From Haloferax gibbonsii ATCC 33959 (GTDB lineage: Archaea > Halobacteriota > Halobacteria > Halobacteriales > Haloferacaceae), in the NCBI RefSeq assembly GCF_000336775.1, contig NZ_AOLJ01000017.1, forward strand, positions 25,751 through 73,175: DNA of 47,425 nt. The letters run 5' to 3'. Of the stretch, positions 1 through 47,425 are shown in pieces. How positions within the stretch are numbered: position 1 is the first letter of the stretch; the number at the start of each line of letters is the position of its first letter. The notes beneath the pieces are model-generated. The model made no database searches. It was given only the letters and a program-made list of their open reading frames with translations, and was not told the origin of the DNA. Made by a program: the position numbers and the translations under genes.

Positions 1-684
1 ACCAATCTCCAAGCAGAGATACCCGCCATCAGCTTCAGCAAGGGAGTAAACGGATTACCAATCACGGCAGAGGATTCAATTGGCGGGGGTCTCTTGACCC
101 CAGGGTTAAGCGACTACCAGCCGTTCCACACTGAGTTCCGTTCACCGCCGATAAACGCGATCACAGGGACCTTACATCCTCATGCGATGCGGGACACCCG
201 GTTCGTTGTACAAGTTCTGTTCCAACCCGTTATCGGAGAGCCAGTCAGACAGTGGTGGTGGCGTCGACGAGCACGTAAACACTCCAAATACCTCAGAGGC
301 GACAAAGAGACGCTGACTGGTTCGCGGGCCCCATCACCTCGGGAGCGAAGACAGGCCAACATGATAGACGAGAAGGTTGGCAATCGACGGTTCTGGACAT
401 CAATCCGCTTCTTAGTAATCGGAGCAGGAGACTACACGATAAGCCGAGAGAAGGAACTTGCTGGCGCTTTCAACCTGTACGAGAATCCGGTCAACGGTCA
501 GTACTTAGGGCTATACAAACTCCGAAGCTTCCGACAGAAACCGTTCTTAGAGTTCACACACGCGGTGTGCGATCGACGGTTCGCAGGATACAGTCTCAAG
601 TTCCAAACTTCGATTGACGAACTCGCAGCCTTCACTTCAATACCCGACCGGAGACAGCAGAATATCAGGTACGCACAGCCATGA
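1..684 (+). CDS. partial conjugation-associated protein encoded just upstream of the coupling ATPase
   Basis: The frame is open from base 1, so only the last 227 residues are seen. They include a hydrophobic beta-strand stretch (VLFQPV), a Trp/Arg-rich linker and a strand reading RFLVIGAG, all without transmembrane segments. The stop overlaps the next ATG (ATGA at 681-684), so the two are translationally coupled. In coupling ATPases of this kind a mixed alpha/beta region precedes Walker A. The next protein has only 48 residues before Walker A, so this gene may supply the missing N-terminal part as a separate subunit. That is inference from position and size; I do not recognise a named family. 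Confidence 0.7.
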   Translation, partial: TNLQAEIPAISFSKGVNGLPITAEDSIGGGLLTPGLSDYQPFHTEFRSPPINAITGTLHPHAMRDTRFVVQVLFQPVIGEPVRQWWWRRRARKHSKYLRGDKETLTGSRAPSPRERRQANMIDEKVGNRRFWTSIRFLVIGAGDYTISREKELAGAFNLYENPVNGQYLGLYKLRSFRQKPFLEFTHAVCDRRFAGYSLKFQTSIDELAAFTSIPDRRQQNIRYAQP

Positions 685-2561
685 ATCCCGAAGACAGCAG
701 AAAACTCATAGAAAACAGTGGGAGGAGGAGTAGGACAGTTCTGGGTACTCGGACTAGTCTCCTCGGTGTTGAAGAACAGGTCGTGGTTCGTGACAGCCAT
801 CGTTTGCTCCACGTCCTCGTACAAGGCGAGACTGGGGAAGGAAAGACAGCGCAGATGGTGAACACGGCGTTACAGGATTGTTTCAAAGGCAAGGGCATCG
901 CCGTGATAGTTCCGAAAGGGAACGCGGTCGACGAACTCCTAAGGAAGATACCTGAAGAGAGGCTGGATGACGTCGTCTACATCAACCCGGCTGCTGGTTC
1001 TGCAGCGATCAACGTGTTAGAGCCGCATATCACACCGGGGATGTCGGAAGCCCAGAAAACACGTCAAAAGGAGATCATCGTCTCCGACCTCATCGACTTG
1101 TTCCGAAGACAGAGTGAGAACTGGGGAGACCGCTTCGGACGCATACTCGAAACCCTACTACACGCACACATCGAGGCCAACATCCGAAACTCCGAGAGCA
1201 AAACCCTACTTGATGTCTTCGAGTCAATCACCGACTCCGAGAAACTGATAGCACTAATCGATGGAACCCGTGACGTCGTTGTACGTGAGCAACTGGTCCG
1301 TGTCCACGAGGATTTGAGCAGCTACGAACTCGAACCACTCCAACGCCGATTAAACGACTTCCTCATCAACCCCACACTACGACGGTTCGTCTCCCAAAAG
1401 AGCAGCTTCAACGTACGAGAGGCAGTCAACCAAGGCAAGATCATACTCGTCGACATCCAGAAAGGCGAACTCGGAGACAAAGTCACACAACTCATCGGCA
1501 GCATCGTCATCACCCAAATCTGGGCAGCAACACAAAGCCGAATCACCCAACCACCCAATCGACGCACACCGTTCTACCTCTACATCGATGAACTGCAGAA
1601 CTTCGGTGGAGAAGACGGCAACTTCGTCAAAATCCTATCCGAAGCACGTGAGTACCGTCTCGGCTGCTGGCTCATCACACAGTACCTCGACCAACTACCC
1701 CGTGAAATGCAGAAAGCAGTCTCTACTAACTGCCGTACCAAGATAGTCTTCAACCCCGATGGCAGCAACAAAGCACACCTCTCAAAGTGGCTCAACGGCA
1801 TCAACACGAAAGAACTCAACCGATTAGGCCGATTCAGAGCAGCAATCCAAACACCTGCAGAAGGTCGCAGTGAGCGAGCAGCAGTCTTCACCACAACCCT
1901 ACCACCCTGGAAACCCAGAGAAGACAGAGACCTCGGGAAAATCAAGAAGCGAGCAACCCCCGAAGGCACACCCATAGAAGAGCTAAGTCTGATCTCCATT
2001 GGACAGGGAAACAACGCCGGAGGGAAACACCACAGAGAACTGCTCACTGAGGCCAAGGCTCGACTGGAAGACTCCGAGTGCGACGTAGAAATCTTATACC
2101 AATACAGTGGTGCAGACCGTCCCGACGCCATCGTAAAACTCCCCAGTGGAGAGATTGCACACTTGGAGGCAGAACACTCGACACTGTCCAAACCCAGCAA
2201 AGTACTGGAAAACCTCCGGCGAGGACAAAAGAAGGGCAAAGAGGTCATCTTCGCCGTCCAAACCGGGAACAAAGACAAACTCGCGAACATCCTCGAAGAT
2301 CCCGTCAACCGGAATGGCGACGACCACCAAGACGAGAATGGAAGCTACAGTCACTACACCGACTCCAATGGACACCTCGTCACCGATGTTCAAAACCTGA
2401 AAAACGCAGACTACCGCATCATAGAAATCGACGTCAAATACGACAAACCGGAGTGCCCCGAACTCGAACACCACTCCTCTAATGATCTCCAGAACTTCTG
2501 CCTATACCGCTCCGACAAGCACTGCACCAAACTCCAAATCAACTGCGTACTCACACAGTAA
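681..2561 (+). CDS. VirD4/TraG-like conjugative coupling ATPase with a nuclease-like C-terminal domain
   Basis: This is a 626-residue P-loop ATPase expected to couple DNA to a type IV secretion channel. Walker A is GETGEGKT at residues 49-56. Walker B is YIDE with D303 and E304, followed by a TraG/VirD4-type region about SEAREYR and TQYLDQLP. No N-terminal membrane anchor is seen, unlike classical VirD4. Beyond about residue 450 an extra domain carries D482, then ExE at 496-498, then lysines, as in PD-(D/E)XK-like folds of replication-relaxation-type proteins. The start overlaps the upstream stop (ATGA) and the stop overlaps the next start (TAATG), so the three genes form one operon. The ATPase assignment is firm; the nuclease-like domain is inferred. 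Confidence 0.88.
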   Translation: MNPEDSRKLIENSGRRSRTVLGTRTSLLGVEEQVVVRDSHRLLHVLVQGETGEGKTAQMVNTALQDCFKGKGIAVIVPKGNAVDELLRKIPEERLDDVVYINPAAGSAAINVLEPHITPGMSEAQKTRQKEIIVSDLIDLFRRQSENWGDRFGRILETLLHAHIEANIRNSESKTLLDVFESITDSEKLIALIDGTRDVVVREQLVRVHEDLSSYELEPLQRRLNDFLINPTLRRFVSQKSSFNVREAVNQGKIILVDIQKGELGDKVTQLIGSIVITQIWAATQSRITQPPNRRTPFYLYIDELQNFGGEDGNFVKILSEAREYRLGCWLITQYLDQLPREMQKAVSTNCRTKIVFNPDGSNKAHLSKWLNGINTKELNRLGRFRAAIQTPAEGRSERAAVFTTTLPPWKPREDRDLGKIKKRATPEGTPIEELSLISIGQGNNAGGKHHRELLTEAKARLEDSECDVEILYQYSGADRPDAIVKLPSGEIAHLEAEHSTLSKPSKVLENLRRGQKKGKEVIFAVQTGNKDKLANILEDPVNRNGDDHQDENGSYSHYTDSNGHLVTDVQNLKNADYRIIEIDVKYDKPECPELEHHSSNDLQNFCLYRSDKHCTKLQINCVLTQ

Positions 2562-2971
2562 TGACCGACGAACTACCCCTCCGGGACAAAGACCTGACCG
2601 TACTCCAGTGCATCAGCGAGGGCAAAGATGACATCCAGAAAATCACCTCTGCAACCACCCTAGAAAACCACGAAGTCAACTACTGCTTCACCAAACTCGA
2701 AAAGCACGGACTACTCAAAATACGCCGCACAGATGGCTACACCACCCGGATTGTCAACGGTCAGAAACGCACTTTCAAAGCGCCAAAAAGAGCAGAACTC
2801 ACAAAAAGCGGGAAACAACATCTCGAAAAACGCCAAGAATCCGAAATACATTGGTTCGAGTATATCAGTCAAGAAGAAATTATCCAGTTGGTTCGACGGC
2901 AAGAGCAACGAATTGAACGATTGGAGACTGCAGTTGAAATGCTGAGAGAAAGGTTCCAGAAGAACATTTGA
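2561..2971 (+). CDS. small winged-helix DNA-binding protein with C-terminal coiled coil
   Basis: The 136-residue protein begins with a winged-helix pattern of the MarR/PadR kind (residues ~8-75): a helix with VLQCISEG, a recognition-helix region around HEVNYCFTKLEKHGLL, then a wing. It ends in a heptad-like helix (RRQEQRIERLETAVEML, ~112-128) suited to dimerisation. It shares one base with the coupling ATPase gene (TAATG), so it is the last gene of that operon and may regulate transfer functions. The exact family is not recognised. Confidence 0.75.
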   Translation: MTDELPLRDKDLTVLQCISEGKDDIQKITSATTLENHEVNYCFTKLEKHGLLKIRRTDGYTTRIVNGQKRTFKAPKRAELTKSGKQHLEKRQESEIHWFEYISQEEIIQLVRRQEQRIERLETAVEMLRERFQKNI

Positions 2972-2996
2972 TTAAGTCTTCTCAGAGAGCTAGATT

Positions 2997-5900
2997 CTAT
3001 TTGGTGATTATTTTTGTTCCGAAGACCTCATCGAACTCCAGAGTTCCGTAGTAGAAGATTCGTAGCCAAACCGTTTGCAGCTTTTCTCTAATTTCATCTT
3101 CATCCATTCTATCAAAGTTGTCGAATTGTTCTCGGAGGAAATCACGCGTTGTTTCCTCAATTTTGACATTAACAATGTCATTCTCCACTTGGTATTCTTT
3201 GATTTCAGGAGGTTGGTCAACATCAAACAGTACTAAGACAGAGAAGTCACGTGAGTTGTCTTTGTAAACTGGGATCGTTGTCGAGTTGGTTTTATAACCG
3301 CCAATGGCGTTTTCGGAATCCCCAAATTCGTCATCAAACCGGGAATCATTGAGAAGGCTACGTCTGGCTCTATATCCCGATATGACTATTGCCTTTACTA
3401 CGTTGTCCTCACAGACCTCTTCCAAGACGTCTAAAAGCTCATCATGAGACTCAATTTTCGTTTCTGAAACACCGTCCTCTAACCAGGTGTCTAAGATAGT
3501 CCGAATATGATTTCTGGCCTTTTGGTCCAAGTAATGGACATATTCAGTAGGCGAATTTTCTATCAAGGCGCCTTTTGGGAACAACTGATTGTATCCTGAA
3601 GCCTCCACATCTATATCCCCACTGTACTCTTCGATACCTAACCAGCCAAGGTCAGAAAACACCTGACGGAGAGCAAACTGGTTTGTGAACTCCTCAATAT
3701 AATTTTCCTCAAAGTTTTCAACCTTCTCAGGGTCTAAGTCCGCCTCAATGATGAAGTCCTCTTCTCTCCGTTCCAATACATCTTCCATATGATGATGGAG
3801 TGCAATGAATAGCTCTTTCCTCTCCTCAAAGCTATCTATGACCTCGTCAGGAATCTCAAATCGTTCCAGGTTTTCTTTTGAAACTCTATTGATTCCTTCT
3901 TCTAAATCAGGATATTCAAGTCGATCAATATCAAGCTGGGCAAGCGGATTGTTGCCTTCAGTTAGATTGTCTGTATCAAACTCTCTTGGGTCTAACAAGA
4001 GCAGACCCATCGCACAGAAGAACTCTTTTATCCAATCATCAACAGCAAGACTACGCATTTGAACTCCCTTGAAAATATCCGAATCATCGGATTCCCATCG
4101 GAAGAAATCTAGACGGGGTTCCTCAAGCAGTCTAAAGTACTCTTCCGTCAACACATCAAAAGAGGAGTAACGGGGTCTGACAGACTCGCTGTACATAGTG
4201 TTGAAAACTTCCTCACTCAACCCCCCCTCCTTGGCTGACTGGTATGCCCAAGCCGCAGCTACGAACCTTGTCCCATCAAACTCTGCTTGCAGTATTTCAA
4301 TCGCCTCCTTCTGGCGCTGTTTATACTCAATCTCTTTTTTAAGACGCTCCCGTTCTTCTTCATTTTCAGATTCCTGGAGCTGCCACTCTAACTCGTGAAT
4401 ATCCATCTCAGGATTGATAGTAAAGAATGCGCCATCGCCAAGATTCCAGGCGTTGTTGAAAGTTGAAGCATCCTCATACTCAACGGAGCCTTGCAAAATG
4501 TTCTCTAATGTATCATAGAAACTGTCGAGGTCGGATACTGCTCCCTCCACTTCATCTATTGATCTAGCACGTTCCAAGGTAGCAACCAACATCGTCTGAA
4601 GGTTCTGGAAAGAAGATAGAAGTCCATGAATCAAATTTTGATTATGAGGATCGCTTGAGGCTAACGCACGATAGTAATATCCATACAACGCTACTGATTT
4701 GTCGAATAAGTGTGATTCTCCTTGACGGTGGTTGTGAAGTGAAATTCTAAATATCTCTCCTCGAATCAGGTTTATCAGTTCAGAGTTGCCGGTCGCTCCT
4801 GCTGCCTCAAATATACGATAGAATTCGCGGAAAATGCGATCTACAAGCGTAGATACTGGCTGAGGAGTACTACCATAATCAGAGATGACTTTTCGGTTCA
4901 GGTTGGTTGCATAATCAAGCAAACTTGTATACAAATTCAGATATGCTTCTAATCCTGCTGGGTTAAGGTCGTTAATTGCTTTTCTGGTGCTCTCACCAAT
5001 CTGAGCCAGATTCCGGTTGACCGATTGGTCACCACTTAGCCACGGGCGCTCATCAACACAGTAAATTGCACTGCTTAGTTCATCTGCAAACGCATCAGGC
5101 AGCTCCAACCAGCGGTTTCTCTCTGAACCGATAAACACGACATCTTGACCAGATTGTAGCTCCCTGCCTAACTCAAAATCAACGTACAGAATCTCATCAT
5201 GAGAAAGCGACTCTTCAGCATGTTCGCAGGCTCGTCGTAGCTTTTCAAGATTGATGTCAGAGATGTACCCATTCAAATCCAGTTCGTCTGCGGTGAATAC
5301 ACGTCCCTCTCTGTTTCGACCAACTACCACGAAATCAGGCAGACTGTCTGCGAGGATTGATTGAGAAATACTTTTTCGCTCACCATCTCGGAGCTGTAAC
5401 TTGATCCCATGGCGAACCTGATCAAGGGTCATCTCGTCAAGTGGGTCGGAGAAAACCAACTTGGCAACTCGGTAGTATACGTACGCAATTCCGGTTACAG
5501 TGCCTGCAAACAGGAAGAAAGTGACATCAACAAAAATTGGATTGATATTTTCGGGAGCATGATAGAAGTAAAGGTATGAGACCACTCCAGACGATAAGAG
5601 CGAGAAGTAAATCACCGGCATTGCTCTTGAGGAAGCTAAAAACTCCTCAATTACTCCTTTACGGTACCGACTGCGATACACCTGGTCAAGAAGAAATATC
5701 AGAACAATAAAGCTGAGACTAGTAATCGTCAACTGGGCCTGCCAACCTGTTTCAATCGAACCTGTTTGTATCAATCCACCAAATGGTATAGTCAAATACG
5801 CCAATGAGAATGAGACTAGTATGCCAAGTGGGAGCACCCAAAGAATGCTCCAATGAGTGAGTAGTGACCTCTTACTTCGGAAAAAGTAGTAAAGGAACCA

Positions 5901-6101
5901 ACGGTAGCCATTTGAATCAATTTCTCTTCGGAACGTCTTCCAACGTAGAGATTTTTTAGGATACAAGATCCAAGGGTTCCTGTCGTAGAATTTCCGGAGA
6001 GAAGGTCGAATCAGAAAGTAGAGAACTAGGAGTGCAAAACCTGTGACTACAATTACTGCCCCGATAGTCAACAAAGGTTCAATACTCCAACTTTCAGGCA
6101 T
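2997..6101 (-). CDS. large membrane protein, N-terminal 5-TM region and ~800-residue cytoplasmic part
   Basis: The 1034-residue protein has probable membrane helices at about 9-31, 84-106, 123-140, 162-180 and 188-209. A long soluble region follows, with many acidic helices and a charged coiled-coil stretch near residues 570-600. The membrane part loosely recalls DUF2254-like predicted membrane proteins. No catalytic motif was recognised. The gene is strikingly A+T-rich relative to the chromosome. It lies 95 bases downstream of the QueC-like gene on the same strand but has its own TATA-like element placing transcription start almost at the ATG. It may be an effector or sensor of the neighbouring system or an independent defence gene. 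Confidence 0.8.
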   Translation of the reverse strand: MPESWSIEPLLTIGAVIVVTGFALLVLYFLIRPSLRKFYDRNPWILYPKKSLRWKTFRREIDSNGYRWFLYYFFRSKRSLLTHWSILWVLPLGILVSFSLAYLTIPFGGLIQTGSIETGWQAQLTITSLSFIVLIFLLDQVYRSRYRKGVIEEFLASSRAMPVIYFSLLSSGVVSYLYFYHAPENINPIFVDVTFFLFAGTVTGIAYVYYRVAKLVFSDPLDEMTLDQVRHGIKLQLRDGERKSISQSILADSLPDFVVVGRNREGRVFTADELDLNGYISDINLEKLRRACEHAEESLSHDEILYVDFELGRELQSGQDVVFIGSERNRWLELPDAFADELSSAIYCVDERPWLSGDQSVNRNLAQIGESTRKAINDLNPAGLEAYLNLYTSLLDYATNLNRKVISDYGSTPQPVSTLVDRIFREFYRIFEAAGATGNSELINLIRGEIFRISLHNHRQGESHLFDKSVALYGYYYRALASSDPHNQNLIHGLLSSFQNLQTMLVATLERARSIDEVEGAVSDLDSFYDTLENILQGSVEYEDASTFNNAWNLGDGAFFTINPEMDIHELEWQLQESENEEERERLKKEIEYKQRQKEAIEILQAEFDGTRFVAAAWAYQSAKEGGLSEEVFNTMYSESVRPRYSSFDVLTEEYFRLLEEPRLDFFRWESDDSDIFKGVQMRSLAVDDWIKEFFCAMGLLLLDPREFDTDNLTEGNNPLAQLDIDRLEYPDLEEGINRVSKENLERFEIPDEVIDSFEERKELFIALHHHMEDVLERREEDFIIEADLDPEKVENFEENYIEEFTNQFALRQVFSDLGWLGIEEYSGDIDVEASGYNQLFPKGALIENSPTEYVHYLDQKARNHIRTILDTWLEDGVSETKIESHDELLDVLEEVCEDNVVKAIVISGYRARRSLLNDSRFDDEFGDSENAIGGYKTNSTTIPVYKDNSRDFSVLVLFDVDQPPEIKEYQVENDIVNVKIEETTRDFLREQFDNFDRMDEDEIREKLQTVWLRIFYYGTLEFDEVFGTKIITK

Positions 6102-6110
6102 TAGTCAGTA

Positions 6111-6120
6111 AGTCATGACT
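6111..6120. promoter_or_regulatory. perfect 10-bp palindrome next to the membrane-protein start
   Basis: AGTCATGACT is a perfect palindrome lying between the TATA-like element and the ATG at 6101, just upstream of the predicted transcription start. It could be an operator half-site pair. With only ten bases, chance is possible. Confidence 0.25.
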
Positions 6121-6125
6121 TTATT

Positions 6126-6134
6126 CATAAATAA
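6126..6134 (-). promoter_or_regulatory. TATA-like box of the 1034-aa membrane protein gene
   Basis: On the minus strand TTATTTATG is centred about 29 bases before the ATG at 6101, the usual spacing of a haloarchaeal TATA box for a leaderless transcript. This suggests the gene can be transcribed apart from the QueC-like operon upstream. Confidence 0.45.
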
Positions 6135-6196
6135 CTATTCTTCAAACTTCCAGTGAAGTTAAAACAGCCAATAATCAGCCTCGAGATTTTGAACGA

Positions 6197-7597
6197 CTAT
6201 CTGTTGTCTATTGGTTTTGCTGGGAGGAGGTGTCGGATTGATTCGTTTTGTTCGTATGCTGTGGATAGTGCTTGTGTGAAGTTTTCTGCGAACGTGTGGT
6301 GCTGTTCGTAGATTGGTTTGCTGAGTAGGTCTGGGTATTCATCCGCTAGTTCTCGTGGGGTTTCTTCTAGGATGCGTCTGCAGAAGTATGCGATTTCGGT
6401 GATGCCTTTGAAGAAGATCTCCGGTGTGTTTGCGGAGGTGTTTGTGATTTCGGTGACTTCTTTGTTGAAATCTTGGTTGGCGAAATCAGAGTCCAGAAGG
6501 GGGTCGTATTTGGATAGGTTCTTGATCGGGATTTTGTGCTCGCTTGCGATTATCCCGGTGTTACGGATGATGCAGGGTACACAGAAGCCGCAATTCTCTC
6601 CGCCGAACCGGGCGGTGTGTGGGCAAGAGACTGTTTTTGGAATGATTTCTGTGTCTTCGATTTCGTTTACGATCTCGGTCTTGGTTCTGTTTTCAAACGG
6701 GTTTTCTACTTGTATTGGTTTGTCGAGTGCCAGTTCCAGTATTTTGTTGAAGTAGGTGAGGAACAGCGGGGATACTGTTCGTGTAGTCATCCATCCGTCT
6801 GAGAGGATTAGGAATCTGGCCATGATTCCGTTCTCAAAGCACTGGACTTTGGTTATGTCTTGTGCTGAGGCGGCTGCTACTGCGAAGCTAAGGTGTAAGA
6901 GACCGCGTGAGAACTGGGTTGATTCTCCCCGTCCAGTGTATTTGGTTCGGTAGGTTTGGTGTGTTACTCCGATTTCGTCTGCTATTTTCTCTGCTTTAGA
7001 TCCGATGCCGTGGCCGTAGTTTACTGTGACGTGGTCGGATTCTATGCCTCGTGAGAGGTTGTAGTAGATTCCTCCAGTGCTGTCCAGGCCGTCGGATAGT
7101 AGACTGATGGCCTCGTTCTCGCTGTGGGTTGTGGAGGTCTGGATTTCTCTCTGGGTTTCGACCTTTTGGAGGTCATATTCGATGATGTCGCGGGTCATGT
7201 GGGAGACCATCTCAGAGTAGAGCTCTTCCATCTCCGTGGTGGCCATCTCAGCAGAGAGAACCGAGATTTGTAGCTTGATGTTCCTTGTTTCAAGTCTGCT
7301 GTCGTCGACGTCGTCTTGGATATCGATGTCTCTGGATACTGCTTTGTCTGCTGCAAAAGTCGCGACCGCGATCTCAACGATGTCTAAAATTACGTTTGGG
7401 ACTTCACCGTCAAAGGCATCGTCTACAAGAGAGTGGTCGTATTTGATGAATTCGTCTGAGCCTGCAGGTTTTCTTGAGGCGTAAGGAATGATTTCGATGA
7501 TTTGGTCGAAGTCGGTCTCGTCAGATTCTCTTATTTCGTTGGAGATCCGGTCCTGGAATTCTGGGTGCCGCGATACGAAGAATTTGTTCGTGGTCAT
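6197..7597 (-). CDS. QueC-like PP-loop protein (QatC/Cap9-like), candidate protein deazaguanylase
   Basis: The 466-residue protein is about twice the length of housekeeping QueC. Residues 168-174 read SDGLDST, the PP-loop (canonical SGGxDS) that binds ATP. C325, C336, C339 and C342 form a QueC-type zinc site (CGFCVPC core). Between them a segment with ENG and TRTVSP matches the 7-deazaguanine-binding part of long QueC relatives. Extra regions of ~165 residues before and ~110 after the core suggest a specialised paralog. In type IV CBASS, the QueC relative Cap9 attaches a deazaguanine to a protein N-terminus, and QatC works with QatB. The ATG at 7597 overlaps the upstream stop (ATGA) and has a GGAGG site 7 bases before it, so I prefer it to the start 13 codons earlier. 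The second Gly of the PP-loop is Asp. Confidence 0.88.
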   Translation of the reverse strand: MTTNKFFVSRHPEFQDRISNEIRESDETDFDQIIEIIPYASRKPAGSDEFIKYDHSLVDDAFDGEVPNVILDIVEIAVATFAADKAVSRDIDIQDDVDDSRLETRNIKLQISVLSAEMATTEMEELYSEMVSHMTRDIIEYDLQKVETQREIQTSTTHSENEAISLLSDGLDSTGGIYYNLSRGIESDHVTVNYGHGIGSKAEKIADEIGVTHQTYRTKYTGRGESTQFSRGLLHLSFAVAAASAQDITKVQCFENGIMARFLILSDGWMTTRTVSPLFLTYFNKILELALDKPIQVENPFENRTKTEIVNEIEDTEIIPKTVSCPHTARFGGENCGFCVPCIIRNTGIIASEHKIPIKNLSKYDPLLDSDFANQDFNKEVTEITNTSANTPEIFFKGITEIAYFCRRILEETPRELADEYPDLLSKPIYEQHHTFAENFTQALSTAYEQNESIRHLLPAKPIDNR

Positions 7598-8019
7598 TCT
7601 AACTCCTCCAGGAATTCTTCGAGTTGGGTTTCCCACTCTCCGAATTTGTCGTCGATGGCTTCCTCAACTCGTTCTTCGACGTCTTCGTCTTCTAATCGTT
7701 GCAGGTCCCCGGATTCGATGACTTCCGAGACGACGTCGTCAGATTTCAGGTATTCAACTAGGTCTCTGGCCCAGTATTCACACCGCTCAAGCATTGCCTC
7801 GCGTTGGTTTTTCAGGAGCTGGTCTCCGTTGGTGCTAAGGTGGAGTTGTGTCCCGATATCGGAGACCTCGTCATCGTCTGATTTCAGCTCCTGCATTATG
7901 AATCGGAACAGGAATTGGCGGAAGTAGAGTACGAAGAGGCCTTCTGTGCCGTGTTGTTCAATGAATTCTTGGATGTTCTCTTCTGCCTCTTCTGAGTCGA
8001 CGAATGGGTTTTCAGTCAT
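7594..8019 (-). CDS. acidic all-helical protein of the QueC-like operon
   Basis: The 141-residue, strongly acidic protein appears wholly helical. It has an aromatic-rich helix near residues 28-44 (LYFRQFLFRFIMQEL) and a coiled-coil-like acidic C-terminus. It overlaps the preceding gene by 8 bases and the following one by 4 (ATGA), so it is made from the same mRNA. It could be a scaffold or the C-terminal half of a split QatB-like partner for the QueC-like enzyme. That is inference from size, order and helix content; I recognise no named family. Confidence 0.75.
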   Translation of the reverse strand: MTENPFVDSEEAEENIQEFIEQHGTEGLFVLYFRQFLFRFIMQELKSDDDEVSDIGTQLHLSTNGDQLLKNQREAMLERCEYWARDLVEYLKSDDVVSEVIESGDLQRLEDEDVEERVEEAIDDKFGEWETQLEEFLEELE

Positions 8020-8491
8020 CTTTTTTCGAACCTCCGTCCATCAAGGCGTCTGCTCCGTTGGAAATGACTGCGCCCAGCGTGTCTTTGGCTGCTTGTTCAG
8101 ATGGTGCTCCGAAGTTGTTGTTGACCTCCTCAACTCCACGTCCTACGGTGTCGTTTTCTGCAGCGACGGAGACTGCTTGTTGTGAAGTATTTACGATCCC
8201 TCCTGCAGTGTGCCCAGCGATCTCGCTTTGTATCACGCTCTTTCCAGTTGCCTGAAGACCTGCCTGGAGTCCGTCTTGACTGGTTGTTTGAACGAATGTG
8301 TTCGTGTGTTTGAGATATGAGTAGGTGGTGACCTTTGCCGGGCCATTTGGTTGAACTGCCAATGCACCGGTCACAGCAATATCAACTGCAATCCTTGTTT
8401 TATCCGATTCTAAGGCCTGATTCATTCCTCTCTTTGCGTCCTGATACCCGAGACCAGAAGCAGCCGACGACGAAGCAGAAGCACTTCCCAT
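8012..8491 (-). CDS. small Met-Gly-starting protein, candidate modification substrate of the QueC-like enzyme
   Basis: The 159-residue protein begins MGSASASSSAASGLGY, a flexible Gly/Ser/Ala tail with glycine at position 2. Methionine removal would expose an N-terminal glycine. The middle is helical with Ala/Gly/Thr-rich stretches (residues 37-48, 95-115) and the end is SKKDD. QatB in Qat systems also begins Met-Gly with a Ser-rich tail and is served by a QueC-like protein. No CD-NTase, QatA or other known partner is encoded here. The gene is first in the operon. Its TATA-like element at 8521-8530 implies a very short leader, fixing the ATG at 8491 as the start. Confidence 0.75.
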   Translation of the reverse strand: MGSASASSSAASGLGYQDAKRGMNQALESDKTRIAVDIAVTGALAVQPNGPAKVTTYSYLKHTNTFVQTTSQDGLQAGLQATGKSVIQSEIAGHTAGGIVNTSQQAVSVAAENDTVGRGVEEVNNNFGAPSEQAAKDTLGAVISNGADALMDGGSKKDD

Positions 8492-8520
8492 TTCTACATT
8501 TTGAACTGTATTCTAAAAAA

Positions 8521-8530
8521 CATAAAAATC
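8521..8530 (-). promoter_or_regulatory. TATA-like box of the QueC-like operon
   Basis: GATTTTTATG on the minus strand lies ~30-39 bases before the ATG at 8491, consistent with a near-leaderless operon mRNA. It faces the divergent promoter of the TraB-like gene in the same 128-base gap. Confidence 0.45.
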
Positions 8531-8581
8531 TGTCTCAAACGCGGATATTCAACTGGGCTTAGCAGTGAAGCCAGGGGATAG

Positions 8582-8591
8582 TTTAATTATT
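8582..8591 (+). promoter_or_regulatory. TATA-like box of the TraB-like gene
   Basis: TTTAATTATT is ~29-38 bases before the ATG at 8620, a suitable position for a short-leader transcript divergent from the QueC-like operon. Confidence 0.45.
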
Positions 8592-8619
8592 GTTTTCTGC
8601 CTCATTTTAGGATGGAAAG

Positions 8620-9357
8620 ATGTCTGATGTTGTTTTGAAGGGCGAGTTGCACACCAGTATGGGTGATTTAGAAGAGGAGAAAGAATTAGTGAAAGAAGGT
8701 TTTGATACGCTTGTTTTGGAGGGTCAGGCATCCGAGTCGGAGTACGGTTGGAGTGATGGTTGGTTCCAGATCTCGATTTCGGCTTTGTTCTGGATAATCG
8801 GTCGTGTCTATGTGTCAAAAGATATTCTACGAGATTTAGCCGAAGTTCAGGAGACAGGCCTTGTCTTTACGCGAGATGCTGATTCAGATCTTTTAGAGAA
8901 TACTCCGTTTTTTATGCAGGTGTTTTCGGCGCTTGTGTTCTACACTTTGGTCCCGGGGAGTGTTGCAGCAGGGATTATATTTCCAAAGCTTTGGGGTGCA
9001 GTGATTCTCTTCTGTGGATTTGCACTTCCAGTGCTTGGAATCAGGATATACAATACCCAGAGGTCGAAGGGAGACAAGAACCGGGATAAGATAATCGCGG
9101 ACAAGATCGCTGATGCCGCCGAAGAAGGGGATAGTGTGTTAGCAATCGTTGGTGAGAGCCATTCTGAGGGCGTAAAGAAACATTTACCCGACAGTATTGA
9201 TCCAGATGTGCGTCCACCCGCATACAGTAGATTATCAAAACCTCATGTGAAAGAAGTAGCATTCCCTTTCTTCGAGATGATACTAGTCTTGTATTCGCTG
9301 TTCTTAGTGGTCTCTTCAGTAATGCTAAGGCTGGCTCAATTCGCACCTCAACTATAG
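8620..9357 (+). CDS. TraB/Tiki-superfamily-like membrane protein
   Basis: The 245-residue protein has two copies of the Gly-Glu-x-His signature of the TraB/Tiki/EreA-ChaN superfamily. The first is GELHTS (residues 8-13) followed by FDTLVLEGQ; the second is VGESHSEGV (near residue 175). Hydrophobic segments lie near 47-60, 98-145 (probably two helices) and 220-240, so it is membrane-bound. Superfamily members include metal-dependent proteases and proteins that shut down peptide pheromone signalling. It is shorter than most archaeal TraB proteins and diverges from the QueC-like operon across 128 bases. A role as signal, effector or protease in the island is possible but not shown. Confidence 0.7.
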   Translation: MSDVVLKGELHTSMGDLEEEKELVKEGFDTLVLEGQASESEYGWSDGWFQISISALFWIIGRVYVSKDILRDLAEVQETGLVFTRDADSDLLENTPFFMQVFSALVFYTLVPGSVAAGIIFPKLWGAVILFCGFALPVLGIRIYNTQRSKGDKNRDKIIADKIADAAEEGDSVLAIVGESHSEGVKKHLPDSIDPDVRPPAYSRLSKPHVKEVAFPFFEMILVLYSLFLVVSSVMLRLAQFAPQL

Positions 9358-9437
9358 ATTCTTCTCTGGCTTGGTTTCTAAATTTCAGATGTGAACGAGG
9401 GGGGTCACTAATCAGCGTTGAAGACTAAGCTATTGAC

Positions 9438-10454
9438 ATGACCGAAGACGAGAAGGACTTCACAGAATTGTCTGATGAGGAGATAAGTGAGTTATCGGAT
9501 GATTTTGTAGAAGGAATGCGTGAGGCAGTAGGTATTGCATTTGGTAGCGATGTATTCGGCGACATAGATGAAAATGAGAAAGAAGACCTTGGATCTCAGA
9601 TTGAAAATCTCCTACTGAAGTATCGCGAGGCTATGAGCAAGGATTCGGAAGAAGAGCGAGCTATCGCTATGTATGAACTATATGATGAATTCTTAACTCA
9701 GAATTTCATGGCTCCTGAAGACGAGGGGGAGTTTGATAGCGGTGTTGAAGTCTTAGTTGGACAGATTCGTGATGTTCTGGAAGGAAACCGAAAGGGTCTC
9801 GAGGAGATTGGCTATGCCAAGTACTATGATTTGATGGATGAGTTTGCCAGAGAGATCGTTGAAGAGGGGAAATTAAGCGAAGTAAAGTCGTTCTTAGATA
9901 GTCAAGCAGATGGGTCTCAGGAAATGATTCTTCAGAGGTTGATGAATCCTGTTTTCACAGATTATCACGAGTATATAGAGGATCACCCGGAGATTACGGA
10001 CGATAGCGAGGCCAGAAAATACGCTGAGATGTATTACGAATTAGCTGAGTTGACGAAAAAGTATCTTCCTCATTTCATCGCTGTTCTCCAGATTGTGCAT
10101 GGCCGTGAGAACACATACGATAAGTTGAATCAGATGAGCTTGAATAATCTCCTTCAAAAACTTGAGAGTAAAAAATACGAGAGATTCAACGACCTTGCAA
10201 ACGGCATCGATCGGAAACTTAGAAACTCTATCGCTCACCGTGACTTCAAGATCAACCCAATCAAGAAAGAAATCGAGTTCTACGACAGGGAAGAGCTTGT
10301 AGCAGAACTCAATTACTCAGAATTCCAAAACAAGGTATTCCACATATTAGCGGTATTCAACGCCGTATGGGTGTTTCAATTGATGCTAAGATACTACCGA
10401 ATCCAGCATCTACCCAGAGCGTTTGAGGAACTTCGCGAAGAGATCGAGGAGTGA
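9438..10454 (+). CDS. HEPN-like protein with R-x4-H motif
   Basis: The 338-residue helical, acidic protein contains LRNSIAHRDF, with R262 and H267 forming the R-x4-6-H motif of HEPN ribonuclease domains, set between two long helices as in that fold. The N-terminal ~200 residues have no recognised domain. HEPN proteins are common toxins and abortive-infection effectors that cut RNA on activation. No antitoxin-like partner gene is adjacent: the TraB-like gene is 80 bases upstream and the integrase gene converges 3 bases downstream. Base composition matches the other A+T-rich cargo. Ribonuclease activity is inferred from the motif. Confidence 0.68.
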   Translation: MTEDEKDFTELSDEEISELSDDFVEGMREAVGIAFGSDVFGDIDENEKEDLGSQIENLLLKYREAMSKDSEEERAIAMYELYDEFLTQNFMAPEDEGEFDSGVEVLVGQIRDVLEGNRKGLEEIGYAKYYDLMDEFAREIVEEGKLSEVKSFLDSQADGSQEMILQRLMNPVFTDYHEYIEDHPEITDDSEARKYAEMYYELAELTKKYLPHFIAVLQIVHGRENTYDKLNQMSLNNLLQKLESKKYERFNDLANGIDRKLRNSIAHRDFKINPIKKEIEFYDREELVAELNYSEFQNKVFHILAVFNAVWVFQLMLRYYRIQHLPRAFEELREEIEE

Positions 10455-10457
10455 GGC

Positions 10458-11390
10458 TTAGAGGTGTAGTGGTTTGATGGCTTGTAGGTAGTGTTGGCGT
10501 GCTTGGTTTCTGTCGACGCGGGTGTAGATGTCCATTGTTTCGTCGTTGCTGTCGCCTCTGATGTAGCGGAGGATGTGGTCGGGCATTCCTTGGTTTCGCA
10601 TGAGGGTGGTGAAGACGGTTCTGTAGGTGTGTGGTGTGAATTTTTTGTGGAACCGGGTTTCGCCTTGTTCCATAATTTGGGCTTGGACTGCGGCTTTGCG
10701 TATGCTGCGGCGGAGTTGTTCTCTGCCGACGCGTGTGCCGCGTATGGAGATGAAGAGGTAGTTTGAGGCGTCTTTTTTGCGGGTGAATTTGAAGCGTTGG
10801 ATAGCTTGGATGGTTTCCTCGTCGATGGGTACGACGGTTTGTTTTCCGCCTTTTCTTTTGCGGAGGCGGATGAATCCGTCTTCGAGGTTGAGGTCCTCCA
10901 TTTCGATTTCGAGTGCTTCGCTGAGTCTGCACCCTGTTTTGGCGAGGAGTATTGCTACGGTTTTGTTTCGGGGATCCGAGATGTTGTGGATGATTTGTTT
11001 TCCGTTTTCCCAGGTCGCACAATCAGGTCGGTCGTGGATTTGTTTGGGTATTTCCTCGAGGACGACGGCTGCGGGGTTGCCGGTGATGTTTTCGAAGCGT
11101 GGTCGTTTCATCGCGTAACTGAAAAACGCTGAGAGGCTTTCGAGGTACCTTCTCTTACTGTTTTGTGTGAGTCCGCGTTCTGTGAGGCGTGCGACGTACT
11201 CTTCGATGTGGTAGACCTGTGTTTCTCCCGGTGTGAGCTCGGGGAACTGTTCGTGGTAGAATTTTCTGAGGATGCGGCTGTAGGCGTTGAGTGTTCGGAG
11301 GCTGCGGCCTGTGATTTGTTTGCGTCGGAGGAAGTCGTTGATCTCCTCGTGTTTGTTCTCCTGTATCTGTCGTTCCCATTGTTCGCCCAT
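10458..11390 (-). CDS. tyrosine recombinase/integrase, SNJ2-like
   Basis: The 310-residue integrase has a core-binding domain (residues ~12-100) and a catalytic domain. Visible active-site residues are R155 (CRLSE), K183 (RKGGK), H254 and R257 (HTYR) and the nucleophile Y289 (DIYTR). The second-histidine position, usually LGH, reads RGD (278-280), a form found in haloarchaeal integrases of the pleolipovirus SNJ2 type. It presumably integrates and excises the element. The ATG shares one base with the stop of the accessory gene (TGATG), so the two are co-expressed. Its 3' end is 3 bases from the convergent HEPN gene. Confidence 0.92.
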   Translation of the reverse strand: MGEQWERQIQENKHEEINDFLRRKQITGRSLRTLNAYSRILRKFYHEQFPELTPGETQVYHIEEYVARLTERGLTQNSKRRYLESLSAFFSYAMKRPRFENITGNPAAVVLEEIPKQIHDRPDCATWENGKQIIHNISDPRNKTVAILLAKTGCRLSEALEIEMEDLNLEDGFIRLRKRKGGKQTVVPIDEETIQAIQRFKFTRKKDASNYLFISIRGTRVGREQLRRSIRKAAVQAQIMEQGETRFHKKFTPHTYRTVFTTLMRNQGMPDHILRYIRGDSNDETMDIYTRVDRNQARQHYLQAIKPLHL

Positions 11391-11893
11391 CAGTTCTCAC
11401 CTCCTTTCTGGGTGAGTCTCCAGCCGTGTCCACGTTCGTACTCTGCGATGTTTTGTTCTGCGAGGTAGTAGAGTTGGTTCTCGATGGGTCTCCGAAGTTG
11501 TCGGTCGACTGCTCCGCTGGCAACAACTCGTTTAAGCAGTTCTTCGAGGGGTTGGTATTCGGGTTTGAGGAACTGTTGTAGGAACTCGACGTCGTCTAAC
11601 CTACTCGACTTTCCACGGTGGGAGTTGTTTTCTTTGAGTTCGCGGTGGAGTTTCTGGACTTCTGCTTCGAGTTCTTCTATCCGGTTTTCTGCTTGGTGGT
11701 GTGAGAGGAAGCCTTCGTTGCGGTATGCCCGTGCTTCTTGGATGAGTTCGTAGAGGTAGGTGGACCTGCTGCGCACCCCGTTTTCCTCGACTTCTTCGTC
11801 CCATTGTTCTATATCGGTTTTCGGACAGTATACGACGACTCTGTCCATTCCATCTTTTAACTTGAGTTTGTCTCTCCATGTTTCGTCTGCCAT
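11390..11893 (-). CDS. ribbon-helix-helix plus winged-helix accessory protein of the integrase
   Basis: The protein is 167 residues. Residues ~17-60 fit a ribbon-helix-helix domain (strand RVVVYCP, then two helices). A charged coiled coil covers ~70-92 and a winged-helix-like segment ~95-163 (LLKRVVASGAVD, then LAEQNIAEYERG and a wing). In SNJ2-type modules small genes beside the integrase help integration or control direction, which fits this position. The ATG at 11893 is preceded at 8 bases by GGAGG (11,902-11,906), so I prefer it to the in-frame TTG at 11,908. It may also repress its own promoter. Confidence 0.75.
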   Translation of the reverse strand: MADETWRDKLKLKDGMDRVVVYCPKTDIEQWDEEVEENGVRSRSTYLYELIQEARAYRNEGFLSHHQAENRIEELEAEVQKLHRELKENNSHRGKSSRLDDVEFLQQFLKPEYQPLEELLKRVVASGAVDRQLRRPIENQLYYLAEQNIAEYERGHGWRLTQKGGEN

Positions 11894-11917
11894 TTCATCG
11901 CCCTCCAAACTGGTGGC

Positions 11918-11944
11918 TACTGCTAGTCCTAGTAATGATCAGTA
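11918..11944. promoter_or_regulatory. candidate operator between promoter and accessory gene
   Basis: TACTG (11,918-11,922) and CAGTA (11,940-11,944) form an inverted pair. Between them CTAGT occurs twice, 6 bases apart. This overlaps the predicted transcription start, where a ribbon-helix-helix protein could autoregulate. Short motifs, so tentative. Confidence 0.25.
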
Positions 11945-11953
11945 TTTTTATAA
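11943..11953 (-). promoter_or_regulatory. TATA box of the accessory-integrase operon
   Basis: TTATAAAAATA on the minus strand is centred ~55 bases before the ATG at 11,893. Transcription would start near 11,920, leaving a ~29-base leader that contains the GGAGG site. The box abuts the presumed element end. Confidence 0.55.
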
Positions 11954-11958
11954 CTACG

Positions 11959-12066
11959 CATGGAGCGGACTGCTTTGAGTGCCGAGGCCACTTCTCAGAA
12001 GGTCCGACGGTGGAGGAGACCGTCGAGTCCGAGCGGCTTGACCGGGGTTATTGTGAGTCGAAGTAG
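11959..12066 (+). pseudogene. 3' remnant of a chromosomal zinc-finger-like gene at the element edge
   Basis: Exactly where composition turns G+C-rich, an open frame encodes GADCFECRGHF followed by an acidic helix (TVEETVESERLD) and a late cysteine (RGYCESK), ending in TAG. Codon use and acidity are chromosomal, but the frame runs back into A+T-rich element sequence. The only in-frame ATG (11,935) lies there and would add eight unrelated residues. I read this as the tail of a gene cut by integration, though a 43-residue hybrid protein is possible. Its end overlaps the convergent glycosyltransferase gene by 19 bases. Confidence 0.45.
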
Positions 12067-12746
12067 CGACCGCGAACTCGCCGGTCGCGGACGTAGTGGC
12101 TGACGTACGCGCGGGCATACGTCAGGAACAGTGACAGGTATCCCTCGTCGCGCTCGCGGCGGGCGGAGGTCGCGACCTCGGTCTCCGGGTCGTAGACGAC
12201 CTCACCGCGGTCCTTCAGCCGCAAGGAGAGTTCGGTGTCCTCCATGAACGGGAGCGTCTCGTCGAAGCCGCCGTGGGTCTCGAACACGTCGCGGCGGTAA
12301 CTGCAGTTGAACGTCGGCTGTTGGACGAACCCCACGGGCCACGAGACGCGGTACCAGTAGTCCGAGAGGAGTTTGAACAGGACGCGGTGCCGGAGGGAGT
12401 CCTCGAGGGGGCGCGCGGGGCCGCCGACGCCGACGACGTTCGGGTCGTCGTAGTGTCGGCGGTGCGCGCGGACCCACGCGGCGGGAACGACCGTGTCGGC
12501 GTCGGTAAAGAGGACGACCTCGCCGGAGGCGGCGTCGACGCCGAGGTTGCGCGCGGCACCGGGGCCGCGCCCGTCGTCGCGGACGACCATATCGCAGGCG
12601 GGGTGGTCGCGAGCCACCTCGTCGGTGTGGTCCGAACCGGCGGCGACGACGACCACCTCTGCGGGCTGACCGTCGAGCGCCGAGAGACATCGCTGGAGGT
12701 TCGCGGGCTCTTCGTACGCGGGGACGACAACCGATAGTGTTGTCAT
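12048..12746 (-). CDS. family 2 glycosyltransferase
   Basis: The 232-residue GT-A enzyme starts with the family 2 signature SVVVPAYEE. It has the DxD-like TDADT (residues 81-85) for metal and nucleotide-sugar binding, then GGFDE and MEDTELSLRL with E169/D170 in the catalytic-base position. No membrane helix is evident, so it is cytosolic or peripheral and probably transfers a sugar to a lipid or glycan carrier; the substrate is unknown. The ATG at 12,746 is chosen because the signature begins three residues later. The gene is divergent from the phosphoribosyltransferase gene and its 3' end overlaps the truncated gene at the element edge. Confidence 0.88.
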   Translation of the reverse strand: MTTLSVVVPAYEEPANLQRCLSALDGQPAEVVVVAAGSDHTDEVARDHPACDMVVRDDGRGPGAARNLGVDAASGEVVLFTDADTVVPAAWVRAHRRHYDDPNVVGVGGPARPLEDSLRHRVLFKLLSDYWYRVSWPVGFVQQPTFNCSYRRDVFETHGGFDETLPFMEDTELSLRLKDRGEVVYDPETEVATSARRERDEGYLSLFLTYARAYVSHYVRDRRVRGRYFDSQ

Positions 12747-12865
12747 TACTACACGAATCATAGCAACCAATTGAAACTTTTGTGGGTCGAATCGCTCGCG
12801 GGGGGCGGGCACGAGGCGCTCCCGGAGAGCGAACCACTTTTGGGTCGATTCGTGAAACGGACCCC

Positions 12866-13411
12866 ATGCAGCGACTCGAGGAGTCCCTACACGAAGCGCC
12901 CATCATCGACAAGGACGGCTACTCCTACCTCGTCCACCCCATCAGCAACGGCGTGCCGATGCTCGACCCCCAGCTCCTGCGCGAGGTCGTCGTCGGCATC
13001 ACCCGTGCCGCCGACCTCGACGTGGACAAAATCGTCGCGCCCGAGGCGATGGGCATCCACATCGCCACCGCGCTGTCCCTCCAGACGGACATCCCGCTCG
13101 TCGTCATCCGCAAGCGCGAGTACGGCCTCGACGGCGAGGTCGCGCTCCACCAGACGACCGGTTACTCCGAGTCGGAGATGTTCATCAACGACATCGAAGA
13201 CGGGGACCGCGTGCTCGTCGTGGACGACCTGCTTTCGACCGGCGGGACGCTCGCGGCAATCTGCGGCGCGCTCGACGACATCGGCGCGGACATCTCCGAC
13301 ATCGTCGTCGCCATCCGGAAGGTCGGCGAAACCGCCCTCGACGACACCGACTACGAGGCGACGAGCCTCATCGACATCAGCGTCGACGAGCACGGCGTCG
13401 AGATTCACTGA
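12866..13411 (+). CDS. hpt: HGPRTase-like purine phosphoribosyltransferase
   Basis: The 181-residue protein contains the PRPP-binding loop [13 protein letters not shown] (residues 116-128) and the archaeal HGPRTase-like beginning with [11 protein letters not shown]. Such enzymes join a purine base and PRPP to form a nucleotide, although the substrate of haloarchaeal HGPRTase-like paralogs is not always known. The ATG at 12,866 fits the family N-terminus (MQRLEESL). A nucleobase permease gene follows after ~160 bases on the same strand, consistent with purine uptake and salvage. Confidence 0.9.
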
Positions 13412-13568
13412 ACGGGCAACGCTCACGGTCGGGCGCGCGGACGATGCCCGCTCTCCGCTCCCGTTCGAAAAGTATGCACGAACATGGCTAATATGGTGTG
13501 TCAGAATCCGTGAAATACGCTCGAACGCGAAACTATTATTGAACGGGGGTCGCTCGTGGCGAGTACAG

Positions 13569-14939
13569 ATGGCAGACGACAGCGGTGAACTCGGCCTCGA
13601 ATACGAAATCGACGACCGGCCGCCGTTGCTGGAGTCGATTCTCCTCGGGATACAGCACGTCTCGGTGATGATCGTCCCGGCGACCGCCGTGGCGTTCATC
13701 GTCGCGGGCGCGGTCGGCCTCGGCGTCGCCGACACGGCCTACGTGGTCCAGATGGTGCTCCTGTTTTCGGGGCTCGCGACCGTGGTACAGGCGTACGCCG
13801 TCGGGCCGGTCGGCTCGCGGCTCCCCATCGTGATGGGGACGAGCTTCACCTTCGTCGGCGCGGCGACGACTATCGGCGTCGACTACGGCCTGAGCGCGGT
13901 GTTCGGCGCGATTCTCGTCACCGGCTTCCTCGTCGAGGGGCTCATCGGCTGGCAGTTCGACCGCATCAAACCGTTCTTCCCGCCGCTGGTGACGGGGCTC
14001 GTCGTCGTCATCATCGGGCTCTACCTCGTCCCGGTCGGCATGGACTACGCCGCCGGCGGGGTCGGCGCCGCCGACTACGGCGCGGCGCACAACATCGGTC
14101 TCGCGGCGCTCGTCCTCGGCGTCGCTATCGCGCTCAACCTCTTTACCGACGGCATCACGCGACTCCTGAGCACGCTCGTCGGTATCGCCGTCGGCTACGC
14201 CGTCGCCGTCCCGCTCGGCGTGGTCGACTTCTCTCCCATCGCCGACGCGGCGTGGTTCGCGATTCCCCGCCCCGGCGCGTTCGGCGTCAGCTTCGAACCG
14301 GTCCCCATCGTCACCTTCGCGTTCCTGTTTCTCGTCTCCGCGATGGAGACCGTCGGCGACATGTCCGGCATCACCGCCGCCGAGGGCCGCAACCCGACCG
14401 ACGAGGAGTTCCGCGGCGGCCTGTTCACCGACGGCTTCATGAGCTCTATCGCGTCGGTGTTCGGCGCGTTCCCGGTCACCTCGTTCTCGCAGAACGTCGG
14501 CATCGTCAACTTCACCGGCGTGATGAGCCGGTACGTCGTCGGCATCGCGGGCGTCGCCCTCGCCATTCTCGGGCTCAGCCCGAAGGTCGGCGCGGCGGTC
14601 GCGACCATCCCGAGCGCCGTCTTCGGCGGCGCGGTCCTGCTCATGGCCGGGATGGTCGCCGCCAGCGGCGTCCGTCTCGTCTTCCTCCACACGAACCTCA
14701 ACCGGCGGAACATGGTCGTCGTCGCCGCCTCGCTCGGCCTCGGTCTGGGCGTCGCCACGCGACCCGACGCGCTTTCGGGGCTCCCGCAGGCCGCCGCGAC
14801 GTTCTTCAGTCAGCCGGTCATCGTGACTGCGCTGACGGCGCTCGTGCTCAACACGCTCGCGCCGGGCGACCAGAGCCCGCTTTTCGACGCGGCGGACGAG
14901 TCGGTCGCCGCGGACGGTCGCACGTCAACCGACGACTGA
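13569..14939 (+). CDS. NCS2-family xanthine/uracil permease
   Basis: The 456-residue protein has about 12-14 hydrophobic segments and the NCS2 signature region FSQNVGIVNFTG with the Q-N-x-G substrate motif. Another family landmark is SAMETVGDM. It should import a purine or pyrimidine base by cation symport. The start is the ATG at 13,569, in agreement with a short acidic cytoplasmic N-terminus before helix 1. A TATA-like stretch (AACTATTATT, 13,531-13,540) ~30 bases upstream indicates its own promoter. The neighbouring phosphoribosyltransferase suggests purine import. Confidence 0.93.
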   Translation: MADDSGELGLEYEIDDRPPLLESILLGIQHVSVMIVPATAVAFIVAGAVGLGVADTAYVVQMVLLFSGLATVVQAYAVGPVGSRLPIVMGTSFTFVGAATTIGVDYGLSAVFGAILVTGFLVEGLIGWQFDRIKPFFPPLVTGLVVVIIGLYLVPVGMDYAAGGVGAADYGAAHNIGLAALVLGVAIALNLFTDGITRLLSTLVGIAVGYAVAVPLGVVDFSPIADAAWFAIPRPGAFGVSFEPVPIVTFAFLFLVSAMETVGDMSGITAAEGRNPTDEEFRGGLFTDGFMSSIASVFGAFPVTSFSQNVGIVNFTGVMSRYVVGIAGVALAILGLSPKVGAAVATIPSAVFGGAVLLMAGMVAASGVRLVFLHTNLNRRNMVVVAASLGLGLGVATRPDALSGLPQAAATFFSQPVIVTALTALVLNTLAPGDQSPLFDAADESVAADGRTSTDD

Positions 14940-15069
14940 TACGCATCGAACAGATAGCAACTGGTTCCGGTTTCAATAGGCGGTTTATATTTCATGTCTC
15001 ACGACTGTCGGGAAACCGTCCGGATTACCAACGAATTCATTTCTTCTCGCCGCATTACATCTTCACGAG

Positions 15070-15855
15070 ATGAGCGAGCAGCGGGTCACATTCAACGGGG
15101 ATACGCGGGTACTGTACCGGCAGGCGGTTAGAACGCCCCTGCCGGACGAGGACGCCGAGCGGCTGTTCCACGAGAACATGATGAACATCGCTGACGCCCA
15201 AGAGCGGAAGGCGGACATGCTCGCCGACCCCGACATCCCCCTGCTCGAAGCCTACGAGACGCAACTCGAAGGCATTGCGAAGAGTTACAAGCGGCGCTGT
15301 CGCCACATCGCCGGCGACGACTACGAGGAGATAGCGATGGCGTACAACCGCGGGGAGCGAGACGACCGCGTCGGTGCGCTCACGGCCTACTACTTCGAGG
15401 GACTCTGGCGGATGCAACAGCGAATCACCGTCACCGACATGCTGTTTTTCCCCATCATCCTGCGGTATCCCGACTGCTTTACGGTCAACATCCGCTTCGC
15501 CAGCGGCCACACGACCACGGAGTCCGTCCTCTACGAGTCGCCGGAGCACTCCACCGAGGAGCTCGACGACGAGTACGCCGAGCGCTACTACAACGAGAGC
15601 CTCTACTCGCAGAAGGAGGCCGCCGAGTACATCAGAGACACCGCACAGATAATTCGCGAGGAGTTCCCCAGTCCCGACGAGTCCACGTTCGAGGAGCGGA
15701 AGTACGGCGGCATCACCTCGGCCGGCGGCCGCAAGGGACCGGTGTTCTCGTCGGATGCTCAAACGGGTCGAACCGGACCCGAACCGGTTTTCCGAGCCGG
15801 TCGACGAGCCGACGCTCGTCGAGGAGGGCGAGGAGGCGCGGCGAACCGAGCGTGA
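15070..15855 (+). CDS. conserved haloarchaeal hypothetical protein with a suspect C-terminus
   Basis: The first ~225 residues are a typical acidic haloarchaeal protein without membrane segments, helical, with a central strand region (FTVNIRFASGHTTTESVLYES). No family was recognised. The last ~40 residues are unusual: Arg/Gly-rich and basic (RRADARRGGRGG), as expected when G+C-rich DNA is read in the wrong frame. One frame over, from the ATG at 15,755, an acidic tail (MLKRVEPDPNRFSEPVDEP and on) runs to a TGA at 15,884-15,886. A one-base frameshift near 15,750 would explain this. The tail would overlap the convergent transducer gene by 30 bases. Confidence 0.7.
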   Translation: MSEQRVTFNGDTRVLYRQAVRTPLPDEDAERLFHENMMNIADAQERKADMLADPDIPLLEAYETQLEGIAKSYKRRCRHIAGDDYEEIAMAYNRGERDDRVGALTAYYFEGLWRMQQRITVTDMLFFPIILRYPDCFTVNIRFASGHTTTESVLYESPEHSTEELDDEYAERYYNESLYSQKEAAEYIRDTAQIIREEFPSPDESTFEERKYGGITSAGGRKGPVFSSDAQTGRTGPEPVFRAGRRADARRGGRGGAANRA

Positions 15856-15856
15856 G

Positions 15857-18232
15857 CTACTCCCCGAGGGTGCTATCGTCCTCTGAGGCGGTCGCCGCCG
15901 AGTCGCCGCCGTCGACCCGCGCTTCCGTCGCGCTCGGGAGCGCCTCCACGGCTGGGGCCGCCCCGTCGTCCGCAACGTCGAAGCAGTCGAGCGCGACCTG
16001 GAGGTCACCGGCGCGCTCGGCGAGTCTGTCCACCCGCTCCGCGACCGATGCGAGCGCCGCCGTCTGTTCTTCGGTCGCCGCCGCGGCCTCGCGTGCGCCG
16101 GCGCTGGTCCGGTCGCTGATGGCGGACACGTCTTCGACCATGGCGGCGACCTCGGTCGTCGCCTCGGCCTGCCGGTCGGTCGCGCGGCGAATCTCCCGAA
16201 CTCCCTCCGAGGTGTCGGTCGCGTCGTCAACGATGGTGTCGATGGCCTCGACGGCCTCCTCGATGGTCTCGGAGCCCTCACCGACCCGCATCCGCGTCTG
16301 TCTGATGTCCGCGGCTGTCGCCTCGGCCTGCTCGCGCACGCGGTCGATTGAGGCGCCGATTCGCCCGGTCGCCTCCTGCGTCTCCTCGGCGAGTCCCTTC
16401 ACCTCGTCGGCGACGACGGCGAAGCCGTCACCCGCCTCGCCCGCGTGAGCCGCCTCGATGGAGGCGTTGAGCGCGAGGATGTGCGTCTGCGAGGCGAGTC
16501 CGTCGATGAACGCCACCACGTCCTCGATGTCGGTGACGGCGGACGCCAGTTCCTCGACCTGCTCGACCGTGCGGTCGGTCGCCGTCTCGATAGCACGGAG
16601 CTCCAAAATCGCCTCGTCGGCCGCGTCGCGGCCGCGTTCGCCGCGGGAGACGGCGGCCTCGGCGTTGTCGGCGACCGACGCGGCCGAGGCGCTCACCTGC
16701 TGAATCGTCGCCGAGAAGTCGTTGACGCGCTCGGCCACGTCGTCGAGGTGTTCGTCCTGTCGGACCGCGTCGTCGAGGATGTCGGTCATCGACTCGGCGA
16801 CCGCCTCGCCGGCGTCGTTCACCTCGGCGACGCCCGTGCTCGTCGCCGCGCTCGACTCCGCCACCGCCCGGCTGAAGGTCTGCGCGTCGGCGATGACCGC
16901 CCCGAGTTCGTCCATCGTCCGGTTGTACGCCCGCGCGATGTCGCCCATCGCGGCGCTCTCGGAGTCGGGGTCCATCCGGCAGGCGACGTCGCCGTCGGCA
17001 CAGCGCTCCATGACTGCGCGGTACTCCTCCGCCTTCGCTTCGAGGTGGTCGTTGAGGGTCTCTGCCTCGTTCAGACTCGTTCGCAGGGACGCACGCATCT
17101 CGTCGAAGGAGTCGTACAGCGTTCCGAACTCGTCGATGCGGTCGGTTTCGAGGTCCACGTCGAGGTCGCCGTCCGACATCTCCTCGGCGCGTGCGGTCAG
17201 TTCGTCGAGCGTCCGCGTGGTTCGCCGGCCGACGACGACCGCCACGGCACCCAGCGAGCCGAGCGCGACGAGTATCGTCGCGAGGAGGCCGCCGCCGACG
17301 CGGTCGCGGACGCCGTAGGCGCTGGCGGCAGGGACCGCCGTCGAGAGCGTCCAGTCCACGCCGTCGAGTTCGGTGTACGCGACGACGTCCCCGCCGGAGG
17401 TTCGGAAGGTGGCCGCATCCCCGTTCGCAAGCAGGCCGTCGTCGGGGGGTGCAACACTCCCGTTTTCGGCCGTCGTGACGATGGTCGTCCCGTCTGCGCC
17501 GTAGAGCGTGCTCTCGCTTCCGGCCATCGTCTGCTCGGTCGCCGCGAGCCGGGCCGGGAGGCTGACGGTGACGAGGACGACCGACTCGGCGTTCTCCGGT
17601 GGCTTGCTCGCGAGGACGAACGACACCTCGTCGTCGACCGGCGACCGGAAGGTCGACGAGGAGACGTACACCCGCTCGGGCTCGGGGTTGACATTCCGTT
17701 CGAGGTCGTCCCACGGGAGGCCGACCGCGGCGGCCGACTCGCCCTCCAGCGAACTGGCGGTGCTCTCTTTGATTTCGCCGGTTGCGTAGTCGACGTAGTG
17801 GATGGCCGTCACGTCGGACTGACCGAGTTCGCCGCTCCGCTGAAAGAGATAGCTACTGGCCGCCTGCGAGTTGCCGAGTTGGAACTGCCACGTCGAAGAC
17901 GTGGTGCGGGTCTGGAGACGCTTGCTGGCGAGCCACGATTCGAGCCCGTCGGCCTGCAGGTCCGCGGTCGCCGTGAGCTGTTGTTCGACCTGCGCGTCGA
18001 GCGTGTCGTGGACCTGCGTGTAGGTGACTGCGCCGGCGCCCGCCATCACCACCATGGCGACGAGGACGGCGGCGAAGAACTTCCGGGCGTAGGTGCGGCG
18101 AATCGCCCGCGGGACCGCCGCCGAGACGGACGGCCGCGGGAATCGGTCGCCGAGTCTGTCTGATAGGCCGTCGGGAAGCGCGTCCCGAAGGCGTGACCAG
18201 CGTTCTCCCATCGAGCGGGAGTTTCGTTTCAT
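15857..18232 (-). CDS. methyl-accepting chemotaxis transducer (Htr type)
   Basis: The 791-residue transducer has TM1 at ~51-71, an extracellular sensor of ~225 residues with Cache-like features, TM2 at ~303-325, HAMP (from ~330, [16 protein letters not shown]) and a long coiled-coil signalling domain. The hairpin tip reads [20 protein letters not shown], where QTH and AHAGE replace the more usual QTN and ARAGE. This tip binds CheA and CheW and controls the archaellum. The ligand is unknown. The start at 18,232 is ~20-30 bases downstream of a TATA box, so the mRNA is probably leaderless. It diverges from the potassium channel gene. Confidence 0.93.
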   Translation of the reverse strand: MKRNSRSMGERWSRLRDALPDGLSDRLGDRFPRPSVSAAVPRAIRRTYARKFFAAVLVAMVVMAGAGAVTYTQVHDTLDAQVEQQLTATADLQADGLESWLASKRLQTRTTSSTWQFQLGNSQAASSYLFQRSGELGQSDVTAIHYVDYATGEIKESTASSLEGESAAAVGLPWDDLERNVNPEPERVYVSSSTFRSPVDDEVSFVLASKPPENAESVVLVTVSLPARLAATEQTMAGSESTLYGADGTTIVTTAENGSVAPPDDGLLANGDAATFRTSGGDVVAYTELDGVDWTLSTAVPAASAYGVRDRVGGGLLATILVALGSLGAVAVVVGRRTTRTLDELTARAEEMSDGDLDVDLETDRIDEFGTLYDSFDEMRASLRTSLNEAETLNDHLEAKAEEYRAVMERCADGDVACRMDPDSESAAMGDIARAYNRTMDELGAVIADAQTFSRAVAESSAATSTGVAEVNDAGEAVAESMTDILDDAVRQDEHLDDVAERVNDFSATIQQVSASAASVADNAEAAVSRGERGRDAADEAILELRAIETATDRTVEQVEELASAVTDIEDVVAFIDGLASQTHILALNASIEAAHAGEAGDGFAVVADEVKGLAEETQEATGRIGASIDRVREQAEATAADIRQTRMRVGEGSETIEEAVEAIDTIVDDATDTSEGVREIRRATDRQAEATTEVAAMVEDVSAISDRTSAGAREAAAATEEQTAALASVAERVDRLAERAGDLQVALDCFDVADDGAAPAVEALPSATEARVDGGDSAATASEDDSTLGE

Positions 18233-18250
18233 CTGTGATAAATTCGTCTA

Positions 18251-18264
18251 CTATATAGATATAA
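18251..18264 (-). promoter_or_regulatory. TATA box of the transducer gene
   Basis: The minus-strand A+T run TTATATCTATATAG lies ~20-32 bases before the ATG at 18,232. The rest of the 296-base divergent gap to 18,529 shows nothing else recognised. Confidence 0.5.
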
Positions 18265-18499
18265 TTGAGCAAATATCCACATGGATAGAACACCCAAATC
18301 GCCGGCCGAAGTCGAGCATAACCGGAGACGAGACGCGAGAATAAACGCCCTATATCTGCTTTTTCCCGTTGTTGCTTCGATAGCACTAGCCCGATTCGAG
18401 CGATGGGTGAGAGACTCGTCCGGATGTCTTCGGCGATATCGATTTTCAGAGTATATAGTTTCAAAATCGAAAACGAGCGGAGTATCCCGCGAGCAACGG

Positions 18500-18508
18500 T
18501 ATAAGTAT
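18500..18508 (+). promoter_or_regulatory. TATA box of the potassium channel gene
   Basis: TATAAGTAT is centred 25 bases before the ATG at 18,529, the spacing of a leaderless haloarchaeal transcript. This supports the chosen start. Confidence 0.55.
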
Positions 18509-18528
18509 CTCACCGCCGAAGACGAGCC

Positions 18529-19371
18529 ATGGACGGTCACGCGCGGGGGTCGCGTCGCGAGACGCCGCGAGACGTGGTCAGATTCTATCTTCTCGACCAC
18601 CGGACCGCGGTCGGCAAGGCCATCGACATCGCGCTCCTCGCACTCAACCTGCTTTTCGTCGGGGTGTTCGTCGTAGAGACCTACCCGCTTTCGGCGTCGC
18701 TCCAGTCGACGCTCTGGTCCGTCGAGGCCGCCGTCTCTCTCGTGTTCCTCGCGGAGTACCTCCTCCGACTCTACGGCGCGCGGGACCGGACCGCCGAACT
18801 GTTCAACGTCTACTCGTTCGTCGACCTGCTGGCTATCTTGCCGACGCTGGCGGTGCTCGCGCTTCCCATCTCGTCGGTCGCCGCCAACATCGGCTTCCTG
18901 CGGGCGATTCGCGTGGTCCGCGTCCTCCGGTTCTACCGCTTCACGCGCGACGAGGAGTTCTTCTTCGGCACCGTCTCGGTCGGCACGCTCCGCGTGATGA
19001 AACTGCTGTTGACGGTGCTCACCATCTTCTTCGTCGCCGCGGGGATGTTCTACTCGTTCGAACACCGAGTGAACCCCGGCATCGGGACGTTCGGCGACGC
19101 GTTTTACTTCATCGTCGTCGCGCTCTCGACGGTCGGCTTCGGCGACATCGTCCCGGTGACCGAGGCGGGGCGGTGGGTGACGGTCGCCGCCATCCTCGCG
19201 GGCGTCATCCTCATCCCGTGGCAGGCGAGCAAAATCGTCAAGGAGTGGGGCCACCGCGACAAGGTCAACGTCACCTGCCAGAACTGCGGGCTGGCCTACC
19301 ACGACGCCGACGCCTCCCACTGCAAGTCCTGCGGCCACGTCATCTATCAGGAGTACGACTCGCGGGAGTGA
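18529..19371 (+). CDS. voltage-gated-type potassium channel with C-terminal zinc ribbon
   Basis: The 280-residue protein has six-helix architecture: S1 ~31-49, S2 ~61-80, S3 ~94-112, an arginine-rich S4 (RAIRVVRVLRFYRF, 125-138), S5 ~155-178, the selectivity filter TVGFGD (201-206) and S6 ~216-233. After S6 a short zinc ribbon follows with C250, C253, C265 and C268. The pore should pass K+, and the S4 arginines suggest voltage sensing. The zinc ribbon may be a cytoplasmic assembly or gating domain; this role is inferred. The start is supported by the TATA box 25 bases upstream. Confidence 0.92.
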   Translation: MDGHARGSRRETPRDVVRFYLLDHRTAVGKAIDIALLALNLLFVGVFVVETYPLSASLQSTLWSVEAAVSLVFLAEYLLRLYGARDRTAELFNVYSFVDLLAILPTLAVLALPISSVAANIGFLRAIRVVRVLRFYRFTRDEEFFFGTVSVGTLRVMKLLLTVLTIFFVAAGMFYSFEHRVNPGIGTFGDAFYFIVVALSTVGFGDIVPVTEAGRWVTVAAILAGVILIPWQASKIVKEWGHRDKVNVTCQNCGLAYHDADASHCKSCGHVIYQEYDSRE

Positions 19372-19566
19372 GTACGACTCGCGGGTGAACGAACGCGGCC
19401 GCGACGCGGTCACAACCGCGGGTCGAACCGCCGCCGCTGTTCGAACATGAATATTTATTACAGATTGGTCTGTACTGCCGGGTACAACAATGTCGGTCGT
19501 ACGCGTACTTCGCTAACTCTTCTCGTCGCCGCACAGCCGTCCGACCGACCCGAACCATCCAAAATC

Positions 19567-19791
19567 GTGAGCACAAACGCCACCCCGACCTACGAACCGA
19601 CCCTGCGAACAGACCGCGACCCGACCACCGAGGGCGAGACTCGCCCCAACGCCGACCGCACCGACCCCGCGTCGGGCGTCGCCCGGTGTCAGCGCCAGTT
19701 CGAATCGACGCGCACCGAGCGCATCCACAACCTCGTCGACCGCGAGAACCGGTCGATGCCCCGGATGAACCGGGAGTCCGCGTCCGACTGA
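19567..19791 (+). CDS. possible small hydrophilic haloarchaeal protein
   Basis: A 74-codon frame from GTG at 19,567 gives a hydrophilic protein with a helical end (RTERIHNLVDRENRSMPRMN) and chromosomal codon use. A TATA-like stretch (TATTTATT, ~19,451) lies upstream, and between them an ATG at 19,490 opens only an eight-codon frame. There is no recognised domain, and the start is uncertain because the frame remains open upstream to 19,447. It may be a real small protein or a chance frame in an otherwise empty ~510-base gap. Confidence 0.4.
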   Translation: MSTNATPTYEPTLRTDRDPTTEGETRPNADRTDPASGVARCQRQFESTRTERIHNLVDRENRSMPRMNRESASD

Positions 19792-19883
19792 GGTGCGTCG
19801 GCGGCGCATCCGTGGCCGTTCCCGTCTCCGTTCACTTGCGGAGACACGTCGCTTGAAGTGAGTGGCCGACCGACGGGAGAGCG

Positions 19884-20603
19884 ATGCGATTGGCACGGAT
19901 TCGAACCGACGACGGAGTGGTGTCGGGTCGGTACGACGACGGCGTCGTAACGGCCGACGGCGAGGAGTACGAAGTCGGCGTCGACGCCGAGTTGCTCGCG
20001 CCCTGCGAGCCGACCGCGCTCTACTGCGTGGGTCGGAACTACGCGGCGACGGTCGACCAGATGGACTACGATATTCCCGACCAGCCGGACTGGTTCATCA
20101 AGCCGCCGGTGTCGGTGCTCGACCCCGGCGCGGACATCGAGTACCCCGACTGGACCGACGAACTGACCTACGCCGGCGAACTGGCGGCCGTCATCGACCG
20201 CGAGTGCTCGGACGTGGCCGAGGAAGACGTGTCCGACGTGGTCCGCGGCTACACGATTCTCAACGACCTCGACGCGCTCGACCAGCCCGGCCGGACCGCC
20301 CGGAAGGCCTTCGACGGCTCCGGGCCGCTCGGCCCGTGGATAGAGACCGACGTGGAGCCCGCGAACATCGACATGACGACCCACGTCGGCGGTGAACTCC
20401 GGCAGGAAGCGAACACCGAGCGGATGCTCTTTTCGCCCGCCGAGGTCGTCTCGTTCCTCTCGGAGCGCTACACCTTCCAGCCGGGCGACGTGATCTCGTT
20501 CGGCAGCCCGGCGAACCCCGGACTGGTCGAGGCCGGCGACGACGTGGAAATCTGGTACGAGGGCGTCGGAACGCTCACGAACAGCGTCGTCGACGGCGAG
20601 TAA
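19884..20603 (+). CDS. fumarylacetoacetate hydrolase (FAH) family protein
   Basis: The 239-residue protein has the FAH fold landmarks YCVGRNYA (47-54), KPPVSVL (73-79), GYTILNDLDALD (122-133), KAFDG and PLGPWI. Family members are Mg/Mn-dependent hydrolases, decarboxylases or isomerases acting on C-C bonds of oxo-acids. The normal metal-binding Glu-x-Glu reads A97-G98-E99, so one ligand is missing; E99 and D128 are kept. Activity may be altered or another residue (E93) may substitute. The protein is monocistronic and its substrate unknown. Confidence 0.88.
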   Translation: MRLARIRTDDGVVSGRYDDGVVTADGEEYEVGVDAELLAPCEPTALYCVGRNYAATVDQMDYDIPDQPDWFIKPPVSVLDPGADIEYPDWTDELTYAGELAAVIDRECSDVAEEDVSDVVRGYTILNDLDALDQPGRTARKAFDGSGPLGPWIETDVEPANIDMTTHVGGELRQEANTERMLFSPAEVVSFLSERYTFQPGDVISFGSPANPGLVEAGDDVEIWYEGVGTLTNSVVDGE

Positions 20604-20665
20604 GGAGGCGCGCGGCGAGACGACGAGGTGTGAGCGGACGACCGACGGTCGTCAGGTCGCCCGGC

Positions 20666-20884
20666 TCAGTTCAGCGCCTCGACCTCGTCCGTGAGGTCGC
20701 CCGGCTCGTCCACGGGACCGTTGACGAACAGGCCGTGCGCCATCACGACGGCCGCGAGGGCGCTGAAGCCGACGAGCGTCGTCTGCGGCTCCATCGAGGT
20801 GAGTCGGCCGGCGACGACGCCGGCGACGAGGCTCCCGAGGATGCCGAGGAGTACGAGGTCGTAGTACTGCCACGTGTAGCCCAT
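20666..20884 (-). CDS. small two-helix membrane protein
   Basis: The 72-residue protein has two hydrophobic helices, ~9-26 (LVLLGILGSLVAGVVAG) and ~37-54, and an acidic C-terminal tail (DEPGDLTDEVEALN). It is divergent from aIF2-beta with ~140 bases between starts. It is a typical small haloarchaeal membrane protein of unknown role. Confidence 0.75.
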   Translation of the reverse strand: MGYTWQYYDLVLLGILGSLVAGVVAGRLTSMEPQTTLVGFSALAAVVMAHGLFVNGPVDEPGDLTDEVEALN

Positions 20885-21023
20885 GGAGGAGCGTTGGAGA
20901 GCCAGCGGCGAAGGCGTGGCGCTCGGTTCCGCCGTCGAAGGAGGTGAAACGAACGCCGACGCGTCGGTGCCGCGGGGAGGACGGTCACGGAACGGCTATA
21001 CGTCGCCAGACACTCGAACCCCT

Positions 21024-21632
21024 ATGGAGTATCAGACTGCGCTCGACCGAGCGCTCAACGTCCTACCGGAACGAAACGTCGAACAGGAACGCCTCAAAGT
21101 GCCGGACCCGTCCGGCGAGACCGACGGCGCGTTCACCCGCCTCACCAACCTCGGGGAGATCGCGGACGCGCTCTCGCGGACGCCCGCACACCTCCACAGC
21201 GCCATCCAGCGCACGCTCGGGACGAGCGGTCAGCTGGAAGGCGACCGCGCCCGCTACAGCGGGTCGTTCTCCATCAACGACTTCGAGGAGGCCATCGACG
21301 GCTACGTCGAGGAGTACGTCATCTGCTCGGAGTGTGGCCTGCCGGACACCCGCCTCGTCACCGAGGACGGCGTCGACATGCTTCGCTGTGAGGCCTGTGG
21401 TGCGTTCCGCCCGGTCCAGAAGCGCTCCAGCGTGAGCAACAAGCGCCAGCGCGAGGCCGTCGAAGAGGGTCGCACCTACGAGGTCGAAATCACCGGGACC
21501 GGCCGCAAGGGCGACGGCGTCGCCCAGCGCGGGAAGTACACCATCTTCGTGCCCGGCGCGCAGGAAGGACAGACCGTCCGCGTCTACATCAAGAACACGA
21601 GCGGGTCGCTCGCGTTCGCGCGACTCGCCTGA
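21024..21632 (+). CDS. eif2b: translation initiation factor aIF2 beta-like protein with TRAM domain
   Basis: The 202-residue protein starts with the MEYQTALDRAL helix of aIF2-beta, has the central domain with ARYSGSFSINDFE, the zinc knuckle C101, C104, C122 and C125, and a C-terminal TRAM domain (~148-202, with ITGTGRKGDGVAQRGKYTIFVPGA). aIF2-beta binds aIF2-gamma and supports initiator tRNA delivery; TRAM domains bind RNA. The fusion is a known haloarchaeal form. The start is fixed by the family N-terminus, and CTATAC ~25 bases upstream suggests a leaderless mRNA. Confidence 0.93.
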   Translation: MEYQTALDRALNVLPERNVEQERLKVPDPSGETDGAFTRLTNLGEIADALSRTPAHLHSAIQRTLGTSGQLEGDRARYSGSFSINDFEEAIDGYVEEYVICSECGLPDTRLVTEDGVDMLRCEACGAFRPVQKRSSVSNKRQREAVEEGRTYEVEITGTGRKGDGVAQRGKYTIFVPGAQEGQTVRVYIKNTSGSLAFARLA

Positions 21633-21773
21633 GCCGGACGCACGCGTCGCACCGACGCGGCGGAACACGAGTCGCTCGGCGACCGATTTCCGCGCACAGT
21701 CTCATATTCTCTCGCCGCGGTCGCTTCTTTCGCGGGCCGGTTCACCGACGTCGGCGACGCCCGCGAGACGCAG

Positions 21774-22016
21774 TTATTCGTCTTCGCCGGCCTCGCCGCT
21801 CTCACCGGCCTCACCGCCGCACCGACCGCGGAGGCCGAACAGCGCGACGAGGAGGAACACCGCTCCCTCTACTCGCGCCGCCGTCACCACCCACGGCTTC
21901 ACCGTCATCTCGCCGCCGTCCTCGTAGGCGAGGCGCGTCAACACGGCGATTAGTTTGTCCGGAACGAGCAGTTCAACCAGACCGAACGCCGCCAGCAGAG
22001 CTCGGAGCATATCCAC
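21774..22016 (-). CDS. small membrane protein
   Basis: The 80-residue protein has an amphipathic N-terminus (MDMLRALLAAFGLVELLVPDKLIAVLTRLAYED), one clear membrane helix (~47-61, ARVEGAVFLLVALFGL) and an acidic Gly/Glu tail. No named family recognised. It lies convergent to aIF2-beta and downstream of the epimerase on the same strand. Confidence 0.7.
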   Translation of the reverse strand: MDMLRALLAAFGLVELLVPDKLIAVLTRLAYEDGGEMTVKPWVVTAARVEGAVFLLVALFGLRGRCGGEAGESGEAGEDE

Positions 22017-22115
22017 ATATCGGGGCGGAATCGGTGAAAAGGCGACGCTCGTTCCTACGACGCGGGAGCGATGGCCTCCCCCGTTCTCGGCTTGCCACCG
22101 CGACGACCGACGGGC

Positions 22116-23135
22116 CTACTCGCCAGACTCGAACCCCGCGACGAACGCGTCGGTCGAATCCCGCCACGCGGCCGCGAGGTCGTCCGAGAGCGGGTCGGCG
22201 TCCCAGGGCTCGACCTCATCGTGGTCGTCCAGCCACGACACCACCTCGCGGACACCGTCCTCGAACGCGACCGTGTAGCGGAATCCGAGGTCGGCCTGCG
22301 CCCGGCTGTTGTCGAAGACGGTGCTGTACCGGAAGTGGTCCCGGAGCATCCGCGTCCGGTCGGGCGCGACCGCGCGGAGCACCTCGGTCGGGACGTGGAC
22401 GAGGTCGGGTTCGGGCGCGTCGAGCGCGGCCGCGACGCGCTCGTGGTACTGGTTCCACGTCATCGTCTCCTCGCTCGTGACGTTGTAGGCGCGGCCGCCG
22501 ACGCCCGGACGCTCGACCGCGCCGACGAACGCCCGCGCCACGTCGTCACGGTGACACGGCCCCCACAGCGAGGTGCCGTCGCCGTGGACGATGACCGGCT
22601 TCCCCTCACGGATTCGGTCGATGTACGACGAGTCCGTGCCGAGCGTGTGGACGAGCGTCCCGCCCTCGCCGTAGGTGTTCCACGGGCGGAGGACGACCAC
22701 CTCGAACCCGTCGGGGTCGTGCGCGTCGAAGAACGCGTCTTCGGCGGCGATTTTCCCGGCCGCGTAGTCGCTGACCGGCGGGTTCCGCGGGCTCGATTCG
22801 GTGACGGGGTTTCTCGGCGGCGGCCGGTGATACACGTCGATGGTGCTGCAGAAGACGTAGCGGTCGACGACGCTTCGGCAGATTTCGATTGCCTCGCGGG
22901 CGGTCTCGGCGTCGAAACACGCCATGTCGACGACGACTTCGGGGCTCGCGTCCCGAATCGCGCCGCGAAGCACCGACGGGTCGTCGCGGTCGCCGGCGAC
23001 CCGTTCGACGCCCGACGGGAGGTCGTCGTCGGTCTCGCCCCGCTGGAGGCTGGTCACGTCGTGGCCGGCGGCGACGAGTCGCCGAACGATTCCCGTGCCG
23101 AGCAGTCCGGTTCCGCCGATGACGAACACGTCCAT
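22116..23135 (-). CDS. NAD-dependent epimerase/dehydratase (extended SDR)
   Basis: The 339-residue protein begins MDVFVIGGTGLLGTGI, the Rossmann GGxGxxG loop, with the SDR region VVDMACFD near 70-77. The usual catalytic YxxxK reads YAAGK, after STIDVY. A second half suited to nucleotide-sugar or isoprenoid-type substrates follows. The ATG at 23,135 gives a correct Rossmann start, so an in-frame upstream extension of 18 residues is rejected. The family acts on nucleotide sugars or mRNA-binding paralogs; the substrate here is not determinable. Confidence 0.88.
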   Translation of the reverse strand: MDVFVIGGTGLLGTGIVRRLVAAGHDVTSLQRGETDDDLPSGVERVAGDRDDPSVLRGAIRDASPEVVVDMACFDAETAREAIEICRSVVDRYVFCSTIDVYHRPPPRNPVTESSPRNPPVSDYAAGKIAAEDAFFDAHDPDGFEVVVLRPWNTYGEGGTLVHTLGTDSSYIDRIREGKPVIVHGDGTSLWGPCHRDDVARAFVGAVERPGVGGRAYNVTSEETMTWNQYHERVAAALDAPEPDLVHVPTEVLRAVAPDRTRMLRDHFRYSTVFDNSRAQADLGFRYTVAFEDGVREVVSWLDDHDEVEPWDADPLSDDLAAAWRDSTDAFVAGFESGE

Positions 23136-23218
23136 GCGTCGTGAGGCGCTGCGAACGGTGATAAACCCCCGACTGCGGGGCGACAACACTCATCTCGCCG
23201 CAAAGCGAATAATCGATT

Positions 23219-24037
23219 ATGAAGGTATATCTCACTGACGGGACGAGCTTCGAGTGCGGCGGCTACAAGGCGCTCGACTCCGGCGGGGTCGTCCTCACGG
23301 CCGACAAGAAGCGAAAACAGGTCGTCGGCTACGTGCCGGCGGACGCGCTGGTGTACGTCCTCCCCGACGACGTGGAGCCGGGCGACTCGCTCGCCGAAGG
23401 TGGCGTCGGAGACCGAGACGACGACACCGACGACGCGGACGACGCGTCCGGAGACGACGAGGGTGAAGGGGAAGTCGATGCCGACGGCGACGGACACGAC
23501 ACCGGAGACAGCGAGACGGCCGACCGCGACGACGACGCCGACCCGACCATCGCCGAAGCCGGCGTCGACCCGGACGTCGCGGGCGTGAGCGCCGTCGCCG
23601 ACGGGAAGAACGAACACACCCACGAAGACCTCGCGGCGCGCATCGACGAGGTCGAAGGCCGAGTGGACGGCCTCGACGGTCGCGTGGACGCGATGACCGA
23701 ACAGTTGGCGACGGTCGTCTCGGCGGGCGGCGTGGGTGCCGAAGCCGCCGACGAGGAAGCGCGGGACCCCGAGGACCCGCGGAACATCCGCGGCATCGGC
23801 GAGGCGTACGCGACTCGGCTCCGGGCGGCGGGCATCGACACCGTGTCGGCGCTCCGCGAGGCGTCTGACGAGGAACTCGCCGCGGCCGCGGACGTGTCGG
23901 CCCGACGGGTTACCGACTGGAAACGGCGGGCCGAGCGGTACGCCGAGCGACTGGCGTCGGAAAGCGACCCCGAACCGGAGAGTGACGCGCGCACCGAAAA
24001 CGAGACCGACGCCGACGACGCGACCGGTGACGAGTAG
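23219..24037 (+). CDS. helix-hairpin-helix domain protein with acidic linker
   Basis: The 272-residue protein has three parts: an N-terminal beta-rich domain (~1-55, MKVYLTDGTSFECGGYKAL), a very acidic Asp/Glu linker (~60-115) with a short coiled-coil segment (~135-165), and a C-terminal helix-hairpin-helix pair (~178-235, NIRGIGEAYATRLRAAGIDTV). HhH domains of this kind bind DNA without sequence specificity, as in DNA ligases and topoisomerases. It is divergent from the epimerase gene. No enzymatic motif seen. Confidence 0.85.
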   Translation: MKVYLTDGTSFECGGYKALDSGGVVLTADKKRKQVVGYVPADALVYVLPDDVEPGDSLAEGGVGDRDDDTDDADDASGDDEGEGEVDADGDGHDTGDSETADRDDDADPTIAEAGVDPDVAGVSAVADGKNEHTHEDLAARIDEVEGRVDGLDGRVDAMTEQLATVVSAGGVGAEAADEEARDPEDPRNIRGIGEAYATRLRAAGIDTVSALREASDEELAAAADVSARRVTDWKRRAERYAERLASESDPEPESDARTENETDADDATGDE

Positions 24038-24162
24038 CCGCCCGCACCGCTTCCGTTTCCGGAGCCGCGTCTCCCCGCGAGGTCCGTCCCTCGTCCCGCG
24101 TAGTTCCCATCGCGCGGGAACTGGCGAAGAGGGTGATACTGTCCCCGCCTAACTCCCAGTTG

Positions 24163-24591
24163 ATGTACGACACAATCCTCGTGCCGATAGACGGGAGCGA
24201 CTCGATGCAGCCGGTCGTCGAAGACGCCGCGGAACTCGCCGCAGAGCGCGACGCCGCCGTCTCCCTGCTCTACGTCGTCGACGAACGCGCCTTCCTGACG
24301 CTCGCCGACGAGCGCGTCGACGAGGTGTACGAGGAACTCAGGTCGCAGGGCGAAGCCGCGCTCGCCGAGGCCGCCGAGACGATGGCCGAGTACGGCGTCG
24401 ACGCCGCCACGGAACTCCGCCGCGGCGACCCGGCCGAGGAGATTCTCGCGTTCGCCGAGGAGATAGACGCGGCGCTCATCTCGATGGGCACCCACGCGCG
24501 CTTCGAGGACAACATCCTCGGAAGCGTCTCGCGGTCGGTCGTCGTCCAGTCGAAGATTCCCGTGCTCGCCACCCCCATCGAGCGGCGGTAA
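24163..24591 (+). CDS. universal stress protein (UspA family)
   Basis: The 142-residue protein has the single-domain Usp fold with MYDTILVPIDGSD at the start. The ATP-binding G-x2-G-x9-G-S pattern lies near the end (MGTHARFEDNILGSVSRSVV), close to the usual GxxG form although the second Gly is replaced (GTHA). The start at 24,163 matches the family N-terminus. Haloarchaea carry many such proteins, which are linked to stress and salinity responses; the specific role is unknown. Confidence 0.92.
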   Translation: MYDTILVPIDGSDSMQPVVEDAAELAAERDAAVSLLYVVDERAFLTLADERVDEVYEELRSQGEAALAEAAETMAEYGVDAATELRRGDPAEEILAFAEEIDAALISMGTHARFEDNILGSVSRSVVVQSKIPVLATPIERR

Positions 24592-24735
24592 TCCGCCCGC
24601 GCCGGGCGAGCGAGTGCGTCGCAACCGTAAAGCGGGTTCCGTGGTCCCGTGTCTCGCGTCTGTCCCCGATTCTCGCCGGGGTCGGTCAATCCCCGATTCT
24701 CGTCGCGTTTCCGGCCCGGGCCCGGACCCCTCGAT

Positions 24736-25008
24736 TCAGAGTCGCAGGAGCAACAGGAGGACGCCGAAGAACGTCGAGGCGGCGCTGATGAGAAGCAGGC
24801 CGCCGCTGAGGACGAGCGTGCCGCCGTCGAGCGTCGGGGTCGTCCCGCTGGCGGCGACGTTCATCACCGACATGCCCGCCGAGAGGTCGGCGACGGGGGC
24901 GAGGACGGCGATACAGAACGTTACGAGGCCGGCGACGACGAGGGCGTAGGGCGTGAACGGGGGACTCCGCCGAGTCGGGTGGCGGCGGACCGGGTAGCTG
25001 CGAGACAT
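24736..25008 (-). CDS. small membrane protein with two hydrophobic helices
   Basis: The 90-residue protein has a basic N-terminus (RRHPTRRSP), helix 1 at ~21-42 (YALVVAGLVTFCIAVLAPVADL), a polar loop and helix 2 at ~66-90 ending the protein with a Leu run. The role is unknown. A 333-base gap follows upstream to the msrB end. Confidence 0.7.
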   Translation of the reverse strand: MSRSYPVRRHPTRRSPPFTPYALVVAGLVTFCIAVLAPVADLSAGMSVMNVAASGTTPTLDGGTLVLSGGLLLISAASTFFGVLLLLLRL

Positions 25009-25341
25009 ACCTCTCGTACGTCGCCATCCTAATTTGGTACGTGTCGGCTACTCGCAGGAGACGAGCGTTAGACCCGCCCTACCGCCGTGATACCGCGATT
25101 CTCGACGTGGCGCGGGCACCGTCGGCTCGCACCCGACGGTCGGGCGGTTTTCGGCCTAAGTCGAGCCTAACCTCGGGCGGATGCACCGCGAAGCCGCGGT
25201 CTGGTTCGGAACCGGCTCTTCTGTCCCCGGGCGACGAGGAAAACAGAGAACAGACCCCGACAGACGCACATCGGCGGTCGGCGTGAGGGCGGCGTGAGGG
25301 CGGCGGCGAGTGCGTCGGTCCGGTCTCCGAACCGCCGAGTC
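25009..25341. other. intergenic region without a recognised gene
   Basis: The 333 bases between the starts and ends of flanking minus-strand genes are G+C-rich. They contain a short direct repeat (GTGAGGGCGGC twice near 25,283-25,306) and a CCTAAGTCGAGCCTAAC stretch near 25,156, but no convincing coding frame, hairpin or RNA gene. Confidence 0.5.
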
Positions 25342-25743
25342 TTACTCCTCGTCCGACTCGAAATCGAGCGCGACCGAGTTGATACAGAAGCGCTTGCCGG
25401 TCGGCTCCGGGCCGTCGTCGAAGACGTGGCCGAGGTGGCCGCCGCAGGTCGAACAGACGACCTCGGTGCGGTCCATCCCGTGGCTCAGGTCGCGTCGAAG
25501 CTCGATGTTCGAGTCCTCGGCGGCGTAGAAGCTCGGCCACCCGCAGTTCGAGTCGTACTTCGTCTCCGAGTCGAACAGCTCCGTTCCACAGCCGGCACAG
25601 CGGTAGACGCCGTCGTCACTCCGGTCGACGTGCTCGCCGGAGAACCGCGGCTCGGTCCCCTGCTCGCGGAGGACGCGGTAGGCGTCCTCCGAGAGTCGCT
25701 CGCGCCACTCTGACTCCGAGAGGCTGAATTCGCTATCGCTCAT
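25342..25743 (-). CDS. msrB: peptide-methionine (R)-S-oxide reductase MsrB
   Basis: The 133-residue MsrB reduces methionine-R-sulfoxide in proteins. Zinc cysteines are C49/C52 (CAGC) and C97/C100 (CSTC). The catalytic cysteine is C120 in RFCINS, and C67 in NCGWPSF is the resolving-cysteine position. HLGHVF is the expected family motif. The ATG at 25,743 gives the usual length; an upstream in-frame start is rejected. Three copies of a 24-base repeat precede the gene. Confidence 0.95.
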   Translation of the reverse strand: MSDSEFSLSESEWRERLSEDAYRVLREQGTEPRFSGEHVDRSDDGVYRCAGCGTELFDSETKYDSNCGWPSFYAAEDSNIELRRDLSHGMDRTEVVCSTCGGHLGHVFDDGPEPTGKRFCINSVALDFESDEE

Positions 25744-25776
25744 ACGTCGAAAGAGGGTTCGAACGCCCAAAGGCTC

Positions 25777-25845
25777 GTCGGCTACCCGCGTCGGAGGTCA
25801 GTCGGCTACCCGCGTCGGAGGTCGGTCGGCTACCCGCGTCGGAGG
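25777..25845. repeat. three tandem 24-base repeats before msrB
   Basis: GTCGGCTACCCGCGTCGGAG begins units at 25,777, 25,801 and 25,825 (the last partial, 21 bases). On the minus strand the third unit encodes the last codons and TAG stop of the 138-residue gene, and the others repeat that gene end between it and msrB. This looks like recent slippage duplication. Confidence 0.85.
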
Positions 25846-26246
25846 AACTCCGGCAGCCGAATCCGAGAGAAGTCGTCGCCGCCGCCGTCGAGGACGGACG
25901 CTCGGCCGACGGCTTTGGGAATGCCCTGTTTGTCCGTCGGCTTCTGCATCGTCACGTCGGCGCGCCCCGCCGTGGAGGGCGATGTCTCCTCGTCGACGAG
26001 CGCCTCCCAGACGTCCTGTTTCGAGTCGTACTCCGACTCGTTGCGGGCGACCCGCTGTTTCCCCTCCTCGAAGGCGAGTTGGAGGACGCTCCGGCCGTAG
26101 GCCGTGCCGGCCTGCCGGCGGATGCGCTCGAACTCGCCGCGGTTCGGGTGACCGAGCGCGCTGGAGACGCCGAGGGCGTACATCCGGCGGATGGCCTCCT
26201 CGTCCGAAATCGTCCGCCAGTCCGTTCCGAAGACCCGTTCGTACAT
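25830..26246 (-). CDS. conserved haloarchaeal hypothetical protein
   Basis: The 138-residue soluble protein has a helical N-terminal half (VFGTDWRTISDEEAIRRMYALG) and a low-complexity C-terminal part ending LRRG. No known motif. It starts 13 bases after the stop of the KaiC-like ATPase gene on the same strand, so the two are probably co-transcribed. Its stop codon lies inside the third 24-base tandem repeat. Confidence 0.75.
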   Translation of the reverse strand: MYERVFGTDWRTISDEEAIRRMYALGVSSALGHPNRGEFERIRRQAGTAYGRSVLQLAFEEGKQRVARNESEYDSKQDVWEALVDEETSPSTAGRADVTMQKPTDKQGIPKAVGRASVLDGGGDDFSRIRLPEFLRRG

Positions 26247-26259
26247 TGTTGTGGTTACC

Positions 26260-26964
26260 TCAGAGGTCGACCTTCGACCGGGGGTCGACGACCAGTCCGT
26301 TGTCGGTGAAGTCGAGCGACCGGATGTCGCAGTCGATGTTCGTCCCGCGCATCTTGATGACCTGAATGCCGCGCGTCATCCCCGTCGCCTCCAGATAGTT
26401 GTGGAAGAACACCACGCCGTGAGCGAGGAAGTGCTCGTCGGAGTACGACGAGGGGTCGGTCATCTCGGAGATGAGAAGCGTCGTGGCGTCGCCCTGCTTG
26501 AGCGCCGTCAGAAACCGCGTCATCTCCTCGGAGCCGTTGGCGAAAAACAGCCGGAGCAACATCGTCGAGTCGATGACGAGGCGGTCGACCTGCCGGGAGT
26601 TGACGAACGCGACGATTTTGTCGGTGAGGCTCTGGACGCTCGACGACCCCCCGGTCTGGGAGAACTGGTTGAGGATGTGTTTCCCCTTCGGGCTCACGAG
26701 GTTGATGAAGCGAAAGCCCTCGGAACTGGCGAGCGTCTCGAAGCCGAAGTCGAAACTCGACATGTCGTTTATCAGCTCGTCTTCGGTCTCGTGCATGGTG
26801 ATGTACATGCACTTCTCGCCGTTACGAAGCCCCTCGGCCATGAACTGCGCCGTGAACGTCGTCTTCCCGCTCCCCGGCGGTCCGCTCAGTACGTACAGTC
26901 GGCGCGGGAGGAAGCCACCCTGGATGAGCTCGTCGAACCCGCTTACCCCACTCGGAATCCGCAT
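26260..26964 (-). CDS. KaiC/RAD55-family single-domain ATPase
   Basis: The 234-residue RecA-like ATPase starts RIPSGVSGFDELIQGG, typical of KaiC/RadA-like archaeal proteins. Walker A is GPPGSGKTT (28-36) and Walker B about RLVIDS (near residue 128). Relatives in haloarchaea are signalling ATPases linked to light or motility regulation, such as the Cir proteins, or to gas-vesicle regulation (GvpD). The specific role is not determinable here. The 138-residue hypothetical gene follows after 13 bases and may be its partner. Confidence 0.9.
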   Translation of the reverse strand: MRIPSGVSGFDELIQGGFLPRRLYVLSGPPGSGKTTFTAQFMAEGLRNGEKCMYITMHETEDELINDMSSFDFGFETLASSEGFRFINLVSPKGKHILNQFSQTGGSSSVQSLTDKIVAFVNSRQVDRLVIDSTMLLRLFFANGSEEMTRFLTALKQGDATTLLISEMTDPSSYSDEHFLAHGVVFFHNYLEATGMTRGIQVIKMRGTNIDCDIRSLDFTDNGLVVDPRSKVDL

Positions 26965-27049
26965 GGTCGGACACTCGCCCGTCTTATTATAATCGTTCCG
27001 GGACTAGTATCGAAATTGAGACTTCGAGACGGCGCCGGCGGACGACTCG

Positions 27050-27826
27050 TCACTCGGGGAACAGTTCGACTTCAGATTCGATACTGTCGATGGCCGCCAC
27101 GTCGGCCGCGTCGAGTTCCAGCGAGACGGCGTCGAGGTTCGCCCGGAGGTGGCGCTCGCTGGACGCTTTCGGGATGGGACACAGCCCCTTTTCGGCCAGC
27201 CACGCGAGGCTCACCGCCTCGGGCGTCGCGTCGTGTTTCTCCGCGACCGCGACGACTTCGTCCACGTCGCGGACGCGGCCCCCCGAAAGCGGCGAGTACG
27301 CGACCACGTCGTAACCGCGTTCCTCGGCGTGGTCGAGGAGTTCGGGGCGCTGAAACAGCGGGTGGTACTCCGTCTGGTGGGCGACGAGCGGCGCGTCGAG
27401 CAGGTCGAGCGCCTCGTCCAACTCGGCGACGGTGAAGTTGCTCACGCCGACGCCGCGGACGAGGCCGTCGTCGACGAGTTCGTCGAAGGCCGCAAGCGTC
27501 GCCTCGGCGTCGTAGGTGTCGACGGGGCGGTGGACGTACAGGAGGTCGACGTCGTCGACGCCGAGCCGGTCGAGGCTCTCGCGGGTCGTCCGGCGAACGT
27601 CGGCGGGCGCGAGGCTGTCCGCCCAGACCTTGGTGGCGAGCGTCACGTCCTCGCGGGGCACGTCGGCGGCCGCGAGCGCGTCGCCGACGACCGCCTCGTT
27701 GCCGTAAATCTGTGCGGTGTCGACGTGGCGATAACCAAGCTCCAGCGCCGTCGTCACGGCGGCGGCCTCGTCGGGCGTGTCGAGGCCCATCGTCCCGAGA
27801 CCGATGCGGGGGAGCGACCGGGTCAT
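27050..27826 (-). CDS. aldo/keto reductase
   Basis: The 258-residue (beta/alpha)8 oxidoreductase carries the full AKR tetrad: D36, Y41 (DTAQIYGNE), K66 (ATKVW) and H99 (YVHRP). The NADP-binding C-terminal part has IPKASSERHLRAN. It should reduce aldehydes or ketones with NADPH; the substrate is unknown. The ATG overlaps the stop of the HAD phosphatase gene by 4 bases (27,823-27,826), so the two form one operon and may act in the same metabolic clean-up. Confidence 0.93.
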   Translation of the reverse strand: MTRSLPRIGLGTMGLDTPDEAAAVTTALELGYRHVDTAQIYGNEAVVGDALAAADVPREDVTLATKVWADSLAPADVRRTTRESLDRLGVDDVDLLYVHRPVDTYDAEATLAAFDELVDDGLVRGVGVSNFTVAELDEALDLLDAPLVAHQTEYHPLFQRPELLDHAEERGYDVVAYSPLSGGRVRDVDEVVAVAEKHDATPEAVSLAWLAEKGLCPIPKASSERHLRANLDAVSLELDAADVAAIDSIESEVELFPE

Positions 27827-28554
27827 CGAGACGACTCACCGCCCTCGCGGCCGCCGTCGGCCGCGGGACCAGACGCGGCGGACGCGTCGCCGACGACGGG
27901 TACGCCGTCGAGTTCGAGCAGGTCGTCGAGGCCGGCGATTTCGTGGGTCGGGTCGGGCGTCGGCGTGTGGTCGGCGCGGTGGCCCCGGCGGATGAACGCG
28001 GAGTCGACGCCCGCGGCCTCCGCGGCGGCGATGTCGCTGTCGCTGTCGCCGACGAACAGCGGCGAGTCGACGCCGAGGTCGGCCATGGCGCGTTCGAGGT
28101 AGTAGGGTTCGGGCTTCTTGCGGTGGAGGCTCGTCATCGAGGGCTCGCGGCCGTAGGCGGTGCCGAACAGGTCCGCGGCGTCGAGGTGGTCGACGACGAA
28201 GTCGATGGTGGCCTGCTGGTTGCTGGAGACGATGCCCATCGGCGCGTCGATGCGGCGGAGCGCGTCGAAGTCGTCGTAGGGGACTTTCCGGCCGTCGGCG
28301 ATGGCCCGCCGTTGGGCGGCCGACTGGCGTTCGTCGCGGACGCGGAACAGCGTCTCGGGGTCGAGGTCGTAGGGCTCGGCGGCGGCGCGCACGTCCTCGG
28401 GAGAGACGTGGATGACCACCTGCTCGACGTGGTCCGGGTCGGGGTCGGTGACGCCGAGTTCGGCGAAGGCGTCCCACGTCGCGTCGCGGAGGGGCGAGAG
28501 TTCGACGAGCGTGGTCAACACGCCGTCGTGGTCGAAGATGACCGAGTCGTACAT
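27823..28554 (-). CDS. HAD-superfamily phosphatase
   Basis: The 243-residue HAD hydrolase has motif I FDHDGV with nucleophile D8 and acid D10, motif II IVSSNQ, the lysine region RKKPEP, and motif IV VGDSDSD. It looks like a phosphoglycolate- or phosphosugar-type phosphatase, with a ~30-residue Gly/Ala-rich tail of no known role. The gene is first in the pair with the aldo/keto reductase (ATGA overlap). Confidence 0.92.
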   Translation of the reverse strand: MYDSVIFDHDGVLTTLVELSPLRDATWDAFAELGVTDPDPDHVEQVVIHVSPEDVRAAAEPYDLDPETLFRVRDERQSAAQRRAIADGRKVPYDDFDALRRIDAPMGIVSSNQQATIDFVVDHLDAADLFGTAYGREPSMTSLHRKKPEPYYLERAMADLGVDSPLFVGDSDSDIAAAEAAGVDSAFIRRGHRADHTPTPDPTHEIAGLDDLLELDGVPVVGDASAASGPAADGGREGGESSR

Positions 28555-28710
28555 ACCCGGACTCCGGCGGCGCGACGTGAATCGTTTTCGCCTCCGGCCG
28601 CGGCCGCGAGCGCGAACACGGTCCCCAATCCCGCCGCGTTGCGAGTCTTTTAGCGCCTCGAAGCCTCACGTCTGACCAATGCTGGCTGGACTCACACGCG
28701 GGGTGGCGAG

Positions 28711-29745
28711 ATGACTCGCGACGTGTGCATCGTCGGAGCCGGGGCCGCTGGGGCTGGCGCGGCCTACGCGCTCCGCGACGCGAACGCGAACGTCACGATT
28801 CTCGAGAAGAGCCGCGGGGTGTGCGGTCGCGCCGCGACGCGCCGCCGACAGGGCTGTCGGTACGACCACGGCGCGAACTACGTGAAAGACTACGACCGCC
28901 GAACGGCGCAGCTCGTCCGCGGACTGGGCGCGGACGGGTTGGTCAACATCGACGAGCCGGTCTGGACGTTCGACGGCGACGGCGTCATCTCGGAGGGCGA
29001 CCACCGGGACCAACACAAGTGGACGTGGACCGAGGGCATCACCCAACTGGCGAAGCGCCTGCTCGCGGAGACGGAGGCGACCGTCGAGCGCGAGACGCGC
29101 GTCGCCGCCATCGACCACAACCCCGACAGCGGCTACTGGTCCGTCGTCGACGAGTCGGGGACGCGCCACGGCCCGTTCGACTCGGTGCTGCTGACGCCGC
29201 CGGCCCCGCAGACGGCCGCGATTCTGACCGAGATGGGCTGGGGCGACCAGTGCATGGTCGCGCTCCGCGAGGCCATCGGGAGCGTCGAGTACCGGACGGT
29301 TCGAACCGTCGTCCTCCACTACCCCTTCGAGCGCGAGGAGCCGTGGTACGCCCTCGTCAACCCCGACAAGACCCATCCCGTCGGCTGGGTCGCCCGCGAG
29401 GAGTGCAAGGAGGGCCACGTCCCCGACGGCGAGAGCCTGCTCGTCGTCCAACCGAGCCCCGAGTGGTCCGAGGCGCACTACGACGACCCCCTCGACGACG
29501 CGGCCGACGAGGTCGCCGGGATGGTCGCCGAACTCCTCGACGACGAGCGCCTGCGCGACCCCGACTGGGTGGACGACCAGGGCTGGCGGTACGCCCTCCC
29601 CGACGGCGTCGCCGACCGCGAGATACTCCGCCGCGGGGAGCCCCACGGCCTCTACTTCGCCGGCGACTGGACGGTCGGCGAGGGCCGGGTCCACGCCGCC
29701 CTCTGGAGCGGCGTCGACGCGGGCGAGCGAATCGCCGAGCAGTAG
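28711..29745 (+). CDS. FAD-dependent amine oxidase-like (renalase-type) oxidoreductase
   Basis: The 344-residue flavoprotein starts with the dinucleotide-binding GAGAAGAGAA (10-19), followed by VTILEKSRGVCGRAATRR and YDHGANYV. This is the renalase/amine-oxidase arrangement with an Arg-rich FAD pyrophosphate loop. A C-terminal FAD motif (YFAGDWTVGEGRVHAALWSG) completes the fold. The substrate is unknown. An eleven-codon reading frame (28,679-28,714) ends inside the ATG (ATGA), which may couple translation. Confidence 0.9.
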   Translation: MTRDVCIVGAGAAGAGAAYALRDANANVTILEKSRGVCGRAATRRRQGCRYDHGANYVKDYDRRTAQLVRGLGADGLVNIDEPVWTFDGDGVISEGDHRDQHKWTWTEGITQLAKRLLAETEATVERETRVAAIDHNPDSGYWSVVDESGTRHGPFDSVLLTPPAPQTAAILTEMGWGDQCMVALREAIGSVEYRTVRTVVLHYPFEREEPWYALVNPDKTHPVGWVAREECKEGHVPDGESLLVVQPSPEWSEAHYDDPLDDAADEVAGMVAELLDDERLRDPDWVDDQGWRYALPDGVADREILRRGEPHGLYFAGDWTVGEGRVHAALWSGVDAGERIAEQ

Positions 29746-29814
29746 TCGAAAAGAGCCGGCTGCGACGACCTCGCCGACGACGTCAGAGGTCGACGCGACG
29801 ACCCCGACGCGGCC

Positions 29815-31560
29815 TCAGATGTCGACGTCTTCGCCGTACACCGACTCGCCGCGCTGGAGCCGCGCGGCGATGCCGAACGTCTGTTCTCGCTCCCGGCGCG
29901 TCGGCGAGTGCGCCGCGAGGTAGCGCGCGACGCCGACGAGGAGCGTCCGCGCCTCCTCGGGCGGCCGCGTCGCCGCCTGCCTGAACCCGGCTTCGAGCGC
30001 CTGGTAGGTGTGGAAGCCGGCGTCCTCGCGGAGCAGCGCGCCCCCGAGTTCGCGGCGGAGCCTCGCCGGGTCGCCGCCGCCGTCGAGGAACCCCGCGGTC
30101 GCCCGTCCGGCGTCGTTCACCCGCCCCTCGGCGTCGAAGGCCGCGGACAGCGTTTCGAGTGCTTCCGCCGGGTCGGCGTCGGGCGTCGGGTCGGGAAGCG
30201 GGGCCGGGGGCGTGTTCAGGAACCGGTCGAGGTAGACGTTGACGGCGGCGTCGAACGCGCCGCGGTAGAGTTCTCTCGCGCCCGTCCGCTCGGCGAGCCG
30301 GTGGACCGCGTTGGCGTAGGTGAACGTGTGGTGGACCGTGTTCCAGTCGCCGAACTCGTTGGTGGTCGAGAAGCGCGCGACCCGCGTGCCGGCGGCGAAG
30401 GCGACGACATCGGCGAGTTGGGCGGGCGTCGCGCCGCTCCGAATCGCCTCGGTCAGCGCGTCGACGACGGCGTGCGGGTCGTCGCCGAGGAGGGTGTCGA
30501 GCAGGCCGTCCGGTCGGGACCACGTCTCGCCCGCGCCGGCGTCGGCGTGGTCGTCGAGGTCGTCGAACACGTCGTCGAGCGTTCCCGCGAGGTCGATTGG
30601 GCGACGCCACTCGGCGGACTCCTCGGCCCGGTCGGCGCGGGCGAGTCCGCGAACGAGGCCCGGGAGGACCTCGTCGGCGCGGTCCCAGCCGACGTGGTCG
30701 AGCGCCTCGCAGGCCTTGTTGACGAAGTCGAGGACGTGCCCCGTGTCGAGGTATCGGTGGTCGGTGGCCGCGGCGGCGACCATGCCGGCGAGTTCGGCGT
30801 CGTCGCGGCCGGCCGCGATTGCGGTCCGGAGGACGCGCTCCGCCCCGTCGGGGTCGCGGACCTCGACGTTCTCGCGGAACCACGACCGCAGGCGGTCGAA
30901 GTCGGTGTCGGTCGCGCCGAGGGCGTCCTGTTCGAACTGCGGCGGTTCGCCGGAGGCGTCGCCCGCGACGTGGACGAGTCCCTGATAGAGCGCGCGCTTT
31001 CGGTCGTCGGGGTCGAGGTCGGGGAGGACGTTCGCCATCGCGGTCAGGATAGTGAGACCCGACCCCCAGCCGTCGCGCCGGTAGCGACAGCCGAACCGGA
31101 CGCCGGTCGAAAGCGGCTCCGTCGGCTCGACGTCGGCGTCGAGGAGGCCGATGACGGACTTCGCGACGACCAGTCGGAGGTTCTGTTCGAGGCCATCTTC
31201 CAGTCGGTTCGACCAGCGGACCGCCGGCGGTTCGTCCGGGTCGGGGTTCGGGTCGACGTAAACCGTCCCGTCGCGCACCTCCACGGGGTAGGTCCGCACG
31301 TCGTCGGCCCACGGGTCGAAGGTGTCGCCGCAGGAGAGTTCGAACCGGGCGTGGTGCCAGTGACAGGTCAGCACGCCCTCGTCCACGGAGCCGCGAGCGA
31401 GCGGGAAACCCATGTGCGGGCAAGCATTGTCGACGGCTCTGACGGACCCCTCGTGGTCGAAGAGGGCGATAGAGCGTCCGTCCAGCGCGACCAGTTCGCG
31501 GCCGGACTCGCGGAGGTCCGCGAGGTCGACGGCGGGGCGAAAGCGGTCTTCGGATGCCAT
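29815..31560 (-). CDS. Rieske [2Fe-2S] protein fused to a large helical domain
   Basis: The 581-residue protein has an N-terminal Rieske ferredoxin domain (~1-105) with ligands C47-x-H49 (ACPHMGFPL) and C66-x2-H69 (TCHWHH). A ~475-residue helical domain follows with no obvious relation to oxygenase alpha subunits. It contains a His-rich motif (WNTVHHTFTYANAVHRL) and two long acidic segments. Rieske domains pass electrons; the helical part may bind a metal or be an electron acceptor. It is divergent from the PHP gene. The ATG at 31,560 is chosen over a GTG two codons upstream. Confidence 0.88.
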   Translation of the reverse strand: MASEDRFRPAVDLADLRESGRELVALDGRSIALFDHEGSVRAVDNACPHMGFPLARGSVDEGVLTCHWHHARFELSCGDTFDPWADDVRTYPVEVRDGTVYVDPNPDPDEPPAVRWSNRLEDGLEQNLRLVVAKSVIGLLDADVEPTEPLSTGVRFGCRYRRDGWGSGLTILTAMANVLPDLDPDDRKRALYQGLVHVAGDASGEPPQFEQDALGATDTDFDRLRSWFRENVEVRDPDGAERVLRTAIAAGRDDAELAGMVAAAATDHRYLDTGHVLDFVNKACEALDHVGWDRADEVLPGLVRGLARADRAEESAEWRRPIDLAGTLDDVFDDLDDHADAGAGETWSRPDGLLDTLLGDDPHAVVDALTEAIRSGATPAQLADVVAFAAGTRVARFSTTNEFGDWNTVHHTFTYANAVHRLAERTGARELYRGAFDAAVNVYLDRFLNTPPAPLPDPTPDADPAEALETLSAAFDAEGRVNDAGRATAGFLDGGGDPARLRRELGGALLREDAGFHTYQALEAGFRQAATRPPEEARTLLVGVARYLAAHSPTRREREQTFGIAARLQRGESVYGEDVDI

Positions 31561-31767
31561 GTGCACACGTTCGACACGATAATTCCTAAAGATTCGCTGA
31601 AGCGAATTTACGTCGGCGACGTGATGTGTTCCCGGAAACTCCGCATCCGAGGCCCCCTCACCGCCGATTTCGAGTGAATTCGGGATTCACCGACCGATGA
31701 ACCGCCGTGCCGCGAGCTAGCACGATTCGGGCGTGTCTTTTTCGTCGCCGAGGCCTAACGAGGAGTC

Positions 31768-32637
31768 GTGTCCGCGCTGACCGTCCGCATCGACCCCCAC
31801 GTGCACTCGGAAGGCTCGTACGACGCGCACGACCCGGTGGAGCTCATCTTGGAGCAGGCCGCCGAAATCGGGTTGGACGCCGTCGTCGTCACCGACCACG
31901 ACGTCATCGACGAGTCGCTCCGAGCGGCGCAACTCGCGCCGATGTACGGCCTCGTCGGCATCCCCGGCGTGGAAGTCTCGACGGCCGACGGCCACCTCCT
32001 CGCGCTCGGCGTGGAGGAGCTTCCGCCGCGGCGTCGCCCGTTGGACGAGACGGCCCGCTGGGTGCGCGAGCGCGGCGGCGTCGCCATCGTCCCGCACCCC
32101 TTCCAGCGGAGCCGACACGGCATCGGTCGCCGTCGGCTCGGCCGGTATCACGACGCCGCGGGCGGCGACGCCTTCGACGCCATCGAGACGTACAACTCGT
32201 GGCTCTTCACGGGCTACAAGAACCGCCGCGCCCGCCGGTTCGCCGCGAAGCGCCAGTACCCCGGCGTCGCCGGGAGCGACGCCCACAAGGTCGGGTACGT
32301 CGGCCGCGCCTACACGGAAATCGACATCCCCGACGTGTCGCGGGCTTCCCTCAGCGGCGACGACATCTTAGACGCCATCCGAAGCGGCTCGACCGAGGTG
32401 CAGGGCCGGCGGACGCCGATTCCGACGAGCACGCAACACTACGCCGGCGCGGCCGGCCGGAAGTCCGCGTACTACGCCAAACGCGGGGCGCTCGGGAGCG
32501 CACTCCTCGCTAAGAAGGGCGCGTTCAAGTCCGGCTACTACGCGAAACTCGGCGCGCTCAAGAGCGGGTCGCTGGCGAAGACCGGCGTCGCGCAGGCCGC
32601 GCGGATGCTCTACCGGCTGTCGCCGCTCTCGCGGTAG
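31768..32637 (+). CDS. PHP-domain phosphoesterase with four 11-residue C-terminal repeats
   Basis: The 289-residue protein starts with GTG at 31,768. The PHP domain has HVHSEGSYDAHD (H11, H13) and VVTDHDVID, then VPHPFQRSRHG and GSDAHKVG, metal-binding motifs of the family, consistent with a phosphoesterase. Residues 232-275 hold four tandem 11-residue units: KSAYYAKRGAL, GSALLAKKGAF, KSGYYAKLGAL and KSGSLAKTGVA. The units alternate basic and hydrophobic residues and would form an amphipathic helix, perhaps for membrane or nucleic-acid binding. The gene is divergent from the Rieske protein. Confidence 0.9.
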   Translation: MSALTVRIDPHVHSEGSYDAHDPVELILEQAAEIGLDAVVVTDHDVIDESLRAAQLAPMYGLVGIPGVEVSTADGHLLALGVEELPPRRRPLDETARWVRERGGVAIVPHPFQRSRHGIGRRRLGRYHDAAGGDAFDAIETYNSWLFTGYKNRRARRFAAKRQYPGVAGSDAHKVGYVGRAYTEIDIPDVSRASLSGDDILDAIRSGSTEVQGRRTPIPTSTQHYAGAAGRKSAYYAKRGALGSALLAKKGAFKSGYYAKLGALKSGSLAKTGVAQAARMLYRLSPLSR

Positions 32638-32707
32638 CGGGTAGTACCGCGGACGCCGGCGCGGACGTCGAAAAGCGAGTTTTGTTCGGTTTTGGTCTGT
32701 TCTGTCC

Positions 32708-33751
32708 TCAGTCGTCGGAGCCCACGAGCTCCTCGTACTGCGCGCCGGTCTGTTTCAGCTTCGCCGTCGAGTAGAGTCGCTCGTGGTCGAACGGCAGATG
32801 GTCGTCGGCCAGTTCGTCTATCTTCTCGTCGACGGCGTCGGCGTCCCGGCCGTGAATCATGGTAAAGAGGTTGTACTCCCAGCCCTGCTCGGGGCGGCGC
32901 GGGCGGTGGTAACAGAGCGTGACGTACGGGAGGCTCCCGACGGCCTCGCCGCGGGCGTCGAGTTCGTCGTCGGGGACGTTCCAGACGACCATGCAGTTGT
33001 TCCGAAAGCCCGTGACGATGTGGTTGACGACGCAGCCGATGCGCTTGATACAGCCGTCGGCGAGCAGGCGCTCGACGGCGACGAGCACGTCGTCGACCTC
33101 GGCGTCGAGGGCGTCGGCGACGTCGCGGTAGGGCGTCTTCGACAGCGGGAAGCCGCCCTGAATCTCCACGAGCAGGCGGGCTTCGAGCGACGAGAGGTCG
33201 CCGGTCGCGTCCTCGGAGATGCGGGTGGCGCTCACGTCGGTCTCGCCGAGGCTCTCGCGGGCGAAGCGGTCGTCGTTGACGATGGGGAACTCGAGGTCGA
33301 TGTAGTAGTCGGTGAGCATCGGGAGGTTCAGCACCTCGCAGCCGGTCCGCTCCTCGATTTCGGCGAGGATGCGGTCGCGCGTCTCGCGGGAACCGGCGGT
33401 GACGACGAACCACATGTTCCACTCGTGGGCGCGGCGGTAGTTGTGGTTGACTTGGCGGTAGCCGTTGATGAGTTCGGCAATCTCCTCGAAGCGTTCCTCG
33501 GGGGCCGAGACGGCCGCGAGCGTCGAACTGCCGATGACGGGCGGGTTGAGCACCGGGCCGAATCGCCGGAAGATGCCGTCTTCGCGGAGCCGACGGACGC
33601 GGTCGAGGGCGTCGTCCTCGTCGATGCCTAACTCCGCGGCGACGACGCGGAACGGCCGCTGTTCGACCGGGAAGCCGCTTTGGTATTCGTCGATAAGCGC
33701 CGCATCGACCTCGTCGATGCCGTCCCGCCAATCGTCCGACAACGCGCTCAT
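32708..33751 (-). CDS. siroheme decarboxylase, AhbA/AhbB-like two-domain fusion
   Basis: The 347-residue protein has two Lrp/AsnC-like halves (~1-175 and ~185-347), each with a winged helix and a ferredoxin-like domain. The first half has RRFGPVLNPPVIG, the second KRIGCVVNHIVTGFRNN and CYHRPRRPEQGWEYNLFTMIHG, which are the AhbA/AhbB siroheme decarboxylase signatures. Such enzymes convert siroheme to didecarboxysiroheme in the alternative heme pathway used by archaea. Usually the two halves are separate proteins; here they are fused. Annotation as a transcription regulator would be easy to make and probably wrong. Confidence 0.85.
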   Translation of the reverse strand: MSALSDDWRDGIDEVDAALIDEYQSGFPVEQRPFRVVAAELGIDEDDALDRVRRLREDGIFRRFGPVLNPPVIGSSTLAAVSAPEERFEEIAELINGYRQVNHNYRRAHEWNMWFVVTAGSRETRDRILAEIEERTGCEVLNLPMLTDYYIDLEFPIVNDDRFARESLGETDVSATRISEDATGDLSSLEARLLVEIQGGFPLSKTPYRDVADALDAEVDDVLVAVERLLADGCIKRIGCVVNHIVTGFRNNCMVVWNVPDDELDARGEAVGSLPYVTLCYHRPRRPEQGWEYNLFTMIHGRDADAVDEKIDELADDHLPFDHERLYSTAKLKQTGAQYEELVGSDD

Positions 33752-33859
33752 TACCCGGCGTTAGGAGTCGGGAAGCCTATCGCTTTCGGACGGCGTCGTC
33801 GCTCCCGGCCGGCGGGACCGAACGGGACGTTTTTTGACCGCTCGCCCGAACACAGGCGC

Positions 33860-34942
33860 ATGGCAGTAGTCGACAGCGAGTTCGGGGAATGGCCGCTGAA
33901 GCGTCTGATGACGGAAGTCGTCGGCACGGGCACGAAGTCCGCCGAGGACATGAGCCGCGAGCAGGCGTCCGAGGCGATGCGCCGCATCCTCGCCGGCGAA
34001 CCGGACCACACGACGCTCGGCGCGTTCTGGCTCGCCAACCGCTGGAAGCACAACAACGCGGAGGAACTCGCCGCCTACACCGACGTGATGGCTGAACACG
34101 TTGAGTACGCCGAACCCGAAGTCGACCCCGTCGACTGCGGCGCGAACTACGACGGCAAGGGCAAGACCGCCATCCTCGGCGTCGCCGCCGGCGTCGTCGC
34201 CGCCGCGGCCGGCACGCCCGTCGTCGTCCACTCCGGCGACCGCGTCCCGACCCAGAAGCAGGACGCCTACAAGCACGTCCTCGACGAACTCGGCGTCCGC
34301 ACGGAGCTCGACCCCGACGAGTCCGCCGACATGGTCGACGACACCGGCTTCGGCTTCTACTACCAGCCGCGATTTAACCCCGCCATCCACGCCCTCTGGG
34401 AGCGCCGCGACAACATGGGCGTCCGGACGTTCGTCAACACCATCGAGACCATCGCCAACCCCGCGAACGCCTCGGTTCACCTCGGGTCGTTCTACCACCT
34501 CGCGTTCGCCAAGAAGATGGTCAACACCTTCGAGGCGAGCGAGCACCACGACCTCGACCGCGTGCTCATGTTCCAGGGCATGGAGGGCTACGACGACATC
34601 CGCCCCGGCTACACGAAGGTCGCCGAGTGGACCGCCGGCGACGACGGCGAGGCCATCTTCGACGACTTCGACATCGAGACCGCCGAGTACGGCATGGACT
34701 TCGAGTACGACGACCTCGGCGTCGACGAGGACGACGTGGCCGGCGACTCCGCCGAAATCACCGAAGCCGTGCTCGCCGGCGACCGCGAGGACCGCTTCGC
34801 CGACGCCGTCGCCCTCAACGCGGCGCTCCGCATCTACGCCCGCGAGGACGCCGAAACCATCGACGAGGGGCTCGACATGGCCCGCGACGCCATCGCCTCC
34901 GGCGACGCGGAAGCCGTGCTCGAAGACCTGCGCGAGTTCTGA
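33860..34942 (+). CDS. anthranilate phosphoribosyltransferase-like (TrpD-like) protein
   Basis: The 360-residue protein has the two-domain nucleoside-phosphorylase/TrpD fold: a helical N-terminus, the PRPP region (VDCGANYDGKGKTAILGVAAGVVAAAAGTP) and HSGDRVPTQKQ. The TrpD GTGGD loop reads CGANYDG, so PRPP binding is altered and tryptophan synthesis is doubtful. TrpD2/YbiB relatives lack this activity and bind nucleic acid. No other trp genes are near. The start at 33,860 gives the family N-terminus. The gene diverges from the siroheme decarboxylase gene with ~108 bases between. Confidence 0.82.
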   Translation: MAVVDSEFGEWPLKRLMTEVVGTGTKSAEDMSREQASEAMRRILAGEPDHTTLGAFWLANRWKHNNAEELAAYTDVMAEHVEYAEPEVDPVDCGANYDGKGKTAILGVAAGVVAAAAGTPVVVHSGDRVPTQKQDAYKHVLDELGVRTELDPDESADMVDDTGFGFYYQPRFNPAIHALWERRDNMGVRTFVNTIETIANPANASVHLGSFYHLAFAKKMVNTFEASEHHDLDRVLMFQGMEGYDDIRPGYTKVAEWTAGDDGEAIFDDFDIETAEYGMDFEYDDLGVDEDDVAGDSAEITEAVLAGDREDRFADAVALNAALRIYAREDAETIDEGLDMARDAIASGDAEAVLEDLREF

Positions 34943-34976
34943 ACTCGCAGTCGCAGCCGACTCGAAGGCGTTCGCT

Positions 34977-35333
34977 TCAACACGCCGGCCCGACCGGTTC
35001 GCCGCCCGCGTACCGAACCGAATCCGGCCCCACGACGTAGACCGATTCTGACGACGTGTCGCCGTGTGACCGGTTCGTGCTGTACCAGTACGGGTGCGAG
35101 ACGCGAACCGTCCAGCCGTCGAGGCTCCGACCGACGACCGACGCCGATTCGTCGCTGACGGTCGCCGACGTGCCGTACGTCGTGACGCACTCGCTGGCCG
35201 CCAGCTCGGTCCCGAGGCGCGTTTCTTCCGCCGCAATCGCCCGCCGCCGAGCCTCGCTATCGAGGACGAAGACGGTGCCCGCGGCGACGACGAGGAGAAT
35301 CGAGAGGAGCGAGAGCGCGGCGCGGCGGTCCAT
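34977..35333 (-). CDS. small secreted or membrane-anchored hypothetical protein
   Basis: The 118-residue protein has one N-terminal membrane helix or signal segment (ALSLLSILLVVAAGTVFVL, 6-24) with no lipobox. An extracellular part follows with two cysteines (SECVTTYG and the C-terminal PAC) that could form a disulfide. No family recognised. Confidence 0.75.
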   Translation of the reverse strand: MDRRAALSLLSILLVVAAGTVFVLDSEARRRAIAAEETRLGTELAASECVTTYGTSATVSDESASVVGRSLDGWTVRVSHPYWYSTNRSHGDTSSESVYVVGPDSVRYAGGEPVGPAC

Positions 35334-35372
35334 ACGAATCCGACCGTCGAGTGTAGATAAGTGTCTTCTGCC

Positions 35373-36398
35373 CTATATGTCGAGGTCGCCGTCGGCCTCG
35401 TCGAAGGGGTCGCCATCCTCGGCATCTCCCTCGTCGGCGTCCAGCGGGAGCGCGATGCCGACGAGCGTCTCGCCGGCCGTGACCGTCGCCTCGCGGGCGA
35501 TGGAGTAGACGAGACCCGCGCGCTCGGCTTCGACCTCCTGGAGCACCTCGTAGGTGGTCGGGTCGTACACCCAGCCGAGGTGGTCGCCGGGGCGGACCTC
35601 GCGGGCGAGTTCGACGTCCTCGCGGGCGACGAACAGCCCCGAGGCGTCGGCTTGCACGCGGCCGAGGTGGTTGCGGTAGGTGCGGCCGTCCCACGGCTCG
35701 ACCGCGCCCGAGAGGATGCCCATGTCGCGGCAGACGTTGAGGACGCCCTCGACGCCGGCGACGATGGCCGGCTCGACGAGCTGTTTGTTGTGGGCGAGTT
35801 CCGGCGTGATAGAGGGGATGCCCGCGTTCGTGGCCGCGACGCGGAGTTTGCCGTCGAAGCTCCGTTCGGTCCACTCGTCGTCGGCCTCGTCGCCCGCGGC
35901 CTCCGCGAGGAGGATGTCGACGCCGAACGCCCGCGCGAGGTCGCGAGAGGCCTCGTCGCCCCGGAGGTAGACGGTGTGGGTGAGCATGTCCGGGCTCCCG
36001 GTGTGGAGGTCGACGATGGCGTCGGCGTCGCCGATGTACTCCCAGAGCTTCGCGGCCATGCGCTGGTGGAGCGAGCCGTCGGGGTCGCCCGGCCAGACGC
36101 GGTTCATGTTGGAGTTGACGGAGTCGAGCACCTCGGGCGTGACGTAGGAGACGCGGTCGAACGTCAGCGGGTCGGCGACGGGGACGGCGACGACGCGGCC
36201 CGAGAGTTCCGCGCGTTCGAGGCGGCCGTGCAGTCGGCGGAGCACTTCGGTGCCGTTGATTTCGCGCCCGTGCTGGGCGGCCTGCACGTAGAGCGTCGGG
36301 CCGTCTGTCCCGTCGGCTGGCTCGTAGGTGTGAACCGTCGTCTGTACCGGGACGCCGGAGGGGAGGCGAGTGAGCGTCACGGTCTCCGCGGTGTGCAT
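35373..36398 (-). CDS. succinylglutamate desuccinylase/aspartoacylase-type zinc hydrolase
   Basis: The 341-residue M14-like metallohydrolase has zinc ligands H43 and E46 in QHGREINGTE and a third histidine in VDLHTGSPD. It continues with an aspartoacylase-like domain (LAEAAG and SITPELAHNKQ) and a beta-barrel C-terminal region (~245-320), ending in an acidic tail. It probably cleaves an amide or ester of a small acid; the substrate is unknown. It is unlikely to be arginine catabolic AstE since no ast genes are near. Confidence 0.9.
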   Translation of the reverse strand: MHTAETVTLTRLPSGVPVQTTVHTYEPADGTDGPTLYVQAAQHGREINGTEVLRRLHGRLERAELSGRVVAVPVADPLTFDRVSYVTPEVLDSVNSNMNRVWPGDPDGSLHQRMAAKLWEYIGDADAIVDLHTGSPDMLTHTVYLRGDEASRDLARAFGVDILLAEAAGDEADDEWTERSFDGKLRVAATNAGIPSITPELAHNKQLVEPAIVAGVEGVLNVCRDMGILSGAVEPWDGRTYRNHLGRVQADASGLFVAREDVELAREVRPGDHLGWVYDPTTYEVLQEVEAERAGLVYSIAREATVTAGETLVGIALPLDADEGDAEDGDPFDEADGDLDI

Positions 36399-36473
36399 AT
36401 CCGACGCATCGCGGTGGGGTGTCTTGTAGTTAGGGGAGCGAGAAAGGCGGGCGGTGCGGGGCGATGCCGGGCG

Positions 36474-36713
36474 TCAGTTCCGGTCGTCCGAGGTGTCGAT
36501 GCCGAACGGCAGATACAGCGGACACGTCCGGCGAAACCCGGTCACGAGCAGGATGACGCCGACGGCCGCGACGAACACGGCCCCGAGCGCCGCGGGCACC
36601 GGTCCGAACCCGAGCGAGAACAGCCCCGCGTAGCTTCCGACGCCGCCGGCGACGAGGAGTGCGCCGAGCGCGAGGCGAACAGTTCGGTCGAGCGTGCCGA
36701 CGTTTCGTACCAT
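36474..36713 (-). CDS. YgaP-type (DUF2892) inner membrane protein
   Basis: The 79-residue protein shows the DUF2892 pattern: NVGTLDRTVRLALGALL, two membrane helices (~14-34 and ~38-58), then RTCPLYLPFGIDT. The conserved cysteine (C64) in CPLY is present. In bacteria the module is attached to a rhodanese; here it stands alone. Confidence 0.88.
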   Translation of the reverse strand: MVRNVGTLDRTVRLALGALLVAGGVGSYAGLFSLGFGPVPAALGAVFVAAVGVILLVTGFRRTCPLYLPFGIDTSDDRN

Positions 36714-36802
36714 GCAGTAGTGCTTGTTCTCCGCAATACATTAACCCAGCGCAGATTCCCGACTGGCGGGCAATAGCGAATGACGAGGATTTTTCGGGCG
36801 TT

Positions 36803-37780
36803 TCAGTCGTCTGCTGGCGTTCCACCCGACGGTTCGCTCGCGTTTCGGGAGAAGTAGCTCGCGAGTAGCGGGCCGGTGATGTTGTGCCAGACACTGAACA
36901 GCGCCGGCGGGAGGGCGGCGGCGGGTGAGAAGAACGACAGGGCGAGGGCCGCGGCGAGCCCGCTGTTCTGGAGGCCGACCTCGAACGTCGTCGTTCTGAC
37001 GCGGTCCTCGGACATGCCGGCGAGGCGGCCGGTGCCGTAGCCGGTGCCGAGGCCGATGGCGTTGTGGAGGACGACGGCCCCGATGGCGGCCGCGCCCGCG
37101 CCGAGGATGGTGTCGACGTTGAGGCCGACGACGGCCGCGACGATGGCGACGATGCTCAGGACCGAGACGAGCGGGAACACGTCGAGGCCGACCTCGGCGA
37201 CCTCGGGTGCGTTGCGGTCGAGCGCGACGCGGAGCGCGAAGCCGAGGACGACCGGGATGAAGACGATTTGGACGATGTTGAGAAACAGGTCCATGAAGCC
37301 GACCTGGAGCTGTTCGCCGGCGAGCGCGACGACCCACGCGGGCATGACGAGCGGCGCGGCCAGCGTGGTGACGGTCGTGATGGCGACCGAGAGCGCCACG
37401 TCGCCCTTGCCGAGGTAGGCCATGACGTTCGAGGCGGTGCCGCCGGGGGCCGCGCCGACGAGGATGACGCCGACCGCGAGCTCCGGCGGGAGCGAGAGAA
37501 CCACCGTGAGCGCGTAGGCGGCGGTCGGCATGATGAGCCACTGGGCGAGCGCGCCGATGGCCACGTCTCGCGGGCGCTCCGCGAGTCGGCGGAAGTCGAC
37601 GGGCTGCAGGGTCAGCCCCATCCCGAGCATGATGAGCCCGAGAAGCGGCGAAATGTAGGGCGCAATCCACGTGAACAGGTCCGGCTGGATCAACGCGGCG
37701 GCCGACGCGAGGAGCACGAGGCCGACGAAGTAGGTGTTGGCGAGTTCCGACAGCCGTTCGAGGGTCGAGCGAGCGTTCAT
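36803..37780 (-). CDS. bile acid:sodium symporter (BASS) family transporter
   Basis: The 325-residue protein has about ten hydrophobic helices and the BASS landmarks [19 protein letters not shown] (~120-140) and [14 protein letters not shown] (~265-280), which hold sodium-binding residues of ASBT-like proteins. It should be a sodium-coupled carrier for an organic anion; the substrate is not predictable. It diverges from the cyclophilin gene. Confidence 0.93.
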
Positions 37781-37963
37781 TCGGAGCGTCCTCCGTCGAA
37801 TTGTGATGTCATCTCACACCACTCGGTCGCGGGGGAGAGAAACGTCTGTCGGTGTGACAGTCCGCGGTACCGACCGGAAGACGCGGGCCGGACGGAGTCG
37901 TGTCAGCGCCGCGGCCGACACCGAGGCGGCACGGTTTTCACTCGCCCGCCCGACGGGTCGAGT

Positions 37964-38482
37964 ATGAGCGACAACCCAACGGCCACGCTCCACACGAACA
38001 AGGGCGACATCACGGTCGAACTCTTCGAGGACAAGGTCCCGAACACGGTCGAGAACTTCGTCGGCCTCGCGACGGGCGAGAAGACGTGGGTCCACCCCGA
38101 GACGGACGAGACGATGGAGGGCGAACCCCTCTACGAGGACATCCTCTTTCACCGCATCATCTCGAACTTCATGATTCAGGGCGGCGACCCGACGGGGACC
38201 GGCCGCGGCGGCCCCGGCTACACCTTCGACGACGAGTTCCACTCGGACCTCAGCCACGACGGCCCCGGCGTGCTCTCGATGGCGAACCGCGGCCCCAACA
38301 CGAACGGCTCGCAGTTCTTCATCACGCTCGACGCCCAGCCCCACCTCGACGGCAAGCACGCCGTCTTCGGAAAGGTCACCGACGGCATGGACGTCGTCGA
38401 GGACATCGGCTCGGTCCCGACCGACCGCAACGACAAGCCGGTGTCCGACGTGGTCCTCGAATCGGTCGACGTCGAGCAGTAA
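37964..38482 (+). CDS. cyclophilin-type peptidyl-prolyl isomerase
   Basis: The 172-residue cyclophilin has the catalytic [37 protein letters not shown] and [12 protein letters not shown] motifs. It speeds cis-trans isomerisation of prolyl bonds during folding. The acidic surface is haloarchaeal. No signal peptide, so cytosolic. The ATG at 37,964 matches the family start. Confidence 0.96.
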
Positions 38483-38537
38483 GCGCCGCGAACACCGAGA
38501 CCGAGCGCGACGGACACGCGACCGAGCGCGACGGACG

Positions 38538-39893
38538 CTACCCGCTCGCGTTCGCTGGGACGACGGTCCGACCGCCGTTCGAACCGTCGGCGCGGTCGAG
38601 CCACGCCGGTCGCGTCACCGTCGTCTCGCCGACCGCGTCGTACGCGAACCAGACCTCGACGCCGAGGCCGTCGCGGGTCTCGTATGTGACGCGCATCGAG
38701 CGGACGAACCCGCCTTCTTCGACGATCGCTTCGACCCGATAGTCGCGTGACCGCGGGAAGTCGGTACCGCGTCCCTGAACTCGGTACAGCGAGGTCCCGC
38801 TTTCGGCAGTCGCGTTCGTCACGCTCTCTACGCGTGCCACCCTCGTCTCGTCCGCCGAGAGGTACCACTCGAGATAGCGGGCAGCGCGCGAGGCCTGTCG
38901 CCCCGGTCCGTCGCGCACGTCAGGGTCGAGGACGCGGGCGGCGACGCCGTCCGGTTCCGCGGGGCGGCGGGCGTATCGCGTGGTCCCGTCGGCATACGCG
39001 TCCTCCGAGGCGGTCGGGCGCGGGAACGCTCTGAGTCGCCCAGCGCGCTGCACCTCGGAGACGTAGACGTGCGGGGCCTCGACGTGGACGACCTCCACCT
39101 CGCGGCCCGTCTCGTCGCCGGCGATGGACTCGCGGTATCGGAGGGTCCACCGGTACGACCGGTTCGCCGCGGCCCCTCGGTGGGCCGCCGCGAGGAGCGT
39201 CGCGTTCTCGACGCCCGCGGTGGTCACGCCGGGGGCGACCGTCCGCGGTTCGGGCGTCGGCGTCGACTCGGACGTCGTCGCGACCGGCGTCGGAACCGAC
39301 GGCTGTTGCCCGCCCAGCGCGTCACCAAGCACCGGCACGCCGCCCGAACCGGCGGTCACGACGACCGCCGCGACGAGGAGCGCGGCGAAAAGAAGCGGCG
39401 CGACCGGAAGCGACGAAAACGAGGGCGGAAGCACGGACGCGAGCGGCCCGGTCCGCGCGCCGCCTGCGCCCTCGGTGTACCCTGCACCCCCGCCCCCACC
39501 GTCGGCCGGCAAGTCGGCGAGGCGGACGCCGAAGTGGTCGGCGACGAGGTCGTCGCCGCGGCCGTCGGGGAGGCCGTACCGGACGAGTTCGTAGAGGTCG
39601 TCGACCGAGAGGACGCGGGCGTCGTCGGGGGCCGCGCGTCGGGTTCGCGCGGGGTCGCCGAGCGCGACGACCACCGTCGCGCCGTCCGGAACCGTCGGCG
39701 ACAGGCGAAGCCAAGACCGAGAGACGACCGCGACTCGGTCGATTCGGTCGCCGCGGCGGGCGACGACGAGACCGTCTTCGACGGCCGTCTCCCACCCGCG
39801 GGCGGTCCAGAGGTCGGCGAGAAATCGGCGGCGGTCGCTGGGACTGGCGGCGCGAATCAGGTCGCCGAAGCGCGAGCGACGGGACTGCCGCAT
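38538..39893 (-). CDS. single-pass membrane protein with N-terminal endonuclease-like fold and extracellular domain
   Basis: The 451-residue protein (from the ATG at 39,893) starts with RFGDLIRAASPSDRRRFLADLWTARGWETAVEDGLVVARRG, resembling the restriction-endonuclease-like (Mrr) fold of small haloarchaeal proteins but without a visible catalytic set. A membrane helix follows at ~169-188 (APLLFAALLVAAVVVTAG), a Thr/Pro-rich stalk, and a ~220-residue extracellular domain. Topology puts the stalk and C-terminal domain outside. It is convergent with the cyclophilin gene. I cannot name a family. Confidence 0.8.
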   Translation of the reverse strand: MRQSRRSRFGDLIRAASPSDRRRFLADLWTARGWETAVEDGLVVARRGDRIDRVAVVSRSWLRLSPTVPDGATVVVALGDPARTRRAAPDDARVLSVDDLYELVRYGLPDGRGDDLVADHFGVRLADLPADGGGGGAGYTEGAGGARTGPLASVLPPSFSSLPVAPLLFAALLVAAVVVTAGSGGVPVLGDALGGQQPSVPTPVATTSESTPTPEPRTVAPGVTTAGVENATLLAAAHRGAAANRSYRWTLRYRESIAGDETGREVEVVHVEAPHVYVSEVQRAGRLRAFPRPTASEDAYADGTTRYARRPAEPDGVAARVLDPDVRDGPGRQASRAARYLEWYLSADETRVARVESVTNATAESGTSLYRVQGRGTDFPRSRDYRVEAIVEEGGFVRSMRVTYETRDGLGVEVWFAYDAVGETTVTRPAWLDRADGSNGGRTVVPANASG

Positions 39894-40009
39894 CGTCCGA
39901 TAGTAGGGCTCGATAGCGAAAGAATCACCGGGCGCACACCGAGGTTCGGGTTGGTTTCTCCCGCCGCGCGACCGACAGCGCAAAGACCACCGCGCGGCAA
40001 GGGCCGACG

Positions 40010-40354
40010 ATGAGCGAGGAGTCCGAGCGTCCGAAGCCGAGCGACTTCGGAACCGACGAGAACGCCCCGCCGGTCGACGAAAAGCCCTACAAGATAATCT
40101 TCGAGGCGAACAAGTGCTTCGGGGCCGGCCGGTGCGCGGAGGTCGCCGACAACTGGGAGATGGACCTCGAAACCGGTCTCGCCCGCGCTAAGTCGTACTT
40201 CGTCGGTGAGGACGACCTCGACGAGAACATCGAGGCGGCGGAGGTCTGCCCGGCGAAGAAGGGCCGCGGCGTCATCCACGTCATCGACCGCCGAACAGAC
40301 GAGGAGCTATCGCCGAACCCCCACGGCGACGGAACCCTCTCGGTCGACTGGTAA
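40010..40354 (+). CDS. single-cluster [3Fe-4S]-type ferredoxin
   Basis: The 114-residue acidic protein has cysteines C36 and C42 (NKCFGAGRCAE) and C80 (EVCPAKKG). This three-cysteine pattern fits one [3Fe-4S] cluster, as in ferredoxins of cytochrome P450 or small oxygenase systems. The N-terminal ~25 residues are a disordered charged tail. It lies just before the tRNA-Leu gene on the same strand. Confidence 0.87.
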   Translation: MSEESERPKPSDFGTDENAPPVDEKPYKIIFEANKCFGAGRCAEVADNWEMDLETGLARAKSYFVGEDDLDENIEAAEVCPAKKGRGVIHVIDRRTDEELSPNPHGDGTLSVDW

Positions 40355-40395
40355 AGCGAAAGCACTTTTCACCCCCTCGGAGAACGGGAGAGTGC

Positions 40396-40480
40396 GCGGG
40401 GGTGGCTGAGCTAGGCCAAAAGCGGCGGACTTAAGATCCGCTCCCGTAGGGGTTCGCGAGTTCAAATCTCGTCCCCCGCA
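40396..40480 (+). tRNA. tRNA-Leu (anticodon UAA)
   Basis: The acceptor GCGGGGG pairs with CCCCCGC (40,473-40,479), discriminator A. The anticodon stem GCGGA/TCCGC encloses a loop with TAA; a long variable arm (class II) and a T-arm GCGAG-TTCAAAT-CTCGT follow. No intron, and CCA is not encoded. It decodes UUA. An inverted copy of its 3' end lies just downstream. Confidence 0.95.
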
Positions 40481-40536
40481 CTTGTACCGAGGAACTACGT
40501 GACGAGTGTCAAGTGCGGCCAGAGAGATTTGAACCC
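40458..40536. repeat. inverted imperfect copy of the tRNA-Leu 3' end
   Basis: Bases 40,458-40,484 (T-arm, acceptor 3' strand and four flanking bases) and 40,510-40,536 in reverse orientation match at 21 of 27 positions, with identical 11-base (GTTCAAATCTC) and 9-base (CCGCACTTG) blocks. The inner CGCACTTG/CAAGTGCG arms could form a hairpin. Such tRNA 3'-end copies are typical traces of integrases, though this one is inverted. Confidence 0.75.
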
Positions 40537-40651
40537 GACGAGTCGCAGCGACCGAGCGGAGCGAGGACGACCGTCTCGGCTCGATTCAACTCTCGTCCAG
40601 TCGTCTCCCACACACGCCTCTCAGAACCTGCATCGCGTCCACCACTCTGGT

Positions 40652-40710
40652 TCCTCAGCTCCGCCGTCTACTGCCCTCACTCCTCAGCTCCCGCCGTCTA
40701 CTGCTCTCGC
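40652..40710. repeat. two tandem ~29-base copies in the intergenic region after tRNA-Leu
   Basis: TCCTCAGCTCCGCCGTCTAC begins at 40,652 and recurs from 40,681 with one extra C and two changes. The whole 40,481-40,787 gap (307 bases) holds no convincing gene; its pyrimidine-rich, repeat-bearing character and the inverted tRNA copy suggest a worn integration scar. Confidence 0.6.
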
Positions 40711-40787
40711 CGACCGTCGACGAGACGTCGTGGATTCTGTCGCACGAGTAGCAAAAATCTGCGTCGGTGACGGTCCCGACGGCGCTC

Positions 40788-41228
40788 TCACGCCGGTAGT
40801 TCGACGCCGAGTTGCGAGAACAGCGTCGCCATGCTCGCGGCGTCTTTCACTTCGACGATGGTTCCCTCGTCGATGCGGCGGTAGCTGAACCCGTCGACCT
40901 CGACCTGCGAGCCAGTCGGCTCGATGCCGCGGAACGCCCCGAGGTGCGTGCCCCGGAGCGTCCACCAGACCATCACCGCGTCGCCCTCGGCGACCATCGC
41001 GTTGATTTCGGTCGTCGCGTCCGGGAACGCGCCGTCCCACTCGCCGTGCAGTTCCTTGATGTCTTCGCGCGCGACGAGCGCCTCGTCGGACCCGCTTCGC
41101 GTCGTTGCGATGCGGACGGCGTCGGCGTACAACTCGTCGAGCGCGTCGAGTTCGTCGCGGTTCCACGCCCGGTCGAACTCGGTCCGAATCAGGGCGCGGT
41201 TCTCCTCTGTAATCGTTCGTGTCGACAT
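40788..41228 (-). CDS. SnoaL-like/NTF2-like polyketide-cyclase-family protein
   Basis: The 146-residue protein has the alpha+beta cone pattern of SnoaL-like proteins: an N-terminal helix pair (WNRDELDALDELYADAV), then WDGAFPDATTEINAMVAEGDAVMVWWTLRGTHLGAFRGI and SYRRIDEGTIVEVKD. Such proteins form small-ligand cavities; some are ester cyclases, many have unknown substrates. The start at 41,228 is chosen because the 34-residue upstream extension is not haloarchaeal in composition. Confidence 0.88.
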   Translation of the reverse strand: MSTRTITEENRALIRTEFDRAWNRDELDALDELYADAVRIATTRSGSDEALVAREDIKELHGEWDGAFPDATTEINAMVAEGDAVMVWWTLRGTHLGAFRGIEPTGSQVEVDGFSYRRIDEGTIVEVKDAASMATLFSQLGVELPA

Positions 41229-41418
41229 GCGTACCCACCCGGCGTCGCCGCGGCGACCGGTCCGGTCTCGCGTCAACGCCGCCGTGACGTACGACCCGCG
41301 GAGCCATAGCGTAGTGCTACCAGATAGCATCCACTGCGTGGTGGATAGCGAGCGGTCGGGCAGGCGGACGGCAGCGACCGGCGACCACGTTATGTCGGTT
41401 CCCCGCCAACGTGTAGGA

Positions 41419-42219
41419 ATGGCTTCGACGCGTAGACACCGCTACTCGGATGGACAGGGGTTCGGCGACCCCTACGAAGGGTTCGACCTCGACCCGCCGA
41501 CGTATCGGGTGAACGGGAGGCTCGTCGACCCCGCGGACGACCACGCCCTCGCCGAGCTGGTGGACGAGGCGGAAATCGACCCCGAGGCGGTCGACGCGGC
41601 GGCGCTCGTCGAGGTCGGACTGGCCTACGCCGCCATCGAGGAGTACGAACAGGCAGTCGACAGTTTCAGTCGGGCGGTCGCCTACGCCGACGAGGACTCG
41701 CCGACGGCGTGGGAGGCGTGGGTGAACAAGGGCGTCGCCCACGCGCAACTCGGCGAGTACGACGAGGCAATCGGCGCGTACCGCGAGGCGCTCCGCATCG
41801 ACGACGACGGCGAACACGCCGCGGCCGCGGAGACGAACCTCGCGTACGCGCTGTGGGAACTCGGCGATTCGTCGGGGCCGCTCGACCGCGCCGAGCGCGC
41901 CGTCGAACTTGACCCGCGACTCCCGCAGGCGTGGTACAACCGCGGCTTCTTCCTCGCCGAGCGCGGCCTCCACGAGGAAGCCGTCCGCTGTTTCGACACC
42001 GCCATCTCACTCGGACTGCGCGATAGCTCGGTCCGGGGCGAGCGCGACCGGTCCCTGGCGTTCCTCGAAGCGGACCTCGTCGAAGGCGAAACCGAGGCCG
42101 AACCCGAAGCGCGGGAGGAATCGGAACCGGACCGAGCCCGTGACGTGGACCCCGGTGCCCGCGAAGCCGCCGACGCGGACGGCTCCGACGACCCGGCCGT
42201 CAGTGAGCGAGGCGAGTAG
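41419..42219 (+). CDS. TPR-repeat protein
   Basis: The 266-residue acidic protein has at least three tetratricopeptide repeats: about 64-95 (VGLAYAAIEEYEQAVDSFSRAV), 100-132 (GVAHAQLGEYDEAIGAYREAL) and 172-205 (RGFFLAERGLHEEAVRCFDTAI). A disordered acidic tail (~215-266) follows. TPRs are protein-binding scaffolds. An alternative ATG at 41,392 would add nine residues. No enzymatic domain. Confidence 0.88.
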   Translation: MASTRRHRYSDGQGFGDPYEGFDLDPPTYRVNGRLVDPADDHALAELVDEAEIDPEAVDAAALVEVGLAYAAIEEYEQAVDSFSRAVAYADEDSPTAWEAWVNKGVAHAQLGEYDEAIGAYREALRIDDDGEHAAAAETNLAYALWELGDSSGPLDRAERAVELDPRLPQAWYNRGFFLAERGLHEEAVRCFDTAISLGLRDSSVRGERDRSLAFLEADLVEGETEAEPEAREESEPDRARDVDPGAREAADADGSDDPAVSERGE

Positions 42220-42271
42220 GGCCGCACCCACAAACATTTTGACAGTTCGGCTAATGACATGTAATTAGACC

Positions 42272-42448
42272 GTGTTACCCGGACTCCTCGTCACGCGATT
42301 CGACGCCGCGCTCTTCGGGATGGCCGTCTTCATCCTCGTCGGGGCCGTCGTCGGCGTCGTGTCCGCCCTGCCGACGCCGCTCGCCGCGGGCGGTGGCGCA
42401 ACCGGAGCCGCCGCCCTCGCGTTCGGCGTCACCGTGAGCGAACTGTAG
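42272..42448 (+). CDS. small membrane protein with one or two hydrophobic helices
   Basis: A GTG-started frame encodes 58 residues, [20 protein letters not shown] then a hydrophobic helix ([14 protein letters not shown]) and an Ala/Gly-rich second stretch ([16 protein letters not shown]), ending SEL. Codon use is chromosomal (third-position G/C). A hairpin follows 6 bases after the stop. No family known. Confidence 0.6.
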
Positions 42449-42453
42449 CCGAT

Positions 42454-42476
42454 TCTCGGAACTCGTAATTCCGAGA
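42454..42476 (+). terminator. hairpin after the 58-aa membrane protein gene
   Basis: TCTCGGAA (42,454-42,461) pairs with TTCCGAGA (42,469-42,476) over a 7-base loop, 6 bases after the stop. No long T-run follows, so it may be a processing or stability element rather than a classical terminator. Confidence 0.4.
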
Positions 42477-42503
42477 GAGTCGAGGACTCCGCTTTCCCCA
42501 CCA

Positions 42504-42519
42504 ATATCATTCCTGATAT
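42504..42519. promoter_or_regulatory. palindrome upstream of the second transducer gene
   Basis: ATATCA-TTCC-TGATAT is a perfect inverted repeat ~45-60 bases before the ATG at 42,564, in the place of an archaeal operator or upstream promoter element. CTTTAC (~42,533) is the TATA-like candidate. Tentative. Confidence 0.3.
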
Positions 42520-42563
42520 CTAGCGGGACAACGCTTTACGTCGCTCTCTTGCTACCAAGTGGC

Positions 42564-44936
42564 ATGAAGCTCGCCACGCTGGTTCCGGCGGTGCTCAGGC
42601 GGAGCTACCTCCGGAAGTTTCTGTTCGTTATTCTCCTCGTGGCCGCGGTGATGGGCGGCTTCGGCCTGTACGTCTCGGACGCGGTCGGAACCGAGGTCAG
42701 AGCCGACACCCACAGCGACCTCGAGATGGTCGCCACGTTGGAGGCCGAGGGGCTGTCGAGTTGGATGGACGGCTACGCCCGGACCACCCGGATGCTCTCG
42801 GAGTACGAGACCGTCCAGACGGGCGGCCCCGACACCATCGACGAGACGCTCGAACGCGAGAAGGACACGCTCCCCGACGAGGTGATGGCCATCCACTACG
42901 TGAAGCCGTCGAACCGCGACATCGTCCGCAGCACCAACGGCGTAATAGAGGCCAAGGAGGTGTCGGACCTCGGCCTGTCGTGGACGACCGGGTCGCTGAC
43001 GATGTACGACCCCGACGCGGTCGCCGTCTCCGAGGTCTACCGCTACGCCGGGAGCGAGCGCCTCGCCTTCCTCAGTCCCGTGGAGGGTCGAGACGGAGCG
43101 GTGATGGTCGTCGTCGACGCGACGAAACACGCCGAACTGCTGAGCGAACCGGTCGAGGGGTCGCAGACTCGCGTGGTGACTGAAGGAGGTGTCATCGCCT
43201 TCGACAAGTACGGCAAGAACGTCCTCACGACGTACCGTGCGGGCGCGGCGACGCCGGCGCTCGACGCCGCACTCGGCGGCGAGACCGGCGTCATCGAGCG
43301 CGAGGGCGACGGCGACGCGGGCGACGAAGTCGTCGCCTACGCGCCCGTCTCGGGAACGAACTGGGCGGTTCTCGTGGAAGCGCCGCAGCGCAACGCCTAC
43401 GCGGTCGCGCAGGTCGTCGAGCGCGACGTCGCCGTCCTCATCGGCGTGGGCCTCGCCGGCCTCGCGCTGGTCGGCGTCGTCATCGGTCGCAACACGGTGC
43501 TGTCGCTCCGGCGACTGCGAACCAAGGCGGCGGCGCTCGCCGGCGGCGACCTCGACGTTGACCTCGAAACCCGCAGAGTCGACGAGTTCGGGGCGCTGAC
43601 GAACGCGTTCGCCGGGATGCGCGACGGTCTGCGCGAGCGCATCGAAGCCGCCGAAGACGCCCGACGCGACCTCGCCAGCGCCGCCGACGACTACCGCGAG
43701 ACGATGGACGCCGCGGCGACGGGCGACCTGACGGTGCGCACGTCGGTCGAACCGGACGACGAGGCGATGGCGGCCGTCGGCGACGGCATCGACGCGATGC
43801 TCGCCGACCTCGAATCGACCATCGGACAGGTCGCGTCGTTCGCGGCGACGGTCGACGCGGCGGGCGAGCGCGTCACCGCCGGCACCGAGGAGGTCAGCGC
43901 CGCCTCCGAACGAGTCGAGCTGGCGACCGCCGACATCTCCGAGGGCGCGGCCGAGCAGGCGTCGCTCCTCACGGAGGTCTCCTCGGAGATGCAGGACCTC
44001 TCGGCGACGGTCGAGGAGGTCGCCGCCTCCGCCGACGAACTCGCGGACCTCGCGGGTGACGCCGCGGACCGCGGCGAGGCGGGCCGGGACGCGAGCGCCG
44101 CCGTCCACGACGAGATGGCGAACATCGACGCACGCGTCGCGGCCGCGGCCGAGGGCGTCGAAGCCCTCCGCGACGAGGTGGCCGACATCGGCGAGGTGGT
44201 CGACCTCATCGAGGACATCGCCGACCAGACGAACCTGCTCGCGCTCAACGCCTCCATCGAGGCCGCCCGCGCCGGCGAGGCGGGCGCGGGCTTCGCCGTC
44301 GTCGCGGACAGCGTGAAGGCACTCGCCGGCGAGACCGCCGACGCGACGACCGAAATCGCGTCGTCAATCGAGTCCGTCGAGGAGACCGCCGACGAGACGG
44401 TCGATGCGGTCACGGCCGCCCGAGAGCGCGTCTCGCGGGGCTCCGAGACGGTCGAAACCGGCGTCACCGCCATCGACGAGGCGGTCGACCGACTGGAGGA
44501 AGTCGACCACGGCGTCGCCGCCATCGACGAGGCGACCGCCTCGCAGGCGTCGGCCGCGCAGTCGGTCGCGCGCCTCGCGGACGAGGCGGCCGAAATCGCC
44601 GACGAGACGCGGACCGAGGCGGCCGACGTGGCCGGCGCGGCCCACGAACAGAACGACGCGATGGTCACCGTCGCCGGGAAGATGCAGGAGCTTTCGTCGA
44701 CGACCGACGAACTGCGGGCGCTCGCGGACCGGTTCGAAGTACGCGAAAAAGCGGAGCGAGACGGCGACGTCGACGACGTAGAATCCGGAGTCGAGGGCGA
44801 TGCGACCGCGGCGGCGGACGAGACGAGGTCCGAGCCGATTTCGGCACCGACGACGACCGACCGCGCGACCGACGGCTCGGGCGGAGCCGAGTCGAGAGAA
44901 CTCGAATCTACCCGCGACGGACCGGACGAGAACTGA
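42564..44936 (+). CDS. methyl-accepting chemotaxis transducer (Htr type)
   Basis: The 790-residue transducer has TM1 at ~18-38, an extracellular Cache-like sensor (~45-285), TM2 at ~289-312 ([20 protein letters not shown]), HAMP (from ~315, [17 protein letters not shown]) and a long signalling coiled coil. The tip [20 protein letters not shown] is canonical. The C-terminal ~75 residues are disordered and acidic. It should control the archaellar switch through CheA/CheW; the ligand is unknown. It shares its plan with the other transducer, which has a slightly altered tip. Confidence 0.94.
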
Positions 44937-45263
44937 CGCGGCCGCGTCGCTGGCGGGTCTTTACTGGGACGGATATCACTCGCTTCGGTTGTTCGATTCG
45001 AGCGCGCGAACGCGAGCCGTCGGCTCTTCGATGTGAGTTTCGTGAGAAAGGGATAGGCAGCCGCACGGGAGCGGCCCGCGCGGCAAATGCCGCCCTAGAT
45101 TGGTCCCCGCTGACGCTTCGGCCCTCCAAAGCGAAGCGTCACCTGAATGGAGTGCGGCGAGATACTTAAACGTGCCGCCATTCGCCAAATCCGGCGCTGG
45201 CGGGCGATTCGAGGGCGCTCGCGACGCAACGGGCTTTTCTCCCGTCGGGACCTTCGTCCGGGC
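44937..45263. other. structured intergenic region without a recognised gene
   Basis: The 327 bases hold two clear hairpins: GCGGCA/TGCCGC (two-base loop, ~45,079-45,092) and TGACGCTTCG/CGAAGCGTCA (45,111-45,120 with 45,132-45,141, 10 bp, 11-base loop). GATACTTAAAC near 45,160 is a candidate TATA element for the gene at 45,264 or its leader. No reading frame is convincing. The fold suggests a non-coding RNA or a regulatory leader. Confidence 0.5.
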
Positions 45264-45761
45264 ATGAGCGAAGACGACATCCCCGGTCGGGTCCGCCGCG
45301 CGTTCGGCGACCACGGGTCGTTCGAGCGGGTCGACGACCGCACCTTCGAGTCCGTGACGACGCCGTTCGACGGCACCGTCAGCGTCGCGGCACAGGAGAG
45401 CGGCCACGTCGAGTTCGGCGTGGAGGTCCGCGTGCCGATGCTCTCGGCGGTCGCCGACGACGTGGCACCCGTCGTCGAAGACGGCTGGTACGACACCTTC
45501 GAACTCCGCCTCGAAGACGTGAACGGCGTCGTCGCCGGCGACCACGACCTCGACCCCGACGTGACGCGGGCGGGCGACGAGGCGGTCGTCCGGGCGAGTT
45601 TCGCCGACGTCAACGAGCGCCGCGGCGTCGACGACGCCGGCGCGGTCATCGACTACGTCGAGGGCACGTTCGTCGAGGGCATCATCCCCGGCTACGACTA
45701 CGGGGAACCGGTGACGAGCCTCATCCAGAACGCGCGAGACGCCGCCGGCGCGGGCTTCTGA
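45264..45761 (+). CDS. DUF5813-like conserved haloarchaeal protein
   Basis: The 165-residue acidic soluble protein has FERVDDRTFESVTTPFDG, RVPMLSAVADDVAPVVEDGW and FVEGIIPGYDYGEPVTSL, which I take as the haloarchaeal DUF5813 type. Its function is unknown. The start at ATG 45,264 is preceded by ~100 bases from the TATA-like element, so a 5' leader is possible. Confidence 0.75.
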   Translation: MSEDDIPGRVRRAFGDHGSFERVDDRTFESVTTPFDGTVSVAAQESGHVEFGVEVRVPMLSAVADDVAPVVEDGWYDTFELRLEDVNGVVAGDHDLDPDVTRAGDEAVVRASFADVNERRGVDDAGAVIDYVEGTFVEGIIPGYDYGEPVTSLIQNARDAAGAGF

Positions 45762-45800
45762 GGAACGAGTCGTTCGAGGGCGCGCGGAGTACGCGCCGAC

Positions 45801-46043
45801 TCAGTCCATCGCGATGTACGTCTGGGTGTCCTCGATGCCCGGAACCGACTGGATGCCGCCGGCGATGTCCTTCACGTCGGCGGGGGTGTCCACCTCGACT
45901 TTCACGATGAAGTCCACGTCGCCGGCGACGATGTGGGCGCTGACGATGCCGTCCGAGACGGCCAACAGCTCCTGTTTCAGCTGGTCGATACCGTCGGAGA
46001 CGGGCGCGGCCTTGACCATGATGTACGCGTAGACCATCGTCAC
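45801..46043 (-). CDS. stand-alone Lrp/AsnC ligand-binding (RAM) domain protein
   Basis: The 80-residue protein is a lone RAM domain (VYAYIMVKAAPV, HIVAGDVDFIVKVEVD and GIEDTQTYIAMD) without a DNA-binding helix. RAM domains bind amino acids and assemble as rings. It overlaps trkA by 4 bases (46,040-46,043, ATGA) and is translated with it. It may bind a small-molecule signal that controls potassium uptake; this is inferred. Confidence 0.9.
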   Translation of the reverse strand: MTMVYAYIMVKAAPVSDGIDQLKQELLAVSDGIVSAHIVAGDVDFIVKVEVDTPADVKDIAGGIQSVPGIEDTQTYIAMD

Positions 46044-46723
46044 GCACCTCCCGCCGCGGTGACGACCTCGTCGCCGACGAGCAGTTGTCGCACGTCGTTG
46101 AGCACGTCGAAGTCCGCGAGGACGGCCACGCGGTCACCCGTCTCCAGCGAGTCGTCGGAAAGCGGGATGCCCATCGGGCCGTCTTTCTTCCCGAACGCGA
46201 GGACGCGGGCGTTCGCCGGAAGCGCAACCTCCTCGATACTGTAGCCGTTCATCGGCGACTCCTCCGTCACCGTCACGAGGATGACCTGCAGGTGTTGGGC
46301 GATGTCCGCGATGGCGCGGATGGACCCGCCGAGGAGCGCGTTCTTCGCGCCGATAGCGCCGAGGCGCTCGGGGTAGACGATTTCGTCCACTTCCTTCGCG
46401 TACTTCTGGTACACCTCCTCGCGGTAGTCCTCGTCGACCCGGAGCACCGTCCGACAGCCGAAGTGCTTGCCGATCATGCACGCCGCGAAGTTCACGTTGA
46501 GGTCGGCGGTGAGCGCGCCGAGGGCGTCGGCCGCCTCGATACCGGCGTCGACGAGCACCTCCTCGCGGGAGCCGTCGCCTTCGACCACCTCGAAGTCCGC
46601 TTCGCGGGCCCGCTTGACCCGGTCGCGGTCCAACTCCACCAGGACGATGTCGTGACCCTCCTCGCGGAGGACGCGAGCGGTGCGCAGCCCAACCCGTCCA
46701 GCACCAATGATAACGAACCGCAT
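46040..46723 (-). CDS. trkA: TrkA potassium uptake regulatory protein
   Basis: The 227-residue protein has an RCK_N Rossmann domain starting MRFVIIGAGRVG (NAD motif GxGxxG, 7-12), with VELDRDRV, VEGDGSREEVL and the family pattern DLNVNFAACMIGKHFG. A C-terminal RCK_C domain (~140-225) follows. It gates a TrkH-type potassium channel with NAD/ATP; no trkH gene is in this window. The next gene, a RAM protein, overlaps by 4 bases, and another RAM protein diverges upstream. Haloarchaea depend on high intracellular potassium. Confidence 0.93.
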   Translation of the reverse strand: MRFVIIGAGRVGLRTARVLREEGHDIVLVELDRDRVKRAREADFEVVEGDGSREEVLVDAGIEAADALGALTADLNVNFAACMIGKHFGCRTVLRVDEDYREEVYQKYAKEVDEIVYPERLGAIGAKNALLGGSIRAIADIAQHLQVILVTVTEESPMNGYSIEEVALPANARVLAFGKKDGPMGIPLSDDSLETGDRVAVLADFDVLNDVRQLLVGDEVVTAAGGA

Positions 46724-46831
46724 GATAAGACGGTATGTCGGCGGAGGCAAATAACCTTCCCCCGATTCGACCGAAGGGGCCGCGCTCGGTCGAAGCAAGG
46801 CTTTTGACGACCGTGGTAGAATATCTCACGC

Positions 46832-47065
46832 ATGGTTCACGCGTTCATCATGGTGAAGACCGGAGCCGGCGAGTCGGAACAGCTTCTCGGTCCCATCCGC
46901 GACTTCGAGACGGTGACGGAGGCGCACATCGTCGCGGGCGCGTACGACATCATCGCCGAGGTCGACACCGACGCGGTCTACGAGGTGCTGAAGACGGCGT
47001 CGAGCCGCGTCCAGAGCTTAGAGGGCGTCGCCGACACGAAGACGTACATCTCGCTGGACGACTGA
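46832..47065 (+). CDS. second stand-alone Lrp/AsnC ligand-binding (RAM) domain protein
   Basis: The 77-residue RAM domain (MVHAFIMVKTGAGESEQLL, HIVAGAYDIIAEVD and GVADTKTYISLDD) is the paralog of the one at 45,801. It is divergent from trkA across 108 bases that hold the regulatory region of both. The two RAM proteins could form hetero-oligomers. No wHTH. Confidence 0.9.
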   Translation: MVHAFIMVKTGAGESEQLLGPIRDFETVTEAHIVAGAYDIIAEVDTDAVYEVLKTASSRVQSLEGVADTKTYISLDD

Positions 47066-47077
47066 GGGACCGCGCGC

Positions 47078-47425
47078 TCAGCGCTCGATGTCGAACGGTC
47101 CGTTGCGCTCGACGAACGCGACGTGTTCCTCGCGCTGGCGGGCGAGCTCCGGCGGCAGTTCCTCGTAGACGTTGTCGAACAGCTCGTCGGTCCCCGGTTC
47201 GGGCGTCGCCTCGGCGCGCTCGACGGCCCCGCGCAGTTCCTCGTCGGCGTCGTCGCGCATGGCGTCGAGCGCCGCGTCGTCGACGAGGCCCTGCTCGCGG
47301 CAGAACGACTCGAAGCGGTCGAGGGGGTCGCGCGTCCGCCACTCGGGGAGTTCCGGGTCGTCGTCGCGGTAGCGCGAGGGGTCGTCGGCGGTCGTGTGCG
47401 GTCCCTGTCGGTAGGTGAGGCTCTC
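47078..47425 (-). CDS. C-terminal part of a 2-oxoacid dehydrogenase E1 alpha subunit (probably pyruvate dehydrogenase type)
   Basis: The frame is open at the window edge and the last 115 residues are seen. It begins ESLTYRQGPHTTADDPSRY, the conserved E1-alpha loop before the C-terminal helices, then WRTRDPLDRF and ELPPELARQREEHVAF. E1 alpha with beta decarboxylates pyruvate or branched-chain 2-oxoacids using thiamine diphosphate. The rest of the operon is outside the window. Which oxoacid is uncertain. Confidence 0.9.
   Translation of the reverse strand, partial: ESLTYRQGPHTTADDPSRYRDDDPELPEWRTRDPLDRFESFCREQGLVDDAALDAMRDDADEELRGAVERAEATPEPGTDELFDNVYEELPPELARQREEHVAFVERNGPFDIER

Follow-up and report, generated by a model that had tools for sequence, protein, structure and literature searches.

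Three overlapping genes, P1, P2 and P3, carried on an integrative element of a haloarchaeal genome probably form a minimal, mobile, Qat-like (QatBC-like) antiviral module of archaea, with P1 being modified by P3 at its N-terminal glycine. A probability of about 0.6 was assigned to this reading. As judged by profile matches, conserved residues and phylogeny, P3 represents a lineage sister to bacterial QatC and is not a housekeeping QueC. From the comparisons described below we infer that the three proteins form a complex, that P1 is modified at its N-terminus and that the trio acts in defence.

Organization of the gene trio

The window is the whole stretch of DNA that was analysed, 47,425 nucleotides corresponding to bases 25751-73175 of contig 17 (NZ_AOLJ01000017.1) of a 4.06 Mb haloarchaeal genome. 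The initial annotation had described three overlapping minus-strand genes encoding proteins of 159, 141 and 466 amino acids, and these open reading frames were located at the following window coordinates.

8521..8528, minus strand: TATA-like box TTTTTATG, about 33 nt 5' of the P1 ATG; putative function
8012..8491, minus strand: P1, 159 amino acids, start MGSASASSS, Gly2 codon at 8486-8488; presumed QatB-like substrate
8012..8019, minus strand: overlap of P1 and P2, 8 nt
7594..8019, minus strand: P2, 141 amino acids, acidic (pI 4.1) and helical; conserved middle gene
7594..7597, minus strand: overlap of P2 and P3, 4 nt, ATGA
6197..7597, minus strand: P3, 466 amino acids, QatC-type QueC-family enzyme, from HMM matches and tree
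7079..7096, minus strand: P-loop SDGLDS of P3, residues 168-173, aligned with SGGLDS of QatC
6776..6784, minus strand: Thr-Arg-Thr of P3, residues 272-274, at the positions of T278/T280 in Pseudomonas aeruginosa QatC
6572..6625, minus strand: Cys4 zinc site of P3, residues C325, C336, C339 and C342

The overlaps of 8 and 4 nt mean that P1, P2 and P3 are almost certainly co-translated. Two starts are available for P3, the ATG that overlaps P2, giving 466 residues, and an upstream GTG, giving 479. P2 is presumed to be a scaffold or the second half of a QatB-like unit. The position of the TATA-like box appears to fit a leaderless haloarchaeal transcript, which would make the Met-Gly start of P1 credible. 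Similar boxes were observed upstream of P1 at other module loci, TTATTTATG at L022 and L054 and ACTATTTATG at L020, and boxes of the TATTTATG type precede P1 at all three of these loci.

The host mobile element

The GC content of the region from about 5,800 to about 37,740 of the contig is 42-53% (approximately 47%), compared with 65-70% (approximately 67%) outside it, and the 16-bp direct repeat TGAGTGCCGAGGCCAC was found at both ends, at contig positions 5792 and 37726 (window 11976). These repeats and the low GC, taken with a XerA-type recombinase and a VirD4-like ATPase gene within the same region, identify an integrative element of about 32 kb, consistent with the earlier placement of the operon inside a mobile element. 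The flanking features that lie within the window are as follows.

2997..6101, minus strand: membrane-anchored protein of 1034 amino acids, family not recognised, 95 bp downstream of P3
8620..9357, plus strand: TraB/ChaN-like membrane protein, divergent neighbour of P1
10458..11390, minus strand: XerA-type tyrosine recombinase; recombinase of the element
11976..11991, no strand: right element end, 16-bp direct repeat TGAGTGCCGAGGCCAC; the other copy, at contig position 5792, lies outside the window

The 1034-residue gene was considered as a fourth member of the module and rejected, as it was seen at no other module locus. Its one close homologue (45% identical) comes from a Natronosalvus plasmid, where it is not accompanied by the module and has HTH/PemK genes as well as a helicase-methyltransferase pair in its vicinity. 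The TraB/ChaN-like gene adjoins the module in two separate loci (window 8620-9357 and L022 10566-11300), and relatives of its product occur on other haloarchaeal plasmids. A minus-strand open reading frame outside the window, at contig positions 9587-11143, begins with MMLALSLIHISERAMCIRDS. This resembles transposase-adapter sequence that was not removed during assembly, and contig 17 may therefore be misjoined near this position.

P3 belongs to the QatC lineage

P3 was compared with QatC and QueC using profile searches, alignment and a phylogenetic tree. QatC models and the solved QatC proteins 9vlk and 9zee were matched at E values of approximately 1e-29 to 1e-34, including the NCBIfam equivalog NF041925 (118.5 bits, E 3.2e-34), the PADLOC QatC model (E 9.5e-31) and PDB entry 9vlk (E 5.8e-31), whereas the NCBIfam QueC model gave a much weaker 39.4 bits. 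The NF041925 score is far below the curated cut-off of 280 bits, and P3 is therefore described as a sister lineage rather than a certified QatC. The alignment to QatC models covers residues 68-354 and begins, at about residue 68, inside an N-terminal extension that QatC and P3 contain and that Cap9 and QueC lack, and profile-profile comparison with QatC gave an E value of 2.5e-44 over 338 columns.

The PP-loop and Cys4 site noted initially were both present, as S168-D-G-L-D-S173 and C325, C336, C339 and C342. Of the QatC residues essential for defence (PMC13279940), P3 keeps the P-loop Ser168 and Ser173 and the T272-R-T274 pair, which is invariant among haloarchaeal P3 proteins. Alignment with QatC showed that R231, the adenine-contacting arginine, and the ENG and NPF....TK motifs are also kept. 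One difference that counts against the proposed reading of the module is that in the clade of the window Asp replaces the first Gly of the QatC SGG.

The tree was constructed with bacterial QatC and eight haloarchaeal QueC proteins, the host's own and seven others. The archaeal P3 proteins joined bacterial QatC, with the QueC proteins set apart by a branch of 4.5 with a support of 100, so the clustering with housekeeping QueC that had been named initially as a contrary outcome was not observed. Three groups were resolved, methanogen, haloarchaeal and bacterial QatC, the order of branching among them being unsure in this quick search with long branches. The host QueC is encoded separately in a queD-queE-queC operon, where queD and queC were called by Pfam and queE by its radical-SAM domain and LFASLQGEG motif. 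P3 and housekeeping QueC share the QueC-family PP-loop core and zinc site; however, P3 is twice as long and lacks the YPDC and VPxRN motifs, the YPDC site being present in the host's own QueC. The P3 homologue of Natrinema sp. DC36 (L034 10001-11440) is publicly named 7-cyano-7-deazaguanine synthase, probably a wrong call of function.

Distribution and conservation of the Met-Gly start

The module was identified in 13 of 391 Halobacteria genomes, in one of these only as a fragment, and in two further genomes from the species collection, Halosimplex salinum and Halapricum sp. CBA1109. Among the 391 genomes every strong QatC match corresponded to this module and none reached the QatC cut-off. 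The genes common to all module loci are only P1, P2 and P3. A search for the three-gene order in other haloarchaea had been suggested as a check, and the order P1-P2-P3 was found at every haloarchaeal locus with enough contig to read through, with P2 truncated in the copy of Natrinema salinisoli, and an equivalent trio, its P1 and P2 diverged beyond recognition, recurred in three methanogens. Such recurrence speaks against a chance arrangement.

The haloarchaeal copies form two clades that are approximately 30% identical to each other. Clade A contains the window, Natrinema sp. DC36 (on two plasmids), Halosimplex, Halorhabdus and others, and clade B contains Halolamina, Halobiforma, Natrinema salinisoli, Haloarcula vallismortis, Halapricum and others. 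The near identity of clade B copies across different families indicates recent transfer, and the module was found on both integrative elements and plasmids. The equivalent trio of the three methanogen-type genomes, a class deduced from relatedness, comprises a small Met-Gly gene, a small helical gene and a QatC-like gene, the latter preceded by a helical gene of about 95 codons and a gene of about 150 codons whose product starts MGSQNRS or MGGRKSY. Profile comparison of the methanogen small proteins with haloarchaeal P1 gave no significant similarity, and since the two versions differ greatly their functions may differ, which counts against the proposed reading. Relatives of P3 or P1 were not found on viral contigs, and in phage records the only matches were two to Listeria phage QatC.

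At all readable loci the haloarchaeal P1 homologues start MG[ST]A[ST]. The N-termini observed across the loci were MGSAS, MGSAT, MGTAT, MGSQN and MGGRK, the QatB-type MGTS not being among them. Gly occupies position 2 in 11% of the neighbouring open reading frames of the same loci; P1 always begins Met-Gly-Ser, Met-Gly-Thr or Met-Gly-Gly. The description of P1 as a Met-Gly partner was thus confirmed, the start being held while the remainder diverges, and this retention in a protein that is otherwise rewritten is the most forceful argument from sequence for the importance of the N-terminal glycine.

Comparison with Qat

QatA is a KAP-family NTPase. Searches with tblastn gave no match to QatA beside any module locus and no match to QatD, a TatD nuclease, at any module locus, with all bacterial controls positive for both. 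QatB, which is more variable and was found in most bacterial controls, likewise gave no match at the module loci, and neither QatB nor QatD was found in the whole 32 kb element. The initial annotation had stated that CD-NTase, Cap10, QatA and QatD are all absent. This stood for the window and for the module loci, the clade B cyclases described below being treated as neighbours, but has to be softened for the element as a whole, where a KAP-like NTPase gene at contig positions 11109-12860, outside the window and about 20 kb from the module, encodes a protein that resembles QatA in the Walker region only.

In the P. aeruginosa Qat system QatB associates with QatC in a 1:1 complex and the pair is sufficient for defence against some phages, and this defence requires the P-loop of QatC, its Thr pair T278/T280 and Gly2 of QatB (PMC13279940). 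The claim that the operon matches no named system was consequently too strong, because P3 belongs to a sister lineage of QatC and, in bacteria, QatB together with QatC is sufficient for defence (PMC13279940). The module shares with Qat a QatC-type enzyme with an N-terminal extension, P-loop, Thr-x-Thr and Cys4 site, an overlapping upstream partner gene starting Met-Gly-Ser/Thr, and a location on mobile elements in defence islands. It differs in its archaeal hosts, in having no QatA or QatD at any locus, and in that the place of QatB is taken by two small proteins whose homology to QatB is not established. Two features of P1 count against the proposed reading: its tail is short, the first predicted helix beginning after about 13 residues in a low-confidence model, and it lacks the Pro16/Trp18 that QatB needs.

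One explanation for the two small proteins is that they are literally a split QatB, P1 providing the N-terminal tail and first helices and P2 the C-terminal QatC-binding helices. P1 and P2 total about 300 residues, compared with 240-300 for QatB, and when both were aligned by hhalign to 17 bacterial QatB proteins, with column-shuffled and reversed controls, the best alignments were collinear (P1 1-41 with QatB 1-81, P2 16-134 with QatB 164-272). The scores of 17.5 and 21.3 exceeded all shuffles; however, they were close to those of the reversed control (15.2 and 18.1), and for this reason a split QatB is not claimed. In addition, the P1 alignment moved when settings were changed, no fused P1-P2 was found, and Foldseek returned no QatB match for P2 from a library that may not contain QatB. 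A split QatB is accordingly regarded as rather unlikely. The AlphaFold2 model of P2 was all helical with a pLDDT of 79, and Foldseek gave no PDB fold match under E 0.001 and no solved relative; matches of P2 to LeoA and DUF445 were attributed to acidic coiled-coil similarity and discounted. The model of P1, with a pLDDT of 37, was unusable.

Comparison with type IV CBASS and identity of the proposed adduct

In type IV CBASS, Cap9 joins 7-carboxy-7-deazaguanine to the N-terminal glycine of the cyclase (PMC11996544; PMC13279940). The module resembles this system in placing a QueC-family protein next to a Met-Gly protein. P3, however, greatly exceeds Cap9 in size and its active-site residues are those of QatC, no Cap10 was noticed, and the cyclase that neighbours four clade B modules lacks a Met-Gly start and is partnered by an effector of its own. 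A profile search of the scanned genes of the window's element identified no CD-NTase with a Met-Gly start, no Cap9 and no Cap10.

It is unlikely that P3 attaches 7-carboxy-7-deazaguanine to Gly2 of P1 exactly as in type IV CBASS. The QueC-family core and P-loop of P3, the conserved Gly2 of P1 and the proposal of such a reaction for QatC (PMC13329287) are consistent with this chemistry, and the precursor could be supplied by the host through queD-queE; the availability of a 7-deazaguanine precursor had been noted initially and agrees with the queD-queE-queC genes. Against it, the Tyr/Asp with which Cap9 and QueC bind the base is replaced in P3 by the Thr pair of QatC, and QatC was obtained with no bound CDG, its activity could not be reconstituted and a possibly distinct substrate was suggested (PMC13279940). 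The term deazaguanylation in the initial annotation was thus not sustained as worded, since the Tyr/Asp that reads 7-carboxy-7-deazaguanine is replaced, and QatC-type enzymes without base-recognition residues leave the deazaguanine identity of the adduct uncertain. A further and doubtful proposal is that QueC-derived immunity has a distinct branch in archaea, represented by the trio, with a fast-evolving substrate keeping only its N-terminal glycine, a dedicated scaffold, no NTPase or nuclease and an adduct other than deazaguanine.

Genomic neighbourhoods

The module usually has known defence genes as neighbours, CBASS, TIR, restriction and Iet-like genes among them. A CBASS cyclase was identified in four clade B loci, with a Cap15 effector where the contig continues; the L027 contig extends no further than the first cyclase. 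Two convergent pairs of cyclase and Cap15-type effector with two transmembrane segments were observed at each of L026 (4466-7559), L028 (10668-13761) and L057 (9457-12550). These pairs follow the clade B module immediately, at a distance of about 60 bp from the end of P3, and both cyclases of L026 were matched by PADLOC at E < 1e-80. The adjacent cyclase was rejected as a module member and treated as a neighbour, because only four clade B loci, all closely related, have it and it is paired with its own Cap15-type effector, although a tie between Qat-like and CBASS immunity is possible. Immediately upstream of clade B modules, at L026 (10132-11061), L027 (15090-16019), L028 (7166-8095) and L029 (10772-11749), lies a divergent TFIIB paralogue, which is possibly the module's own transcription factor.

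Other defence neighbours were an Mrr nuclease and a Thoeris-type ThsB TIR protein (L025), Dsr1 (L036), TmtA (L057), Iet-like AAA ATPases (L034 and L054), type I restriction (L084) and a weak Avs1b match (L022). The defence partners vary from locus to locus, as expected of an independent cassette, and on gene content the module usually sits in defence islands. The two related methanogen loci L083 and L091, inspection of which revealed ordinary chromosomal neighbours and no defence genes, count against the antiviral reading.

The location of the module on integrative elements and plasmids, and of several clade A loci close to the element's VirD4-like and/or wHTH genes, could also be explained if the trio serves the mobile element in transfer, maintenance or exclusion of other elements and is not antiviral. 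This is improbable given that the contexts vary widely, that most loci contain known defence genes, that conjugation genes were not noticed near the methanogen loci and that P3 is of QatC descent. Still less probable is a role of P3 in maturing P1 as a toxin active on membranes or as a protein of bacteriocin type, for which P2 would serve as the immunity protein or as a chaperone. P1 is rich in Gly and Ala, and in two methanogens it has a strongly hydrophobic stretch (Kyte-Doolittle about 2.4 over 19 residues), but haloarchaeal P1 has no membrane-like stretch (Kyte-Doolittle maximum 1.2) and the trio has no conserved neighbour for secretion or export. It is scarcely credible that P3 is a second QueC supplying tRNA or DNA modification with preQ0 or a similar base, for despite its family membership and the NCBI name of a homologue it lacks the YPDC site, branches apart from QueC and has no transglycosylase or Dpd match among scanned neighbours, and Escherichia coli QatC cannot replace QueC (PMC13329287).

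Proposed mechanism and significance

In the preferred reading, that of a Qat-like antiviral module, P3 would act as an ATP-dependent ligase of the QatC lineage. The initiator Met of P1 would be removed and its flexible N-terminus would enter the active site of P3, which would activate a carboxylate substrate with ATP and couple it to the Gly2 amine. This substrate may be 7-carboxy-7-deazaguanine made by the host or a different acid, and the identity of the adduct is the least certain part of the mechanism. P2, co-translated with P1 and P3, would hold P1 on P3 and is probably a scaffold. The modified P1 or P1-P2 complex would then be the immune-active species, as is thought for QatB in bacteria. 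Given its descent and its residues, P3 would be expected to act as QatC does, with P1 supplying the glycine.

No description of an archaeal Qat or of a three-gene Qat was found in the literature searched; archaeal QueC clusters are mentioned but left unanalysed in PMC13329287. Homologues are currently named 7-cyano-7-deazaguanine synthase or hypothetical protein, and with QatA and QatD missing the module would be overlooked by surveys demanding all four Qat genes. The chemistry of QatC and the roles of QatA and QatD are open questions in the structural work of 2026. The archaeal loci retain the QatC enzyme and two small partners, QatA and QatD having been dropped or never present, and trios of this composition occur at many loci across haloarchaea and methanogens. 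The module would thus extend QueC-derived immunity from bacteria to archaea, and may offer a compact system for finding the glycine adduct and testing how the modification becomes immunity.
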